Positions 1 through 64,000 of a stretch of DNA of 64,000 nucleotides are shown piece after piece. The notes beneath the pieces were generated by a model. It searched no databases and had not been told where the DNA came from. It saw only the letters and a list, made by a program, of their open reading frames with translations. The stretch's first letter is position 1. Every line of letters begins with the position of its first letter. Source of the stretch: Robiginitomaculum sp. (GTDB lineage Bacteria; Pseudomonadota; Alphaproteobacteria; Caulobacterales; Maricaulaceae); the NCBI GenBank assembly GCA_021776515.1, contig JAJFFS010000015.1, positions 1 to 64,000 of the forward strand. Reading direction: 5' to 3'. A program made the translations under genes and the position numbers.

Positions 1-121
1 ATAGTCGCCTTTGGCGACGGGCGGGCTGCTCCACCCCGCGTTAAACCATTATAGAGCTGCAAAACAGCCCGGAGCATTTTGTATAGTCGCCTTTGGCGAC
101 GGGCGGGCTGCTCCACCCCGC
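1..121. repeat. Two direct copies of a 39-bp repeat at the window edge
   Basis: The same 39 bases occur at 1-39 and again at 83-121, giving a period of 82 bases. Each copy begins with a small perfect hairpin (gtcgcc, loop ttt, ggcgac). The 43 bases between the copies are not repeated further in. Since the first copy starts at base 1, more copies may lie upstream. No coding frame explains the repeat. The rest of the gap up to 258 holds nothing I can identify. Confidence 0.75.
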
Positions 122-258
122 ATCACTTGCCTAGCGTTCAATATTTATCGCCATCAAGTGAGCGGTGTTTGTAACCTCTTTTCACTCGATGTGAAGTGCC
201 AATGTGTTCTTTTCAGCACCTTTACACACTTAAAAGGTCAACCACGTCGAAACCCGGT

Positions 259-1548
259 TCAATCTCCATCCCCATGCCAATCTTTGGTAATTGTTCGAGA
301 GGCGAGATAATAAAATATTGCACTAATGACATACACCCACACAACGATAGAAAGCGAGGTTTGCAAGGCCTGCGCTTCGTTACTACCATCAGGCAGGGTA
401 AAATATGTGGATAACCCGCCTGCCAGAACTGGCCCTATACCCAAGCCAATAATGTTGACCACAAAGAGATTGATAGAAGAGGCAAAGGCCCTCATCCCCG
501 GCTCAACCAAATTTTGTATTGAAGCAAATAGTGGTCCAAACCATACACCAGCACTAATTGCCGGCAGGACCCAGATCGCCATCAACCACCAGGGGTTTTG
601 CATTTGCAAGGCAATAAAAAACATCGGTCCCATAATGATTGTTGATATGGCCGGGATAAGACAATACCAGCGCAAGTTATCCTTGCCCATATGATCGGCA
701 AGCCAGCCCCCAAGGAATGTACCAACCGCCGTCGGCACCAGACCAACCATACCAAACTTAAACCCTACCTCTGCATAACTCATATCAAAAGTGCGTAAAA
801 AGTGCGGCACCATCCAGGCATTTAGCGCATATCCACCCAATGATGTGAGCGATCCGGCAATACTGAACATCCAAAAAGTCCGGTTATTAGTAAGCGCCCG
901 AAATACCTCAAGAAATGGTACCGGGTCGGTTTTTTCAACTCGGTCAAACGCACCGCGTTTTGGCTCACGGATGATAAGTTTCGCCAGAATGGCAACAATC
1001 AATCCTGGCAAACCAACAATAAAAAAGGCCTGTCGCCAGCCAATATTCTCAACAACCCAGCCACCAGCAATCAAGCCAACCAGACCGCCAACGGGAATAC
1101 CAAGTGAATATATGGCAATGGCCCGCGCCCGCTCTGGCGCACGATAATAATCCGAGATCAGGGAATGCGATGGTGGTGTACACCCCGCTTCACCAAACCC
1201 CACTCCCAAACGAGCAGCAAACATATGCCAGAAATTCAAGGCAAGCCCGGATGCCGCAGTAAATGCGCTCCAGATCGCCAGAGAAAGACTAATAATATTG
1301 ACGCGATTAAAGCGATCCGCTGCCCAGGCAATTGGCAAACCTATGGCGGTATAAAAAACGGCAAATGCCAAACCATTCAAGATGCCCATTTGCAGGTCTG
1401 TAAGGCCCAGTTCCTGCTTTATGGGTTCTTGCAGAACGCTGAAAATGAGACGGTCGATAAAATTGAAGGTGTAAATAACGAACAACGACCCTAAGACGAT
1501 GTTGCGGTAAAAACCTGCACTTTTTGCGGATAAACCTGAAACGCTCAT
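259..1548 (-). CDS. Spinster-like MFS transporter
   Basis: This is a 429-residue inner-membrane transporter of the major facilitator superfamily. The N-terminus carries FNFIDR in the first helix, followed by LGLTDLQMG and then AWAADRFNR in the loop after helix 2, a pattern I associate with spinster-like carriers. About twelve hydrophobic segments are visible. The substrate cannot be read from the sequence. The open frame extends upstream to 1818, but the ATG at 1548 is preceded by AAGGGG at good spacing and opens directly onto the family N-terminus, so the upstream extension is rejected. The gene is divergent from the dehydrogenase gene starting at 1672 and shares a 123-bp intergenic region with it, so the two may be co-regulated. 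Confidence 0.88.
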   Translation of the reverse strand: MSVSGLSAKSAGFYRNIVLGSLFVIYTFNFIDRLIFSVLQEPIKQELGLTDLQMGILNGLAFAVFYTAIGLPIAWAADRFNRVNIISLSLAIWSAFTAASGLALNFWHMFAARLGVGFGEAGCTPPSHSLISDYYRAPERARAIAIYSLGIPVGGLVGLIAGGWVVENIGWRQAFFIVGLPGLIVAILAKLIIREPKRGAFDRVEKTDPVPFLEVFRALTNNRTFWMFSIAGSLTSLGGYALNAWMVPHFLRTFDMSYAEVGFKFGMVGLVPTAVGTFLGGWLADHMGKDNLRWYCLIPAISTIIMGPMFFIALQMQNPWWLMAIWVLPAISAGVWFGPLFASIQNLVEPGMRAFASSINLFVVNIIGLGIGPVLAGGLSTYFTLPDGSNEAQALQTSLSIVVWVYVISAIFYYLASRTITKDWHGDGD

Positions 1549-1671
1549 AAAAACCCCTTGTCTGTGTGGCTCCCTTATTCCCGTAAAAATGTGCAAGGCA
1601 AAGTTAAATCTGCATACGCGCTGCGCATTTCTGTTTATGGTGCACGTCAAGAAAACACAGGCGGCTTTTTT

Positions 1672-2421
1672 ATGCTCTTGAAAAACCAGACCATACTCAT
1701 CACCGGTGCATCCCGTGGCCTGGGCGCGGCCATAGCCAAAGAGTGCGTCCAAAAGGGTGCCAATATCATTGTGCACTATGGTGCCAATGAAACTGCGGCC
1801 CGTCGCGTGCAGAAACACCTTGGAACGCAGGTTCTGGGTTGCATAGGCGAGGATTTACGCAAACCCGGTGCCGGACAGCGTCTTTGGGATGCCGCCACAC
1901 AATTGGCTGGCCCCATAACGGCGCTCGTCAATAATGCCGGCATTGATCCGGCCAGCCCGCTAACTGGCCGCATTGAGGATTGGCGACAATCCTGGGCTGA
2001 TAATCTGGCGGTTAATTTAGTCGCCCCGGCAGAGTTATGCCGCTGTGCCGCAGGTGCATTTCGCCAAATGGGCGGGGGAACCATAGTTAACATTGCTTCA
2101 CGCGCAGGGGAGCGCGGCGATGACATCAACCATGATGCCTATGCGGCGGCCAAAGGTGGCTTATTGGCGCAAACCCGCACACTGGCCCGTGCCTTAGCCG
2201 CCGAAAACATTCTTTGTTACGCCATAGCGCCCGGATGGATTGATACGGACATGGCCCCCAAGGGCGGTGATAAGCTAGCCCTGGCCTTATCAGAAATTCC
2301 GCTTGGCCGCATGGCTGCACCTGATGAGATTGCTGCGCTTACCAGCTTTCTTCTCTCCGGCACCTGCCCTTCTGCCACCGGGGCTACATTTGATGTAAAC
2401 GGTGCTTCATACGTTCGTTAG
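1672..2421 (+). CDS. SDR family oxidoreductase (FabG-like)
   Basis: This is a 249-residue classical short-chain dehydrogenase/reductase. The nucleotide-binding motif TGASRGLG is at residues 11-18, NNAG at 87-90, and the catalytic Ser143, Tyr157 and Lys161 sit in the usual spacing. It should be a cytosolic NAD(P)-dependent oxidoreductase resembling 3-oxoacyl-ACP reductases. It lies outside any fatty-acid cluster, so the substrate is open. The ATG at 1672 gives the normal family N-terminus; an in-frame extension to 1558 crosses the promoter region and looks non-coding. Divergence from an MFS transporter suggests that a transported compound might be its substrate, which is inference only. Confidence 0.85.
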   Translation: MLLKNQTILITGASRGLGAAIAKECVQKGANIIVHYGANETAARRVQKHLGTQVLGCIGEDLRKPGAGQRLWDAATQLAGPITALVNNAGIDPASPLTGRIEDWRQSWADNLAVNLVAPAELCRCAAGAFRQMGGGTIVNIASRAGERGDDINHDAYAAAKGGLLAQTRTLARALAAENILCYAIAPGWIDTDMAPKGGDKLALALSEIPLGRMAAPDEIAALTSFLLSGTCPSATGATFDVNGASYVR

Positions 2422-2481
2422 ATATATTTTTCACCCTAAATTTTTATAATTATAGCGGTTCTTCTGACGGGGGGGACAGGT

Positions 2482-2663
2482 TCAGTTTATCCCCGTTTTG
2501 CGAGGGTCATTCAGGGGCTCTATGGGTAAAATGAGGGTCAATTCAGGGGCTCTGCGGGTGATTTAAGGGGTCGTTATGGGGCTATAAGAGTGTGGCAAGG
2601 GACAGCCACTGCCCCTTGATGTGACCCTCAACTGACCCATACGGCAAAATGGGGATAAACTGA
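2482..2663. repeat. Non-coding element bounded by 20-bp inverted repeats
   Basis: The left arm tcagtttatccccgttttgc (2482-2501) is matched at 19 of 20 positions by the reverse complement of 2644-2663. Inside there are two similar direct segments, each containing gagggtca followed by caggggctct, and a hairpin at 2596-2618 (caagggacag/ctgccccttg, loop cca). Part of the left half also resembles the reverse complement of the right half (atgggt...gagggtca against tgaccctc...acccat). There is no open frame. The layout recalls a miniature inverted-repeat element or a large structured transcript. No target-site duplication is evident. Confidence 0.6.
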
Positions 2664-2713
2664 GGTATATCCCTTTTTTAATTCTCCTTCGTCGCCCTTC
2701 GGCTTGAACGGAA

Positions 2714-2778
2714 GGTCAGCCGTCAAATGGCTGGTTTTGTGGTGTGCACAATGGATTGTGCGGTCTAGCCGGAGACCG
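2714..2778 (+). other. Run of three adjacent hairpins, possible structured RNA
   Basis: Three stems follow each other with almost no gaps: cagcc/ggctg at 2717-2733, extendable by G-U pairs; gcacaa, loop tgga, ttgtgc at 2746-2761; and cggtct, loop agccgg, agaccg at 2761-2778. The region lies between the inverted-repeat element and the gene at 2949, inside a 527-bp stretch (2422-2948) with no gene. It could be a small RNA or a 5' leader. The strand is assumed from the downstream gene. Confidence 0.35.
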
Positions 2779-2948
2779 ACGAGAATGTTGAGAACGTTGT
2801 GTTTTCATAAAGCACCCCAAACTTATCCAACCTAAGGCACCGATCGTGTTATTCTTGTCATTCTTGTCTGCAATGCGCTATGAACATCCGGTGTGCGATA
2901 ACGTGCCAAACTGACTGTTTGTAACAATAAATTGAAAGAAACCACTTC

Positions 2949-3629
2949 ATGCTTCTTCGTCGCATCACCGAACACGTCAAAGCCCAGAACTGGTTTGCCG
3001 TTGGCATTGATTTTCTCATTGTCGTGGTGGGCGTATACATCGGCGTGTGGATTGGTAATTATCAGGAACGAAAAACGCTGCAGGCCAAACAGGCCCAGGT
3101 TGTCGAGACCCTGCGCCTGGACATGCAACATATAAACAGTATGGATACCGCTTTTACAAAATTGATCGGTCAAGGCCTTAATGCGTGGGAGAAGGAAAGA
3201 GCCAAGGGAAAAATGCTTCCGCCATTTTATTATCGAGTTCCGGGCTCTGATATGCCTCCGCAAAATACCTGGAAGTCTCTTCCACAAGATCAGCTGACGG
3301 ATTTGTTCGCACCTGATCTGCTTTTTGACCTCGGATTTTATTATTCTGAACTTGACGGCGTTGCCAGAAAGTATCTTCGGTATGTTATTTTTGTTGAAGA
3401 TGAACTCCTGCCAGGCATGGAAGAAGAGCCAGGCTATTTTTATCGTCAGGACGGGCAACAGCTCAAGCCAAAATTTAAAACCAATATGGACCGGCTGCGC
3501 GATTGGCTTGATGAAAACGAGCGTTTGCGCAAATGGTCTGCCTGTTTGGTTGTTCGATTGGAAACCCCGATGAAATCGGGAAATTCCTGCATTCCCAACC
3601 TCACTGTGCCGGTCGTCGAAGCACACTAA
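2949..3629 (+). CDS. Single-pass membrane protein, DUF6090-like
   Basis: This 226-residue protein has a short basic N-terminus, one hydrophobic segment at about residues 20-37 (DFLIVVVGVYIGVWIG) and a mostly soluble remainder rich in charged helices. The opening MLLRRITEHVKAQNW followed by that membrane segment resembles proteins of unknown function, often annotated DUF6090, that I associate with marine alphaproteobacteria. No catalytic motif is visible. The last 30 or so residues (from about LETPMKSG) look unlike the rest, so the 3' end may have been altered by a frameshift. It stands alone, with a long non-coding region upstream. Confidence 0.65.
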   Translation: MLLRRITEHVKAQNWFAVGIDFLIVVVGVYIGVWIGNYQERKTLQAKQAQVVETLRLDMQHINSMDTAFTKLIGQGLNAWEKERAKGKMLPPFYYRVPGSDMPPQNTWKSLPQDQLTDLFAPDLLFDLGFYYSELDGVARKYLRYVIFVEDELLPGMEEEPGYFYRQDGQQLKPKFKTNMDRLRDWLDENERLRKWSACLVVRLETPMKSGNSCIPNLTVPVVEAH

Positions 3630-3709
3630 TGCATCCACAAACCCAAAAGAAACCCATGACCCTTGGTTACTAAACGGGGGTAAGGTGATGGCTATCCCTT
3701 CAATCGTCA

Positions 3710-3796
3710 CCCCGGTGTAGACCGGGGCCTATTGTGATGCCTCAATCCTACCTGACCTGCACAATGGGTCCCGGATAAAACTTCGTTTTTCCGGGA
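3710..3796. repeat. REP-like intergenic hairpin pair
   Basis: The first hairpin is ccccggt, loop gtag, accgggg (3710-3727). The second has outer stem tcccgga/tccggga and inner stem aaaac/gtttt (3769-3796). The layout, two facing hairpins ending in gggatgac, is that of REP-type repeats. A related two-hairpin unit is at 39790-39882. It sits between the gene ending at 3629 and the convergent thioesterase gene and could help end transcription. Confidence 0.6.
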
Positions 3797-3824
3797 TGAC
3801 ACGATTTGTGTGTTGCCTGCGTCG

Positions 3825-4259
3825 TTAAACCTTGATCCGCTTCAAAACGCCAGAGAACAGCAAAATTATTTTTTCGCCGCTATACAGCTTGCCGCGCACA
3901 AACATCAGCCCGGATTTGGTTTTACGGACCAGTTCGCCATCGGCCTCGATCCATTCACCAGGCCAGGCGGCGGCGACAAATTCATTATTCATGGTCACGG
4001 TAACCCCGTGATCGCCCTCAAAGGCATGTCTGGAGATGGCAAACATCGCGCTATCGGCAAACGTCATCAACATACCACCGTGCACCGCACCGCCGCCATT
4101 GCAATGTTTCTTTTGGGCATAGAGTTTTAATACCCCCTGCCCCGGCTCCTGATTGCTGTCACTGCGCACAAATACCGGCCCATTGGTATGCTCGAACCGG
4201 TCCTCGGCTGACCAGAACTCATACCCTGCCGGTGGTTTATTCCCGTTTTCATCTGTCAT
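3825..4259 (-). CDS. PaaI-family hotdog thioesterase
   Basis: This is a 144-residue single hotdog-fold domain. The family signature HGGMLMTFADSA is near residues 60-71, and a conserved strand region NNEFVAAAWPGEWIEADG follows. Such proteins hydrolyse acyl-CoA thioesters in the cytosol. No neighbouring phenylacetate or other catabolic genes narrow the substrate. It is 46 bp downstream of the DUF3179 gene on the same strand and could share its transcript. Confidence 0.8.
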   Translation of the reverse strand: MTDENGNKPPAGYEFWSAEDRFEHTNGPVFVRSDSNQEPGQGVLKLYAQKKHCNGGGAVHGGMLMTFADSAMFAISRHAFEGDHGVTVTMNNEFVAAAWPGEWIEADGELVRKTKSGLMFVRGKLYSGEKIILLFSGVLKRIKV

Positions 4260-4305
4260 GCACAGGACATAAATCGCCAGTTGGTGCTGTGCAACAAAAA
4301 ATGAT

Positions 4306-5286
4306 TTACGGTTTCAGCTTCCACTTGCCGTCGGGCTTAAAAGCGTGAAACACAAAGGCGAAGGTCACATCATAAGGCACCTCGGCCCATGTACCATCGG
4401 CACCTTTTTTACTCACCGAAACACCCGGCACCGCACGCGAATCGGCAATACGGCCTTTATCCAGCGCCGAGGCGTGATCGCCCTCATAGGTCAGCCGCAC
4501 ATCACCATCGGTGAAAATTTCCTGTTTGCGGATCATGGTTAGTGCATAGGCGGTATCATCCACCACTACCACACGAGACATGGGCGGCACCCGCCGGGGC
4601 AAATCGCCTTTGTAAAGAAACGGTTGGGCAGCACTGTCATAGCCCGCATAAGGGTTGCGCCCATAGGGCCGTGCGTTCGGATCATTGGGGATCAGCACCT
4701 CGCCTTTGGGGAAGCGCTTTTTGAAATTATCAAAAGATTCCAGTCGTGATGGCAGGCGTTTCAGTTTGACATCATTATGCTGTCCAGCAATGCCCTTGCC
4801 AGAGAATTGCTGCCACCAGGTTTCACTTTGACGGTCATACATCACCAGATCAGAATTGCGCAAAAGCCCGGATGTGCCAAAGGTGGGCGCACCACTGGCA
4901 CCTTCAAAACGACGATCATAAACGATGGCTGCATTACAAAGCGGGCAATACGTCACAATAACCGGCACGCCACCGATTTCATCATTGACGATCTCGTGCC
5001 AGGTTAGAACCCGTAAAGGATAGGCCCGTGCCACGCCGCCTACTTCCAGCCCGATCACCGGCTCATTACCCGGCAGGTCAGATTTTTTGATGGGGATAAA
5101 CTGTGGCTGATCGATGGAAGGGATCCCGTCTCGGGGTGGCCCGCCACTCATAATTGATGAATACTTGATGCTGGTTTTTGAAAAATCTGTATTGGGCCAT
5201 GCCTTTTTCAGCTTGCCCGATGGTTCGGCGAGTACCGGTGAAACCAGAAATCCCATCAGGGAAAGAATTAAAATTAAAAACCGCAT
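4306..5286 (-). CDS. Secreted DUF3179 domain protein
   Basis: This is a 326-residue protein with a clean signal peptide ending around VLAEP (cleavage near residue 20). It carries the DUF3179 hallmarks: TYCPLCNAAIVYDR with two cysteines, then GTSGLLRNSDLVMYDR and WWQQFSG. The family is periplasmic or exported and has no established biochemical role; the paired cysteines suggest metal or redox binding, which is inference. It is divergent from the small membrane-protein gene at 5425. Confidence 0.85.
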   Translation of the reverse strand: MRFLILILSLMGFLVSPVLAEPSGKLKKAWPNTDFSKTSIKYSSIMSGGPPRDGIPSIDQPQFIPIKKSDLPGNEPVIGLEVGGVARAYPLRVLTWHEIVNDEIGGVPVIVTYCPLCNAAIVYDRRFEGASGAPTFGTSGLLRNSDLVMYDRQSETWWQQFSGKGIAGQHNDVKLKRLPSRLESFDNFKKRFPKGEVLIPNDPNARPYGRNPYAGYDSAAQPFLYKGDLPRRVPPMSRVVVVDDTAYALTMIRKQEIFTDGDVRLTYEGDHASALDKGRIADSRAVPGVSVSKKGADGTWAEVPYDVTFAFVFHAFKPDGKWKLKP

Positions 5287-5424
5287 GTTGGCCTCTTTAT
5301 GCTATTGTGACTTATTGGTGCTGATCCTAGGGCAAAGCATAAACACAGGCCATTCACCTTTACGCGAGCGACCTGTGCCCCTATATTGTAAATGCTGAGG
5401 GGCAATAGAAACTGGAGACCTGCG

Positions 5425-5604
5425 ATGGAGTTCGCACTTATTCCCCTATTGCTCTACTTCCTGCCATGGCTGATTGCGTTAATACGCGGCCATCATAATG
5501 CTGGCGCTATTTTTGTGTTGAATTTTCTGCTGGGCTGGACGTTTATTGGCTGGCTATTTGCCTTCATCTGGTCGTTCACCTATGTGCGCCGGTATTATGC
5601 CTAA
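5425..5604 (+). CDS. Small membrane protein, superinfection-immunity family
   Basis: This 59-residue protein consists of two hydrophobic helices (about 3-20 and 28-50) with a short charged turn between them (IRGHHN), and ends in RRYYA. The pattern NAGAIFVLNFLLGWTFIGW matches the Imm_superinfect family (first named from phage T4 Imm), which is widespread in bacterial chromosomes where it has no proven phage role. The ATG at 5425 is preceded by GGAG at seven bases. Its stop overlaps the start of the next gene by 8 bases, so the two are probably translationally coupled. Confidence 0.72.
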   Translation: MEFALIPLLLYFLPWLIALIRGHHNAGAIFVLNFLLGWTFIGWLFAFIWSFTYVRRYYA

Positions 5605-5986
5605 GCGCACCTGGATTCTGGTTATGTGGCTGCTGGCCACACCTGTGCTGGCACAGGAACCCGTTCAGCGACCACCAAATACGGCGCAAAACCGCACATT
5701 GCTCGCTGATACTTTGGGGGCCATTCATTATCTGACAACGGTATGCGTTGGACGCAAGGATCAGAGTTGGCGCAGCCGTATGGGTGAAATGTTGCAATTG
5801 GAAGCTTTATCAACCTATGAGCGCGATGACTTGATTTCTGCGTTTAATCATGGCTATCGTCAGCAACAAAGATATTACCCCGTCTGTACGCCGCAAACGG
5901 TCAGTCAAATTGCTGCACAAAAACGGCTAAAAGCAGAACAAGGGCAAATTTTATCTACCGCGTTAGCAGATCCTTATCTTCATTGA
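5597..5986 (+). CDS. TIGR02301 family secreted protein
   Basis: This is a 129-residue protein with a signal peptide (hydrophobic core ILVMWLLATPVLA, cleavage about residue 18). The mature part has the TIGR02301 pattern: LGAIHYL, a cysteine, WRSRM, then AFNHGYR and a second cysteine in YPVCTPQTV. The two cysteines may form a disulfide in the periplasm. The family is known mainly from alphaproteobacteria and has no assigned function. It overlaps the upstream small membrane-protein gene by 8 bases. An upstream in-frame ATG at 5546 lies inside that gene and would spoil the signal peptide. Confidence 0.8.
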   Translation: MPKRTWILVMWLLATPVLAQEPVQRPPNTAQNRTLLADTLGAIHYLTTVCVGRKDQSWRSRMGEMLQLEALSTYERDDLISAFNHGYRQQQRYYPVCTPQTVSQIAAQKRLKAEQGQILSTALADPYLH

Positions 5987-6058
5987 GTTACACCTGAGAT
6001 AGTCAAGAGGCAGACTAACTGCCCGGACTTGTGGATGGATGAACTTAAGGGGTGGGCA

Positions 6059-6319
6059 ATGCGCGCCAAGTGCGAAGCTGTGGAAACTTTACCAAAGAGC
6101 GAACAAAAAGACCGGGCGCTGGATTTAATTCTGGATGCCTGGGATATAGCGCTGACACGCGGATGCGCGCCCGAGCAAATTGCAACATCGGCTATATTTG
6201 CAGCGTTTGCCGATCTTATTGATGTTTACGGCGAAGATGTGGTGGCAGAAATGGCACATCGCCTGCCTGCCCGCGTGCGCCGGGGTGAATTTTCCATGCG
6301 TGCAGGCATGGTCAACTAA
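6059..6319 (+). CDS. Small unknown helical protein
   Basis: The product is 86 residues, predominantly helical, with no signal peptide or membrane segment. I do not recognise the family. The start at 6059 is chosen because AAGGGG ends six bases before it; in-frame upstream codons (ATG 6035, TTG 6029) have no ribosome-binding site. Recognisable stretches are SEQKDRALDLILDAWDIA and a basic C-terminus (ARVRRGEFSMR). It is followed directly by a terminator hairpin. Confidence 0.6.
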   Translation: MRAKCEAVETLPKSEQKDRALDLILDAWDIALTRGCAPEQIATSAIFAAFADLIDVYGEDVVAEMAHRLPARVRRGEFSMRAGMVN

Positions 6320-6322
6320 AAA

Positions 6323-6346
6323 GGCCAGGTGATTACGCACCCGGCC
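6323..6346. terminator. Bidirectional hairpin terminator
   Basis: The stem is ggcc-a-ggtg, loop attacg, cacc-c-ggcc, with one mismatch, flanked by aaaaa on the left and a T-rich run on the right. It sits four bases after the stop at 6319 and before the convergent gene ending at 6387, so it can serve both strands. Confidence 0.75.
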
Positions 6347-6386
6347 CCTTTTACTTAGCTATGGCTAGTCTTCAAAAAAAATAGTG

Positions 6387-6752
6387 TCAGCCTTCGCCTT
6401 CACCACCAGTATTATTGATGCTGACATTGCATTTGGTTTCAATGTCTCCGATCAAGGATTGAAATGTCTCGCTCATGGCCTGTATCTGCTCCAGTGTCGC
6501 GCCCAGTTCAGTTATTTTAGCGCTCTGCTCTTCGCTTCCCTCTTCCGTCGTAGCTATCCCGTGAAGCAAGGTATAGGCCTCTGGCTCCATGTTTGATTTT
6601 ACCAGTGAAACTGTGCAGCCACAGCCTTCTGTGGTGTTTTCACTGTCACCCATGCATAATCCATGAAGATCGTCTTCCATGGAACCGGCAAGTGCGCTGC
6701 CTGAAATTGCCAAAGCAGCAACAAGCGATGTAGTTGTTATAAGGTGTTTCAT
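6387..6752 (-). CDS. Small secreted cysteine-containing protein
   Basis: The product is 121 residues with a typical signal peptide (LITTTSLVAALAISGSALA, cleavage about residue 22). The mature part holds four cysteines (CMGD, CGC and one near the C-terminus) and a long acidic helix rich in Glu and Gln, and ends in GGEGEG. Two disulfides in the periplasm are plausible. No family was recognised. Codon use looks like its neighbours. It is a single-gene unit downstream of the dihydroorotase-like gene's terminus. Confidence 0.65.
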   Translation of the reverse strand: MKHLITTTSLVAALAISGSALAGSMEDDLHGLCMGDSENTTEGCGCTVSLVKSNMEPEAYTLLHGIATTEEGSEEQSAKITELGATLEQIQAMSETFQSLIGDIETKCNVSINNTGGEGEG

Positions 6753-6841
6753 TGTATTCTCCTGTCAGGTTTATCCTGCCCCCCAAAGGTTGCATAACGC
6801 ATCTTTGCCATATCGGCAAACGATGAGTTTAAAATAAAATT

Positions 6842-8170
6842 CTATAGAACCTCTTCAAAGCGTATGGGCTTTCCAAGGCCGGAATTGACCAGCGCCCCAT
6901 CCCGCATAACGGCCCGGCCCCGCACTATTGTGGCCATGGGCCAGCCGGTTACAGTTTTACCATGAAATGGCGTCCATCCACTTTTACTGGCACTATCGGC
7001 ATCGGTTATTTCGCGCCGCGCTTTCATATCTACCAGGGTAAAGTCAGCATCATAACCAACGGCCAGTCTGCCTTTCCCGGCCAGGCCAAAAATCCGCTTT
7101 GGTCCGGCGCTGGTCAGGTCCACAAACCGTTCAAGGCTAAGGCGGCCCTTGTTCACATGATCCAGCATAATCGGCACCAGATATTGCACCCCCGGCATAC
7201 CCGATGGTGATGCGGGGTACGGCTTTGCCTTCTCTTCCAGCGTATGGGGTGCGTGGTCTGAACCGATCACATCAACAATGCCGGTTTGCAGTGCCGTCCA
7301 TATCCCCGTGCGGTGCGCGTTGGTGCGAATCGGCGGGTTCATTTGCGCGCGCCCTTGCATGGTTTCATAACAGCCCGGTGCCGTTAACGTCAGGTGTTGG
7401 GGCGTCACCTCAACCGTGGCTATGTCCTTATGGGCTTGCAGAAAAATCATCTCTTCGGCGGTTGAAACATGCAGCACATGCACGCGCTTGCCCGCCGCCC
7501 GCGCCAGCCGGATAAGTCGCTGAGTGGCCAGCAATGCCGCCTTGGCATCGCGCACTTCGGAGTGAGAGGTCCAATCCCCCTCTCGCGCCAGATTTTTACG
7601 GGCATTCAGACGGTCTTCGTCTTCGCAATGAAAGGCGGCACGGCGCGAAATAGCTGCCAGAACACGGGCCACCCCTTCATCATCGGCGACCAGTAATGAG
7701 CCGGTTGACGCCCCCATAAACACCTTGACCCCGGCGCACCCCGGCACCCGTTCCAGATCGGGCAGGACATCCGCATTATCGTTGGTTGCGCCTGCGTAAA
7801 ACGCATGGTCGCAATGCATCCGGCCCTTGGCCAAAGCCAGTTTATTCTGCAACGCCTCAACAGTAGATGTGGTGGGGCTGGTATTGGGCATTTCAAAAAC
7901 GCCAACAACACCGCCCATGACAGCAGCCAGCGAACCGGTTTGCAGGTCTTCCTTATGCGTCGGCCCGGGTTCACGAAAATGCACCTGCGTGTCGATAACG
8001 CCGGGCAAAACATGCAAGCCTTTGGCGTCTATACGTTCACCCGCATCGGCACGGGCCAGATCGCCAATGGCAACGATCTTGCCATCACGCACGCCCACAT
8101 CCGCCGGACCAGTACCATCCTGATTAACCAGGGTGCCGCCCGTGATAAGCAGATCAAAAGTTTCAGTCAT
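6842..8170 (-). CDS. Dihydroorotase-like amidohydrolase
   Basis: This 442-residue cytosolic metal-dependent amidohydrolase is of the PyrC/dihydroorotase type. Dihydroorotase closes carbamoyl-aspartate to dihydroorotate in pyrimidine synthesis. Visible features are VHFREPG near residues 63-69, KVFMG, HVLHVSTAEE, a conserved NPPIR and GSDHAPHTLEEK, ending in a beta-sandwich return (GYDADFTLVD). The first metal-binding His of the usual HxH pair is Gln62 here, with His64 kept. No pyrB neighbour is present, so a non-canonical role is possible. The open frame extends to 8296, but ATG 8170 gives the family start MTETFDLLITGG. Confidence 0.82.
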   Translation of the reverse strand: MTETFDLLITGGTLVNQDGTGPADVGVRDGKIVAIGDLARADAGERIDAKGLHVLPGVIDTQVHFREPGPTHKEDLQTGSLAAVMGGVVGVFEMPNTSPTTSTVEALQNKLALAKGRMHCDHAFYAGATNDNADVLPDLERVPGCAGVKVFMGASTGSLLVADDEGVARVLAAISRRAAFHCEDEDRLNARKNLAREGDWTSHSEVRDAKAALLATQRLIRLARAAGKRVHVLHVSTAEEMIFLQAHKDIATVEVTPQHLTLTAPGCYETMQGRAQMNPPIRTNAHRTGIWTALQTGIVDVIGSDHAPHTLEEKAKPYPASPSGMPGVQYLVPIMLDHVNKGRLSLERFVDLTSAGPKRIFGLAGKGRLAVGYDADFTLVDMKARREITDADSASKSGWTPFHGKTVTGWPMATIVRGRAVMRDGALVNSGLGKPIRFEEVL

Positions 8171-8221
8171 TTTTTTACGACTCGCCTTGCGAAAATGAAG
8201 TGATGAGCGAATATACCCCTT

Positions 8222-9013
8222 ATGAGCATTTTCGCACCCCCCCGCCGCCGTTCTGTCCTTGCCATAACCGGCGAAGACGCGACAGATTTCCTGCAAGGCC
8301 TTGTAACCAATGATGTGGCACGCCTTGCCAATGATGACTTAATGTATGCCGCGCTGCTTAGTCCGCAAGGCAAAGTCCTGCATGTTTTCTTTATTAGCAA
8401 CCGTGATAGCGGTGGTTATTGGCTGGATTGCCTTGAAGAAAACAATGCTGATTTAATGCGTCGCCTGCGCATGTTCCGTCTGCGTGCCAAGGTAGACATA
8501 GACGATATGAGTGAGACCCATATGGTGGCATTGGGGGCTGGATTTACTGACCCGCGCTCCCCCGAACTGTCGAAGCGCACTATCATCCCGCGCGCTGACC
8601 TGCCCCCTGCCCCGCCAGACTATGAGCAAAACCGCATTACCGCTGGCGTTCCTGATCAGGGGGCTGATTTTGGCATGGAGGAGGTGTTTGCCTCTGACAT
8701 TAATATGGATTTGCAACAGGGTGTGGCCTATCGCAAAGGCTGTTATGTGGGGCAGGAAGTGGTGAGCCGCATGAAACGGCGCGGCACCATTAGAAAACGC
8801 ATCGTATTGGCGAAATTTGATAGCCCGGCACCAGAGTTTGGTACGGATATTATGGCGGGCGAGGCGCGCCTTGGCGATGTACGCTCATCTGTCGGCGGGC
8901 AAGCCCTGGCGCTGATACGCACTGACCGGCTACAGAGCGCACAAAAAGCTGGCACGCCGATTACCGCCAATGGTACAACGCTGCACATAACATTACCGGA
9001 GACTGAGATATGA
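8222..9013 (+). CDS. ygfZ: Folate-binding protein YgfZ
   Basis: This is a 263-residue tetrahydrofolate-binding protein of the GcvT-like fold. YgfZ helps maintain certain iron-sulfur enzymes such as the tRNA methylthiotransferase MiaB. The diagnostic motif KGCYVGQE is near residues 177-184 with its conserved cysteine, and GLVTNDV is near the N-terminus. It is divergent from the dihydroorotase-like gene across 51 bp and overlaps tag by the four bases ATGA, so the pair form an operon. A SUF cluster lies elsewhere in the window, consistent with Fe-S maintenance. Confidence 0.88.
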   Translation: MSIFAPPRRRSVLAITGEDATDFLQGLVTNDVARLANDDLMYAALLSPQGKVLHVFFISNRDSGGYWLDCLEENNADLMRRLRMFRLRAKVDIDDMSETHMVALGAGFTDPRSPELSKRTIIPRADLPPAPPDYEQNRITAGVPDQGADFGMEEVFASDINMDLQQGVAYRKGCYVGQEVVSRMKRRGTIRKRIVLAKFDSPAPEFGTDIMAGEARLGDVRSSVGGQALALIRTDRLQSAQKAGTPITANGTTLHITLPETEI

Positions 9014-9588
9014 GCCTGACCCGCTGTGACTGGGTGCCAGAGGCAGACGCCCTTTATTGCGCCTACCATGATGAAGAATGGGGCGTACCTGAATACGACA
9101 GCCAGGCACTTTGGGAAAAGCTGGTGCTGGATGGCATGCAGGCCGGACTGTCATGGATTACCATATTGCGCAAACGGGACAGCATCCGCGCCGCCTTTGA
9201 CGGATTTGATCCGGTGAAAGTCGCGGCCTATGGCGAGGCCGATATGGAGCGCCTGCTCAATGACGCCGGTATCATCCGCAGTCGCCTGAAATGTCAGGCC
9301 GCCATTAATGGCGCGCAAATATTTCTGGACATGGCCGAGAGCGGCGAAGACTTCTCGGCCTATATGTGGGATTTTATGGGCGGCAAACCCCTGCAAAACA
9401 CCTGGGCCAGCATAAAAGATGTCCCGGCCAAAACCGCACTTTCAGAAACCATCGCCAAAGACCTGAAAAAGCGCGGCTTCAAATTCTGCGGCCCCGTCAT
9501 TGTCTATGCCTTCATGCAGGCGGTGGGCATGGTCAATGACCACACCACCAACTGCCATTGTTATGGACCTGTAAAAACGATGGGTTAG
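9010..9588 (+). CDS. tag: DNA-3-methyladenine glycosylase I
   Basis: This 192-residue base-excision repair enzyme removes 3-methyladenine from alkylated DNA. The family pattern is clear: CDWVPEADALYCAYHDEEWG at the N-terminus, LDGMQAGLSWITILRKR, and a C-terminal HTTNCHC. Cys6 and His20, with the C-terminal His and Cys, are in place for the structural zinc site known from E. coli Tag. It overlaps ygfZ by ATGA and is followed by a small hairpin. Confidence 0.93.
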   Translation: MSLTRCDWVPEADALYCAYHDEEWGVPEYDSQALWEKLVLDGMQAGLSWITILRKRDSIRAAFDGFDPVKVAAYGEADMERLLNDAGIIRSRLKCQAAINGAQIFLDMAESGEDFSAYMWDFMGGKPLQNTWASIKDVPAKTALSETIAKDLKKRGFKFCGPVIVYAFMQAVGMVNDHTTNCHCYGPVKTMG

Positions 9589-9611
9589 GGCTTCAAATTG
9601 ATTACTTAAAC

Positions 9612-9630
9612 TAACCAAGATGGTTATTTT
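9612..9630 (+). terminator. Probable terminator after tag
   Basis: A perfect six-base stem taacca, loop aga, tggtta is followed by TTTT. It lies 23 bases after the tag stop and overlaps the stop codon of the convergent gene, so it may work in both directions. The stem is short. Confidence 0.5.
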
Positions 9631-10352
9631 AGATTTTTTGGGATATAAACCATGTATTCTGACGTTACTGGCGTTTGATCGCCTACAGCCACAGATTGCT
9701 CTGACATTCCATTTAAAATGAGAAAGAGTGTGTTGTTTGCTATAACTGTTCCGCAAATAAAAAATCCATAAGCCGATAGCATTGCAGTTATCACTACATA
9801 GCGCGTAATTGTGGCATACAAAGAATTCCTTTTAATATAATCCCCTTCTTTACCAGAAAATTTTTTTACCTTTGGCTTTTCCGTTATTTCGCGATACCCA
9901 GATACCCTCTGATCATAAACAGATTCATTCGCTTTAAATGCTTTTTCACGTGTCCCGAACACGCTTCCAAAATAAGAAGTTGCAGAAGCAATTATCGCCA
10001 AAAAAGCACCAAATACATAAATAATAAACGCAACCCCAATTTGTTCCGCTAGCTTGTCCTCAATTCCCCTCCCACTCCGAATCATAGCAATAACAAAATT
10101 CATCAATACAAGAAGTGCTCCCCCATTAAATATTAAAGACAGACGTATTGACCCTTGAGCGTAATAATCTGCAGCACGGTGATATTCCAGTGCAAGGTCA
10201 TATGAATTTTTTAATTTCAGATATGCCCTTTGTTCCAATTCATGCCGCATCAACTTAGCCGATGGTACTGGGTTTTTCTTTTCCATGCCAAAATCAGCTT
10301 TATCGATAGATTCAGCAAGTTTATTCAGTGACTTTACTATTTCATCAGGCAT
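9624..10352 (-). CDS. Three-helix membrane protein of unknown function
   Basis: The product is 242 residues. A soluble helical N-terminus (with a segment rich in Tyr, Leu and Ala near 40-65) is followed by membrane segments at about 72-91, 106-130 and 184-214, the last two separated by a charged 50-residue loop. The gene is clearly AT-richer than its neighbours. It begins 5 bases after the mdh stop and has no clear ribosome-binding site, so it is probably read from the mdh transcript. The pairing of a helical N-terminus with two close membrane segments recalls SLATT-type effector domains, but no motif proves that. Confidence 0.6.
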   Translation of the reverse strand: MPDEIVKSLNKLAESIDKADFGMEKKNPVPSAKLMRHELEQRAYLKLKNSYDLALEYHRAADYYAQGSIRLSLIFNGGALLVLMNFVIAMIRSGRGIEDKLAEQIGVAFIIYVFGAFLAIIASATSYFGSVFGTREKAFKANESVYDQRVSGYREITEKPKVKKFSGKEGDYIKRNSLYATITRYVVITAMLSAYGFFICGTVIANNTLFLILNGMSEQSVAVGDQTPVTSEYMVYIPKNLK

Positions 10353-10357
10353 TTATT

Positions 10358-11332
<975 letters not shown>

Positions 11333-11424
11333 TTAAGGGGGAATCGTTACCCACTCGTCTAGCGCGCCCGCGCCCGTGCTGCAATGCGGCAAAATCGTAA
11401 AGTGATGCGGGATTATGCCCCTCC

Positions 11425-11555
11425 ATCCTTCGACAAGCTCAGGATGAGGAAGAAACAAGCTCAGAGCCTGCCCCGGCGGAGGCAGAGGATGAGGAAGAAA
11501 CAAGCTCAGGATGACAGATATACGTCACTGCCTCATCCTGAGCTTGTCGAAGGAT
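11425..11555. repeat. REP-like repeats with inverted and direct copies
   Basis: The repeat core ccttcgacaagctcaggatg occurs forward within 11425-11449 and as a perfect 25-base inverted copy at 11531-11555. Between them a 19-base segment starting gaggaagaaacaagc occurs twice, at 11446-11464 and 11491-11509. The array fills the gap between mdh and the peroxiredoxin gene. The same core recurs at 26685, 26777, 35994 and 63445. Confidence 0.85.
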
Positions 11556-11572
11556 AGAAAAAGAATAGGCTG

Positions 11573-12100
11573 CTAGCGGTTTTTCAACCAGTTGAGCATG
11601 GTCGTTGCATCGGAAACTTCAAACGGGTCGGTGACGCCGTTATCGGAAAAGCCGTCTTCAGCAAACAACGTTTTCACTTCGCCATCTTCGGCATAAAGTG
11701 AATAACGCCAGCTGCGATAGCCAAAGCCCACATTGGACTTATCAACCAGCATACCCATTTTGCGGGTAAATTCGCCGCTGCCGTCTGGCAGTAAAAATAC
11801 ATTTTCCGCGCCAAGCTGCTTGCCCCATTGGTACATGGCAAAGGCATCATTGACAGAAAGACAGATCACCGCATCTACGCCTTGTGCCTTAAAATCGGCA
11901 AAGGCCGCCTCATAGCCCGGCAAATGCGTTGACGAACAGGTTGGCGTAAAAGCACCCGGCAGCGCGAACAGCACTACTTTTTTGCCCTTGAACAGGTCAG
12001 CGCTGGTCACATTTTTCCACTCAAACGGGTTGTCGCCGTCCAGTGCATCATTGCGAACACGGGTTTTGAAATTAACGTCGGGGAGTTGATTATCGATCAT
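11573..12100 (-). CDS. Prx5-type peroxiredoxin
   Basis: This 175-residue thiol peroxidase reduces hydrogen peroxide and organic peroxides. The active-site motif PGAFTPTCSSTHLPG places the peroxidatic cysteine at residue 55. No second cysteine follows, so regeneration by glutathione or glutaredoxin is likely, as known for the hybrid Prx5 enzymes. It lies divergent from an oxyR-type regulator across 101 bp, which makes peroxide-inducible control very likely. The start is supported by AGGA upstream. Confidence 0.92.
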   Translation of the reverse strand: MIDNQLPDVNFKTRVRNDALDGDNPFEWKNVTSADLFKGKKVVLFALPGAFTPTCSSTHLPGYEAAFADFKAQGVDAVICLSVNDAFAMYQWGKQLGAENVFLLPDGSGEFTRKMGMLVDKSNVGFGYRSWRYSLYAEDGEVKTLFAEDGFSDNGVTDPFEVSDATTMLNWLKNR

Positions 12101-12130
12101 GGGATTTTCCTAATTAGAATTTCGATGGAT

Positions 12131-12161
12131 GCAATGTAATGGGTTGCAACAAACATTGTAA
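12131..12161. promoter_or_regulatory. Candidate operator between peroxiredoxin and oxyR genes
   Basis: The arms caatg and cattg form an interrupted inverted repeat around a central gggttgcaacaaa in the shared 101-bp intergenic region. A LysR-type regulator would be expected to bind here. It does not match the E. coli OxyR consensus in an obvious way, so the call rests on position and symmetry only. Confidence 0.35.
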
Positions 12162-12201
12162 AACGATATATTTCCATTTAACTAAGTGGATAAATCAATT
12201 A

Positions 12202-13089
12202 ATGAGCCTTTCCCTTCGCCAACTCTCATACCTGACAGCGCTGGAGCGCACCTTGCACTTTGGCAAAGCGGCCGAGGCATGCGGTGTCACACAATCCACA
12301 CTTTCGGCAGGCATACGCGAATTGGAACAATCCTTAGGGGTCCAGTTGGCCGAGCGTACCAAACGCAAAGTGATTTTAACCTCACTGGGTCAGGAAATAG
12401 CAATCCGCGCGCAAGGGTTATTACGCGACGCGGACGATATACGCGCGCTGGCCGCGACCCGGCGTCAACCGCTTACCGGCACCGTACACCTTGGGGTTAT
12501 TCCTACGATTGCCCCTTATCTTTTGCCCCGTTGCCTGCCGGTTTTGCGACAAAGCCAGCCGGAACTTGACCTGATACTTCTGGAAGACCAGACCTTGCGC
12601 CTTTTGGACGCGCTAAGGGCGGGAAAAATTGATGTTGTCCTGATGGCCCTGCCCTGGCCCACAGAGGAATTTACAACCCTGACGCTGTTTAGCGATGCTT
12701 TTCAACTGGCTTGCCCCAAAGGACACCCGCTTGGCAGTAAAAAATCGGTAACGCCCGATGATTTTGAAGAAAACCCCTTGTTATTACTGGCCGACGGACA
12801 TTGTTTGCGCGAACATGCACTGGACGCCTGCGCACTGGACGCCCGCAATGCGCAAAGGGGGGTGGAAGGTGCCTCATTGCTAACCGTGGCACAAATGGTT
12901 GCTGGTGGCCTTGGCATCACCCTGTTGCCACAAATAGCCATTGATGCGGGCCTTGCCCGATTATCAGACCTTGCCCTGGTTCCCTTGGCCAAAGGTGCCA
13001 GCGCCCGCGACATTGGCCTTGTCTGGCGCAAAACTTCAGGCCGGGATACGGAATTTGAAAAACTGGGCACGTTTTTTAAAGCGCAATAA
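12202..13089 (+). CDS. oxyR: Hydrogen-peroxide sensor OxyR
   Basis: This is a 295-residue LysR-family regulator. The N-terminal winged helix-turn-helix (residues 1-60) is followed by a LysR substrate domain. The diagnostic OxyR motif HCLREHALDAC has cysteines at 201 and 210, the same nine-residue spacing as the redox pair Cys199/Cys208 of E. coli OxyR, so peroxide sensing by disulfide formation is well supported. ATG 12202 gives the standard N-terminus; an in-frame extension to 12139 enters the divergent promoter. It is transcribed away from the peroxiredoxin gene, its probable target. Confidence 0.93.
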   Translation: MSLSLRQLSYLTALERTLHFGKAAEACGVTQSTLSAGIRELEQSLGVQLAERTKRKVILTSLGQEIAIRAQGLLRDADDIRALAATRRQPLTGTVHLGVIPTIAPYLLPRCLPVLRQSQPELDLILLEDQTLRLLDALRAGKIDVVLMALPWPTEEFTTLTLFSDAFQLACPKGHPLGSKKSVTPDDFEENPLLLLADGHCLREHALDACALDARNAQRGVEGASLLTVAQMVAGGLGITLLPQIAIDAGLARLSDLALVPLAKGASARDIGLVWRKTSGRDTEFEKLGTFFKAQ

Positions 13090-13168
13090 AGGCTATTTTT
13101 CCCGGTTGACCATATATATTGCAACCTCACTTTTTAAGTTTGGTTTAGGGCACGTAAAGCATTTACGG

Positions 13169-14539
13169 TTACTCAGCGGCCTTTGCGTTATCACGGTGTG
13201 ATTTCATTTGCTCGGCAATTAAAAATGCCAGTTCCAGTGCTTGCTCGCCATTAAGTCGCGGATCACAATGAGTGTGATAGCGTGAGGAAAGGTCATCTTC
13301 GGTAATTTCACGGGCGCCGCCAATACATTCGGTAACGTCGTTGCCAGTCATTTCAAAATGCACACCGCCGGGCCAGGCATTTTCGCTTCGCAAAACTTCC
13401 ATAAACTCACCAACTTCAGCAAGAATGGCGCTTACGGGGCGGGTTTTATAACCATTGCCGGTTTTTTGCGTATTGCCGTGCATAGGGTCACATGACCAGA
13501 CCACGGCGCGGCCTTCACCTTCCACGGCGCGCACTAGTGCAGGAAGGTATTTCTCTACATTGCCCGCACCAAAGCGATTGATAAGCACAATCCTGCCTGG
13601 CTCGTTGCCGGGGTTCAGTGCATCCAGCAAGCGTAGCAATTCATCCGGGGCCAGACTGGGGCCGCACTTGATGCCAATGGGGTTTTTAATGCCCCGACAA
13701 AATTCAACGTGGGCACCATCAACCTGTCGCGTGCGATCTCCGATCCACAAAAGGTGAGCTGAGGTATCGTACCAGTCACCCGAGGTGCTATCTATGCGGG
13801 TCATGGCCTGTTCATAACCCAGCAACAAGGCTTCGTGGCTGGTATAAAAACTGGTCCCGGCCAGTTGCGGTGCGCTTTCGGCGGTAATCCCGCAAGCATC
13901 AATAAAGTTTAGTGTTTCACTGATCTTGTCGGCGATATGACGATATCGTGCGCCCGCAGGGCTGCGGGTCACAAAGCCGAGTGTCCATTGGTGAACATTG
14001 CCCAAATGCGCATAACCGCCAGTGGCAAACGCACGCAACAAATTCAGTGTTGAAGCTGACTGGTTATAGGCCTGCATCAGGCGTTCCGGGTTCGGCACCC
14101 GGCCTTCGGGCGTAAAGGCCATGGCATTGATGTTATCACCGCGATAGCTGGGCAGTGTCACACCATCTATGGTTTCCACTGGTGATGAGCGTGGCTTGGC
14201 AAACTGGCCGGCAATGCGCCCCAGTTTTACGACCGGACGTCCACCAGCAAAGGTCAGCACCACCGCCATTTGCATCAATACGCGGAACATGTCGCGTACA
14301 CCGTCGGCGGAAAATTCCTTGAAACTTTCAGCGCAATCTCCGCCTTGCAACACAAAGGCACGACCCTGGGCAGCTTCCGCCAGCTCTGTTTTAAGCGCCC
14401 TGGCTTCGCCGGCAAACACCAAAGGTGCCGCATGGCAAAGGCGTTCTTCCACTGCGGTTAAAGCGGACGGATCCGGATAATCATCCGGTATGTGCATGGC
14501 GGGCTTTGCACGCCAGCTTGATGGGGACCAGTTGGCCAT
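13169..14539 (-). CDS. DAHP synthase, class II
   Basis: This 456-residue enzyme of the plant/Mycobacterium type (class II) makes 3-deoxy-D-arabino-heptulosonate 7-phosphate from phosphoenolpyruvate and erythrose 4-phosphate, the first step of the shikimate pathway. Visible hallmarks are [40 protein letters not shown] and the C-terminal THCDPRLN. It is transcribed alone and is divergent from the secreted-protein gene at 14708. No attenuator-like leader peptide was seen in the 168 bp upstream. Confidence 0.94.
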
Positions 14540-14707
14540 CTGAATACCTTTGCAAAATTTGACTGGGCTTCATATCGCAATGCTGCGGCTGCGCAAAGCC
14601 CAACGTGCTGCCAAAGCTGATTTTTTAGATGTGTTGGCGATGTAATAGAGGGTTTTGCCCCGCCGTAACGTCCTTCTTTTGTAACAACACTTATTTGAGG
14701 GAAATCA

Positions 14708-15241
14708 ATGCGCAATATAATAATCAAACCTGCCTTGGCTGTGGCGATGGTAATGACCAGTGTTTCACCTGCATTCGCCGATCCTTTTAATGCAAGCAGT
14801 CAGTCCGTTCAGGACCTGCGCTCGCGTAACGATATGGCCGCCAAAGCCTATTTTAAGTTTGCCCTTGGGGGCAAAAAAAATGATGCACCATCACGCTTTC
14901 GCAGTGGTTTGAAACTGCAAATGCGCAATGTTATGCAATCACAAAACCAACAGTCTGGCGCCTTTGCCCATTCTGGCGGCAACATTAACGTGCTTGACCT
15001 GTCCATGGGAGCAAAGGGGTTCTCCTCCTTGCAACTCAATGGCGTTCCTTTGCAACAAAAGGCCTATGTGCTGAATGCCCATACCCATGAAAATGAGGGT
15101 GACCGGGCTCATCGCCGTGGGTTTAACAGAGGCATTTTAGTTGCTGGCGGTGTTATTCTGGCCATTGGTGTCGCCGCAGCAGTGGCCGGTGGTGAAGACG
15201 ATGATGATCATGATGATTTTGATCGGGATGACAGATTCTAA
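14708..15241 (+). CDS. Secreted protein with membrane anchor and acidic tail
   Basis: The product is 177 residues. A signal peptide (hydrophobic core to about residue 25, VSPAFADP) opens it. A central part with little structure is followed by a glycine- and alanine-rich hydrophobic segment at about 141-161, and the chain ends in an Asp/His-rich tail that could bind divalent cations. I do not recognise the family. It stands divergent from the DAHP synthase gene and alone on its strand. Confidence 0.65.
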   Translation: MRNIIIKPALAVAMVMTSVSPAFADPFNASSQSVQDLRSRNDMAAKAYFKFALGGKKNDAPSRFRSGLKLQMRNVMQSQNQQSGAFAHSGGNINVLDLSMGAKGFSSLQLNGVPLQQKAYVLNAHTHENEGDRAHRRGFNRGILVAGGVILAIGVAAAVAGGEDDDDHDDFDRDDRF

Positions 15242-15303
15242 GCCCACCGCCCACAGGTGTTGAGCCATTTCTCTGCGGCTGCCCCCCTTTATATGGCTTG
15301 CCG

Positions 15304-16185
15304 CTATCCCAATCGTGCCAAAAGCGCGTCAATCAGGGGTTGGGCAAACCCCGGCCCCTGTTCGACATAATGGTAAGGTTCAATAAGCTCGACCTCCATT
15401 AAAACCGGATGCTGGTCTGCATCGCGTACCAGATCAATGCGCGCATATAGTGGCGCGGCGGGCAAAGCAGCAATAGTTGATTCGGCGGCAGCTAATTCTT
15501 GTGTATCGGGTTCATGAACCACTTCTTGGGCACCATAAATTGATTGAACCCGGTAATCGCCAGTGTTCGGTACTTTACGGACGCCATGGCTGAATATGCC
15601 ATCATAGTAAAGCAAGGATACCTCACCGAGTTCTGCAACATTGCTCAAGAAGGGTTGGATCAGGCAAGCATCTGGTGGCAAATCTTTTGTTGGGGGCAAT
15701 GCCTTGCCGCGGCCTAACTTAGCCTGCCGCCAAGCCCCGGCCCCGATACGAGGCTTGATAACGATAGTATCAGTCCCCAACTCATCAAAGGCACTCAGGA
15801 TTGTCTCATCACTAGCGCGATCGGCCCAAAGCGTAGGAATGGACGGTACGCCTTTTGCCGCCAGATCGGCCAGATATATTTTATCCAAATTCCAGCGCAT
15901 AAGCGAAAGCGGGTTAAACAGCGCCGTCTGCCTGCTGATATAGGTCAGGGTTTCAAAAAAGGTTTCAAGCTTTTGCGGGTAATCCCAGGTGGTGCCAACA
16001 AGGGCGGCCTCAAAACGGCTCCAGTCAACACCCGGCGCATCCCACACCACTTCTTCAAAGACAATACCCCGCGCCGCGCCTTCGCTTTGCAAGGCCCCAA
16101 ACTCCAGATCATGTTCGCGGCAGTCCATGCCCCGATCCGGGCTCTGAGAGTGCATATTTTTGCAGGTTAGAAATGCAATGTGCAT
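15304..16185 (-). CDS. ATP-grasp ligase, glutathione-synthetase-like
   Basis: The product is 293 residues with an ATP-grasp C-terminal half: IVIKPRIGAGAW for nucleotide binding, CLIQPFL, and LMEVELIEP with metal-binding Glu residues near the end. Proteins of this shape, related to DcsG and RimK, join an amine or thiol to a carboxylate using ATP. It lies 11 bases downstream of the glutathione reductase gene on the same strand, so it is probably co-transcribed with gor. A role in thiol or peptide metabolism is inferred from that position only. Confidence 0.75.
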   Translation of the reverse strand: MHIAFLTCKNMHSQSPDRGMDCREHDLEFGALQSEGAARGIVFEEVVWDAPGVDWSRFEAALVGTTWDYPQKLETFFETLTYISRQTALFNPLSLMRWNLDKIYLADLAAKGVPSIPTLWADRASDETILSAFDELGTDTIVIKPRIGAGAWRQAKLGRGKALPPTKDLPPDACLIQPFLSNVAELGEVSLLYYDGIFSHGVRKVPNTGDYRVQSIYGAQEVVHEPDTQELAAAESTIAALPAAPLYARIDLVRDADQHPVLMEVELIEPYHYVEQGPGFAQPLIDALLARLG

Positions 16186-16196
16186 TAAATTTTCCC

Positions 16197-17582
16197 TTAA
16201 ACCGCCTCGCCGTCTTCCAGTGGGGGCGGTACGAATTTTTCGCGCATCAGCACCAGTTCTTCGGCTGCCGTAGGATGCACGGCGCAGGTTTCATCCCACT
16301 CAGCTTTGGTCAGGCCAGCCTTTACCGCAATGGCGGCCACTTGAATAATTTCCGGTGCGGCATCGGTGATCAGGTGAACCCCCACCATGACCTGGTCTTC
16401 GGTGCGCACGACCAACTTCATCATGTATTTTTCCGCAGAGCCAGAGACCGTATGGCGCATGGGACGAAAGCTGGATTTGTATATGTCTATTTGGCCATAT
16501 TTCTCGCGGGCTTCATGCTCGCTAAGGCCCACAGAGCCTACCGGCGGCTGGGTGAAGACGGCACTGGCCACGTCCTTATGGTCAAAACTGTGGCGGCGCC
16601 CGCCAAATTCGCTATCGGCAAAGGCTGCGCCCTCACGAATGGCCACAGGGGTAAGCGATATGCGGTCGGTCACATCGCCCACGGCAAAGACAGAAGGCAC
16701 ATTGGTCTGGCCAAAATCATCCACCATTACCGCGCCACCCCGGGCTGTGTTCACGCCTGCCGCATCCAGCCCCAGCCCGTCTGTGGCCGGAACGCGCCCG
16801 GTTGCCATCATCACCTGATCGCAATCCAGAATAACGCCGGTATCCAGATGTACAGCCAGACCAGCGTCCGTCTTTTTAACTGCATCAATATTGGCATGGG
16901 TGATAACCTGCACGCCCTGACGGATCAGCTCGTTATGGGCATGGGTACGCACGTCATCATCAAAGCCGCGCAAAACCAGATCCCGCCGGTAAATCAAGCA
17001 GGTCTTCACCCCAAGGCCGGCAAAAATACTGGCAAATTCACAGGCAATATAACCACCGCCATTGATGACAATGTGGTTTGGTATTTCGGGCAGGTGAAAC
17101 ACCTCGTTCGAGGTAATGGTGTGTTCCTCACCGGCAAAGCCAAGTGCACGGGGGGTGCCACCGGTAGCGATGAGAATTTTATCGCACTTGATGATGCGCC
17201 CGGAGGGGACAAGGCGCACCGTATCCGGCCCGGCCAGCTCGGCACGTTCCTCAAACATCTCAACCCCGGCATTGCCAAGGTTACGACGATAAATTCCCGA
17301 AAGCCGGTCTATCTCCATATCCTTGGCCGCGATCAGGGCTTTCCAGTCAAAGCGCACATTGTCGGCCTGCCAGCCATAGCCCTTTGCCTCTTCAAAACCC
17401 TGCCCATAAGCGCTGGCATAGACCATAAATTTTTTGGGAACGCAGCCACGGATGACGCAAGTGCCGCCAATGCGATATTCCTCGGCAATGGCGACCTTGG
17501 CACCATACTGGGCCGACATGCGCGCCGCACGCACCCCGCCAGAGCCAGCCCCAATAACAAACAGGTCCACATGCTCTTGCAT
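16197..17582 (-). CDS. gor: Glutathione-disulfide reductase
   Basis: This 461-residue flavoprotein reduces glutathione disulfide with NADPH. The FAD motif GAGSGGVRAAR is at residues 11-21, the redox disulfide in GGTCVIRGCVPKK uses Cys42 and Cys47, and the C-terminal HPTAAEE carries the catalytic base His. The ATG at 17582 follows the rpiA stop by two bases and has GGAG eight bases upstream; the in-frame TTG at 17588 is less likely. It is in an operon with glmU and rpiA upstream and the ATP-grasp gene downstream. Confidence 0.93.
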   Translation of the reverse strand: MQEHVDLFVIGAGSGGVRAARMSAQYGAKVAIAEEYRIGGTCVIRGCVPKKFMVYASAYGQGFEEAKGYGWQADNVRFDWKALIAAKDMEIDRLSGIYRRNLGNAGVEMFEERAELAGPDTVRLVPSGRIIKCDKILIATGGTPRALGFAGEEHTITSNEVFHLPEIPNHIVINGGGYIACEFASIFAGLGVKTCLIYRRDLVLRGFDDDVRTHAHNELIRQGVQVITHANIDAVKKTDAGLAVHLDTGVILDCDQVMMATGRVPATDGLGLDAAGVNTARGGAVMVDDFGQTNVPSVFAVGDVTDRISLTPVAIREGAAFADSEFGGRRHSFDHKDVASAVFTQPPVGSVGLSEHEAREKYGQIDIYKSSFRPMRHTVSGSAEKYMMKLVVRTEDQVMVGVHLITDAAPEIIQVAAIAVKAGLTKAEWDETCAVHPTAAEELVLMREKFVPPPLEDGEAV

Positions 17583-17584
17583 AG

Positions 17585-18286
17585 TCAATGCTCCAGAACT
17601 TCGGCCCCGTGTTCACCACCAATAATGGCCACACGCGCCAGATCAATAAACAGACCGTGCTCGACAACGCCAGGCACGGCACTAAGTTGCACCGCCGTTT
17701 TCACCGGATGGGTAATCGTGCCGCAGGCGCAGTCCAGTATGTAATGCCCCCCATCGGTGATGAAAGGCTCGCCACTGCGCTTGTCCACGCGAAGAACCAC
17801 ACCCGGGCGCGCAATCCCGGTGTTGCACAGCACATCAAAGACCTTTTTGGCGGTAATGGTAAAGCCGAAACGGTCCACCTCCACCGGCAAGGCAAAGGCA
17901 CCCAGCGTTTCGACAATTTTGCTTTCATCAGCAATGACAATCATTAAATCTGATGCGTTGGCGATAATTTTTTCGCGTAACAGGCAACCGCCGCCGCCTT
18001 TGATAAGGGCAAATTTCGGGCCGATCTCATCGGCACCATCCACGGTCAGGTCTATCCGGTCTGCCTGTTCTATGGGCAGCAATTGCACCCCTGCCTCAGT
18101 GGCTACATCGGCGGTGTTTTGTGATGTGGGAATGCCCTGCACAGTTAACCCGTCGGCAACACGCAGGCCCAACAGTTCGGTAAAAATATCCGCTGTGGAA
18201 CCGGAACCCAGGCCCAAAACCATGCCGTCTTTTACATAGTTCAATGCGGCCCGGGCGGCGTGTGATTTTGCTGTTTCGCCAGTCAT
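17585..18286 (-). CDS. rpiA: Ribose-5-phosphate isomerase A
   Basis: This 233-residue pentose-phosphate enzyme interconverts ribose 5-phosphate and ribulose 5-phosphate. Family motifs are GLGSGSTA near residues 25-32, DGADEIG near 80, KGGGGCLLREKI near 93, and a conserved VDRFGF region. The start overlaps the glmU stop by ATGA and its own stop abuts gor, so translation of glmU, rpiA and gor is probably coupled. Confidence 0.95.
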   Translation of the reverse strand: MTGETAKSHAARAALNYVKDGMVLGLGSGSTADIFTELLGLRVADGLTVQGIPTSQNTADVATEAGVQLLPIEQADRIDLTVDGADEIGPKFALIKGGGGCLLREKIIANASDLMIVIADESKIVETLGAFALPVEVDRFGFTITAKKVFDVLCNTGIARPGVVLRVDKRSGEPFITDGGHYILDCACGTITHPVKTAVQLSAVPGVVEHGLFIDLARVAIIGGEHGAEVLEH

Positions 18287-19623
18287 GTTCGTTTTTTCCT
18301 CGTTCGGAATGTTTCGGCCCAGCCCTCTATATCCCGTTGACGGGTGCGCGCCACGCCCAGTGCATCATCGGGGACATCGCGGGTAATAACACTGCCCGAG
18401 CCGATAACCGCCCCGGCCCCCACACGCACCGGGGCCACCAGCGACGAGTTTGAGCCAACAAACGCCCCGGCCCCTATCGTTGTGGTATGTTTGTCAAAGC
18501 CGTCATAGTTACAGGTGATGGTGCCTGCACCTATGTTTACATCGGCACCGATAATACTATCGCCAATATATGACAGATGGCTGATTTTAGCTCCATCGCC
18601 AATTTTGGCTTTTTTGGTTTCAACAAAATTGCCGACCTTGGCATGTGCGCCCAGTTCAGTGCCCGGGCGCAGGCGGGCATAAGGACCAATGGCCACGTTT
18701 TCTTCTGCCACGGCACCCTCAAGATGTGAGAAACTACGCACATGGGTTCCCTCTCCCAGAGAGACACCAGGGCCAAACACCACAAAAGGGTCAATGACAC
18801 AGCCGGACGCAATATGCGTATCCCAGCTTGCATAAACAGTATCCGGCGCTGTTAGGCGAACCCCGTTTTGCAGCCATTCAGAGCGCCTGCGCATCTGAAA
18901 CAGAGCTTCGGCAGTGGCCAGTTCTTCTTGTGAATTGACCCCCATCAGTTCTTGTTCATCTGCACTGACGGCAACCACTTTCAGGCCGCGCTTTCGGGCA
19001 AGAGCGACCACGTCAGTGAGGTAATACTCGCCATTGGCATTATCGTTGGTCACCTCATCCAGTATCGAGAAAAGCAGATCCCCCGAGGCTGCCATAACCC
19101 CTGAATTGCACAATGTTACAGCCTTTTGCTCGTCATTGGCATCCTTGGCTTCAACAATACAATCCAGCGTGCCGTCATCGGCCAGTATCAAACGCCCATA
19201 GGCTGACGGTTCAGCGGCTTCAAAGCCAAGCACAGCGATACTGACGTCCCCATCCAGCGCCGCGAACACCCGCTCTATGGTTTGTGCCTGAATGAGTGGT
19301 GTATCGCCATAAAGCGTAACGACATTACCTTCAAAACCATCCAGCACATCCCGGGCGCACTTGACGGCATCACCAGTACCTTGCGGCGGGTGTTGCACGG
19401 CGACGGCACCACCGCCCAACTCACTGGCCGCGGCCTTACCCACCGCGCCAGACTTGTCGCTGACCACGGCACAGATTAGTGCCGCATTAACCTCACGCGC
19501 CAAAGCAACTGCCCAGGAAAACATGGATTGTCCGCCCACGGGATGCAGCACTTTGGGCAGTGCTGTTTTCATTCGTGTGCCATGGCCTGCCGCCAGGATG
19601 ACAGCGCCGCGCAATTCGGGCAT
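18283..19623 (-). CDS. glmU: Bifunctional GlmU (UDP-GlcNAc synthesis)
   Basis: This 446-residue bifunctional enzyme acetylates glucosamine 1-phosphate and then joins it to UTP to form UDP-N-acetylglucosamine for peptidoglycan and lipopolysaccharide. The N-terminal uridylyltransferase motif LAAGHGTRMKTALPKVLHP lies near residues 9-27, and the C-terminal half is a left-handed beta-helix of hexapeptide repeats ending in NIGAGTITCNYDGF and SGSVITRDVP. ATG 19623 starts exactly at the family N-terminus MPELRG. It heads the glmU-rpiA-gor operon and is divergent from gph. Confidence 0.95.
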   Translation of the reverse strand: MPELRGAVILAAGHGTRMKTALPKVLHPVGGQSMFSWAVALAREVNAALICAVVSDKSGAVGKAAASELGGGAVAVQHPPQGTGDAVKCARDVLDGFEGNVVTLYGDTPLIQAQTIERVFAALDGDVSIAVLGFEAAEPSAYGRLILADDGTLDCIVEAKDANDEQKAVTLCNSGVMAASGDLLFSILDEVTNDNANGEYYLTDVVALARKRGLKVVAVSADEQELMGVNSQEELATAEALFQMRRRSEWLQNGVRLTAPDTVYASWDTHIASGCVIDPFVVFGPGVSLGEGTHVRSFSHLEGAVAEENVAIGPYARLRPGTELGAHAKVGNFVETKKAKIGDGAKISHLSYIGDSIIGADVNIGAGTITCNYDGFDKHTTTIGAGAFVGSNSSLVAPVRVGAGAVIGSGSVITRDVPDDALGVARTRQRDIEGWAETFRTRKKRT

Positions 19624-19699
19624 AGAGCACCTCACTAGAAGAATCGTTATTGTCCCATCTATGTAGCGCGTCAATACGCCCTAGCGCTAGGAGAAAACC

Positions 19700-20371
19700 A
19701 TGTCTCTGAAAGGTTATTCCATTGCGTTTGACCTGGATGGCACGCTGGTCGATACGGCACCTGATCTGGTCCGGGCACTTAATGTCTGCATGAGAGGCTC
19801 AGCCGTACCTGAAACCAGTACAACACAAGTGCGGGATTTGATCGGACAGGGCGCACGCGCCTTGATTGAACGCGCCTTCAACAAGGGCGGCATTACACCA
19901 GAGGTTCGTGATGTGGATGAGCGGCTCGTGCATTTTCTTGAATTTTATAGCGCTAACATCGCCATCAATAGCCGTGTTTTTGATGGTGTCATCGATTGCC
20001 TTACCACATTGGCCAATGCCGGGGCACGCCTGAGCATTTGTACAAACAAACCCGAGGCGCTAACCCATAACCTTCTGGCAGCGCTTGACCTGACCGCATA
20101 TTTTGACGGTATTTTTTGCCCCGATAATGTGTCTGCAAAAAAGCCGGACCCGGCGCACGTACAGGCAGCCATAGCGCCCGCCCCGCCAGCCAAGGCTGTT
20201 ATGATCGGTGATAGTTTTGCAGATCTGGCCAGCGCCCGTGCCGCAGGTGTGCCCGTCATCCTTATGAGCCATGGCTATAGTGATCCCCCTGCGATAAAGC
20301 TTGACGCCGATCTGGTACTGGATCATTTTTCCCAAGTATATGAGGCCATTCTTCACTTTAAAAACCGATGA
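19700..20371 (+). CDS. gph: Phosphoglycolate phosphatase (HAD)
   Basis: This 223-residue HAD hydrolase removes phosphate from 2-phosphoglycolate formed during DNA repair or by Rubisco. Motif I FDLDGTLVDTAPDL opens the protein (residues 10-23), motif II is in CTNKPE, motif III in KPDP, and motif IV in MIGDSFADL. AGGAG precedes the start by six bases. The HAD family is broad, so the substrate is assigned by overall resemblance to Gph. Confidence 0.85.
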   Translation: MSLKGYSIAFDLDGTLVDTAPDLVRALNVCMRGSAVPETSTTQVRDLIGQGARALIERAFNKGGITPEVRDVDERLVHFLEFYSANIAINSRVFDGVIDCLTTLANAGARLSICTNKPEALTHNLLAALDLTAYFDGIFCPDNVSAKKPDPAHVQAAIAPAPPAKAVMIGDSFADLASARAAGVPVILMSHGYSDPPAIKLDADLVLDHFSQVYEAILHFKNR

Positions 20372-20389
20372 CCAACGAAGAGAAAAAAT

Positions 20390-21061
20390 ATGATTATTGT
20401 TCACCACCTTGAAAATTCACGCTCGCAGCGCATTTTGTGGCTGCTGGAAGAACTGGGTCTCGACTATGAAGTCAAGCGTTATGCGCGCGACCTTAAAACC
20501 ATGCTGGCCCCGCCAGAATTGAAAAAAATACACCCCCTGGGCAAATCACCGATCATCACCGATGGTGACAAGGTCATCGCCGAAACCGGGGCGATTGTCG
20601 AATATATGTGCGAGAAAACCGGCAAACTTATACCCGAAACGGGTTCTCAAGAACATTTGCTTTATCGTTACTGGCTGCACTATGGCGAAGGTTCGGCCAT
20701 GTCACCATTATTGCTGAAACTGGTGTTTGATATTCTGCCCACCCGTCCCATGCCGTTTTTCGCACGCCCCATCGCCAAAGGTATTGCCAAAGGCACATTG
20801 AAAAACTTTATCCAGCCACAAATCAAAGCCCAGCTTGATTATGTTGAGGCAGAACTAGGCAAGCATGCCTGGTTTGCCGGCGAAGAACTGACCGGTGCCG
20901 ACATCATGATGAGCTTTCCTTTGGAAGCCGCTGCGGGTCGTGGCGGTTTAAATAAGAAATGGCCAAATTCAATGGCTTTTCTGAAACGCATCCACGCCCG
21001 CCCCGCCTACAAACGCGCCCTGGAAAAAGGCGGTAAATATACAATTGTTGATGGCAAATAG
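20390..21061 (+). CDS. Glutathione S-transferase family protein
   Basis: The product is 223 residues with an N-terminal thioredoxin-like domain (residues 1-80) and an all-helical C-terminal domain. ENSRSQRILWLLEELGLDYEV holds the catalytic-side Ser/Arg, and ITDGDKVIAETGAIVEYM the glutathione-binding Glu-Thr. It conjugates or binds glutathione in the cytosol. It follows gph by 18 bases and so is probably cotranscribed, and it ends at a strong terminator. A gor gene lies 3 kb away. Confidence 0.88.
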   Translation: MIIVHHLENSRSQRILWLLEELGLDYEVKRYARDLKTMLAPPELKKIHPLGKSPIITDGDKVIAETGAIVEYMCEKTGKLIPETGSQEHLLYRYWLHYGEGSAMSPLLLKLVFDILPTRPMPFFARPIAKGIAKGTLKNFIQPQIKAQLDYVEAELGKHAWFAGEELTGADIMMSFPLEAAAGRGGLNKKWPNSMAFLKRIHARPAYKRALEKGGKYTIVDGK

Positions 21062-21118
21062 CCGCTACCATCAAAGGGCCAACAGCGCTTTGACAGAAAA
21101 GAGAAAGCCCCAGCACCA

Positions 21119-21143
21119 AAAGCCCCGGAACATCCGGGGCTTT
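21119..21143. terminator. Strong hairpin terminator after the GST gene
   Basis: An 11-base perfect stem aaagccccgga, loop aca, tccggggcttt is flanked by A and T ends that would give a U-run on either strand. It separates the GST gene from the convergent small gene at 21193. Confidence 0.88.
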
Positions 21144-21192
21144 CAGGGTTGTCAATTAGGCAATCGCGCGAACGCGAAAGAAGGGTGCCTGT

Positions 21193-21387
21193 TTAGGCAG
21201 CCTTGCGATGGCGTGGCAGTCCATTGACCATGTCAGAACGTACATCAGTACGCGCTGAACGCATGGCGGCAACGAAACTGGCCCCTACCAGGGCAACATC
21301 AACATCATAGCCACGGTCACGCCAATAATCTTCAATTTTTAACTTGATACGGCGCGCACCATCATCAGTGCAATAATCACCAGACAT
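21193..21387 (-). CDS. Small conserved-looking basic protein
   Basis: The product is 64 residues and soluble. The core ARRIKLKIEDYWRDRGYDVDV followed by MRSARTDVRSDMVNGLPR resembles a small protein I recall as conserved in alphaproteobacteria without assigned function. GAGGAG precedes the start at eight bases. Its stretch of charged residues suggests nucleic-acid or protein binding, which is inference. It is divergent from the XRE regulator gene across an AT-rich 289-bp region. Confidence 0.75.
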   Translation of the reverse strand: MSGDYCTDDGARRIKLKIEDYWRDRGYDVDVALVGASFVAAMRSARTDVRSDMVNGLPRHRKAA

Positions 21388-21676
21388 TATCTTAACTCCT
21401 CAGTCTGCGGGGCAGTTCCCGCATAAATTTTCGATTTCTGATATAAATTTAGTTAATAAATTTTCATCGTCAAGAGGAATTCGTCAAAAATTCGTCAAAT
21501 AATCGCTTTTTTTTTACCTTCAATGCCAACAAACGCGTAAATACGCGAAACATTTTCCCTGAACCACGTATTTGAAGCATGTTTTTCGCGCTCTCCGGTA
21601 AATTATCAGCAATTTTACGCATTATTAGTTTTACAAATACTTTTTAATAGGTTACACAAATATTCAGGGGGATTAC
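21388..21676. promoter_or_regulatory. AT-rich divergent intergenic region
   Basis: This 289-bp region separates two divergent genes and is much AT-richer than its surroundings. It contains a closely repeated aattcgtcaaa (21477 and 21489), a run of eight T residues and several TTTTTA stretches. The repeated segments might be regulator sites for the XRE protein. No exact promoter could be placed with confidence. Confidence 0.35.
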
Positions 21677-22315
21677 ATGACACAAATCGGTCAGCGTATT
21701 CGTGAAGCCAGAACAAACCGGCAATGGAGTCAAGCACGCCTGGCCAAGGCCGCCAGTGTTAGCCAACCCACTGTTGCCAATTGGGAAAATGGCAGTCACA
21801 GCCCCCGCGAAACCGCGCTGGAAAGGCTGACAGACGCGCTGGACGTTCAGCGCCTATGGTTGCTGGAAGGGCATATTAACGGCGCTAATAATAGCGCGAC
21901 TACCACACAGGCACATAATGACGGCTATTTTGATACGCCGATTATGCATGTACCAGTGCTGCCTTGGCCCATGGAAACAAACGCAAGCGAAGGCCTGAAT
22001 GCTGCGCCGATCCGCCATTTGGCCGCTTCGGTACAGGTTAAGACCCCTTTTGCACTGGATTGTGATGACCCTGCAGTCAGTCGCGCTTTCCCTGCCACCA
22101 CCACCATCATTTTTGATCGGCACATTGGTCCTTTGAAAGATGGAGGCTTCTATCTTTTTGAATGGGAACAAAAAACCTTGGTGAGACGTTGGCGAAACCA
22201 CCCCGGGCGTTTTGAACCAGCCGGAGATCCGGGACGTTTTGATACCTTTTTTCCAACCAAACGCCCCCGTATTCTTGGCCGCGCCATTATGGCCATCCGC
22301 TGCCTGGTTGACTGA
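21677..22315 (+). CDS. XRE regulator with S24-like C-terminus
   Basis: The product is 212 residues. Residues 1-65 form a Cro/CI helix-turn-helix (IGQRIREARTNRQWSQ, VSQPTVANWENGSHSP). The C-terminal part from about residue 125 (YLFEWEQ, RRW, then GRAIMAIRCLV at the end) has the strand layout of the LexA/CI peptidase domain, but no serine-lysine dyad in the usual GDSM context is visible, so it is probably not self-cleaving. AGGGGG precedes the start. There are no phage genes nearby, so it looks like a host regulator. The targets are unknown. Confidence 0.78.
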   Translation: MTQIGQRIREARTNRQWSQARLAKAASVSQPTVANWENGSHSPRETALERLTDALDVQRLWLLEGHINGANNSATTTQAHNDGYFDTPIMHVPVLPWPMETNASEGLNAAPIRHLAASVQVKTPFALDCDDPAVSRAFPATTTIIFDRHIGPLKDGGFYLFEWEQKTLVRRWRNHPGRFEPAGDPGRFDTFFPTKRPRILGRAIMAIRCLVD

Positions 22316-22413
22316 ACAGCCCTTAACCGCTGCTTTCTCCATACGCAAAGAGATTATTTTTACACAAGAATGTATTTCAGATAATCGATAATATGACGGT
22401 TTTTCAGGCCTGC

Positions 22414-23280
22414 CTAACCCTCGTCTCTTTCCAGACGCGCAATCAGGCTGGAAGTATCCCAGCGATGGCCGCCCATGGCCTGCACATCGGCGTAAAACTG
22501 GTCCACCAGCGCGGTTAACGGCAAACTAGCGCCATTGGTACGGGCCTCATCCAGCGTGATACGCATGTCTTTACGCATCCAGTCCACCGCAAAACCAAAA
22601 TCAAACTGTCCGCGCAGCATGGTTTGATAGCGGTTCTCCATCTGCCAGCTTTGCGCCGCGCCTTTGGAGATGGCTTCGATGACCTTTTCCCCGTCAAGTC
22701 CGGCACGCCGGGCAAAATGCAACCCCTCGGCAAGGCCTTGTACGACCCCGGCAATGCAAATCTGGTTGACCATTTTGGTCAACTGCCCCGACCCCACATC
22801 ACCCATCAGGGTGATGGCCTTGGCATAGCTTTGCATAAGGAGCTCTACTTTAGCAAAGTCCCCGGCCTCACCCCCGCACATAATGGCCAGCTGTCCGGCC
22901 TCTGCCCCGGCTTGCCCGCCAGAAACCGGCGCATCAACAAACCCCAGCTGGCGAATGCCGGCCTCTATGTTCAGCTCGCGCGCCAGGGCAGCGGAGGCGG
23001 TGGTATGATCTACAAAAACAGCGCCGGGGCTCATGGCCTCAAACGCCTTGTCGGTGATGGCCCGCACATCAGGATCATCCCCAACGCAAGCGAAAACCAC
23101 CTCGCACCCTTGCACCGCGTCTTCTATGCTGGCGGCGGCCTCGCCTTTGTGTTGCTTTGCCCAGCCTTGCGCCTTGGCCGCCGTGCGATTCCAGACACGA
23201 ATTTTGTGACCCGCAGCCGCCAGATACCCCGCCATGGGATACCCCATAACGCCCAAACCTATAAACGCACAATTTGCCAT
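22414..23280 (-). CDS. NAD(P)-dependent beta-hydroxyacid dehydrogenase
   Basis: This is a 288-residue enzyme of the 3-hydroxyisobutyrate dehydrogenase/tartronate semialdehyde reductase family. The Rossmann motif GLGVMGYPMAGYL is at residues 8-20, DAPVSGGQAGAE (substrate-binding) near residue 115, and GSGQLTKMVNQI, with the catalytic Lys, near 165. It acts in the cytosol on a 3-hydroxyacid. No valine- or glyoxylate-pathway genes surround it, so the substrate is not resolved. Confidence 0.85.
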   Translation of the reverse strand: MANCAFIGLGVMGYPMAGYLAAAGHKIRVWNRTAAKAQGWAKQHKGEAAASIEDAVQGCEVVFACVGDDPDVRAITDKAFEAMSPGAVFVDHTTASAALARELNIEAGIRQLGFVDAPVSGGQAGAEAGQLAIMCGGEAGDFAKVELLMQSYAKAITLMGDVGSGQLTKMVNQICIAGVVQGLAEGLHFARRAGLDGEKVIEAISKGAAQSWQMENRYQTMLRGQFDFGFAVDWMRKDMRITLDEARTNGASLPLTALVDQFYADVQAMGGHRWDTSSLIARLERDEG

Positions 23281-23341
23281 TTGCCTTATCCTTATGCTTT
23301 TGCTTTGATAGCTTACCCTAATCTAGGGGCAGGAGTAGAAG

Positions 23342-25669
23342 ATGAAAACAGTTTTACGCTGGGGCAGTTGGTCTCTTATTGGTTTGGTGTTGATTTTGAC
23401 CTTGGGTTCTGGCGGACTTTATTGGCGCATCAAAAGCGCATTGCCGCAAGTTAAGGGAGAATTAACCTTAACAAAGCTCGCGTCTCAGGCGAAAATTGCC
23501 CGGGACATCGATGGTATAGCGCATATTTTTGCCTCTAATCGTCATGACGCGTTTTACGCCCTTGGTGTAGCCCACGCCCAGGACCGCATGTTTCAAATGG
23601 ATATGAGCCGACGCTATGGCGCGGGTCGCTTGTCTGAACTGGTGGGCAAACGCGCCCTGAAAACAGATGCGCAAATGCGTACACTGGGTTTGCACCGCGC
23701 CGCGATAAGCTCCTGGGATCACCTCAACACCAAAGAGCAGAGCGCCATTAATGCCTATGCTGATGGAGTTAACGCCATTATCAGCGCCAAGAGTTATGTC
23801 ACCCCTGCCGAATACATTTTCTTGCGCACACGGCCAGAGCCCTGGACACCTGCAGATACGATGACTGTGTTCAAGGTGATGGCGTATAATCTCTCCGGGG
23901 ATGCGTTTGAAGAACCGGGACGTAAACGCCTGTTAGACATTCTCGGGCCAGAACGGCTGGCGCAGTTTCTACCCTCTTATCCTGACAATGCCCCGATCGC
24001 CTTACGCGAAGAAGACATGAGCTCGGTTTATCCGCCTGCCCCTCCTGCACAAGACGATGCGGCCCCGGCACTGGGCTCATCCATGGGCGAGAAGATCAAG
24101 GGCTCCAATAACTGGGTGGTCGATGGCACCATGACCACAAGCGGCAAGCCGTTATTGGCCAATGATCCGCATCTGGCACTCTCGGCACCCGGTATCTGGT
24201 ATTATGCGCGCATGAATGCACCCGATATGATGGTGCTGGGGGTAACCCTGCCCGGCACACCGTTTGTCACCCTTGGCCGCAACCGCACCATTGCCTGGGG
24301 GTTTACCAATACCGGGCCAGACACCTCTGACATGCAACTGGTACAAAAAGGTACCATTAAAACCCGCACCATAACTGAAACCATCAAGGTAAAAGGGGCT
24401 GAGGATGTATCGCTTGCCATCAAATTTGCCAATGGCGGCGTGGTGCTGGCTCCACAATGGTTCCGCGCCGCAGAAATGGCCGGCGACGGGCAGAGCGTCG
24501 TGCTGACCACCACTTTGGATGATGGTGATGATACCACCGCCTCCATTGGCCTGGCCAATATTGATGCGGCCAGCTTTGATGATCTGGATAGCGCCCTAAG
24601 CCGCTTTAAAATGCCGCAACAAAATATCGTTTATGCAGATGTAAATAACAATATAGGATTTGTTGCACCGGCACGGGTTCCCCTGCGCGATGAGGCGGGA
24701 AACTGGGTTGGTGAAATCCCCTATGAAGGCCTGCCGCGCACCCTGAACCCTGGTAAACACTATGTGGCCACGGCCAATAACAAAATTGTTCCGGACAGCT
24801 ATCCCTATTATATCACCGATCAATGGTATGGCTTTCACCGCATCCGGCGCATTGTTGAAAACATTGAAGCAACGCCCAAGCATGATACGCAGAGCTTTAT
24901 TGCCATGCAGATGGATACGGTCTCGGACCTTGCGCGCCGCACCCTGCCTTTATTTGCGGCGGCGCAACCAAAGACTGAGGCAGGGCAGCACCTTCGTAAT
25001 ATAGCCGCGCGCTGGGATGGCAACCTTTCCCCGGGCCGCCCCGAAGGTTTGATTTATGTTGGCTGGCGACGCGAATTTAGCCGTCTCGTCTATGCTGATG
25101 ATCTGGGCGACGATTTTGAACGCTTCTGGACACCACGCAACGGCTTTATGGAAAGAGTGCTAAACGGCAATTATGCGCCCTGGTGTGATGATACAAGCAC
25201 AGCGGCACGTGAAACCTGTCAGGACATAGCCGGAAAAGCCTTTGATGAAGCTGCCCAAACTTTATCACAAGAATATGGCAATAAACCCGAGAACTGGCGC
25301 TGGGGCGATGCCCATGAGGCCGTTTTTGCGCATCCCCTCTTTGGCGGCGTACCTGTGCTGAAAAATTTCTTTTCTGTACGCGTGCCTGTGGGCGGCGATG
25401 GCACCACGCCTAATGTGTCGCATTATTCCTATCGCGCCGGTAATTTTGATGCGCCGTGGGGGCCAAGCATGCGCGCCATTTACGATATGTCCGATATGAA
25501 TGCGTCACTATTTATGGCGGCGCCCGGGCAGTCAGGCCAGGTTCTTTCCCCGCATTACCGCGACATGGCCAGACGCTGGGCAGATGGCGAATACATACAA
25601 ATACGCGATGACTGGACACCGCAATCACCGCCGCCGGGCACCTCTGTTCTGACCTTAAATCCGCAATAA
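23342..25669 (+). CDS. Penicillin acylase family Ntn hydrolase
   Basis: This 775-residue protein has an N-terminal membrane anchor (about 11-27) and should sit in the periplasm. It is made as one chain that cleaves itself at the alpha/beta junction: GSNNWVV places the N-terminal nucleophile Ser255. The DPHL motif follows at about 280. The family hydrolyses N-acyl amides such as acyl-homoserine lactones and penicillins. AGGAG precedes the start. Quorum quenching is possible but cannot be told from the sequence. Confidence 0.9.
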   Translation: MKTVLRWGSWSLIGLVLILTLGSGGLYWRIKSALPQVKGELTLTKLASQAKIARDIDGIAHIFASNRHDAFYALGVAHAQDRMFQMDMSRRYGAGRLSELVGKRALKTDAQMRTLGLHRAAISSWDHLNTKEQSAINAYADGVNAIISAKSYVTPAEYIFLRTRPEPWTPADTMTVFKVMAYNLSGDAFEEPGRKRLLDILGPERLAQFLPSYPDNAPIALREEDMSSVYPPAPPAQDDAAPALGSSMGEKIKGSNNWVVDGTMTTSGKPLLANDPHLALSAPGIWYYARMNAPDMMVLGVTLPGTPFVTLGRNRTIAWGFTNTGPDTSDMQLVQKGTIKTRTITETIKVKGAEDVSLAIKFANGGVVLAPQWFRAAEMAGDGQSVVLTTTLDDGDDTTASIGLANIDAASFDDLDSALSRFKMPQQNIVYADVNNNIGFVAPARVPLRDEAGNWVGEIPYEGLPRTLNPGKHYVATANNKIVPDSYPYYITDQWYGFHRIRRIVENIEATPKHDTQSFIAMQMDTVSDLARRTLPLFAAAQPKTEAGQHLRNIAARWDGNLSPGRPEGLIYVGWRREFSRLVYADDLGDDFERFWTPRNGFMERVLNGNYAPWCDDTSTAARETCQDIAGKAFDEAAQTLSQEYGNKPENWRWGDAHEAVFAHPLFGGVPVLKNFFSVRVPVGGDGTTPNVSHYSYRAGNFDAPWGPSMRAIYDMSDMNASLFMAAPGQSGQVLSPHYRDMARRWADGEYIQIRDDWTPQSPPPGTSVLTLNPQ

Positions 25670-25738
25670 CGTCGCGCTTATACCTGAAATTAACTGCTTT
25701 CGTGTTTTCTGGCCGCAAAAGAATATGGTGGGAAAATC

Positions 25739-26635
25739 ATGTCAGACGATCGTCCAATTATCAAAAAGGTCATCAAGGTATCCGGTGGCGGCCACCATGG
25801 CGGTGCCTGGAAAGTGGCTTATGCTGATTTTGTGACCGCCATGATGGCGTTTTTTCTGCTGATGTGGCTGATCAATACCACCACGCCAGAACAAAAACGC
25901 GGCGTCGCCGATTATTTTGCGCCAGCCAGCATCAGCGAGTCGCTCTCCGGTGCCGGTGGCATTTTGGGCGGAACATCCCTTGGTGAAGACGGAGCACGCA
26001 ATTCCGGCACCACCGAACTGGTAACCAAGCTGCAACCCAAAGCGGCAAAGACACCGGATCAATCAAATTCAAAAGGCAATGGTTCGCCCAGTACACAAGT
26101 TTCTGAAAGCGCCTTGCAGCAGGCCATCTCGCGGCGCGAGGAAATGGCCTTCCAATCAGCGGCTGAATCATTGCGTCAAGCCATGCAGGACATGCCTGAG
26201 CTAGCCGAGCTTTCCAAAAACCTGATTGTCGACCAAACCCCGGAAGGTTTGCGCATCCAGATTGTGGATCAGGAGGGGCGCTCCATGTTCGAGCCCGGCT
26301 CTGCCAATTTGCTGCCCCACACCATGGTATTGCTGCGCTCGGTCGCCAAGATTATCAACCGCCTGCCCAACCGTATCAGCATATACGGCCATACCGATGC
26401 CTCGCCATCGGCGGTTAGTGGATACTCAAACTGGGATTTGTCATTTAATCGCGCCAATGCCTCGCGCCAGATATTACAGGAAAGCCATGTGGCCGAAGAT
26501 CGCCTGTATCAGGTCACCGGCAAAGCTGGCTCAGAGCCATTGTTTCCTGATGATCCCTTTATGCCCGGCAATCGGCGGATTTCCATTGTGCTGCTGCGCG
26601 AAGCCCCCCCCTTGCCGCCGGGATACAAGCTGTAG
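25739..26635 (+). CDS. motB: Flagellar motor stator protein MotB
   Basis: This is a 298-residue inner-membrane stator protein. A single transmembrane helix at about 31-47 carries the proton-conducting Asp30 in YADFVTAMMAF. A linker (to about 125) is followed by an OmpA-like peptidoglycan-binding domain with YGHTDASP, NWDLSFNRA and NRRISIVLL. It forms the proton channel with MotA and anchors to the cell wall. No motA or other flagellar genes are in the window; unlinked motA and motB also occur in Caulobacter. Confidence 0.9.
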   Translation: MSDDRPIIKKVIKVSGGGHHGGAWKVAYADFVTAMMAFFLLMWLINTTTPEQKRGVADYFAPASISESLSGAGGILGGTSLGEDGARNSGTTELVTKLQPKAAKTPDQSNSKGNGSPSTQVSESALQQAISRREEMAFQSAAESLRQAMQDMPELAELSKNLIVDQTPEGLRIQIVDQEGRSMFEPGSANLLPHTMVLLRSVAKIINRLPNRISIYGHTDASPSAVSGYSNWDLSFNRANASRQILQESHVAEDRLYQVTGKAGSEPLFPDDPFMPGNRRISIVLLREAPPLPPGYKL

Positions 26636-26656
26636 GGTTAGGGTTAAGACCTCATT

Positions 26657-26802
26657 CTGAGCCTGTGCCTCCTCATCCTGAGCCATCCTTCGACAGGCTC
26701 AGGATGAGGGTGTGGGGACGGTTCAGGGCATTCAGACGGGTTCATTTATTTACCCTCATGGTGAGCTTGTCGAACCATCCTTCGACAGGCTCAGGATGAG
26801 GG
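26657..26802. repeat. REP-like repeat cluster
   Basis: Two matching 26-base copies lie at 26685-26710 and 26777-26802, both with the core ccttcgacaggctcaggatg. Partial inverted copies (cctcatcctgagc, 26671-26683; tcatggtgagcttgtcgaa, 26756-26774) allow hairpins. The cluster separates motB from the convergent mlaC gene. Confidence 0.85.
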
Positions 26803-26809
26803 GGGAGGG

Positions 26810-27409
26810 TTATCGCACCCGGTCCCATAGTGCCTGACTGGCCACATCAATACTGCCGCCATTGCGTTTTATCATCGAGGTAATGTCCGAGCGCTGGTTC
26901 TGACTTATCCAGACACCGGAGACCTCAATATCGACCACACGTGATGCGCCTTTAATCTTCAGGACACGCCATTTAATATCCTGTGGTTTGGTTATGGTCC
27001 CACCAGACAAGGTAGTCACCACCACGCAATCGCCCGGCTTGCGGTCCACAGATTTATGAACCTGCAAGGCCTCATTGCCATATTGCCCAAGCTCTGCCTG
27101 ATAAACGCTTAGGGCATAGGCACGAAAGGCGTTGGTAAAGTTTTCCAGTTCCAGCGGGCTGGCCTTGGCCGCGTAAGCGCCCAGCACAAATTTTGCAATG
27201 ACTTTTATGTCGGCAACTTGCAGAATTTGTTCCTGAAACTGCGTTGTTTTTTGCTCGTCATCAAGCGTCTGGTCAGAAAGCGTGTCTAAGGCGACAGCCA
27301 CTTTCTGGCTAACGAAGCTTTGCGCCTCTGGTGTGGCCATGGCGGGAATAGGTCGCAAAGCCAGAAGCGCAAAGGCGGTGAGAAGAAAAAATGTAGGTTT
27401 ATTCTGCAT
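26810..27409 (-). CDS. mlaC: MlaC-like phospholipid-binding protein
   Basis: The product is 199 residues with a signal peptide (TAFALLALRPIPAMA, cleavage about residue 24) and a mature part with the MlaC (Tol-Tol/Ttg2D) layout: FVLGAYAAKAS, FTNAFRAYALSVYQAEL and WRVLKIKGASRVVDIEVSGVW. MlaC shuttles phospholipids through the periplasm between MlaA in the outer membrane and the MlaFEDB complex in the inner one. ATG 27409 is chosen over the longer frame to 27559. It lies just downstream of two mlaA genes. Confidence 0.88.
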   Translation of the reverse strand: MQNKPTFFLLTAFALLALRPIPAMATPEAQSFVSQKVAVALDTLSDQTLDDEQKTTQFQEQILQVADIKVIAKFVLGAYAAKASPLELENFTNAFRAYALSVYQAELGQYGNEALQVHKSVDRKPGDCVVVTTLSGGTITKPQDIKWRVLKIKGASRVVDIEVSGVWISQNQRSDITSMIKRNGGSIDVASQALWDRVR

Positions 27410-27428
27410 ATCTGAACTCTCGGTATTT

Positions 27429-28175
27429 TTATTGCGTGATTTGATAAAGGCTGATGTCAAACTCGGGCAGTTCCTCAACCGCCAAGTCGCCATTGTTGAT
27501 TTTTTCCTTGCGCGTTTGCCAATAAAGGTCGCGCACGCTGGCATATTCATCCACAGCATTGCGCCTTAGTTTTTCGACCGCCTTTAATGCGCGCTCTCTT
27601 TTATCTATGGCTTTGGTAACCCGACGGGTGTCGTTAAATGTGTTTTTGCCTTCAAATTGAGTATGCGCCAAAGGTGAAAAATAATGGTCAGGCAAACGCC
27701 CCAGCGCATCACGGAAATTACTGGGCCCAAGCAAGGGCAGCACCAGATAAGGGCCCGGCGTAATTCCGGCTACGGCCATGGTCTGCCCAAAATCTTCCTT
27801 GTGTTTTTCAATGCCTTCGCGTGCCGCCACATCCACGAGGCCACCAATGCCCACCGTGGTGTTGATGGCAAAGCGCGCGGTTGTTTCTCCGGCGCGTTTC
27901 CACTCCCCTTGCAGCAGGTCATTGACCAAAATCACCGGGCTACTCAGGTTGTGCAGGAAATTACGTATGCCATTACGGGCCGGTTTGGGGGTGACTTTAC
28001 GGTACGTGACCGCAGCCGGTATAAGCACGGCCTTGTCAACAGCAGAGTTAAACCCGAAAATAGCCCGGTTCATTGGCTCCAGCGGGTCGCCTTCGGTGCG
28101 ACTGGCCCGGCTGGCACAACCACCGCAGGCAAGCACTGGAACAACCAAAACAAGAATGAGAAGGCGATAAATCAC
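27429..28175 (-). CDS. mlaA: MlaA outer-membrane lipoprotein (copy 1)
   Basis: This is a 248-residue lipoprotein of the VacJ/MlaA family, which removes mislocalised phospholipids from the outer leaflet of the outer membrane. EGDPLEPMNRAIFGFN opens the domain, and INTTVGIGGLVDVA and PYLVLPLLGPSNFRDALG follow. The GTG at 28175 gives a compact signal peptide with lipobox VLAC (Cys16) and has AAAGGG upstream; the alternative ATG at 28217 adds 14 residues. It is 19 bases upstream of mlaC. Confidence 0.87.
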   Translation of the reverse strand: MIYRLLILVLVVPVLACGGCASRASRTEGDPLEPMNRAIFGFNSAVDKAVLIPAAVTYRKVTPKPARNGIRNFLHNLSSPVILVNDLLQGEWKRAGETTARFAINTTVGIGGLVDVAAREGIEKHKEDFGQTMAVAGITPGPYLVLPLLGPSNFRDALGRLPDHYFSPLAHTQFEGKNTFNDTRRVTKAIDKRERALKAVEKLRRNAVDEYASVRDLYWQTRKEKINNGDLAVEELPEFDISLYQITQ

Positions 28176-28299
28176 GTATGTTGACCCTTTCCCGGCAAAC
28201 AAAATTGTGTAATCCAATTGAGTTCAGCCCCTAGTAAACAAAACTTATATGAACGATGACTGAACATGCCAGCATTGCCTGTTCGTTATCACATAGAGT

Positions 28300-29034
28300 T
28301 TACTCATCCAGATCAAAATCAGGCAATGTATCAATATCCAGTGCGCCATCGGCAATCGCATCTTTTCGGATTTGTTCGTAATAACTTCGGATACTGGCAT
28401 ACTCATCCACAGTTGTCTCACGAATTGTCTTGATCTGAACAATGGATTCGGCGCGCCGGTCCATAGTGTTTAGAGCCAGACGAGCACGGCCAAAAGTTTG
28501 TTTGCCCTTGAAACGGGTAAAGCTTAGCGGAGAAAGCACTTCCTCGACCACCAACCCCGTCAGGTCGCGGGCATTGGTTGGCCCAAAAAGTGGCAAGACC
28601 AGATACGGCCCCGGCTTAACGCCCTTTGTCGCCAGTGTCTGGCCCAGGTCCTCGTAATGTTTCTCTATTCCCGCGCCCTTGGCCACATCAAGAACACCGC
28701 CAATACCAACCGTGGTGTTGATGGTAAAACGAGCCAGGGTTTTGACCGCTCGTTTTGGTTTGCCCTGAAGAACGTCATTCACAAACACAACAGGTGCCTG
28801 CAAATTATCCAGAAAATTACGAACTCCCTTGCGGGCTGGCCGGGGTGTTACGGTTTGATAGGTTTTGGCAACAGGCTTGAGAACAACCTTGTCAGCAACA
28901 GTATTGAAGGCAAATACAGCACGGTTCACCGGTTCCAGCGGATCGCCCTTGGCATGACGCCACGGCAGATGCGAACAGCCAGCCAAAACAAGGCCAGCCA
29001 TCGCCAATAAAATATATTTTACCAGCCAGTACAA
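28300..29034 (-). CDS. mlaA: MlaA outer-membrane lipoprotein (copy 2)
   Basis: This is a 244-residue second VacJ/MlaA lipoprotein. The lipobox VLAGC is at residues 16-20, followed by GDPLEPVNRAVFAFN, INTTVGIGGVLDVA and PYLVLPLFGPTNARDLTG. Long blocks match copy 1, so the two are tandem duplicates that have diverged. The 124 bp between them holds no gene. Both would act with the single mlaC. The ATP-binding and permease components (MlaD, MlaE, MlaF) are not in the window. Confidence 0.87.
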   Translation of the reverse strand: MYWLVKYILLAMAGLVLAGCSHLPWRHAKGDPLEPVNRAVFAFNTVADKVVLKPVAKTYQTVTPRPARKGVRNFLDNLQAPVVFVNDVLQGKPKRAVKTLARFTINTTVGIGGVLDVAKGAGIEKHYEDLGQTLATKGVKPGPYLVLPLFGPTNARDLTGLVVEEVLSPLSFTRFKGKQTFGRARLALNTMDRRAESIVQIKTIRETTVDEYASIRSYYEQIRKDAIADGALDIDTLPDFDLDE

Positions 29035-29123
29035 AAATCACGTCCCCTAATACGTTGAGTATGGCACAAGCTCGCCTCGGGGTGAAAGGGTTTCCCTAAA
29101 ATGGCGAAACTTGACCTCTAACC

Positions 29124-30734
29124 CTAACCACCTGCTTTCATTATTTCGGCAATTTTCTCGGCAATCATGATGGTGGGGGCATTGGTGTTGCCACCCACAA
29201 GGCGCGGCATGACCGAGGCATCAACCACACGCAGACCTTCTGCGCCATATACCCGGCAATGAGGGTCCACCACGGCCATTTCATCATCCGGTGCGCCCAT
29301 TTTGCAGGTGCCTATGGGATGAAACAGGGTTTCGGCCTTTTCGCGCACAAATGCTTTCCACTCTGCATCACTTTGCGGGTAACTTTCAGGCGAGTAATGG
29401 TCCATGCGCACCTCGTTAAAGACGGGGGATTGCATAATATCCATCGCCATTTTTGCACCGGCAATCTGGGTCTGCATATCATGACCTTTAGTCAGATATT
29501 GCGGATCAATCACCGGGTGATCCTCAGGGTTGGTACTGGCCAGACGAATAGTGCCGCGCGAATCCGGATAAAGCACATAGGAATGCAGGGTCATACCATG
29601 CACCTTGTTACGCGGCGCATCCCTGTCCCCGATAATTGCCGGAATAAAGTGTAGCTGAATATCCGGCTCATCCTCACCTTTGGTGCTGGCAAAACCGCCC
29701 ACTTCTGCCGCGTTCGAGGTCAACATGCCCTGACGGGTAAAAAGATAACGTACCGCCTCGGTTAATTGCTTGGGCAAGGCCCGTAAACTATAGGCATAAG
29801 ACGCGCCGGTGTTTTCTGTAAAACACACTGCCGTATCCAGATGGTCCTGCAGGTTTCCACCAACGCCGGGCCGGTCAATGGCAACGCTAATGCCCATGTC
29901 GCGCAAATGGTCCGCCGGGCCAATGCCCGAAAGCATCAGAATTTGCGGAGAATTGACCGCTCCACCGGTAACGATCACCTCTCGTTTGGCCATAACATCA
30001 GAATCCACGCCCTTGGTGCGCACACGAACACCGGCGGCACGTGTCCCGTCCATAATGACTTTGGTGGCCAGTGTTTCCACCATAATGGTCAGGTTTGGGC
30101 GCGCCTGAACTTCTTTACCAAGGTAGGCAACGGCGGCGGAACAGCGCCGACCATCGCGCTGGGTAACCTGATAGGCACCAACACCCATACGGCTTGCCCC
30201 GTTAAAATCATCATTTTGCGGATGGCCGCGCTCTATCCCGGCGCGCACAAGCGTCTCGCTTAAGGGGTTGATATAGCGCAAATCCGAGACCGTTAGCGGT
30301 CCGTTATGACCATGAAGCTGATCATCTATGCGCTGTTGATCTTCTGATTTACGAAAATACGGCAGCACTTCATTCCAGCCAAAGCCTGTCGCCCCCAGTT
30401 TTTCCCAGGCTTCATAATCTACCTGTCCGCCGCGAATATAAATCATCGCATTGACCGAGGATGACCCGCCAAGCGTCTTGCCGCGCGGCCAGTATAATTC
30501 ACGGTTGTTCAGCTCGACCTGCGGTGCCGTATCGTAATGCCAGTTCAAATCATCGCTAAAAAGCGCGTCCGCAATCATGGCCGGTGTATGGATACTGGTG
30601 CGGTTGTCTTTGGGGCCCGCCTCCAGCAAGCAAACCGTCACGTCCGGGTTTTCCGTCAAACGGCTCGCCATCGTCGCCCCGGCGGAACCGGCACCGGTGA
30701 TAACATAATCAAATTTTTGCGCGTGTTGTCCCAC
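29124..30734 (-). CDS. GMC oxidoreductase (choline dehydrogenase-like)
   Basis: This 536-residue FAD enzyme is of the glucose-methanol-choline family. GAGSAGATMASRL near the N-terminus binds FAD. The two GMC signatures are WPRGKTLGGSSSVNAMIYIRG near residue 80 and TGGAVNSPQILMLSGIGP near 255. The C-terminal GTCKMG, then NTNAPTIMIAEKI, completes the fold. It oxidises an alcohol, unlike BetA in having no betB/betI neighbours. The GTG start at 30734 is preceded by CGGAG at seven bases. Confidence 0.9.
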   Translation of the reverse strand: MGQHAQKFDYVITGAGSAGATMASRLTENPDVTVCLLEAGPKDNRTSIHTPAMIADALFSDDLNWHYDTAPQVELNNRELYWPRGKTLGGSSSVNAMIYIRGGQVDYEAWEKLGATGFGWNEVLPYFRKSEDQQRIDDQLHGHNGPLTVSDLRYINPLSETLVRAGIERGHPQNDDFNGASRMGVGAYQVTQRDGRRCSAAVAYLGKEVQARPNLTIMVETLATKVIMDGTRAAGVRVRTKGVDSDVMAKREVIVTGGAVNSPQILMLSGIGPADHLRDMGISVAIDRPGVGGNLQDHLDTAVCFTENTGASYAYSLRALPKQLTEAVRYLFTRQGMLTSNAAEVGGFASTKGEDEPDIQLHFIPAIIGDRDAPRNKVHGMTLHSYVLYPDSRGTIRLASTNPEDHPVIDPQYLTKGHDMQTQIAGAKMAMDIMQSPVFNEVRMDHYSPESYPQSDAEWKAFVREKAETLFHPIGTCKMGAPDDEMAVVDPHCRVYGAEGLRVVDASVMPRLVGGNTNAPTIMIAEKIAEIMKAGG

Positions 30735-30905
30735 AATACGTCTCCGTTTTTTGCCGTCCAGGCGACTATAGGTAAACAGCATTCACCGGGGAAGGGGTAA
30801 ACAGAACACAAAGGAAGAAATGCCGGGGCAGATGTTTAAAAAATTGAAAAATTATCAAAACAAGCCATTGTAGCACATGAAGAAAAATGCACACGGAGAA
30901 TGCAA

Positions 30906-31910
30906 ATGAACGGTAATGGCAAATGCCCAATTTGGGGAACAACTGCAACCGATAATGCCGGGCAAGAAAGCGGTCATTACGTTACATCTCTTCGTGCTGG
31001 GGGAAAATATTTTATTGATGACATCACCGCCGGTCCGACACTTACAAGTGCCACCGCACGGGAAAAAGTGCTGCTTACTACATGGTTGATTGAACAGCGG
31101 CGGCTAGGCACCTCCTGCCCGAGAATAACAGGTGCCCTATTCGATGACGTGAAAAAAATGAAGTTGCCTTCCGTCCACAAACGCGCTGAAAGTTTACTGC
31201 TATATTTAAATAGACAAAGTGAACTGAAAAATAAATTAATTGGGTATCCTCATACTTTTGATTTGCGCAATGACCCAGAAAAGCGGCATAATACAACAAA
31301 TGAATTTCTTGCATGGACAAGTTCTCAAGAAACCTCTGAAATTACATATTTAATACAATATTGCCAGCAAGGGAATTGGATAGCCTATGGAACACAATTA
31401 ACGGAAAATTCTTTTAAAAATGGGCAGGTGTTAGACACGTTGACACTCAAGCCTGCAGGCTATGCCCGCCTCGAAAAACTTGATGGCGCCAACCCGGATT
31501 CAGCCCAAGGCTTTATCGCCATGTGGTTTGACCCCAGTATGAAAAAAAACCAGGAAGAAGGATTTGAACGTGCAATCGAAAACAGTGGCTACAGACCGCT
31601 TTGTATCAACAAAAAAGAGACTATCAACAAAATTGACGATGAGATCATTGCAGAAATCCGCCGCTCGCGTTTTGTAGTTGCTGACTTCACCTCAGAACCA
31701 GACAAGCCGCGAGGCGGCGTATATTATGAAGCGGGGTTTGCCCAAGGACTAAACATCCCAGTCATTTGGACTTGTCATGAAGACAACATAGATCACGTTC
31801 ATTTTGACACACGGCAATTTAACCATATAGTCTGGGAAACCGCAGATGATCTACGAGAAAAACTTGAAAAGCGCATCGGTGCCGTAATTGGTGACGGCCC
31901 TTTGAAATAA
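30906..31910 (+). CDS. Deoxyribosyltransferase/TIR-like effector protein
   Basis: This product of 334 residues comes from an AT-rich gene. The N-terminus has CPIWGT near residue 7 and LRAGGKYFI near 29-37. The C-terminal 130 residues fit a Rossmann-like fold of the nucleoside deoxyribosyltransferase/TIR class: FIAMWFDPSM (about 203-212), KIDDEIIAEIRRSRFVVADFT (to about 262), and YYEAGFAQGLNIPVIW with the likely catalytic Glu275. Such domains cleave N-glycosidic bonds in nucleosides or NAD. ATG 30906 has GGAG seven bases upstream. It stands next to a toxin-antitoxin pair, so a role in anti-phage defence is plausible. Confidence 0.75.
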   Translation: MNGNGKCPIWGTTATDNAGQESGHYVTSLRAGGKYFIDDITAGPTLTSATAREKVLLTTWLIEQRRLGTSCPRITGALFDDVKKMKLPSVHKRAESLLLYLNRQSELKNKLIGYPHTFDLRNDPEKRHNTTNEFLAWTSSQETSEITYLIQYCQQGNWIAYGTQLTENSFKNGQVLDTLTLKPAGYARLEKLDGANPDSAQGFIAMWFDPSMKKNQEEGFERAIENSGYRPLCINKKETINKIDDEIIAEIRRSRFVVADFTSEPDKPRGGVYYEAGFAQGLNIPVIWTCHEDNIDHVHFDTRQFNHIVWETADDLREKLEKRIGAVIGDGPLK

Positions 31911-31913
31911 GCA

Positions 31914-32210
31914 TCACTCTTGCGGCCATTCACCCTGTTTCCAGTCACGGCGCTGATGAATGATCCGCACGATGGCGATGGTATCATCACCTAAAGCATA
32001 GGAAATAATTTGGGACGTTTTGCGAACAGGCATTTCGTATGTGCCAGTGACACGGCCAATGTGGCCAACAGGGCTTTTCGCTAGGCGTTGCACGGTATCA
32101 TTCAAACGCTTGGCCACTGCTTGTGCAGCCATTGGGTTATCCCGGGCAATATAGGCAATAGATTTTTCAAAATCGGCAAGGGCCGTTTCCGCCCAGACAA
32201 CTTTTCTCAT
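31914..32210 (-). CDS. RelE/ParE family toxin
   Basis: This is a 98-residue toxin of the RelE/ParE fold. WAETALADFEKSIAYIARDNP near the N-terminus, AVAKRLNDTVQRLAKSPVGHIGRV and the C-terminal IVRIIHQRRDW are typical. RelE-type members cleave mRNA at the ribosome, while ParE-type members poison gyrase; ParE is more likely because the antitoxin is ribbon-helix-helix and the C-terminal RRDW is a ParE-like trait. The start overlaps the antitoxin stop by ATGA. Confidence 0.9.
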   Translation of the reverse strand: MRKVVWAETALADFEKSIAYIARDNPMAAQAVAKRLNDTVQRLAKSPVGHIGRVTGTYEMPVRKTSQIISYALGDDTIAIVRIIHQRRDWKQGEWPQE

Positions 32211-32464
32211 TTTCCCGATGCGGCATTTTGAATGCGCCTGGCTGCATTTTCATGCGATACAACACGCCCCGCCTCAATATCCGCCAGCCCCTGCTCTATG
32301 CCCTGAACAATTTCAAGTTCACGCTCGACATAGGCATTAATGGCCTCGCGGGCGATATAGGATTTCGACCGCTGCGTATGCCCAGCCAGCTTGGCCAATT
32401 GTTCTTGAAGCGATCGCGGAAGACGAACGGTAACTGTTGTGCTTTGTGTGGATTGTACACTCAT
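32207..32464 (-). CDS. Ribbon-helix-helix antitoxin
   Basis: This is an 85-residue antitoxin. TTVTVRLPRSLQEQLAKLAG with QRSKSYIAREAI is a CopG-type ribbon-helix-helix DNA-binding domain, followed by a helical C-terminus that should wrap the toxin. It binds and neutralises the downstream toxin and represses the operon. ATG 32464 is preferred to the longer frame to 32482 because it opens directly onto the binding strand. The start codon sits inside a palindrome, the likely operator. Confidence 0.9.
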   Translation of the reverse strand: MSVQSTQSTTVTVRLPRSLQEQLAKLAGHTQRSKSYIAREAINAYVERELEIVQGIEQGLADIEAGRVVSHENAARRIQNAASGK

Positions 32465-32469
32465 GTACA
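32454..32469. promoter_or_regulatory. Palindromic operator of the toxin-antitoxin operon
   Basis: The perfect repeat tgtaca-ctca-tgtaca covers the antitoxin start codon; flanking bases (att on one side, caat on the other) extend the symmetry imperfectly. Position and symmetry fit autorepression by a ribbon-helix-helix antitoxin. Confidence 0.55.
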
Positions 32470-32534
32470 CAATGTAACACAAACCGGATTACCGGGACAA
32501 GCCCGATAATGACAGATCGGGGGTGTTTGTTATC

Positions 32535-34022
32535 CTAACGGCTTCGCACCCGCCCCAGCGCCTCTTGCCAGCCATCCAGCAGCTCTTCGCGCAAGCTGTC
32601 GTCCATAGTGGGCTTAAACTGTGCGTCTTCCTGCCAAAGGGTTTTCACATCGGCCAGGCTTTCATAAAGCCCGATACCAATACCGGCCAGCACCGCCGCG
32701 CCAAAGGCTGTGGTCTCGGTGATTTTCGGACGCGCCACAGGCATATCCACAATGTCTGTCAAGAATTGCATCAACCAGTTGTTTTTGGTCATACCGCCAT
32801 CAACATTAAGGCTTTTGGGTGCAATGCCATCAGCCTTCATGGCGTGCATCAAATCAGCGCACTGATAGGCCACAGCCTCCAGCCCTGCCCGGACGATATG
32901 CGAAGCGCCTGTTCCCCGCGACAGACCAACCAGCGCACCGCGTGCCTCCGCATCCCACCAGGGCGCACCAAGACCGGCAAAGGCCGGCACCAGATAAACA
33001 CCGCCATTATCCTCAACGGATCTGGCCATTTCCTCACTCATTGAGGCATCATCCATCACCCCCAACCCATCGCGCAGCCATTGCATGGTAGACCCCGCCG
33101 ACAGGATGGAACCTTCCAGCGCGTAAGAACGCACCCCCTCCAGCTCCCAGGCAATGGTGCTTAATAGCCGGTGTTCCGAGCGCACGGCCCTGTCCCCGGT
33201 ATTGACCAGCATAAACGCGCCGGTGCCAAAAGTGCACTTACTATCGCCGGGTGCAAAACATGCCTGCCCGATGGCTGCGGCCTGTTGATCACCCGCCATG
33301 CCGGTTATCAGCAAACCTGCCCCCGGTAACCCTGTGGCAATGCGGGTGAATTTCCCGGCATTGGGACAGACATCAGGCAATAACTCCCCCGGCACCTGAA
33401 ACAGCTCCAGCAAGTCTTCATCCCAGCACCCGTGGTGAATATCATAAAGGCTTGTCCGCGAAGCATTGGTGGCATCGCTAAGGTGCACCTCGCCGCCACT
33501 AAGCCGCCAGAGTAAAAAGCTTTCCACCGTGCCAAAGGCCAGCTCGCCTGCCTCGGCCTGCCCCCGTGCACCCGGCACTTCATCAAGTATCCACGCGATT
33601 TTGCTGGCAGAGAAATACGGATCCAGCACAAGGCCTGTTCTGGCGTTCACGACTTCCTCATAACCTTGCGCGGCAAGGTCGGCGCAAATAGCCGCTGTGC
33701 GCCTGTCCTGCCAGACGATGGCATTATGGATGGCCTGACCAGAGGCCCGATCCCAGATGATGCTGGTCTCACGCTGGTTGGTGATCCCGGCGCAGAGCAC
33801 ATTCCAGCCCTGTTCGCGGGCTTCGCCCAGAGCCTCCTCAATGACCGCGCAAGTGCTTTGCCATATTTCCTCAGGATCATGCTCTACCCACCCGGGTTTG
33901 GGATAAATTTGCGGAATTTCCTGCTGTGCCAGCGATATAATTTCGCCGCTCTTGCTGAACACAATCGCCCGGCTGGATGTCGTTCCCTGATCAATAGCCA
34001 GAATTGCTGTTTTGTCACTCAC
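32535..34022 (-). CDS. glpK: Glycerol kinase
   Basis: This 495-residue enzyme phosphorylates glycerol to glycerol 3-phosphate using ATP in the cytosol. The FGGY-family layout is clear: DQGTTSSRAIVF near the N-terminus, a central region QRETSIIWD, GMAGDQQAAAIGQ, and the C-terminal NVDGGMTKN. The length matches the family. The GTG start at 34022 is preceded by GGGAGG at seven bases; the longer frame to 34244 enters the glpD gene. It is divergent from glpD across 79 bp. Confidence 0.94.
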   Translation of the reverse strand: MSDKTAILAIDQGTTSSRAIVFSKSGEIISLAQQEIPQIYPKPGWVEHDPEEIWQSTCAVIEEALGEAREQGWNVLCAGITNQRETSIIWDRASGQAIHNAIVWQDRRTAAICADLAAQGYEEVVNARTGLVLDPYFSASKIAWILDEVPGARGQAEAGELAFGTVESFLLWRLSGGEVHLSDATNASRTSLYDIHHGCWDEDLLELFQVPGELLPDVCPNAGKFTRIATGLPGAGLLITGMAGDQQAAAIGQACFAPGDSKCTFGTGAFMLVNTGDRAVRSEHRLLSTIAWELEGVRSYALEGSILSAGSTMQWLRDGLGVMDDASMSEEMARSVEDNGGVYLVPAFAGLGAPWWDAEARGALVGLSRGTGASHIVRAGLEAVAYQCADLMHAMKADGIAPKSLNVDGGMTKNNWLMQFLTDIVDMPVARPKITETTAFGAAVLAGIGIGLYESLADVKTLWQEDAQFKPTMDDSLREELLDGWQEALGRVRSR

Positions 34023-34101
34023 CCGATGCCCTCCCAAAAATTTGGTGAACTCTAGCAGATGAAAGGCTGACAGGAACAGAAAAATCAGCCAAGGAAGATG
34101 T

Positions 34102-35580
34102 ATGGGACAACTAACAGACATTTTGATTATTGGCGGCGGTATAAATGGTGCGGGGATTGCCCGTGACGCGGCCGGGCGCGGCCTCTCTGTAGTGCTCTGC
34201 GAACAAGGCGATCTGGCCGGTGCCACCTCATCTGCCAGCACCAAAATGGTCCATGGCGGCTTGCGCTATCTTGAGTATTACGAATTTAAACTGGTCCGCG
34301 AAGCTTTGGCCGAACGCGAACGCCTGTTGAATATAGCGCCGCATCTGGTAACGCCCCTGCGCCTGATATTACCGCATATACCAGCCATGCGCCCGGCCAT
34401 CATGATCCGCGCCGGATTATGGCTTTATGACCACATCGGAGGGCATTCCAGCCTGCCAAAATCCGGCAGTGTGAAATTGCAGGACTGCGTTGAAGCCGCT
34501 AATTTACAGCACACCGAGGGTCGGGCCTTTGTCTATTCAGATGGCTGGAGTGATGATGCCCGGCTAGTTGTGGCCAATGCACAGGATGCCAAAGCGCACG
34601 GCGCCGACATTCACACCCGCACCAAAGTTATTTCCTGCACCCGTGAAGGCGATCACTGGCTGGTAACGGCGAAAGATGGTGACGGCAAAACCAAAACATG
34701 GCGTGCCCGTGCCGTCATAAACGCCGCCGGGCCGTGGGTGGATGTTATGGATACCTGCACTGGTGCCAAGGCAGTGGCGCGTATGCATCTGGTCAAAGGC
34801 AGCCACATCGTCCTGCCCAAACTGTTTGATGGCGAACGTGGGTTTCTGTTTCAGCATGATGACAGGCGGGTATTGTTTGCCCTGCCCTATCAGGGCGAAT
34901 TCACCCTCTTTGGCACCACAGATACGCCCTTTACCGGCGACCCTTACACGGCAAAGCTGGATGATGATGAGCGCGACTACCTTCTTGATGCGGCTAATCA
35001 TTTCTTCGCTGGCAAGATCAGCAAGAAAGACATTGTCTGGTCATATTCCGGCGTGCGGGCATTATTTGGCGATGAAGATGCCAGCGCATCCGAATTGTCA
35101 CGCGAATACCATCTGGAACTGTCTGACCAGAAAAACGGCGCGCCGGTGCTAACCGTTCTGGGTGGCAAGATCACCACCTTTCGGGCGTTGGCTGAAAAGG
35201 CAGTGGACCAGATTGCAAGGTGCCTTGGTAATGCCAAACCACGCTGGACCAGCACAATGCCCTTGCCCGGTGGTGATCTGCCAAATGGTTCGCTAGAGGC
35301 CTTTGGCAAGCTGATTCAGGCACAATACCCATTCCTGCCAGATGCGCTGAGGGCGCGTCTTTGCCGCACCTATGGCACCCGCCTGGAACTGATTTTGGAC
35401 AAAGCCAACAGTCTGGATGATCTGGGTCAGCATTTTGGCGGCGGACTTTATGCGGCAGAGCTGGATTATCTAAAACAACATGAGTGGGCCAAATGCGCCG
35501 AAGATGTGTTGTGGCGGCGCACCAAACTGGGCTTGTTTATGAATGCGGCAGAGCGCAAGGCGCTTGGACAAGCCTTTTAA
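34102..35580 (+). CDS. glpD: Glycerol-3-phosphate dehydrogenase (aerobic)
   Basis: This is a 492-residue membrane-associated FAD enzyme that oxidises glycerol 3-phosphate to dihydroxyacetone phosphate and feeds electrons to quinone. IIGGGINGAGIARDAAGRGLSV is the FAD motif (residues 9-30), and STKMVHGGLRYLEYYEFKLVREAL is a strong GlpD signature. The C-terminal domain (from about 390) completes it. AAGGAAG precedes the start. No glpF transporter is present. The end overlaps sufT by four bases on the other strand. Confidence 0.94.
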   Translation: MGQLTDILIIGGGINGAGIARDAAGRGLSVVLCEQGDLAGATSSASTKMVHGGLRYLEYYEFKLVREALAERERLLNIAPHLVTPLRLILPHIPAMRPAIMIRAGLWLYDHIGGHSSLPKSGSVKLQDCVEAANLQHTEGRAFVYSDGWSDDARLVVANAQDAKAHGADIHTRTKVISCTREGDHWLVTAKDGDGKTKTWRARAVINAAGPWVDVMDTCTGAKAVARMHLVKGSHIVLPKLFDGERGFLFQHDDRRVLFALPYQGEFTLFGTTDTPFTGDPYTAKLDDDERDYLLDAANHFFAGKISKKDIVWSYSGVRALFGDEDASASELSREYHLELSDQKNGAPVLTVLGGKITTFRALAEKAVDQIARCLGNAKPRWTSTMPLPGGDLPNGSLEAFGKLIQAQYPFLPDALRARLCRTYGTRLELILDKANSLDDLGQHFGGGLYAAELDYLKQHEWAKCAEDVLWRRTKLGLFMNAAERKALGQAF

Positions 35581-35975
35581 AACATATTCAGTTCTAACCG
35601 TGCCACATCAGACATACGTGAGGGATCCCAGGGTGGATCAAAGATAAGGTTCACTTTTACATCACGCACACCCTGCACAGAGCGTGCGGCGTTCTCCACC
35701 CAAAGCACCATATCTTCGGCAACCGGGCAGCCCGGCGCCGTCAGCGTCATATCCACATCAACATCGCGGTCATCGCTGACATCAACCTTGTAGATCAGGC
35801 CCAGTTCGTACACATCAACCGGAATTTCCGGATCATACACGCTTTTGAAGGCGGCAATCAGATCCTCGGTCAAACGGTCCAGTTCTTCCTTGGGCAGGGC
35901 AGAGCCAGAAACGGCTTCCGGCACCTCAGGCTTGGGCGCTGAAATATCAATGGTGTCCCTTAGTTTACTATCCAC
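35577..35975 (-). CDS. sufT: SUF system protein SufT (DUF59/MIP18)
   Basis: This is a 132-residue Fe-S assembly protein with a MIP18 (DUF59) domain: YDPEIPVDVYELGLIYKVDV, then MTLTAPGCPVAEDM with its reactive cysteine, and VNLIFDPPWDPSRMSDVARLELNMF. SufT helps mature Fe-S clusters in some bacteria, particularly under high demand. It is the last gene of the suf operon, separated from sufS by a 108-bp REP-like repeat region. The start is GTG (35975) with GGGG upstream. Confidence 0.92.
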   Translation of the reverse strand: MDSKLRDTIDISAPKPEVPEAVSGSALPKEELDRLTEDLIAAFKSVYDPEIPVDVYELGLIYKVDVSDDRDVDVDMTLTAPGCPVAEDMVLWVENAARSVQGVRDVKVNLIFDPPWDPSRMSDVARLELNMF

Positions 35976-35993
35976 AACAATCCCCAGCTATCT

Positions 35994-36061
35994 CCTCATC
36001 CTGAGCTTGTCGAAGGATGAAAAATGTAATGCCCTCGTATTTCGACAGGCTCAACATGAGG
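35994..36061. repeat. REP-like repeat inside the suf operon
   Basis: An inverted copy of the repeat (core catcctgagcttgtcgaagg) covers 35994-36018, followed by a diverged forward copy (tttcgacaggctcaacatga) around 36040-36061. It lies in the 108-bp gap between sufS and sufT and may reduce read-through to sufT. Confidence 0.8.
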
Positions 36062-36083
36062 GCGTTGTTGTTCTGTATTCTTA

Positions 36084-37328
36084 TCATGATAAAAACTCTC
36101 TGGCCTTGGCAAAGGCCTCCAAAAAACGATCCACATCTTCGTCGGTATTATAGGCGGCAAAGCTGGCCCGACAGGTAGAGCTGGCCTCAAAGCGGTGCAT
36201 TAATGGCTCGGCGCAATGATTGCCGGCACGCACCGCCACGCCATAGCGATCCATTAACTGCGCCAGATCATGAGCGTGCATGCCGCGCACATCAAAGGAC
36301 ACCACCGCACCCTTGCCCGGCGCTTCGCCAATAATGCGCACATCATTATATTGCGTTAGACCTTCGGTAGTCCGTGCCGCCAAAGCGCTTTCATGTTCGG
36401 CTAGGGCAATCCGGTCCAACCCCATCATCCAGTTCAGCGCCATGCCAAGGCCAATGGCCTCCAGAATGGGTGGCGTTCCGGCCTCAAAGCGGTGGGGGGG
36501 CACGCCGTAGATGATATTATCCTTGCTGACGCTTTCGATCATTTCACCGCCGCCCTGATAAGGACGCATGGTCTTTAGTCTATCGGCTTTGCCATAAAGC
36601 GCGCCAATGCCCGTAGGGCCATAAAGCTTGTGGCCGGTAACCGCATAAAAATCGACGCCCAAAGCCTGAACATCAACAGGCATGTGCACCGCGGCCTGCG
36701 ATCCATCCAGCAAAATGGGTACATCATGACCATGGGCAACGTCGACCAGCGCCTTCGCATCGGTAATGGTGCCAGTAACATTGGACATGTGGGTTAGGGC
36801 AACAAATCTGGTTTTGGGGCCAAAGGCATCCTTATAGGCCTGCATATCTAACTGGCCATCATCCAGTACCCCCACCCATTTCAGCACCACGCCTTTTCGT
36901 GTCCGCAGGAAATGCCAGGGCACAATATTGGAATGGTGTTCCATTTCCGAAAGGATGATTTCATCACCCGGGGCCAAATCAGCGCCAATGCCGGAGGCCA
37001 CCAGGTTAATCGCCTCGGTGGTGCCGGAGGTGAAAATAATTTCATCACTATCAGCAGCATTTAAAAATTTTGCGACGGTTTTGCGCGCGCCCTCAAAGCT
37101 TTCCGTGGTCTCATTGGCCATAGTGTGCAAACCGCGATGCACATTGGCATAAGAGGTGCGCATTTGTTCTGCCATACCATCAATAACGCAAGCAGGTTTT
37201 TGCGCCGATGCGGCACTATCCAGATACGTCAGGGCATTGCCGTTCACAGTTCTGCCCAGCACAGGAAATTCTGTGCGGATGGCATAGGGGTCAAAGCTGG
37301 CCGGCGCTTGCAGAAATGAAGCACTCAT
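36084..37328 (-). CDS. sufS: SufS-type cysteine desulfurase
   Basis: This 414-residue PLP enzyme takes sulfur from cysteine for Fe-S assembly. The PLP-binding Lys234 is in TGHKLYGPTG, and the catalytic persulfide Cys372 is in RAGNHCAEP (group II motif). HHSNIVPW near 132 and DGSQAAVH near 208 are family hallmarks. ATG 37328 has GGAGG upstream and overlaps the sufD stop by ATGA. No SufE, its usual sulfur acceptor, is in the window. Confidence 0.95.
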   Translation of the reverse strand: MSASFLQAPASFDPYAIRTEFPVLGRTVNGNALTYLDSAASAQKPACVIDGMAEQMRTSYANVHRGLHTMANETTESFEGARKTVAKFLNAADSDEIIFTSGTTEAINLVASGIGADLAPGDEIILSEMEHHSNIVPWHFLRTRKGVVLKWVGVLDDGQLDMQAYKDAFGPKTRFVALTHMSNVTGTITDAKALVDVAHGHDVPILLDGSQAAVHMPVDVQALGVDFYAVTGHKLYGPTGIGALYGKADRLKTMRPYQGGGEMIESVSKDNIIYGVPPHRFEAGTPPILEAIGLGMALNWMMGLDRIALAEHESALAARTTEGLTQYNDVRIIGEAPGKGAVVSFDVRGMHAHDLAQLMDRYGVAVRAGNHCAEPLMHRFEASSTCRASFAAYNTDEDVDRFLEAFAKAREFLS

Positions 37329-38506
37329 AACTTTTCCTCCAGCCACAATTTTATCGGCTCCATCATCATATCATGCAAGGTTTCGTCCTTGAGATCATCA
37401 AATGCCGCCCCCACAAATGCACGAATGAGCAAGGCCTTGGCCTCGGCTTCATCAAGACCGCGCTGGCGCATATAAAACAGTGCATTTTCATCCAGCGCAC
37501 CGCTAGTATTACCATGGGCGCAGGCGACATCATCCGCATAAATTTCCAGCTCCGGCTTAGCGTTTACGCAGGCACCAGCGTTCAGCACTATGGCATCATG
37601 GTTCATGCTGGCATCCGTATGCTGCCCTGCCCGCGCAACATGAAATTTGCCTTGAAACACGCCGCGAGCGCTATCCTTCACCACACCGCGCACCAATTGC
37701 GCCGTAGTACAATTCTCAACCCCGTGGTCCACGTGAAAGGTCTGGTCCGCATGGCGTTCACCATCCAGCAAATACGCGCCGTTTAGCCGTGCACGGGCAT
37801 CTTCACCCTGATAGGTCACCCAGGTTTCAAGACGCGCCAGTCGCGCCCCAAAACCAAGAGAAAACTGGTCAAGTTTTGCCGATTTTGCCAAACTAATATC
37901 GGCGCTCACCACATGGACCGCACCGGCGCCGGATTTGTGATGCACCAATCGGCTCAAACGGGCGTTATCTGCCAAGACATAATGCAATGCTGTATTGGAA
38001 AACCCCGTTTGCGCACCATGATCCTCGATAATATGCGCCTGGGATTGGGCCGCCAGCTCCACTTTTATCTGGCTATGTCCCTGCCCTTCAACGCTTATGA
38101 AAAGTGGCACATCAATGTTGCCCTCAATACGCAAGGTTATACTTGTCGCCGCCAAAGCACCGGCCAGATTAATCATTGGCAATTTGGTTGTCAGAGCAAC
38201 CACTTTACCAATGCCAAGCTGCACACCAATTGGTAAATCCGGGATGTCTTTAATTTGCCCATCGACAATGCGAAGGACCATCGCATTCGATGGCGCTTTT
38301 AATCGACGAACGGGGCTTGTTGCCTCATCAGGTTTTTTGGCCAAAGCCTGACGCACATCAGTCCATTTCCAGGCTTCCACACGCCGGTGCGGCAAGCCGG
38401 TTTTGGCAAAGCGTGCAAAGGCCTCTGCCCGCACGGGGCTTGGCGACATTGCCTCATAAGCGGCACGCAGGGCGTCCTCCGCAGGATGGGGTTTACGTGC
38501 AATCAC
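37325..38506 (-). CDS. sufD: Fe-S scaffold protein SufD
   Basis: This 393-residue protein, with SufB and SufC, forms the SufBC2D scaffold on which Fe-S clusters are built. The C-terminal family motif is visible: DVACAHGNTSGALDENALFYMRQRGL, followed by ALLIRAFVGAAFDDL. HRRVEAWKWTDVRQAL near the N-terminus is typical. The GTG start at 38506 overlaps the sufC stop. It is downstream of sufC in the usual SUF order. Confidence 0.94.
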   Translation of the reverse strand: MIARKPHPAEDALRAAYEAMSPSPVRAEAFARFAKTGLPHRRVEAWKWTDVRQALAKKPDEATSPVRRLKAPSNAMVLRIVDGQIKDIPDLPIGVQLGIGKVVALTTKLPMINLAGALAATSITLRIEGNIDVPLFISVEGQGHSQIKVELAAQSQAHIIEDHGAQTGFSNTALHYVLADNARLSRLVHHKSGAGAVHVVSADISLAKSAKLDQFSLGFGARLARLETWVTYQGEDARARLNGAYLLDGERHADQTFHVDHGVENCTTAQLVRGVVKDSARGVFQGKFHVARAGQHTDASMNHDAIVLNAGACVNAKPELEIYADDVACAHGNTSGALDENALFYMRQRGLDEAEAKALLIRAFVGAAFDDLKDETLHDMMMEPIKLWLEEKL

Positions 38507-39258
38507 GCGGCGGCCCCTGCATAAGAATCATAGCCTTCGGCTTCAAGTTTTAGTGCCAGTTCAGGCCCGCCACTTTGCACAATCCGGCCATCCCACATGA
38601 CATGCACCACATCAGGTTTGATATAATCCAAAAGGCGCTGGTAATGGGTGATCACCAGCATGGAACGGTCGGGCGCGCGCAGGGCATTGACCCCCTCGGC
38701 CACGACTTTCAGGGCATCAATATCCAGCCCGCTATCGGTTTCATCCAGTATGGCAAAACGAGGCTCCAGCACCGCCATTTGCAAAATTTCCATACGCTTT
38801 TTCTCACCGCCGGAAAATCCGACATTAAGCGGGCGTTTCAGCATGTCTGCCTTGACCTTCAACAGCGCCGCCTTGTCCCGCGCCCGTTTCAGAAAATCAG
38901 GCGCAGACAGATCATCCTCGCCGCGCCGTTTGCGCTGGGCATTGAGGCTGGCACGCAGGAAAGTCATGGCCGGCACGCCCGGAATTTCAACCGGGTATTG
39001 AAACGACAGGAACACACCCATGGCGGCGCGTTCTTCTGGCTCCATAGCCAGTAAATCTTCGCCTTCAAAGCGGGCGCTGCCCCCCTTGATGTCATAGCCC
39101 TCGCGCCCGGTCAGCACATTGGCCAGCGTCGACTTACCGGTGCCGTTTGGCCCCATAATCGCATGCACCTGCCCCGCCGGAATATCCAGTGACAAACCTT
39201 TGATGATGTCACCTTCGACACCCTCAACACCTACGCGCAGGTCCTTGATTTTAATCAT
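38503..39258 (-). CDS. sufC: SUF ATPase SufC
   Basis: This 251-residue ABC-type ATPase drives SufBC2D. Walker A GPNGTGKST is at residues 36-44, the ABC signature FSGGEKKRMEI is near 148, and Walker B (FAILDETDSGLDIDAL) follows. It lacks a membrane domain and works in the cytosol. Its start abuts the cupin gene (one base shared with that stop), and its stop overlaps the sufD start by four bases. Confidence 0.96.
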   Translation of the reverse strand: MIKIKDLRVGVEGVEGDIIKGLSLDIPAGQVHAIMGPNGTGKSTLANVLTGREGYDIKGGSARFEGEDLLAMEPEERAAMGVFLSFQYPVEIPGVPAMTFLRASLNAQRKRRGEDDLSAPDFLKRARDKAALLKVKADMLKRPLNVGFSGGEKKRMEILQMAVLEPRFAILDETDSGLDIDALKVVAEGVNALRAPDRSMLVITHYQRLLDYIKPDVVHVMWDGRIVQSGGPELALKLEAEGYDSYAGAAA

Positions 39259-39770
39259 TATTCTTCACCATCAAAATATTCTGCTGTGCCTTTTCCCTGC
39301 CAGCCCAAATGCCGAAACTTTGCATCCCAGGGTGCGCCGCCTTCGGGTATGCCGGCAGTGGCCACAAACTTGTCTGAATCCGGGTACACAACGATAGAAG
39401 CCTGGCTGCTTGATGAAAATGCCAGATACTTCAAATCCGTATCACCGGTGTTGATAAGCTGGTGCGCGACCTCAGCCCCGCCCGGCGGTGCGCCCAGCAT
39501 ATCACCCGCTTTTACGGGATACGTTTCCTCGCCAAAGCGATAATCCGCCTGGCCTTCAATGATGTAAAACATCTCATCATCGGTCAGATGCGCATGATGC
39601 GGAAAGGCCCGTTTTCCCGGCGGCACGATGGTCAACATACAGCCCAGGTTTTTCGCGCCCAAGGCCGGGCCAAAACGCCCCAGTTTAGCGGCAAATTTCC
39701 CGCCATTTCCAAAATCCATCAGTTCCACGTCGTCAATGTTGAGGACAGGTTTATTGTGTTTCTCGGTCAT
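39258..39770 (-). CDS. Cupin protein within the suf operon
   Basis: This is a 170-residue single-domain cupin. HHAHLTDDEMFYIIEGQADYRF with downstream GDMLGAPPGGAEVAHQLINTG is the two-motif barrel with His and Glu ligands for a metal. The remainder is unusual for known SUF proteins. It lies between sufB and sufC on the same strand, 1 base overlapping sufC, with 141 bp to sufB filled by a REP-like hairpin unit. The operon position suggests that it might serve Fe or thiol chemistry in cluster assembly, but its substrate is unknown. Confidence 0.85.
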   Translation of the reverse strand: MTEKHNKPVLNIDDVELMDFGNGGKFAAKLGRFGPALGAKNLGCMLTIVPPGKRAFPHHAHLTDDEMFYIIEGQADYRFGEETYPVKAGDMLGAPPGGAEVAHQLINTGDTDLKYLAFSSSSQASIVVYPDSDKFVATAGIPEGGAPWDAKFRHLGWQGKGTAEYFDGEE

Positions 39771-39789
39771 ACTTTCTTTCCTAGTTGTC

Positions 39790-39882
39790 ACCCCGGCGAA
39801 GGCCGGGGTCCAGGTGTGAGTTCATTCCAGCGTGCGCTTTGCCAGCATTCGCGCTGCTCTGGATACCGGCCTCCGCCGGTAT
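39790..39882. repeat. Two-hairpin REP-like unit
   Basis: The hairpins are accccggc, loop gaag, gccggggt at 39790-39809, and ataccggc, loop ctcc, gccggtat at 39863-39882. This is a second repeat family, distinct from the ccttcgacaagctc units, and is found also near 3710-3796. It sits between sufB and the cupin gene, so it may affect mRNA stability there. Confidence 0.85.
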
Positions 39883-39911
39883 GACGGGGAAAGGCATAAT
39901 CGCTTTAACCA

Positions 39912-41402
39912 TCACCCCACACTCCCTTCCAGGCTAACCTTCACCAGCGCTTGCGCTTCGACGGCAAATTCCATGGGTAGTTTTTGCAAAACATCCCGGG
40001 CGAAGCCATTAACCAGCAGCGCCGTGGCTTCCTCGCCATCAAGGCCGCGCTGGCGACAATAAAAGAGTTGTTCTTCGGATAGTTTAGTTGTGGTGGCTTC
40101 GTGTTCAAGCTGCGCGTCCGGGGTTTTTACCTCAATATAAGGCACTGTGTGTGCGCCGCATTCATTGCCCACGAGCAAGCTGTCACACTGGGTAAAATTA
40201 CGCGCCCCGCTGGCCTTTTGATGCACGCTGACCAACCCGCGATAGGTGTTGTTAGACCGACCCGCCGAAATCCCCTTGGAAATAATGCGCGAGCGGGTGT
40301 TCTTGCCCAAATGGATCATCTTGGTACCAGTATCGGCCTGTTGTGCGCCATTGGTGATGGCCACCGAGTAAAACTCGCCCTGGCTATCATCCCCGCGCAA
40401 AACGCAGGACGGATATTTCCACGTGATAGACGAGCCGGTTTCCACTTGTGTCCATGACACGCGGGAGCGCACACCCCGGCAGTCAGCGCGCTTGGTGACA
40501 AAGTTATACACCCCGCCCTGACCATCTTCATCGCCGGGCCACCAGTTTTGCACTGTGGAGTATTTGATCTCGGCATCGTCCAGCACAACCAGTTCAACCA
40601 CGGCGGCATGAAGCTGATTTTCCTCGCGCATCGGCGCGGTGCAGCCTTCAAGATAAGAGACATAAGCCCCTTCATCAGCAATGATCAGCGTGCGTTCAAA
40701 CTGACCGGTGCTTTGCGCATTCATACGAAAATAGGTAGATAGCTCCATTGGGCAGCGCACCCCCTTGGGGATGTAAACAAAGGTGCCATCGGAAAAAACG
40801 GCGGTGTTTAACGTGGCAAAAAAATTATCTGTGGGCGGTACCACAGTGCCCAGGTATTGGCGCACCAGTTCCGGGTGATCGTGGACGGCCTCGGAGAAAG
40901 AACAGAAAATTACCCCGGATTTGGCCAGTTCAGCCCTAAATGTAGTGGCCACGGATACAGAATCAAATACCGCATCAACCGCCACCTTTGGTGCGCCTTC
41001 AACACCCAAAAGAACTTCCTGTTCTTTTAAGGGAATGCCCAGTTTTTCATAGGTCGCCAGAATATCCGGGTCGATCTCGTCCAGGCTTTTAGGGCCGTCA
41101 CCTTCCTTTTTGGGTGCGGCAAAATAATACATGTCCTGATAGTCAATTTTGGGATAATTGACCATCGCCCATGTTGGTTCCTCCATGGCAAGCCAGCGCC
41201 GATAAGCGGCAAGGCGCCATTCCAGCAACCATTCAGGCTCGTCCTTTTTGGCCGAAATAAAGCGCACAATGTCTTCGTTCAACCCCTTGGGGGCAAATTC
41301 CTGTTCTATATCAGTGCTAAAGCCGTATTTATATTTATCGGCCTCAAGCCCGCGCGCGGCCTCTACGGTCGAGCGATCAATGCTTTCTTTTATCTCAACC
41401 AT
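39912..41402 (-). CDS. sufB: Fe-S scaffold protein SufB
   Basis: This is a 496-residue core scaffold protein on which Fe-S clusters assemble. Conserved stretches include [12 protein letters not shown] near the N-terminus, [38 protein letters not shown], and the C-terminal [14 protein letters not shown] and [19 protein letters not shown] 41402 has GGAG at suitable spacing and lies one base into the upstream desulfurase stop; GTG 41405 is an alternative. Confidence 0.96.
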
Positions 41403-42541
41403 CACCCGCTCCCTTTTAGGCAGACGCGGCCATAGGCCTCACCCCAGGCCGCGACAAAGGCATCCAGTTCATCTTGCCTGGTATTTTTTCCCAGCGAGAT
41501 GCGCACGGCATTGGCAGCCAAATCGCCCGGCAAATTCATCGCCAGCATCACTACACTGGCCTTGACCTTGCCCGAAGAACAGGCCGAGCCGGAGGAAATG
41601 GCAAAACCGGCCAAATCCATGCTCATAAGTTGTGTATCGGCAGCAAACCCTGGTGTTGCCAGACACAGGGTATTGCACAGACGCGGCGCATTGCCGCCGA
41701 CCACCACGGCCCCGGGTGCCACTGCCAGCAAACGGCTTTGCAGATGATCGCGCAGCGCCGCAATGCGCTCACACTCGTCCAGGTCCTTCATCGCCGTATT
41801 GGTTGCCGCAGCAAAACCGGCAATGCCCGGAACATTTTCCGTACCACCGCGCCGGCCACTTTCCTGCCCGCCGCCAAAAGCCGTCGGGGCCAGTTTGGTG
41901 CCGCAAGCCAAAGCCAGCGCGCCCATGCCCATTGGCCCGCCAATTTTGTGCGCCGAAACGGCCAGCGTATCGGCCCCCATATCGGCAAGACGAACCGGCA
42001 TTTTACCAAAGGCCTGCACTGCATCCACATGGATAAACCCACCTGCCTCGTGCACCATATTTGCCGCTTGCTGAACCGGCTGAATAACCCCGGTTTCATT
42101 ATTAGCTGTCATCAGCGCCAGTAACGGGCGAGCGTCACCCGGAAGAGTATCAAGACGCGCCTGGAGTTCCTCAAGGTCAATCATGCCATCAGAGGTCACG
42201 GCGATGGTTTCTACAGGCAAACCGGCAGTCCCTGCCGCTACGCGAATACATGAATGTTCAACTGCACTGACAATAAAATGCGTGCAATCATTGGCCTTTG
42301 CCAATCCTAATAGCCCAAGATTATTGGCTTCTGTCCCCCCGGCAGTAAATACAACATCGCCATCTGCCGCCCCCAAAGCACTGGCAAGTGTGCGCCGGGC
42401 ATCGTCTATGGCCGCACGGGCGCGTCGCCCGGCTTCATGCACAGAAGATGGATTACCCGGTGCATCAAAGACCGCCAGCATGGCCGCGCGGGCTTCGGCG
42501 CGTAACGGCGCCGTGGCATTATAATCAAGGTAAACACTCAT
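41402..42541 (-). CDS. NifS/IscS-like cysteine desulfurase
   Basis: This is a 379-residue PLP desulfurase of group [14 protein letters not shown] opens it, Lys199 (SAHKIGGP) binds PLP, and Cys321 in SSGSACSSG is the persulfide site on a mobile loop. It is distinct from the group II SufS encoded three genes further on. In several alphaproteobacteria an IscS-like gene heads the SUF operon in this way. It is transcribed four bases after the regulator. Confidence 0.93.
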
Positions 42542-42545
42542 ACCT

Positions 42546-42998
42546 TCAGATTTTCTCCATCATACGTGCGCCACCGGCAGCACCCAGTACCCTTTTTTGC
42601 AATACATCATCCAGAGTTATCGAGCTTAAAAACAGATAGATATGACGCCCCAGTTCATCCCAAAGGTCATGAGCCAGACAGCGTCCGGTACGCCCGGTAC
42701 ACCCTAGTTTTGAGTCGCGATCACAGGCCACCGTATCAATCTGTTCATCAACCGCCATAATAATTTCAGCTATACTCGTCTCACCTGCCGGGCGGGAAAG
42801 GCGGTACCCGCCACCAGGGCCACGCACACCTTTAACCACGCCACAGCGACGTAATTTGGCAAAAAGTTGTTCAAGGTAGGATATGGAAATATCCTGTCTC
42901 TCAGCTATCTCGGCAAGCGTTACCGGCCCCTGCTCTTTTATCGATGCCATGTCGGCCAAAGCCATTACCGCATAGCGTCCTCTTGCACTGAGTTTCAT
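42546..42998 (-). CDS. iscR: Rrf2 family regulator (IscR-like)
   Basis: This is a 150-residue regulator with an N-terminal winged helix-turn-helix. Cysteines at 92, 100 and 107 (VACDRDSKLGC and GRCLAHDL) match the cluster-binding positions of IscR-like regulators, so Fe-S sensing is likely. GVRGPGGGYRLSRP is the wing motif. It heads the suf operon, which it probably controls according to iron and cluster status. It is divergent from the alpha/beta hydrolase gene across a 251-bp intergenic region. Confidence 0.92.
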   Translation of the reverse strand: MKLSARGRYAVMALADMASIKEQGPVTLAEIAERQDISISYLEQLFAKLRRCGVVKGVRGPGGGYRLSRPAGETSIAEIIMAVDEQIDTVACDRDSKLGCTGRTGRCLAHDLWDELGRHIYLFLSSITLDDVLQKRVLGAAGGARMMEKI

Positions 42999-43125
42999 GA
43001 CTTTCTTCCCTTATTCTCACTTCATGTCTCGCCATGCGCGCCAAGGCTATGCTAGAAGGCGGCAATCGTATCAACGAAGGCATTAAACCAAACGCTACAC
43101 TTGAAATAAAAACTGCAATAACCCA

Positions 43126-43149
43126 CTATTTTAGTCAAGAATAAAATAG
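43126..43149. promoter_or_regulatory. Palindrome in the suf divergent promoter region
   Basis: An eight-base perfect inverted repeat ctatttta ... taaaatag, with an 8-base spacer, lies between the Rrf2 regulator (suf operon) and the alpha/beta hydrolase gene. It is a candidate operator for the Rrf2 regulator. Its symmetry is clear; its function is inferred. Confidence 0.4.
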
Positions 43150-43249
43150 CAGTTAAGTAAATGAAATATACGACTATATGCGGTTGATACATAAAAAATA
43201 AAACCTACTTTCATGGTTGAAAACGCAAATAATACGGGACCAAAACATT

Positions 43250-43942
43250 ATGCCTGAAGTCATCATCCCCGGCCCAGAAGGTCGTCTGGAAGGTCATTAC
43301 TCGCCCGCTGAAGCAGAAGATGCACCATTGGCGCTGATCCTGCATGCCCACCCACAAGGCGGTGGCTCCATGAATACTCGTGTTATGACTGGCCTTTATG
43401 ATATTTTCCGGCGGCGTGGCTATACTACTTTACGCTTTAACGCGCGCGGGGTCGGGCGCAGTGTTGGTGAATATGACCATGGGCAAGGAGAATTACAGGA
43501 CGCGGCAACCGTACTGGACTGGATGCAGGCGCTAAACCCCAATGCGTCCTTTTGCTGGGTTGCCGGGCATTCTTTTGGATCATGGATTGGGATGCAACTT
43601 TTGATGCGCAGACCGGAAATCCGGGGCTTTATTTCTGTGTCACCACCAATGAATATGTATGACTTTGGCTTTCTGGCGCCCTGCCCGGCTTCGGGCTTGC
43701 TGATCTACGGCTCAGACGACCGTATATGCCCACCAGACGAGATTGAACGGGTTTCTGAAAAAATACGTATTCAGAGGGGCACACTGCTCACCCATAAAAT
43801 CGTACCTGGCGCCGGACATTTGTTTGACAATCATGTCGAAGAACTTGAAACGGAAGTTGAAACCTATCTTGATTATCGCCACAACGGCGCGGTTGACCCT
43901 TCTTTGGAAGAATACATGCAGACGAAAAAGGGGCGGCGGTAA
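43250..43942 (+). CDS. Alpha/beta hydrolase
   Basis: This 230-residue cytosolic hydrolase has an alpha/beta fold. The oxyanion segment HAHPQGGGSMNT is near residues 33-44 and the nucleophile elbow GHSFGSW places Ser at about residue 108. Asp in YGSDDRICPP and the late GAGHLFDN complete the triad. ATG 43250 is chosen; an upstream in-frame TTG at 43217 has no binding site. The substrate is unknown. It is divergent from the suf operon. Confidence 0.82.
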   Translation: MPEVIIPGPEGRLEGHYSPAEAEDAPLALILHAHPQGGGSMNTRVMTGLYDIFRRRGYTTLRFNARGVGRSVGEYDHGQGELQDAATVLDWMQALNPNASFCWVAGHSFGSWIGMQLLMRRPEIRGFISVSPPMNMYDFGFLAPCPASGLLIYGSDDRICPPDEIERVSEKIRIQRGTLLTHKIVPGAGHLFDNHVEELETEVETYLDYRHNGAVDPSLEEYMQTKKGRR

Positions 43943-43950
43943 GCCTGCCT

Positions 43951-45057
43951 TTATCTGGCGGCCTTGGTGATGACACCACCGCATACAGGGGCTTTGGCCC
44001 CTGTCGTTTCGGGCCAGCTTGTTGGCAAACCGCGTGAAACACGCACCGCCAAATAGGCAAAGGCTTCGGCCTCCAGGTCACTGCCACGCCAGCCTTGCGT
44101 TTCTACAGCCTGAACGGCAATTCCCGTACGCTGTTGCACTTGCGCCATAAGACAAGGGTTATTACGCCCGCCTCCGCAAACCAAAACTGTGCGTGGCCGT
44201 TCGGGTAAATATACCAGTGCCGAGGCAATGCTTTGCGCACACCATGCGGTTAGCGTTGCGGCACCATCTTCAAGACTTAATCCCTGCACCGGGGTCAGAT
44301 CAAAATCCCAACGATCAGCGGATTTTGGTGGCTTTTGCGTAAAATATGGCGCTGACATAAGGACACTCAAAATACCCTCATCAACATGCCCCCTGGCGGC
44401 CAACGCCCCACCTAAATCCATATCCCCGGCAGCGTTTTTTCTTACCCAGGCATCCAGCGGCCCATTACCCGGGCCTGTATCAAAGGCCAGAATTTCATCA
44501 TTTTCACCAAGATATGTGAGATTTCCCACCCCACCAACATTCAACACCATAAGGGGCTTGTTCAACATAGCCGCCCGGGCACGGTGGTAGGCCGGTGCCA
44601 ACGGTGCGCCGTGCCCGCCTGCTTGCATATCGCGGCTACGAAAATCATGAACCACCGGCACACCCAACGCCTCCGCAAGCTCCTCACCGCCACCAATCTG
44701 GCAAGTCTGTCCGGTGTTGCCGCCTGTGGGCGGATGATGCAGCACTGTCTGGCCATGAAAGCCCACGATATCAATGGCGTCCATTGTCAGCCGGGCCTCT
44801 TGCACGATTTCGCGCACAGCCTTTTCTGCAAGAGCAGATAAAACGAACGAGGCAGGCGCAAAACTGGGCGGAGTGTCGCCCTCAAAGCGCCAAACCAGCG
44901 CGTCGTCCACGGCCTGCTGCAGAACAGCTTTATCATCTTTGGCAAACGGGATGCTCAGCGCCGGACCAAATCCTGTAACCACTTCACCGTCGGTCTCCAG
45001 CAATGCCGCATCCATACCATCCAGCGAGGTTCCGCTCATCAATCCTATGGCGCGCAT
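43951..45057 (-). CDS. anmK: Anhydro-N-acetylmuramic acid kinase
   Basis: This 368-residue enzyme recycles cell wall by phosphorylating 1,6-anhydro-N-acetylmuramic acid. MRAIGLMSGTSLDGMDAALL at the N-terminus is diagnostic, followed by GFHGQTVLHHPP, NVGGVGNLTYL and FDTGPGNGPLDAW. The length is normal. It is convergent with the alpha/beta hydrolase gene (8 bases apart) and divergent from tyrS. No mur-recycling partners lie nearby. Confidence 0.94.
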   Translation of the reverse strand: MRAIGLMSGTSLDGMDAALLETDGEVVTGFGPALSIPFAKDDKAVLQQAVDDALVWRFEGDTPPSFAPASFVLSALAEKAVREIVQEARLTMDAIDIVGFHGQTVLHHPPTGGNTGQTCQIGGGEELAEALGVPVVHDFRSRDMQAGGHGAPLAPAYHRARAAMLNKPLMVLNVGGVGNLTYLGENDEILAFDTGPGNGPLDAWVRKNAAGDMDLGGALAARGHVDEGILSVLMSAPYFTQKPPKSADRWDFDLTPVQGLSLEDGAATLTAWCAQSIASALVYLPERPRTVLVCGGGRNNPCLMAQVQQRTGIAVQAVETQGWRGSDLEAEAFAYLAVRVSRGLPTSWPETTGAKAPVCGGVITKAAR

Positions 45058-45137
45058 GTGTTTTCCTTATAAAAACTCTTTTCGCAATGCTTTTACCCCG
45101 CTAAGAGGCTTGCTCAACATAACCGGAAGTATGTCCC

Positions 45138-46421
45138 ATGGACCAGTACAAATCAGATTTTGTTCGCACCCTTATTGCCCGTGGTTATCACTATCAGGCA
45201 ACTGATCTACAGGGTATTGACGAGGCGTCTACCCAAAAAGGCCTCACGGCGTATATCGGGTTTGATTGCACCGCACCCAGTTTGCATGTGGGATCGCTGG
45301 TACAGATTATGTTATTGCGCCGTCTGCAACAGGCGGGCGGGCGGCCCATTGTCCTTCTGGGCGGCGGTACCACAAAAATTGGTGACCCCTCTGACAAGGA
45401 CAAGTCACGTCCGGTCCTCAGCAATGAAAAAATCAATGCCAACAAGGAAAGTTTGAAAGGCGTATTTGCCAAATTTCTGAAATTTGGAGATGGCCCCACC
45501 GATGCGATTATGGTTGATAATGCTGACTGGCTGGAAAACCTTGGCTATATTGAATTTCTACGCGATTTTGGGCGGTTTTTCTCGATCAACCGCATGATTG
45601 CCCTGGAAAGCGTCAAGCGGCGGCTCGACCGGGAACAGGAAATGACCTTCCTGGAATTCAATTACATGCTGCTTCAGGCCTATGACTTTCTGGAACTGAA
45701 CCAGCGTTATGACTGCCGGTTGCAAATGGGCGGGTCTGACCAATGGGGCAATATCGTCAATGGCCGCGAACTTATCCATAAATACAAGGTCGAACAGACT
45801 GGTGAAGAACGCAACGATGAAAAAGCCTTTGGCTTTACCGCGCCGCTGATCACCACCGCGTCCGGCGGCAAGATGGGTAAAACCGCAGATGGTGCTGTGT
45901 GGCTGAATGCAGAGCAGCGCAGCCCGTATGAATACTGGCAGTTCTGGCGCAATTGCGAAGACGCAGATGTGGGCCGTTTCATGCGTCTGTTCACCGATAT
46001 GCCGCTGGATGACATTGCGGGACAGGAAGCCCTTGAGGGTGCCGAAATCAACGATGCCAAGATAGTGCTCGCCAATGCCTGCACCACGCTTTTGCATGGT
46101 GAGGATGCTGCGAAAGAGGCAGAAAAAACGGCGCGGGCCATCTTCGAGCAAGGCCTCTCTGGTAATGCCCTGCCACAAGTACATCTCAGCGCCGACGAAA
46201 TGACCGAAGGTGTGCCTCTTATTGCAATTTTTGAGCGGGCCGGGCTTGTGGCCTCTCGCGGGGAAGCCAAACGCCATATCAAAGCCGGTGCGTTAAAACT
46301 TAACGACAAGGCCATAACGGATATTCAGCTTGGTATTTCAGGTGATGATTTTGCGGACCGGGAAAACCTGAAGCTTTCCGTTGGCAAGAAAAAACACGCT
46401 TTAGTTCTCCCCGCCGCCTGA
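45138..46421 (+). CDS. tyrS: Tyrosyl-tRNA synthetase
   Basis: This 427-residue class I synthetase charges tRNA-Tyr. The HIGH-like motif HVGS is at residues 50-53, the tyrosine-binding QMGGSDQWGN near 196-205, and KMGKT at 245-249 replaces KMSKS, a common variant in bacterial TyrS. An S4-like RNA-binding domain ends the chain (REGAKRHIKAGALKLND-like). Its last 21 bases overlap the convergent YhdP-like gene. Confidence 0.95.
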   Translation: MDQYKSDFVRTLIARGYHYQATDLQGIDEASTQKGLTAYIGFDCTAPSLHVGSLVQIMLLRRLQQAGGRPIVLLGGGTTKIGDPSDKDKSRPVLSNEKINANKESLKGVFAKFLKFGDGPTDAIMVDNADWLENLGYIEFLRDFGRFFSINRMIALESVKRRLDREQEMTFLEFNYMLLQAYDFLELNQRYDCRLQMGGSDQWGNIVNGRELIHKYKVEQTGEERNDEKAFGFTAPLITTASGGKMGKTADGAVWLNAEQRSPYEYWQFWRNCEDADVGRFMRLFTDMPLDDIAGQEALEGAEINDAKIVLANACTTLLHGEDAAKEAEKTARAIFEQGLSGNALPQVHLSADEMTEGVPLIAIFERAGLVASRGEAKRHIKAGALKLNDKAITDIQLGISGDDFADRENLKLSVGKKKHALVLPAA

Positions 46422-49400
46422 TTGCGGTTCTGGCGTTACGGTTACGTCTTGCGGAGGGTCTGGAACCGGCTCTTGTTCTGGGCTTTCTTTTAAGTCCGGA
46501 TCGCCAGGGGGAATGTTTTTTCCACCTTCAAAAATTCGCCGCAAGACACCCGGCGTCAACGCCGACAGCGGATTAACGAAAACCTGCAATTCTTCAAACG
46601 GGCCTTGCACCTGATACGAAAGGCCGAACAGGCCTTCGCCTTTGCGAGAAACAAGAACATCGCCAAGTACAGGGATCTTCCCCAGTGCTGAATTAAGCGA
46701 ATACGCCGGTGCCAGGGCACCGTTTAGCGCCATGGTTTTTTGTACCAAATCAACATTGCCCGTCACCGTGACCCCAAGCGCAGGCCCGGTCGCCCGGGCC
46801 TCACCAATGTGCATGGTGCCGTTTTCAAACTCCAGCGGAGCCACGAGCCTCTTGAACCCTATACCCTCACCACTCATGGTATTGGCAATGCCCGAGAGCG
46901 AACCTAGCGTGAGCATATGGGCCACAGCCGGAACATTGCCCAATTTGAAATCACTCATGGCCAGATTGAGTTTGGTGTTTATTGCCTCTCCATTGCCAAG
47001 CTCACCATCAACTTGCAACACCCCGCCACGAATACTATCTGCCCCGAAAAATGCTTCGATCACCAGACCGGCATCATCTGTATATCCGTCAAGTTGCCGC
47101 TGACCTTCCGCATTCGGGGCGACAGCAAAATTGATGGTCCCATTTGGTGTGTCGGCACTAAATGTCAAATTTTCAATTTGCTGCACACCTCTTTTGAAGC
47201 TTACCTCACCTTGTTTCAGCGTCATTTGGTCTGAAACCAGCGCTCGTTCAAATTTAATGTTGGCATCCAGTTCAAAGCCAAGATTAGCACTTGCACCCTG
47301 GGCTAGTCCTCGAACAAATCCACGCGCATCAAGCATGGTTGCATCGCCATTAATAACAAATGCTCCCTCCTTGCTACGTTCTATATCAGCGGAAAAATCA
47401 AAGACGCCATCCATGCGTGCCTGGCTGACACGTGCACTTTGCAGACCGCCCTCAGCGGTTATATCAAGATCACCCGCTAGCAAAAACCCTTCGGTACGTG
47501 CCTCCATGTCCTTGATTTCATAACCACCGTCGGGGCGGCGCTTAACCAGAAGCTCGGCGCTACCCTCCTGACCTGCGGGTTTTTCCCAATCGTCACCAGG
47601 AGAGGTCAGTCGTGCCGTGGTAAGGTCAGCAGTAAGGGCGGCAGTCGATATGTTCATCCCCTCGCCCGTTGTTTCCAGATGAAGCCCCACAGGGCCATCC
47701 AAAAACAATCTGGTAGGAATGCCCAGATCATCAAAAATTTGTGCATCCGTGATCACGTCAACTTCAAGCCGTGTACGCGGTTCATTTTCTGGAAAAAATC
47801 GTTCATGCCATATAAAATTACCCGGTATGGCGCCAAATTTCCCTTTACCCTCAACCACCATACCCCCTGGTTCTGCAGTAAAACTGGCCATCGCTTCTGA
47901 AATATCCTGTCCCCGAACAAGTTCGGCCACGCGAATATCCTGATACGTTCCTGCGGCTGAAAACCCGACCTTTCGTGCTGGCACGCTCACACGCATGGGC
48001 CGGGATATGGAAAAGTCTGCTTCGCCCTGCCCGGTGATAGCCTCCGGGGAAAGTCCGTATCTGCTAATAAATTCAAGTGGTTTTTCATCCAGTAGTTTTA
48101 CAATGTCACCGAACGGTCCACTGGTATGACCACCAAAGTGTGCCGTGACCCCTTTGGGACTAAGCCGGGGAATTTGCACAAACCCGTCTGTAAGCACTGT
48201 CTCGCGGATGAGAGCCGTCTTCATGTTCAGATCAAATCTGTTTCCCCGTAACACACCAGTACCTTCGCCATCACGCAAGGGCGTCATGGAGTTCACGTAA
48301 TGCGAAACCGCCTCATCAAAGGCAAATGACAGTGTCAGCATTTCATTTTCAAGACGTTTTGCCTTGGTCACACGCTGTGGTAAACGCACATCCAGCACAA
48401 AATCATGTAACCGACCAGCGATCACATTACGATCAATCCAGTCACGCCCACCTTTAGCGAAAGCAGGAGGCCACAAGGCAAGAATTTGCGCCGGGTTTAT
48501 CTGACCATCGCCACGCGCAGCGAGGGTGAAAAGTGGCGCATCATCATCCAGCGTATCATTTGGCAAGGTCAGGACACCAGCCCCATGCAGGGCAAAGTCA
48601 AAAATACTAATATCAAAATGTTTGAAATCCACCAGACCTGGCGCCGGCTGGAAATATCCATCTAGCCATAGCCTATTTATCGGTATTGGTTCTGCGAATA
48701 CACCTTCCGGATTTACGCGTATATCCTCGAAACTCAGGTCAAAACCAACTTGCTCACCAATGACCAACCGTGCGGGATCCAGCCCGGAAAAATGCCCCTT
48801 GAGCTTGCCGCTGAGCAATGTTGAACGTATTTCTCCCAGTTCAATACTCACAGCCCCGTCAATGGGGTCAAAAGTAAATACAATATCGGCACTTTCGATG
48901 GGCGTCTCGTTTTCACCTGTACGGTAAACGCCCTCGGCAAGGCTGATATGCCCGTCTGCTGAGCGTAATAATCCGTCTGCACCCGTAGCAAAGGCGATTT
49001 GGGTGTTCAGGGGCGCATCAATGCCGCCAAGCCATTGCCAGGCTCCGCCGATTGACGGCACCAGTGCGGCCGGTACGGCATTGCTCAGCGTCAGTTCTGC
49101 ATTCATTCGTGAAAAGTCAATTTGTGACGATGCGATAATGGAAATTGACGCTATGCCCGCTGCGCTTTCAATATTGCCATTGGCCTGTGCCGTAATGCGC
49201 TCTCCATCGCGCACAAAATGCACATTGGCATGAGGTGCCACCCAGTCGGCACCAGAGCGTTCATCCACAAAGTGTAATAGCGCATCACGCATAGCCATAA
49301 CACGTAATCGACTTAACACTTCGGGAAGTGACGCGCTATTGGTGCCCTTGCTCTCCTGCGTTGAAACCGGGTTTACAACAATCTGCTCCGGCTTGCCCAA

Positions 49401-49877
49401 TCCCGCACCCACTTCACCATTGCTTCGCCGCACAAAGGAAAATTCGCCACCGATGGCGACAATGCGTTCCATAACAACCCGCCCCTGAAGAAGACTTATA
49501 GCAGAAAGCCCCACATCCAATTGCGGTACCTGAACCAAAACCTGATTGCCTTCGCCCAGAACCTGCACATCCCGGGCAGCAATAACGATTGCACGCTCTT
49601 GCGCTGACCAGTTGGCCTGTAACGTGACGATGTGCGCTTCTTTGCCTTCAAACGTCCTTGCCAGTGCGGCCTCGGCATCATGCCTTAAAAATTCAAGTGA
49701 AACCGGGCCTTGTGCTAACCGCCACGCCAAACCACCGCAAATGGCCATGATCAGCGCCATAGCCAGGGCAACAACTTCCAGTCCATGCACAAGTGTCGCG
49801 CGCCAGATGCGCTCATGCCGGCCCATATTGCGCACCCATTCGGGTATTTTTTTAAGATAGGCGGATGTATTATTCAC
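46401..49877 (-). CDS. Large AsmA/YhdP-like envelope protein
   Basis: This is a giant protein of about 1,158 residues with one N-terminal transmembrane helix (about 30-55) and a long periplasmic beta-rich body. The YhdP-like pattern includes DUF3971-like repeats and the AsmA-like C-terminal MLTLGSLSGIANTMSGEGIGF, ending in PVLGDVLV and a Pro/Glu-rich tail. Related proteins carry phospholipids between inner and outer membranes. The start is uncertain; GTG 49877 or TTG 49892 are possible, and I use the former. It overlaps tyrS by 21 bases tail to tail. Confidence 0.82.
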   Translation of the reverse strand: MNNTSAYLKKIPEWVRNMGRHERIWRATLVHGLEVVALAMALIMAICGGLAWRLAQGPVSLEFLRHDAEAALARTFEGKEAHIVTLQANWSAQERAIVIAARDVQVLGEGNQVLVQVPQLDVGLSAISLLQGRVVMERIVAIGGEFSFVRRSNGEVGAGLGKPEQIVVNPVSTQESKGTNSASLPEVLSRLRVMAMRDALLHFVDERSGADWVAPHANVHFVRDGERITAQANGNIESAAGIASISIIASSQIDFSRMNAELTLSNAVPAALVPSIGGAWQWLGGIDAPLNTQIAFATGADGLLRSADGHISLAEGVYRTGENETPIESADIVFTFDPIDGAVSIELGEIRSTLLSGKLKGHFSGLDPARLVIGEQVGFDLSFEDIRVNPEGVFAEPIPINRLWLDGYFQPAPGLVDFKHFDISIFDFALHGAGVLTLPNDTLDDDAPLFTLAARGDGQINPAQILALWPPAFAKGGRDWIDRNVIAGRLHDFVLDVRLPQRVTKAKRLENEMLTLSFAFDEAVSHYVNSMTPLRDGEGTGVLRGNRFDLNMKTALIRETVLTDGFVQIPRLSPKGVTAHFGGHTSGPFGDIVKLLDEKPLEFISRYGLSPEAITGQGEADFSISRPMRVSVPARKVGFSAAGTYQDIRVAELVRGQDISEAMASFTAEPGGMVVEGKGKFGAIPGNFIWHERFFPENEPRTRLEVDVITDAQIFDDLGIPTRLFLDGPVGLHLETTGEGMNISTAALTADLTTARLTSPGDDWEKPAGQEGSAELLVKRRPDGGYEIKDMEARTEGFLLAGDLDITAEGGLQSARVSQARMDGVFDFSADIERSKEGAFVINGDATMLDARGFVRGLAQGASANLGFELDANIKFERALVSDQMTLKQGEVSFKRGVQQIENLTFSADTPNGTINFAVAPNAEGQRQLDGYTDDAGLVIEAFFGADSIRGGVLQVDGELGNGEAINTKLNLAMSDFKLGNVPAVAHMLTLGSLSGIANTMSGEGIGFKRLVAPLEFENGTMHIGEARATGPALGVTVTGNVDLVQKTMALNGALAPAYSLNSALGKIPVLGDVLVSRKGEGLFGLSYQVQGPFEELQVFVNPLSALTPGVLRRIFEGGKNIPPGDPDLKESPEQEPVPDPPQDVTVTPEPQSGGGEN

Positions 49878-49953
49878 AAAACTCTTGTCCAACTGGCTGG
49901 CTTGGGCATTATCACGCTCATACTATCCCAAGTTTGCTTTATGAGGAGTTATG

Positions 49954-50430
49954 ATGAGCACCGCACCAACAGAGGGCTCAGTTGCCCCGGATTTCACCTT
50001 GCCACGAGACGGCAACAGCACTGTATCCCTGAATGATTTTCGTGGCAAAACGCTTGTTCTCTATTTCTATCCAAAGGATGACACATCAGGTTGTACCACT
50101 GAGGCCATTGGGTTTTCCGAACAGATAAAAGCCTTTGCTGATGCAGGTGCCATTATCGTTGGTGTCTCCAAAGATAGCGTCCAAAAACATGACAAATTCA
50201 AGGCAAAACATGATCTGAAGGTGATATTGGCTGCCGATGAACAGCTCGACACCATCAAAGCCTATGGCGTGTGGGTCGAGAAAAGCATGTATGGGCGTAA
50301 ATATATGGGCATTGAACGGGCAACATTCCTCATCAACCCCGAAGGGAAAATCACCAAAGCTTGGCGCAAGGTGCGGGTAAAGGGTCATGTAGAACAGGTG
50401 TTGGCCGAGGTTGAAAAACATAATGCCTGA
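49954..50430 (+). CDS. bcp: Peroxiredoxin Bcp (thiol peroxidase)
   Basis: This 158-residue bacterioferritin-comigratory-protein type peroxiredoxin reduces peroxides. The active site DDTSGCTTEAIGF holds the peroxidatic Cys47; the resolving cysteine found five residues later in E. coli Bcp is replaced by Ile52, so this is a one-cysteine form. GERATFLINPEGK-like sequence (IERATFLINPEGK) near the end is typical. ATG 49954 has better spacing to GGAG than ATG 49951. It overlaps the next gene by 8 bases. Confidence 0.9.
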   Translation: MSTAPTEGSVAPDFTLPRDGNSTVSLNDFRGKTLVLYFYPKDDTSGCTTEAIGFSEQIKAFADAGAIIVGVSKDSVQKHDKFKAKHDLKVILAADEQLDTIKAYGVWVEKSMYGRKYMGIERATFLINPEGKITKAWRKVRVKGHVEQVLAEVEKHNA

Positions 50431-51274
50431 TCTTCTGCATCGTGCTGAGGCAATTTTACGCGAGTGCGATCCTGAACAAAAAGCCTTGCAAACCCGTATC
50501 TTGGCGGAAAAATGGCAAAACAGCACCATACGTCTTGGCAAACAAGACGCACATCACTTGCCGGAAACCCCGGGGCGCCCGGAATATTTGCAAACAGTAA
50601 TGCCGGGCGCCGTACCACGTCGGCGTATTGGCACGCCTGAGGGCCGTATCGCGCTCTTACACGCCATTGCCCATATTGAACTGAACGCTATTGATCTGGC
50701 GCTGGATATGCTGGCACGATTTTCCCTTGATCCGGCTTTGACTGAAAAGGACCGTCCGTCTTTTGTCACCGACTGGCTTGAGGTTGCCGATGATGAAGCA
50801 CGCCATTTCACCATGATTACCAAACGCCTCATGCAGCTTGGCAGCCATTATGGCGCACTGGGTGTGCATCAGGGGCTTTGGGAGGCTGCGCATAATACCC
50901 GCAACGATCTGGCTGCGCGCCTGGCGATCGCACCAATGCTGCTCGAAGCACGCGGCCTTGATGTCACTCCGCCAATGATTGAGAAACTGGAACGCGCAGG
51001 AGATGAAAAAAGCGCTGCTGTCCTGAAAGTTATATTTGAAGAAGAAATCGGACATGTTGCCAAAGGTGTGCGCTGGTTTAACGCGGTGTGTGAGACCAAA
51101 GGCGAAACGCCACAGCGCCATTTTCAAACGCTGGTCAAACGCTATTTGCCTGCCGGTTTACGCCCGCCTTTCAATCATGAAGCCCGGGAACGTGCAGGCC
51201 TTAGCAGATTGTATTACCAGAATTTCAGCCCTGATTGGGGAATATACAAAAATTTTGGCATAAAATGGGACTGA
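50423..51274 (+). CDS. DUF455 ferritin-like protein
   Basis: This is a 283-residue protein with a ferritin-like helical bundle. HAIAHIELNAIDLALD near 85, DDEARHFTMI near 125 and EEEIGHVAKGVRWF near 210 supply the Glu and His residues expected for a di-iron site. Known as DUF455, its function is undetermined. The start overlaps the bcp stop by 8 bases, so they are likely coupled, which hints at a peroxide or iron-related job. Confidence 0.82.
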   Translation: MPDLLHRAEAILRECDPEQKALQTRILAEKWQNSTIRLGKQDAHHLPETPGRPEYLQTVMPGAVPRRRIGTPEGRIALLHAIAHIELNAIDLALDMLARFSLDPALTEKDRPSFVTDWLEVADDEARHFTMITKRLMQLGSHYGALGVHQGLWEAAHNTRNDLAARLAIAPMLLEARGLDVTPPMIEKLERAGDEKSAAVLKVIFEEEIGHVAKGVRWFNAVCETKGETPQRHFQTLVKRYLPAGLRPPFNHEARERAGLSRLYYQNFSPDWGIYKNFGIKWD

Positions 51275-51382
51275 AAATGCCAGAATAGGTGCTTGTTAAT
51301 GTTTTTAGTGTTGAAATCATGCTGGTAATCCGCTTTTATCCCGAGCGAACACAAGTGTTTATGAAATAATCAGGGGGATCGG

Positions 51383-52618
51383 ATGATCGCACGAGTCCTG
51401 GGAAGGGCACGGGAAGTTCTTGAGCATATTTTTCCTGAGCGGCAGATTTATCACCGCAGTCAGGGAGAAGTGCGCTATCTTTCTTTGAGCACCCGCATGC
51501 AAATCATTGCAACCGGCACAGCCATGGCTGTATTTCTCTGGTTCGGCTATGCCACTGCCAGCGTGTTTCTTAGCGGTCATTTGCTCTCCTCTCAGTCACA
51601 ACAGGCCTTTGCCAGTCGTATGCACTTTCAACGACTTGTTGCTGAAGCGCGCGCCAAAGAAGCCTCCACCCAGGCACTTCTGGATAACCGCACCACCGCA
51701 TTTACGACCGCCGCCAATGATATTGAACGCCGCCTCAACACCTTAAAGCTGTTGTTGGACCAGGGTAACAGTTCCGCACTGGACACATTACTCCCGGGCC
51801 CCGATGGCTCCAGCCTGTTGGTGATGAATGCCGCTGCTGATGATCAGACCCCCCGTCAGTCCCGCTCAGTTACGACCATAAATATTGCCGCAGCTGCACC
51901 TGCTTCTGACCCTCTGTCCCGCCTGTCCCAGTTGCATGAGCAGGAAAACATACTTTTACGCTCTGCTGAAGAACGCATAGAAAACCGTATCGAAGGTTTG
52001 CAGGCAGTGCTGTCCATGACCGGGCTAGGCCTGAATGATATGCTGGCCCAGGATCAGAATAAAGTTGGTGGCCCGTTGATCGCTCTTAACGAAACACAGG
52101 TTTTCGGGGAAGCCTTGTCACTGGATGAGGGTTTTACCCGCCGGGTCGCCCGGTTGACCGGAAGAATGGCGAAGGCTGAACAGTTGCAGGGCATGGTCCA
52201 CGATGTACCTTTAGGGGCCCCGGTACCGGTAGAGCATCGGCGCACCAGTGGATTTGGCACACGAATTGATCCCATCACCCATCGTGCTGCACACCATTCC
52301 GGGCAAGATTTTGGCGCCTTCCGGCTAGCCCCCATCACGGCCACCGCCGCCGGGACAGTCACCTATGCTGGCTGGCGGGCAGGCTATGGCCGATTGGTAG
52401 AAATCGATCATGGCTTTGGATTCAAAACCCGCTATGGCCATATGGCAAAAATAAAAATCAAACGCGGCCAAAAAGTAAAAACAGGGCAGCAAGTTGGTGC
52501 CATGGGCTCAAGCGGACGCAGTACGGGAGTTCACTTGCATTACGAAGTATGGTTCAAAGGAAAACCATATGATCCTCAGAAATTTTTGAAAGCTGGTCTT
52601 TATGTTCAACAAGGGTAA
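51383..52618 (+). CDS. M23 family peptidase (LytM-like)
   Basis: This 411-residue membrane-anchored protein has one transmembrane helix (about 39-60), a coiled-coil-like region (about 65-210) and a C-terminal LytM peptidase domain. Zinc ligands are visible: His305 and Asp309 in HSGQDFG, His353 in YGHM, and HLH (384-386). It cuts peptidoglycan cross-links in the periplasm. A bactofilin gene overlaps its end by 17 bases, a pairing linked to cell shape in other bacteria. Confidence 0.9.
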   Translation: MIARVLGRAREVLEHIFPERQIYHRSQGEVRYLSLSTRMQIIATGTAMAVFLWFGYATASVFLSGHLLSSQSQQAFASRMHFQRLVAEARAKEASTQALLDNRTTAFTTAANDIERRLNTLKLLLDQGNSSALDTLLPGPDGSSLLVMNAAADDQTPRQSRSVTTINIAAAAPASDPLSRLSQLHEQENILLRSAEERIENRIEGLQAVLSMTGLGLNDMLAQDQNKVGGPLIALNETQVFGEALSLDEGFTRRVARLTGRMAKAEQLQGMVHDVPLGAPVPVEHRRTSGFGTRIDPITHRAAHHSGQDFGAFRLAPITATAAGTVTYAGWRAGYGRLVEIDHGFGFKTRYGHMAKIKIKRGQKVKTGQQVGAMGSSGRSTGVHLHYEVWFKGKPYDPQKFLKAGLYVQQG

Positions 52619-53102
52619 TGATTCCAACCGCAAAGGGGCAACTCCCGCCGCCAATCCGATCGGAACGAATAAAAATATGACACGCAATTCCACCCCATCC
52701 ATCCTCAGTTCTGACTTGTCTATTACTGGCTCTGTCAAAACCCAGGGCGAAATTCAACTTGATGGCAGCGTTGAGGGCGACATTCGCGCCAAGGCACTGA
52801 TCATTGGTGAAAAGTCTGTAATTAAAGGCGAAATTCACGCCGAGCAAATCACCGTTCGTGGCAAGGTTATTGGCAAATTACGCGCTCGCCAAATTCAACT
52901 GGCCTCTACGGCCCATGTAGAAGGGGACATTGTTCACTCTACATTGGCGATGGAAAATGGTGCCTTTTTTGAAGGACAATGTCACCACGACAATGATCCA
53001 CTAGGTACGCGTAAAAACCCGCAACCCGCGCAAGCGGCTGCCGCAAATGTTAAGGCCGCGCCTGCCGCTGCCAATGCAGTACCCGGAATAAAAAAACCGT
53101 AA
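52602..53102 (+). CDS. Bactofilin
   Basis: This is a 166-residue bactofilin. A short charged N-terminus leads into a beta-helical core (about 35-125) of repeating turns such as GEIQLDGSVEGDIRAKALIIGE and KGEIHAEQITVRGKVIGK, followed by a Pro/Ala-rich tail. Bactofilins polymerise into filaments that position cell-wall enzymes. Overlap with the upstream M23 gene suggests that the two proteins act together. Confidence 0.9.
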   Translation: MFNKGNDSNRKGATPAANPIGTNKNMTRNSTPSILSSDLSITGSVKTQGEIQLDGSVEGDIRAKALIIGEKSVIKGEIHAEQITVRGKVIGKLRARQIQLASTAHVEGDIVHSTLAMENGAFFEGQCHHDNDPLGTRKNPQPAQAAAANVKAAPAAANAVPGIKKP

Positions 53103-53114
53103 ACAAGGTTAGAA

Positions 53115-53149
53115 CTCATAAACAGGGTCAAGATGGCACTGTTTATGAG
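53115..53149. terminator. Inverted repeat between bactofilin and pccA genes
   Basis: The 11-base perfect stem ctcataaacag/ctgtttatgag with a 13-base loop lies 12 bases after the bactofilin stop and before the convergent carboxylase stop. It lacks a U-run, so it may be a Rho-linked or stability element and not a classical terminator. Confidence 0.5.
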
Positions 53150-53163
53150 ACTGCCCCTGGCGT

Positions 53164-55146
53164 TTATGCAAAACTTACCAGCACTTCATCAGCAGCAACA
53201 TTATTGCCCGCCTCAACATAAATTTTGCTGATCAATCCATCGTGCTCGGCACGAATGATATTTTCCATCTTCATAGCTTCAACGACCATGACCGGCTCAC
53301 CGGCCTTGACCTCCTGCCCTTCTTTTATTTCCACCAGCACCACCCGGCCTGGCATGGGGCTTAGAATATCATTACTGGTATCTGCACTCATTTTTTCAGG
53401 TAAAAGGGCGTGCAGCTCAGCCCCACGCGGCGAACAGACAATGGCACGCAGCTGTACACCTCGATAACGCAGCAAGGTGCCTTCCGTTTCATCATCCAGT
53501 GTTAGGGCGAAAGGTGTGCCATCCAGCTTGCCTTCAAAAACGTGCTGCGTTGGGTTCCAGTCGCTGAGCAAATCATGCCATTTTCCTTCCAGCATTATCT
53601 CGGCGCCGCCATCATGCAGTCTAATTTGCACAGGGTGCTGACTGCGATCCAGAAGCACAACCCAGTCATGCGAAACAGGTTCCGGCGGTGTTATCCTGTC
53701 GCTAATCTGCATCGCCCGAGAGCGCAATATGGCACTCATATAAACGGCAGCCGCACACAAAATACGCTGCGCCCCGGCATCAGGGACAACGCCATGAAAG
53801 CCTTCGGCAAACTCTTCATCAATATAAGCCGTTGTCAGATTGCCCGACTGAAACCTGTCTTGTGCAATAACGGCACCAAGAAATGGGATATTTGATTGCA
53901 CGCCGGCAATATCAAAGCCGTCCAGAGCGGCCTGCATAACCTTGATAGCCCCTTTGCGATCATGGGCATGGGTGATCAATTTTGCCAGCATGGGGTCGTA
54001 AAACATGGAAATCTCATCCCCGGCCCGCACCCCGGAATCCAGCCGCACGGCATCGGATTGTTTGGGTGGTGCATAACGGCTGAGACGGCCTATGGAAGGC
54101 AGAAAGTTACGGTATGGGTCTTCTGCATAAATCCGTGTTTCCAGCGCCCAGCCATTAATGCCTATATCATTTTGTTTCAGGGCAAGCTTTTCACCCGCTG
54201 CCACACGGAGCATCTGTTCGACCAGATCGACGCCGGTAATCATTTCGCTAACCGGATGTTCAACCTGAAGCCGGGTGTTCATTTCCAGAAAGAAAAAATT
54301 ACGGTTCTTATCAACAATAAATTCAACCGTTCCGGCGCTGTCATAATCAACCGCAGCGGCCAGTGCCACGGCCTGAGCCCCCATGGCCGCACGGGTTTCC
54401 TCGTCCAGAAAGGGTGACGGGGCTTCTTCGATGATTTTCTGGTTTCTGCGCTGGATAGAACATTCACGCTCGTTCAGGTGAATGACATTACCGTGCTTGT
54501 CGCCCAAAACCTGAATTTCAATATGGCGCGGATCTGTAATGAAGCGTTCAATAAAAATGCGCTCATCACCAAAGGCCGTGCGCGCCTCGTTGCGTGCTGA
54601 GGTAAACCCCTCACGGGCCTCGTCCTCGTTCGTGGCAATGCGCATGCCCTTGCCGCCGCCGCCCGCAGAGGCCTTTATCATGACCGGAAAGCCAACTTCT
54701 TTGGCAATTTTTACCGCTTCGTCCGGGTTTTCAATGAGGCCCATATGCCCCGGTACAGTGTTGACCTTGGCTTTGGCAGCAAACTTCTTGGAGGCGATCT
54801 TGTCGCCCATAATTTCAATGGCTTTGGTATTGGGGCCAATAAAGGTAATGCCTTCTTCGTCAAGTCGACGAGCAAAGGCAGCATTTTCTGACAAAAACCC
54901 AAAACCCGGATGTATCGCCTCTGCGCCCGTGCTCTTGGCAGCGGCAATGATTTTTTCCATATCAAGATAGCTTTGCGCCGCCGGTGCCGGACCAATTGAT
55001 ACCGCCTCATCGGCCAGTTCCACAGCCAGTGAGTTTACATCAACCTCTGAATAAACGGCCACACTGGCAATTCTCAGTTTTTTGCACGCACGGATAATCC
55101 GCACCGCAATCTCGCCCCGGTTGGCAATCAAAATTTTTGTAAACAT
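53164..55146 (-). CDS. Acyl-CoA carboxylase biotin-containing alpha subunit
   Basis: This is a 660-residue enzyme with an N-terminal biotin carboxylase (residues 1-445, GRGEIAVRI-like start, GGGGKGMR and RLQVEHPVSEMITG) and a C-terminal biotin domain, VEAMKMENIIRA, with biotinylated Lys626. It fits propionyl-CoA or methylcrotonyl-CoA carboxylase alpha chains. No beta (carboxyltransferase) gene is adjacent. ATG 55146 has AGGG upstream; the frame to 55200 is not used. It is divergent from the GH5 gene. Confidence 0.9.
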   Translation of the reverse strand: MFTKILIANRGEIAVRIIRACKKLRIASVAVYSEVDVNSLAVELADEAVSIGPAPAAQSYLDMEKIIAAAKSTGAEAIHPGFGFLSENAAFARRLDEEGITFIGPNTKAIEIMGDKIASKKFAAKAKVNTVPGHMGLIENPDEAVKIAKEVGFPVMIKASAGGGGKGMRIATNEDEAREGFTSARNEARTAFGDERIFIERFITDPRHIEIQVLGDKHGNVIHLNERECSIQRRNQKIIEEAPSPFLDEETRAAMGAQAVALAAAVDYDSAGTVEFIVDKNRNFFFLEMNTRLQVEHPVSEMITGVDLVEQMLRVAAGEKLALKQNDIGINGWALETRIYAEDPYRNFLPSIGRLSRYAPPKQSDAVRLDSGVRAGDEISMFYDPMLAKLITHAHDRKGAIKVMQAALDGFDIAGVQSNIPFLGAVIAQDRFQSGNLTTAYIDEEFAEGFHGVVPDAGAQRILCAAAVYMSAILRSRAMQISDRITPPEPVSHDWVVLLDRSQHPVQIRLHDGGAEIMLEGKWHDLLSDWNPTQHVFEGKLDGTPFALTLDDETEGTLLRYRGVQLRAIVCSPRGAELHALLPEKMSADTSNDILSPMPGRVVLVEIKEGQEVKAGEPVMVVEAMKMENIIRAEHDGLISKIYVEAGNNVAADEVLVSFA

Positions 55147-55260
55147 AAGCCCTGCCAGAATATAAAATATTTGTGTCAGTCTTAACCCTGCATAGACCAA
55201 GCCGCAACTCTCGTCATTTTTGTTGGCAAATTCTCAAGATCAATGTGCTAGTTACACCCC

Positions 55261-56286
55261 ATGAACTGGAAACTGCCCCTTCTGGCCGCCCTGGCCCTGG
55301 CCATAAGTGCATGCGCGCCTGTGAATACCAAAGCGCAAGCCGCCGAGTTTCCGGCAAAGCGCTGCATTAATCTGGCCAATGCGCTCAACGCCCCTCATGA
55401 AGGCGAATGGGGTTATGTTATTCGCAAAACGGATTTGCAACGCATTGCGCTGGCCGGTTTCGACAGTGTCAGGGTGCTCATCGCCTGGCATTCTCATGCG
55501 CAGACCCATGCCCCCTACACCATAGACCCGGTCTTTTTTTCCCGCATTGATGAAGTCATTCATCAAGCACGTGAATTTGGCCTGACCATTATTATAGATA
55601 TGCACAGTTATGGAGAGCTGTATTCTGACCCTGCAACCCATGGTCCACGCGCATTGGCGATGTGGGATCAAATTGCACGCCATTATGCCGATGCCCCGGC
55701 TGATGTCATTTTTGAGTTGCTGAATGAGCCACGGGAAAACCTGCAAGCCACGCAATGGCAAGCTTTGGCAGATCAGCTTTTGGCACAAGTTCGCCTTAGT
55801 AATCCGTACCGCTGGGTGATTATCGGCGGCGACAACTGGAATAGCATAGATGGTCTGGCCCGTTATCAGGCGCCAGATGATCCACGGCTGGCACTGACCT
55901 TTCATTATTACAGCCCCTATAAGTTCACTCATCAGGGTGCAACCTGGTTTGAAGGGGCCCCGCCCGCCGGACGGCCCTGGGGTAGTAAAAAAGAAAAGCA
56001 AAAGCTTGCCCGGAATTTTGATCGCGTCGCCGCTATGGCACGCGCCAGTGGTCATCCGGTTTGGCTTGGCGAATTCGGGGCTACCAAGGCAACCAACATG
56101 CAGGACCGCGCCTTATGGACACGCACAGTGCGCCGCGCCGCTGAAGCACGAGGCATAGGATGGTGCTCGTTTGATTTTGCCGCTGAATTTGGAGTCTATT
56201 CTCCAAAACGGGAAAACTGGGTTTGGCCCATTCGCCGTGCTCTTTTTGATCAATCTGCACTGGCCCTGCGTGCCGACCCGGATTAG
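55261..56286 (+). CDS. Glycoside hydrolase family 5 lipoprotein
   Basis: This is a 341-residue lipoprotein: lipobox ISAC (Cys18) follows a hydrophobic signal. The GH5 barrel has IIIDMHSYG, catalytic acid Glu156 in FELLNEP, and nucleophile Glu271 in VWLGEFGA. It probably hydrolyses beta-glucans or mannans at the outer surface or in the periplasm. No other polysaccharide genes accompany it. It starts 115 bases from the divergent carboxylase gene and has no clear ribosome-binding site. Confidence 0.88.
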   Translation: MNWKLPLLAALALAISACAPVNTKAQAAEFPAKRCINLANALNAPHEGEWGYVIRKTDLQRIALAGFDSVRVLIAWHSHAQTHAPYTIDPVFFSRIDEVIHQAREFGLTIIIDMHSYGELYSDPATHGPRALAMWDQIARHYADAPADVIFELLNEPRENLQATQWQALADQLLAQVRLSNPYRWVIIGGDNWNSIDGLARYQAPDDPRLALTFHYYSPYKFTHQGATWFEGAPPAGRPWGSKKEKQKLARNFDRVAAMARASGHPVWLGEFGATKATNMQDRALWTRTVRRAAEARGIGWCSFDFAAEFGVYSPKRENWVWPIRRALFDQSALALRADPD

Positions 56287-56320
56287 TCTTGCAACAGTTT
56301 CGCTATTTGGGAGGGTCGTT

Positions 56321-56782
56321 TTGCGTATTTTTGTTTTTCTGGGATTAGGTCTTCTTCTTGTGGCGTGCCAGGCTATGCCCAAACAAACCGCCAATGATGA
56401 ACTGATCACCAAAACCAGCCCTTATGGTGTTACAGAAACCATGGACCGGCTGGAAGCAGCGGTAACATCAAAGGGTGCCAGGGTTTTTGCACGCATCAAC
56501 CATGCTGCCGGAGCGCAAAAAATTGGCGAAACCATACCCGCAGAAGAAGTGCTTGTTTTTGGCAACCCAAAACTTGGTACGCCATTGATTAAGGTTGACC
56601 CGCGCATTGGTCTTGATTTGCCCGTCAAAGTGCTTGTCTGGGACGAGGATGGCATTACAAAACTTGCTTTTCTCAGCCCGGAGAAACTGGGTGCGTGGTA
56701 TGGCATAGACGCTACCCACCCTACACTTGGAAAAATGCGCGGCGTTTTAGAGGCCGTCACAAAAGAAGCCGTAAGAGAATAG
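56321..56782 (+). CDS. DUF302 lipoprotein
   Basis: This is a 153-residue lipoprotein with lipobox LVAC after a hydrophobic signal (about residues 4-15). The DUF302 domain follows: LEAAVTSKGARVFARINHAAGA, FGNPKLGTPLI and LPVKVLVWDEDG. The domain is of unknown function. The start is TTG 56321, chosen because GGAGG lies just upstream and the lipobox is in the right place; ATG 56171 would extend into the GH5 gene. It is 34 bases downstream of that gene. Confidence 0.8.
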   Translation: MRIFVFLGLGLLLVACQAMPKQTANDELITKTSPYGVTETMDRLEAAVTSKGARVFARINHAAGAQKIGETIPAEEVLVFGNPKLGTPLIKVDPRIGLDLPVKVLVWDEDGITKLAFLSPEKLGAWYGIDATHPTLGKMRGVLEAVTKEAVRE

Positions 56783-56789
56783 TTGAGTT

Positions 56790-58022
56790 ATGGAATCACT
56801 TAATCATCTGGCACTGATCTGGGGGGCGGTATTTATCGCCAACATCCTGGCCCGTAAAACCAAGCTAACACCGGTTTTGTGGTTCCTGGCTTTGGGTGCC
56901 GTCATGGTCAATACCGGCCTGATGCCACTGGAAAGTGACCACTTTATTTCTGGCCTGGCCACACTGGGCATTATTCTTATCATGTTTGCACTGGGGTTTG
57001 AGGAGAACACCCAAAACTTTGTTGCCAGCATCAAAAAGAGCTGGGGCATCGCTTTTTTTGGGGCAGTTGGGCCTTTCCTGGCGGCTTATTTGGTCGCTGA
57101 TTATTTCTGGCAAGACAGCAACATCGCCTTGATGTGCGGACTCACCATGACCGCAACCGCCGTATCCTTAACCATGGTATCGCTGAAAGGCCTGAACCTG
57201 CACAAATCCATTGCCGCAAAACGTATCATGACCTCAGCTGTCCTTGACGACATCGCTTCACTGGCACTGGTTGCCATTGTGGTTCCCATTGCCAGCGGAC
57301 AAGGCACGGCAAGCCTGCCGGGCGTTGCCCTGATTGCCGGCAAGGCTATTGCATTTTTTCTTATCGTTTCAGTTTTGGGGGCCTGGTTATTTCCGCACAA
57401 GGTCAAGGGGTGGCTGAAACATGTGCCTTTGGTGCGCAGCTTTGGCATAACGCATTTACTGGAATTTGGACGGCACTCAACCCTGACCGTGTTGCTGCTG
57501 GCTCTGCTGGTTGGTTTACTGGCCCATGAGTTTGGTTTTCACCCGGCGATCGGGGCTTATATGGCCGGCCTAATCCTCAAGGAAGAGTATTTTGGACGTA
57601 AAGACGACAAGGGGTCTTATGCCGATACCAGGCGCATCGTCGATAACGTTGCCTTCACCTGGATTGGTCCGGTGTTCTTTGTTGAACTAGGCACCAAGCT
57701 GGTTTTTGACTGGGATATTCTTGCCTCGGTCATACCCCACATCACTATTTTGCTGATGAGTGTGTTTATAGCGCAGGTTTTTTCGGCATCGCTGGCGGCG
57801 CGTTTCACCGGGGGGATGAACTGGCAAGCCAGCCTGCTCATTGGTTTTGGTATGCTGGGCCGGGCTGAACTGGCCTTTGTGGTCATAGACATTGCCTATG
57901 TACAAAATTCAATTTTGAATACCGAGGCTTTTTACACCCTCATGGTCACAGCCTTTTTCCTTAATATTCTGGTGCCCATTACCATCACATTATGGAAGCC
58001 ATACTATGACAAGGCAGCCTAG
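56790..58022 (+). CDS. CPA2-type cation:proton antiporter
   Basis: This is a 410-residue membrane protein with about 11-12 hydrophobic segments. LIMFALGFEENTQNF and TMTATAVSLTMVSLKGL, then SAVLDDIASLALVAIV with its conserved Asp pair, fit the Kef/CPA2 family. It exchanges K+ or Na+ for H+ across the inner membrane. The C-terminal TrkA/RCK regulatory domain is absent. It is seven bases after the DUF302 gene and faces a K+ channel gene. Confidence 0.88.
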   Translation: MESLNHLALIWGAVFIANILARKTKLTPVLWFLALGAVMVNTGLMPLESDHFISGLATLGIILIMFALGFEENTQNFVASIKKSWGIAFFGAVGPFLAAYLVADYFWQDSNIALMCGLTMTATAVSLTMVSLKGLNLHKSIAAKRIMTSAVLDDIASLALVAIVVPIASGQGTASLPGVALIAGKAIAFFLIVSVLGAWLFPHKVKGWLKHVPLVRSFGITHLLEFGRHSTLTVLLLALLVGLLAHEFGFHPAIGAYMAGLILKEEYFGRKDDKGSYADTRRIVDNVAFTWIGPVFFVELGTKLVFDWDILASVIPHITILLMSVFIAQVFSASLAARFTGGMNWQASLLIGFGMLGRAELAFVVIDIAYVQNSILNTEAFYTLMVTAFFLNILVPITITLWKPYYDKAA

Positions 58023-58026
58023 CCCC

Positions 58027-58473
58027 TCAGTCATCCTCCCCGAACCACTTGCTCTCCAGTGAACGCATACGTCCTGTCAAACTGATCAGGAAGGCGGTGG
58101 ACCAGCCCAATAGCAAAAAGCCGTTGGCTGATTCAATGGCTGCCAGCAAACGCCAGCGCGGTGCCACCACCAGATCACCAAAACCCACCGTGGTGAATGT
58201 ACTGGTGGAAAAATAAAGGCTGGCCTCAAATGTCCCAAAAAGACCCAGCCTGAAATAAAGAGCGGCATAGAGCCAAACCTGAACCGTATGGAGGAAAAAC
58301 AGACCCAATATGACCAGCATAATAATGGTGCTGGAGCGCATTACACTAATCTCGGCATGTTCAGAAGCTCTGGAATTACGCATAATCCAGATCAACACCA
58401 TCAACCCCATGAGGTGAATAAAGGCTGTCATCACGACCATGGCAGAAGCAACCAGTAAATTGCTGGCAAGCAT
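58027..58473 (-). CDS. Two-helix potassium channel
   Basis: This is a 148-residue channel with the selectivity filter TVGFGD (near residue 94) between two pore-lining membrane helices and two extra hydrophobic segments before it. It belongs to the Ion_trans_2 class. It has no cytosolic regulatory domain. GGGAGG precedes the start. Its 3' end is 4 bases from the antiporter stop, so both genes for cation transport lie tail to tail. Confidence 0.88.
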   Translation of the reverse strand: MLASNLLVASAMVVMTAFIHLMGLMVLIWIMRNSRASEHAEISVMRSSTIIMLVILGLFFLHTVQVWLYAALYFRLGLFGTFEASLYFSTSTFTTVGFGDLVVAPRWRLLAAIESANGFLLLGWSTAFLISLTGRMRSLESKWFGEDD

Positions 58474-58500
58474 AGCTTTTCCTCCCAGGTTTGCCGCCTT

Positions 58501-59997
58501 CTACATCAGTGCCAGTTCCGGCCAACGATGCGCCCACGGCGCGGCTTCCTCGATCTGGCTGGCCAGTGCAAAAAGGTTGGCTTCATTGCCCATATCAGCC
58601 TCAAACTGGACCCCCACCGGCACATTATCGTCTGTCCAGTGCGTCGGCACAGACATGGCTGGATGGCCCGTGGCATTGGCATACGGGGTAAAGGCCACAT
58701 AGGACTTGAACCATTCACTCAATACATCCAGATCACCGCTTTGGTCGATCTGCCCGATCTTTGCCGGAGGCTCGCCTAACACAGGCGTGAGGTAAAAATC
58801 ATAGTCAGTATGAAAGACGCGCGATGCTTCGCGCTCAGCGGCAAATTGCGCATAGACGTCTTCCAGCACGCTTGCGTCCTTGTCGGCAACCTTGGCATAA
58901 AGCCACCAGGTCATCGGTTCCAGTAATTCTGGCGGAACCGGCTTGCCGCCCATAGCCTTGGAAACATTACCAACCACCTGTTTGGCACCAAACGACCACA
59001 GCGTCATGAAGGCATTATAAAAGGCTTCATCGGTGTACGCCGGGGTGGCTTCCTCCACATGATGGCCAAGCGCAGCGCAGGTTTTGGCCGCCATCAGCAC
59101 CGCCTTTTTACAATCAGGATGAACTTCATTGCCCCAGACATCACGGGTGGAAAAGCCGATTTTGTATTTCTTTTCTGGTGCACCTTCAGGCAGTACTGGC
59201 GCGGCCAATCCGTTATCGGTTGCCGCCATCATTGCCATAGCGGTTTGCGAATCGCGCACCGAATGGGTGACAAAGCCCCGCACGCTCAGCTCCCACGGTG
59301 AACCATCTGCGTCCGGCCAGCGTCCGCGTGATGCCTTCATACCAAACAGGCCACAGCAATTGGACGGAATACGAATTGAACCGCCGCCATCGGAGGCCTG
59401 CGCCATCGGTACAACGCCAGCCGCCACCGCTGCCGCCGAACCACCCGACGAGCCGCCAGAGCTATGTTCCGGGTTCCATGGATTGCGCGTTGGGCCAAAC
59501 GCCAAAGGCTCAGTAGTTGGTAAAAAGCCAAATTCAGGCGTTGAGGATTTACCGATAGAGACCAGGCCTGCGCCTTCCATAACATCGGCAAAACCGTGAT
59601 TTTCATCAGAAATATTTTCTATAAAGGCGCGGGATCCATAAGCAGTACGCAGACCTTTGGTTGCCACCAAATCCTTGGTCAGCGTTGGAATGCCGGAAAA
59701 AGGACCAGGTGGAAGCGCCCCTTGTGCCTCGGCCCGGGCTTTTTCAAAACTGGGTGTCACAAGAAAGTTCAGTGTTTCGTTGAGTTTTCCAGCCCGTTCA
59801 ATGGCAATATTAGCCTGTTCCAGCGCCGTCATTTCGCCCGATGCGATCATTTCACCGTGGGCCAGGGCATCCTTCATCCATGAGGCTTGCTCTTTTGCTG
59901 CGGCGGCTGGTTTGGCAACGATAGCCTCACCTTTTGGATTGCATCCGGCCAACGCGCCAAAGGCGGCTGCACTATACAAAAACTCACGTCTTTTCAT
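58501..59997 (-). CDS. Exported amidase (Tat-like lipoprotein)
   Basis: This is a 498-residue amidase-signature enzyme. The N-terminus KRREFLYSAAAFGALAGC is Tat-like with lipobox LAGC (Cys19), so it is probably exported and anchored. The catalytic Ser-cisSer-Lys triad is visible: Lys in TLTKDL, cis-Ser in SSGGSSGGS, and nucleophile Ser in DGGGSIRIP. It hydrolyses amide bonds of an unknown substrate. A second amidase gene follows upstream on the same strand. Confidence 0.9.
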   Translation of the reverse strand: MKRREFLYSAAAFGALAGCNPKGEAIVAKPAAAAKEQASWMKDALAHGEMIASGEMTALEQANIAIERAGKLNETLNFLVTPSFEKARAEAQGALPPGPFSGIPTLTKDLVATKGLRTAYGSRAFIENISDENHGFADVMEGAGLVSIGKSSTPEFGFLPTTEPLAFGPTRNPWNPEHSSGGSSGGSAAAVAAGVVPMAQASDGGGSIRIPSNCCGLFGMKASRGRWPDADGSPWELSVRGFVTHSVRDSQTAMAMMAATDNGLAAPVLPEGAPEKKYKIGFSTRDVWGNEVHPDCKKAVLMAAKTCAALGHHVEEATPAYTDEAFYNAFMTLWSFGAKQVVGNVSKAMGGKPVPPELLEPMTWWLYAKVADKDASVLEDVYAQFAAEREASRVFHTDYDFYLTPVLGEPPAKIGQIDQSGDLDVLSEWFKSYVAFTPYANATGHPAMSVPTHWTDDNVPVGVQFEADMGNEANLFALASQIEEAAPWAHRWPELALM

Positions 59998-60108
59998 GGC
60001 TAATCTCCACTCTCTTGCCTTGTCCTATCGCGATGCTGGCGCTCGCTATTTGAGGACGCCCTTATCAGTGAAATAGGGTAATGCCAGTCTTGCCTTTTCG
60101 CAAAGCCT

Positions 60109-61578
60109 TTATTGCGGCGGCGCTGTAAATCCGCCAAAAACCTTACCCAGTTTTGCAGCAAAATCCATACAGGTATTATCTTCCAGATAAGGTCCAATAA
60201 TTTGCACCGCTGCTGGCAAACCATCCGAGGCAACCCCGATGGGGGCAACACTGGCCGGCAAATAACTGGCACCCGCCAGCCCCGGCCATACGAAAAGATC
60301 AAGATAGCTGCGCGACACCCCATCTATATCCAGCGTGCGCTTTACCACACTGCCCTTCGTCGTGTGGGGAAACGCATTGGTGGGCAGAACCGGCGCCAAC
60401 ATCAAATCATATTCACTAAAAAATTGATCCCAACCGGCACGCAAATGCGCGCGCGCTTCATTAACCCGGATCCACTCTTTGGCCTGTTGCGTTGCCCCTT
60501 TGACATAAGCAACAAGGGCATCAGGGGCCAGTCCCAGGCGCGCCGCAAGCTTCAGTGTGGGCAAAGACTTTCCTAATTTTGAAAAAGTCGCGGGTGGGAG
60601 ACCCGCTGCGGCCACCGCCGCCAACAGGCTGTAATAGATGTCATGGTTTTGCTGCAACGAGAACGGTGGGCGGGCATTGCGATCAACGTTAACGCCGTCT
60701 TTTTCCAGTGCATCAGCCATGTCTTCCAGTTTGTCCCGCAGCGCCCCCTGCACCGGGCAATATGGATCATCAAACCAGCAGGCAACACGATAATCTTTCA
60801 AGGCACGATGGCGGGGTTTTGGAAAATCAAGCGACCACGCTGTGCCTTCGCGTGTGCTTGGCCCACACAAAACTTTCATGGCCAATTTCAAATCACTGGC
60901 ATCACACGCCAAAGGCCCGGCAACGGCCAGATCAGCCTCGCTAAGTGTTCCGGGTGGCCCTGGCACATGCCCCAGCATAGGTATGGCACGAAAGCTTGGC
61001 TTATGCCCATAAACCCCGCACATGGCCGCCGGAACGCGGATCGAACCGGCCAGATCACTGCCCAGCTCCAAAGGCGTCATGCCTGTTGCCAAGGCCGCCG
61101 CGGCTCCACCCGAAGAGCCCCCAACAGTTCGACTTTGATCCCAAGGGTTATTGGTTTTACCAAAAAGCGGGTTGTCAGTCTGAATATCGGCGGCATGGGC
61201 GGGTAAATTGGTTTTCCCAAACACGATCGCCCCGGCGGCTTTTAAGCGCGCCACCGGCACCGCATCTCCCTTGGGAACGTGAGTGGCATATTCCTTCGCC
61301 CCGGCTGTGGTGCGCAGATCGGCTGTCTCCCAGCTATCTTTTATGGTCATGGGCAGTCCGTGTAATGACCCCCAATCCTCACCTCTGGCCAACGCATCAT
61401 CGGCCTCTTTGGCATGGGCCATGGCACGTTCTGCATCCAGTGTTACAACAGCGTTGATTGTATCATTACGCGCCTCTATACGCGCCAGATGGGCTTGTAA
61501 GACCTCAACAGCGCTCACTTTTTTGGCTTTAATGGCTTTCACCAGTTCTACGGCGGTTTTGTTATTTATAGAATCCAT
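60109..61578 (-). CDS. Amidase (cytosolic)
   Basis: This 489-residue amidase-signature enzyme has no signal peptide. Lys in MTIKDSWE, cis-Ser in GGSSGGAAAALATG and nucleophile Ser in SDLAGSIRVPA form the triad. It is a paralogue of the exported amidase downstream, with 111 bp between them. AAGGAAGG precedes the start at ATG 61578; the frame to 61662 is not needed. The two could act on the same compound outside and inside the cell. Confidence 0.9.
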   Translation of the reverse strand: MDSINNKTAVELVKAIKAKKVSAVEVLQAHLARIEARNDTINAVVTLDAERAMAHAKEADDALARGEDWGSLHGLPMTIKDSWETADLRTTAGAKEYATHVPKGDAVPVARLKAAGAIVFGKTNLPAHAADIQTDNPLFGKTNNPWDQSRTVGGSSGGAAAALATGMTPLELGSDLAGSIRVPAAMCGVYGHKPSFRAIPMLGHVPGPPGTLSEADLAVAGPLACDASDLKLAMKVLCGPSTREGTAWSLDFPKPRHRALKDYRVACWFDDPYCPVQGALRDKLEDMADALEKDGVNVDRNARPPFSLQQNHDIYYSLLAAVAAAGLPPATFSKLGKSLPTLKLAARLGLAPDALVAYVKGATQQAKEWIRVNEARAHLRAGWDQFFSEYDLMLAPVLPTNAFPHTTKGSVVKRTLDIDGVSRSYLDLFVWPGLAGASYLPASVAPIGVASDGLPAAVQIIGPYLEDNTCMDFAAKLGKVFGGFTAPPQ

Positions 61579-61746
61579 AAATATACCTTCCTTTTGCACC
61601 GAACAGTTTGACAGGGAACATAACCTCTTGAAAAGACCTTTATCGAAGTTTGCCACATTCACCCTGCGACGCCCTGCCCCTGTTCAATCGGGGTAAAATA
61701 CTCCATATTCTATGGGCAATACCATTTTAAAGTTTGGGAGAGCATG

Positions 61747-62235
61747 ATGAAATTTCAAACCATAGTCGCCGGGATTAACCTTGACGATGATCTTGCTTTG
61801 GGTGTGCTGAAAACCGCCGCCGCGCTGGCTAAACGAGACAAGGCAGCACTGTGGGTTGTCGATGTCTGGCCGGATTTACAATACGCCATGACCACGGGCA
61901 TTGCCGATCCCATGGGAGCCACGGCCATGATGCCGTCTGAAGCCAATATACAGGAAGATCGCAAGGCCAGAGATAAACGGAAAAAAGAACTTGAAGCCTT
62001 GGCAACAAAGGCCATGCGTGGCGCTGAGGCGGTTGTGCTGAAAGGCGATCCGGCCAGGGAAATTACTGAGTTTGCGCAAGACAAAAATGCAGACCTGATT
62101 GTTGTCGGCACCCACCAGAAAGGTGCGTGGAAAGCCCTGTTCGACGGCGCGCCCTCACGCGATATTGTGCGTGAAGCTCCGTGTGCAGTTTTTCTGGTCC
62201 CTAAATCTTTTGCTGAAAAAATACTTGCCGATTAG
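61747..62235 (+). CDS. Universal stress protein (UspA family)
   Basis: This is a 162-residue UspA-fold protein. A central helical insert (SEANIQEDRKARDKRKK) and the nucleotide-binding end VVGTHQKGAWKALFDGAPSRDIVREAPCAVFLV are typical, with G-2X-G-9X-G-like spacing. ATP binding is likely. ATG 61747 has better spacing to GGGAG than ATG 61744. It overlaps the convergent gene ending at 62232 by four bases. Confidence 0.88.
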   Translation: MKFQTIVAGINLDDDLALGVLKTAAALAKRDKAALWVVDVWPDLQYAMTTGIADPMGATAMMPSEANIQEDRKARDKRKKELEALATKAMRGAEAVVLKGDPAREITEFAQDKNADLIVVGTHQKGAWKALFDGAPSRDIVREAPCAVFLVPKSFAEKILAD

Positions 62236-62675
62236 CCCGTATTAGCTTTCTGCTTCGATATACTGGTTGCAACCGCTTTCATGCTGGCAAGGGCAGAGCG
62301 AAGGCCAATTCGGCCCAGTCTCTCACTGGCATTATCAGCATTAAGCATAATGTCTTGAATCAATTCCAGTGCTGTTCTTTTTTCGACTTGCGCCGTTGCC
62401 AGTGTCGCAATGAGCCAGTCCTCGGCACCATCCTGCAATTCACCACGCGGTAAGTCTTGCAACAAATAACGCCGCAATTGCTGCGTTACAATGTGCCGCC
62501 AGCCAACATCTGATTGGTCAAACAATCCACTGGCACCAAGCAAAATTTCGGCTTCCTCCTGGTCCGCCGGATTTTGTCCAAACACCTTATTGGCCATAGC
62601 ATCAGCCTCATTCACGCTCATAGGCGAGAATTTGCCATATTGCTCTATCAGGGTATCTGCGCGTGTTTCTGCCAT
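62232..62675 (-). CDS. Unknown soluble protein
   Basis: This is a 147-residue helical protein with no signal or membrane segment. Recognisable stretches are ADAMANKVFGQNPADQEEAEILL and TALELIQDIMLNADNASERLGRIGLRSAL. AGGAG precedes the start at good spacing. I do not recognise the family. It is convergent with the universal stress gene and divergent from the MAPEG gene. Confidence 0.65.
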   Translation of the reverse strand: MAETRADTLIEQYGKFSPMSVNEADAMANKVFGQNPADQEEAEILLGASGLFDQSDVGWRHIVTQQLRRYLLQDLPRGELQDGAEDWLIATLATAQVEKRTALELIQDIMLNADNASERLGRIGLRSALASMKAVATSISKQKANTG

Positions 62676-62828
62676 CGTTTTTCTCCTGCTGGGCTAGCAT
62701 TGCAACACAACAGGGTTACGGATGGGTTAGCGCCCCTATGGAGTGGGCATTATTCAACACTGCATAGCAACTATGCTTTTGCAAATTTACACCTTGATGC
62801 TAAGTATTAACCAGCCAGGGAGAAAATT

Positions 62829-63221
62829 ATGACAATAGAATTATGTATGCTACTCGGCGTCACCGCCGTACTATTCGTTAGTATTTTGATACAGGCCAGT
62901 GTGACTATCCCCATTGTTGGCCTTAAAGCTGCCTTAGGAAACAGGGAGGATGCCCCCGCCTCATTCCCAGGACTGGCCGGGCGCGCCCAGCGCACCGTCG
63001 GCAACCATATCACCGGCCTGGTGTTGTTCATGCCTTTGGTATTAACCGCCGCCATAATGGGCGTATCAAACGAAATGACCGTCTTAGGTGCGCAAGTGTA
63101 CTTTTACTCAAGAGTTGCCCACGCCCTTCTTTATATTGTTGGTATTTCATATATTCGTTCACTGGCTTGGGGGATTGGCCTATTTGGCCTGTTAGCCTTT
63201 GCCAAAGGTGCTTTTTTCTAG
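62829..63221 (+). CDS. MAPEG family membrane protein
   Basis: This is a 130-residue protein with four hydrophobic helices. ALGNREDAPASFPGLAGRAQRTVGNHITGLVLF contains the MAPEG signature with its conserved Arg and Asn. Eukaryotic relatives handle glutathione or eicosanoids at membranes; bacterial ones are mostly uncharacterised. GGGAG precedes the start. It ends before a repeat-filled gap. Confidence 0.85.
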   Translation: MTIELCMLLGVTAVLFVSILIQASVTIPIVGLKAALGNREDAPASFPGLAGRAQRTVGNHITGLVLFMPLVLTAAIMGVSNEMTVLGAQVYFYSRVAHALLYIVGISYIRSLAWGIGLFGLLAFAKGAFF

Positions 63222-63529
63222 GCCGAACAATCCAACCAAGAGCGCTGGAAACGTATGCAACAGCGTTCTCGCAGTGAGGGGTGGCTATTGCTTCCTTCTC
63301 CCGTCACCTCGGGCGAAGGCCGGGGCCGGTTTTGATGCCTTACAGTGAATTTTGGCCTCGCCCTGAGCTTGTCGAAGAACGCATGACGGAGAAAAATATA
63401 CAAACCTCACCATGAACCTGTCGAAAGGCGGAGTTGTTCCCTCGTCCTTCGACAAGCTCAGGATGAGGGGAAAAGAACAAGCTCAGAGTGAGTGAGGGTG
63501 AGGGTAAACGGCAGATTTATCAATCTCCA
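63222..63529. repeat. REP-like repeats in the gap before queA
   Basis: This 308-bp gap holds no gene. It contains a diverged hairpin-repeat fragment (acctcgggcgaaggccgggg, around 63297-63316), an inverted core copy (ccctgagcttgtcgaag, 63361-63377), a diverged copy near 63411, and a forward copy (ccttcgacaagctcaggatg, 63445-63464) followed by aagaacaagctcag. Confidence 0.75.
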
Positions 63530-64000
63530 TCATTTCCGCCACAAAAGAGACGCATCGCCATAGGAATAGAAACGATACCCGCTCGCAATAGCATGGGCAT
63601 AGGCGGTGTGCATTTCATCCAGACCGGCAAAAGCACAGACCAGCATAAAAAGGGTTGAACGCGGCAAATGAAAATTGGTCAGCAATCCATCCACGGCACG
63701 AAATTTATACCCCGGCGTAATGAATATGTCCGTATCCCCTGCCCCGGCGTGTACAATGCCGTCCTCGCCCGCAATACTTTCCAGCGTGCGCAAAGCCGTG
63801 GTGCCCGCGGCAATAATGCGCCGCCCCTCTGCGCGGGCGGCATTAAGCGCCTGGGCGGTTTGTGCGCTCACTTCATAACGCTCGCCGTGCATTTTATGCG
63901 CCGTCGTGTCATTCGTTTTTACTGGCAGGAACGTCCCCGCCCCCACATGCAAGGTCAGGGTTTGACGCTCCACGCCCCGGGCATCCAGCGCAGCAAACAT
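63530..64000 (-). CDS. queA: tRNA queuosine synthesis enzyme QueA, C-terminal part
   Basis: The 156 residues shown are the C-terminal part of S-adenosylmethionine:tRNA ribosyltransferase-isomerase, which adds the epoxyqueuosine precursor ring to t[57 protein letters not shown] and [12 protein letters not shown] are diagnostic. The N-terminal half continues beyond base 64000, so the gene is cut by the window edge and is not truncated in the genome. Confidence 0.95.

Follow-up and report, generated by a model that had tools for sequence, protein, structure and literature searches.

In this study, the isc-suf operon of Robiginitomaculum sp. was found to carry a metal-site cupin gene between its sufB and sufC; the operon was read in a stretch of 64,000 nucleotides that is called the window here. 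The sufB-cupin-sufC arrangement is real and occurs in several alphaproteobacterial groups, where its distribution is patchy. The cupin is probably an old, mostly vertically kept and co-regulated passenger of the sufB-sufC junction with a metal-dependent function of its own. Since relatives carry many unrelated genes at the spot of the cupin, a passenger is likelier than a component of the assembly machinery.

The operon is read from the minus strand in the order Rrf2-iscS-sufB-cupin-sufC-sufD-sufS-DUF59 (Table 1). It corresponds to the alphaproteobacterial isc-suf type, with sufB, sufC, sufD and sufS in order and preceded by iscS and an Rrf2 regulator. The regulator reached 173.9 bits with the NCBIfam model TIGR02010 (IscR), under the cut-off of 207.55. 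The original prediction had placed a cupin ORF between sufB and sufC, and its existence, strand and coordinates were confirmed, the neighbours being NCBIfam equivalogs above their cut-offs. It had also described the cupin as a part of the operon that shares one base with sufC; this agreed with our reading, as base 39258 in TAATG is common to the stop codon TAA of the cupin and the ATG of sufC. Overlaps were likewise found between the listed ORFs of iscS and sufB, sufC and sufD, and sufD and sufS. The earlier picture of the operon is to be corrected at the other end of the cupin gene, which is not tightly joined to sufB. Two copies of an interspersed repeat lie in the spacer in inverted orientation, at 39793-39813 on the plus strand and 39859-39879 on the minus strand; when up to 1 mismatch was allowed, this repeat was counted 15 times over the whole genome, and the reversed control gave 0. 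Scanning of positions 39200-40000 gave one promoter-like site (shuffle mean 0.5) and no terminator (shuffle mean 1.0), and the single Rfam match over 35500-43300 was below the gathering score.

Table 1. Genes of the isc-suf operon and the spacer upstream of the cupin gene, with their positions in the window.
Feature	Positions	Strand	Basis or remark
Rrf2-family regulator, IscR-like, first gene of the operon	42546..42998	minus	NCBIfam TIGR00738 above cut-off
IscS/NifS-type cysteine desulfurase	41402..42541	minus	Pfam Aminotran_5; top NCBIfam match TIGR03402, below its cut-off
sufB	39912..41405	minus	NCBIfam NF008773, 901.9 bits, cut-off 717
sufB-cupin spacer, 141 bp	39771..39911		sole gap among the listed ORFs iscS, sufB, cupin, sufC, sufD and sufS
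Single-domain Cupin_2 protein, 170 aa	39258..39770	minus	listed ORF; predicted ligands H59, H61, E66 and H103 (numbered from the ATG at 39770)
sufC	38503..39258	minus	NCBIfam TIGR01978, 339.9 bits, cut-off 212.8
sufD	37325..38506	minus	NCBIfam TIGR01981, 224.4 bits, cut-off 222
sufS	36084..37346	minus	NCBIfam TIGR01979, 522.7 bits, cut-off 475.1
DUF59 SUF-associated protein	35577..35975	minus	NCBIfam TIGR02945, 145.7 bits, cut-off 143.4; Pfam PF01883

The start of the cupin gene could be read directly in the sequence as the ATG at 39770 with AGGAAAG upstream, and an in-frame GTG is located ahead of it at 39791. The protein belongs to the Pfam family PF07883 (Cupin_2), which it matched with an E value of 2.9e-16 and 59.3 bits against a cut-off of 27.2. 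In the two motifs of cupins, three histidines and one glutamate are the expected metal ligands. The corresponding residues H59, H61, E66 and H103 of the predicted site were invariant in 60/60 aligned cupins, in a hand-picked alignment of the window cupin and 59 of the 80 named loci described below, and the YPDS motif of residues 129-132 was likewise invariant in 60/60. The single-domain metal-site cupin of the original prediction is thus borne out at the level of the family match and the predicted ligands. An artefact or shadow ORF was ruled out by the Pfam match, the ribosome-binding site and the conserved ligands. No family was found in the NCBIfam scan at E values up to 0.001, and no SUF-labelled family of Pfam or NCBIfam matched the cupin.

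The AlphaFold2 model of the cupin built with the 60-sequence alignment had a mean pLDDT of 93.3 and replaced an earlier model from 18 sequences (pLDDT 74.6). Its best fold match in the PDB was 3l2h (Z 19.3, rmsd 3.4, 150 residues), followed by 3i7d (Z 18.8, rmsd 2.0, 148 residues), and the same two entries were the top sequence matches. The window cupin therefore belongs with the SPO2919-like cupins 3l2h (AFE_0303) and 3i7d (SPO2919) by a full-length match in both structure and sequence, at an identity of just 21-22% in the structural alignment. Both entries are titled 'sugar phosphate isomerase', and their family label is presumably COG3837/cd02224; we know of no biochemical test behind this title. 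The fold searches named many cupin functions and favoured none of them, and a literature search on the names of the SPO2919-like cupins gave no relevant paper.

The original prediction stated, as far as its knowledge went, that known suf operons carry no cupin at this point. This did not hold, as the survey of the suf operons of relatives found the same cupin across several alphaproteobacterial groups. Among the best 80 of 416 relatives, which were found by similarity with the suf-linked alignment and are called the named loci here, the cupin lay between sufB and sufC in 65/80; one of the two genes was seen beside it in 4/80 and neither in 11/80. Such a placement in 65 of the 80 loci excludes chance. 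The closest named relatives were from Robiginitomaculum MAGs, with a top identity of 91% at the cupin, and the hosts of suf-linked cupins, by their record titles, included Robiginitomaculum, Maricaulis, Parvularculaceae, many Hyphomicrobiales and some Rhodobacteraceae. This also ruled out a cupin unique to the window genome. In one record titled Oceanobacillus sp. HTM 045 (Bacillota; L099), we observed an alphaproteobacterial isc-suf operon with the cupin and a SufB 74% identical to that of the window, and this record is probably mislabelled or contaminated.

The majority of the suf operons sampled lacked the cupin. The suf-linked cupin was found in 18/200 genomes of the order of the window (E up to 1e-10; 48/200 genomes matched, and linkage was read from 30 fetched loci), in 14/199 genomes of the order of genome G268 (E up to 1e-20; 29/199 genomes matched, 30 loci were inspected and the 15 linked loci represent 14 genomes) and in 2/289 genomes of a family-balanced sample of the class (E up to 1e-15). 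No cupin match at E values up to 1e-10 was obtained for the congener G004, in which 78 bp separate sufB from sufC. Homologs of the cupin family were found away from suf in other genomes, and inspection by eye of the neighbours of the 11 suf-unlinked named homologs revealed none common to them. The one-base overlap of cupin and sufC was repeated in 6/66 named cupin loci; the end of the cupin was within 40 nt of sufC in 29/66 named cupins and more than 40 nt from it in 37/66, so that a tight coupling of cupin and sufC is not general. Tandem pairs were located within the slot in four named loci (L078, L083, L096 and L102); genome G640 shares its contig coordinates with L083, is the same locus and adds no further case.

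For the inheritance of the cupin, a tree was built by a quick method with 121 sequences (143 matches gave 122 distinct sequences, of which L134_0 was left out). The suf-linked label changed 6 times on this tree, compared with a mean of 36.1 for shuffled labels. The well-supported branches force at least 5 label changes, and therefore the suf-linked cupins do not form one clean clade. The distances between cupins correlated with those between the SufB proteins (r 0.58 for 57 loci, with 0/999 permutations as high), and the comparison values at the same loci were 0.51 for SufB-SufS and 0.76 for SufB-SufC. When Robiginitomaculum was omitted (46 loci), the corresponding values were 0.54, 0.49 and 0.78. 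Judged from these sequence comparisons, the data fit a mostly vertical inheritance of the cupin with the operon, with several putative gains, losses or moves. The tracking of SufB distances is no demonstration of a shared function, and the persistence of the cupin argues for its usefulness.

The sufB-sufC junction itself was found to be expanded in the order of the window. From the best 150 of 197 SufB matches and the best 150 of 197 SufC matches, 129 comparable pairs were obtained, and among these best listed matches a gap of at least 250 bp separated sufB and sufC in 102/129 genomes. Twenty order genomes had been dropped for want of a listed SufC; 18 of them were fetched later, and all 18 showed a gap of at least 250 bp. 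The class survey used the best 150 of 185 SufB-matching genomes and 134 of 150 SufC matches (the 16 others, whose genomes had no listed SufB, were left out), and 17 genomes without a listed SufC were dropped, which resulted in 132 comparable pairs. One class and one order genome were dropped due to a different contig or strand, and the window itself is included in both samples. In the class, the gap was at least 250 bp in 20/132 and less than 250 bp in 112/132 of these best listed matches, and 4 of the 20 wide gaps belonged to the order of the window. As 112 of the 132 class gaps are below 250 bp, chance insertion explains the place of the cupin less well outside this order.

The six junctions of the operon were compared in 40 genomes drawn randomly from the 129 of the order. 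A gap of at least 250 bp was found at sufB-sufC in 29/40 (27 when the genes were stretched to their longest ORF), at Rrf2-iscS in 0/30, at iscS-sufB in 0/39, at sufC-sufD in 1/40, at sufD-sufS in 0/39 and at sufS-DUF59 in 0/39. In this random sample, sufB-sufC was thus the expanded junction, with 0 or 1 wide gap at each of the other five. Exceptions were found among the named loci, with gaps of at least 250 bp at iscS-sufB in 5/59 (three of them in Parvularculaceae of the window's order), at sufC-sufD in 1/63, at sufD-sufS in 5/59 and at sufS-DUF59 in 1/55.

Unrelated families were found at this same place in relatives. In 121 slots of the order, 175 forward ORFs of at least 90 aa were found. 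They were grouped by sequence into 41 clusters, of which 20 had two or more ORFs; these recurring clusters appear to be mostly unrelated to each other in sequence. The slots had been chosen for a large gap or an unlisted SufC, and the counts of occupants are therefore not prevalences. Distinct families were merged by chaining in clusters c0, c1 and c2, and some small clusters may be non-coding. The cupins in the slots were recounted by profile, since the picking of ORFs sometimes took antisense ORFs (c5 and c10). Ten representatives were compared with Pfam: RidA was matched twice, SnoaL, glyoxalase/VOC and a different cupin were also found, four had no Pfam match and one had a ParE-like match below the cut-off. 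A crude pattern indicated a lipobox-like start in 46/175 slot ORFs. Among the selected ORFs, 192 were forward and 35 reverse, several of the latter being antisense artefacts. The last forward ORF ended within 40 nt of sufC in 63/109 order slots and more than 40 nt from it in 46/109, which, together with the 37/66 named cupins, speaks against a general role of the occupants in coupling. As the junction takes many unrelated genes, position alone is no proof of a role in Fe-S assembly.

Several individual slots were also observed. An insertion of about 7.7 kb, including an ORF of 1128 aa, separates sufB and sufC at L213 (genome G026). Five loci from the family of the window (L157, L158, L160, L275 and L276) carry a RidA-like protein and a different cupin of 122-123 aa, and L160 has the suf cupin beside both. 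The slots of L139/L250 and L198 hold a possible toxin-antitoxin pair, of which the antitoxin-like ORF was recognised by eye and the ParE-like ORF scored below the Pfam cut-off.

A published parallel to this slot concerns Muricauda, a genus of the Bacteroidota. In Muricauda olearia Th120, the AHL lactonase gene momL occupies the sufB-sufC junction and is transcribed together with suf, with a link to iron deficiency and H2O2; the authors of that study described the arrangement as previously unreported (PMC5484670). In the available part of that source, the likeness to the window is an unrelated gene inserted at sufB-sufC, but the host is not an alphaproteobacterium, the cargo is a secreted AHL lactonase and the arrangement was described as a single case. 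In the isc-suf operon of Caulobacter crescentus, a co-transcribed ORF at the same junction is annotated as an ADP-ribosylglycohydrolase, unlike the cupin of the window, and the sections available also report an IscR ChIP peak at the end of sufB, the relevance of which is unclear there (PMC11475020). The hypothetical gene RSP_0439 of Rhodobacter sphaeroides lies between sufB and sufC (PMC6956336, PMC4618611) and is tabulated next to the suf genes in expression tables on iron regulation (PMC3413700, PMC4176601); its likeness to the window cupin is one of position, the identity of the protein not being stated in the accessible parts of these papers. The locus tags of sufC (10240) and sufB (10265) in Ruegeria pomeroyi (PMC9769926) suggest, by their spacing in the part of the source available, that up to four genes lie between them. 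The literature searched on cupins in suf operons, the sufB-sufC junction, isc-suf and RSP_0439, a scope outside which most subscription papers fell, contained in its titles, abstract openings and consulted passages no description of this cupin or of a general slot.

Taken together, we propose that the metal-site cupin is probably a long-kept passenger of the sufB-sufC junction, a slot at which insertions into the alphaproteobacterial isc-suf operon recur. Passengers of this slot would gain co-transcription with suf, and the Rrf2/IscR-type regulator, together with other regulators of iron, could thereby induce them when iron is limiting. Where the stop of a passenger touches the start of sufC, as in the window, the translation of sufC would be kept going. 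The cupin itself may be a small metal-dependent enzyme or ligand-binding protein that is useful in iron-poor cells, and it would not be part of the SufBCD scaffold. The expansion of the slot, its unrelated contents, the persistence of the cupin and the published precedents of momL, Caulobacter and RSP_0439 favour a passenger. Two observations count against it: the tandem pairs in four named loci, and the suf-linked cupin being found in several orders with its residues nearly invariant, a degree of persistence that a neutral passenger would not need. If the cupin were functionally unrelated and its place had no regulatory meaning, the junction being merely tolerant to insertion, one would expect what was seen in the many unrelated occupants, the patchy presence of the cupin in the genus and family and the many occupants that are not near sufC. 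We regard such hitchhiking as the least probable of the explanations weighed here, as the expansion seen in the random order sample concerns a single junction of the six compared, the occupants are mostly in the orientation of the operon, the cupin persists by its label on the tree and its SufB-tracking distances, and co-transcription of occupants has been published, as far as the available parts of the sources go (PMC5484670, PMC11475020).

The original prediction saw in the cupin a possible accessory to cluster assembly. Its operon membership and its presence in relatives stood, so that the refuting observation named there, a lack of the cupin in the suf operons of every relative, did not arise. 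Its supposed absence from suf operons in general did not stand, and the accessory role gained no support from position, as the slot contains unrelated genes, the family also occurs off suf and a congener has no cupin. A dedicated SUF accessory would bind mononuclear Fe(II) and supply iron to, or protect sulfur transfer in, SufBCD where it is present. We consider it unlikely, although the cupin occupies the same place in several alphaproteobacterial groups, its label is clustered on the tree, its distances track SufB, its metal ligands are invariant throughout the alignment and its overlap with sufC is shared by the window and six of the 66 named loci. The low frequency of suf linkage in all three genome surveys, the congener without the cupin, the lipoprotein-like starts of many slot ORFs and the want of a match to a SUF-labelled family weigh on the other side. 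Evidence against a core SUF role comes from the variety of genes in the slot, from the homologs located off suf and from the many sampled suf operons, the majority, that have no cupin. The cupin may act directly in Fe-S assembly, but its position alone lends this no support. As the iron source of SUF is an open question, a protein with a metal site whose gene is part of the operon can be tested directly. A wider proposal, that sufB-sufC is a dedicated stress-inducible cargo slot across phyla whose oldest alphaproteobacterial resident, the cupin, has become an iron-handling partner of SufBCD and might be the iron donor still missing for SUF-only bacteria, seems quite unlikely. Two cysteine desulfurase-type proteins are encoded in the operon, and the cupin may instead be an enzyme of cysteine/persulfide or PLP by-product metabolism, active for example in thiol oxidation or repair, that clears away what the two desulfurases leave behind. 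RidA proteins, which remove 2-aminoacrylate, recur in the slot, genome G158 combines a RidA-like ORF (by eye), a second cupin of 122 aa and the suf cupin, and the modelled fold resembles that of cupins named as isomerases, lyases and dioxygenases. However, a lipobox was recognised by eye in some RidA proteins of the slot, which are probably not cytosolic, the cupin bears no substrate signature, and its nearest solved relatives carry only the isomerase title. Cysteine dioxygenases have three histidines without a glutamate, unlike the predicted site of the cupin. We find this clean-up role quite unlikely.

Because a single junction of a core operon has repeatedly taken in unrelated genes within one order, function must not be inferred from neighbourhood at sufB-sufC. 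The slot also provides a natural collection of genes for which iron-responsive co-expression may be of advantage. Gaps of 1.1-1.9 kb at sufD-sufS were found in four cupin-bearing loci (L085, L099, L100 and L111), in which this junction is a second insertion place; by their records, L085, L100 and L111 belong to Roseobacteraceae or Paracoccaceae.
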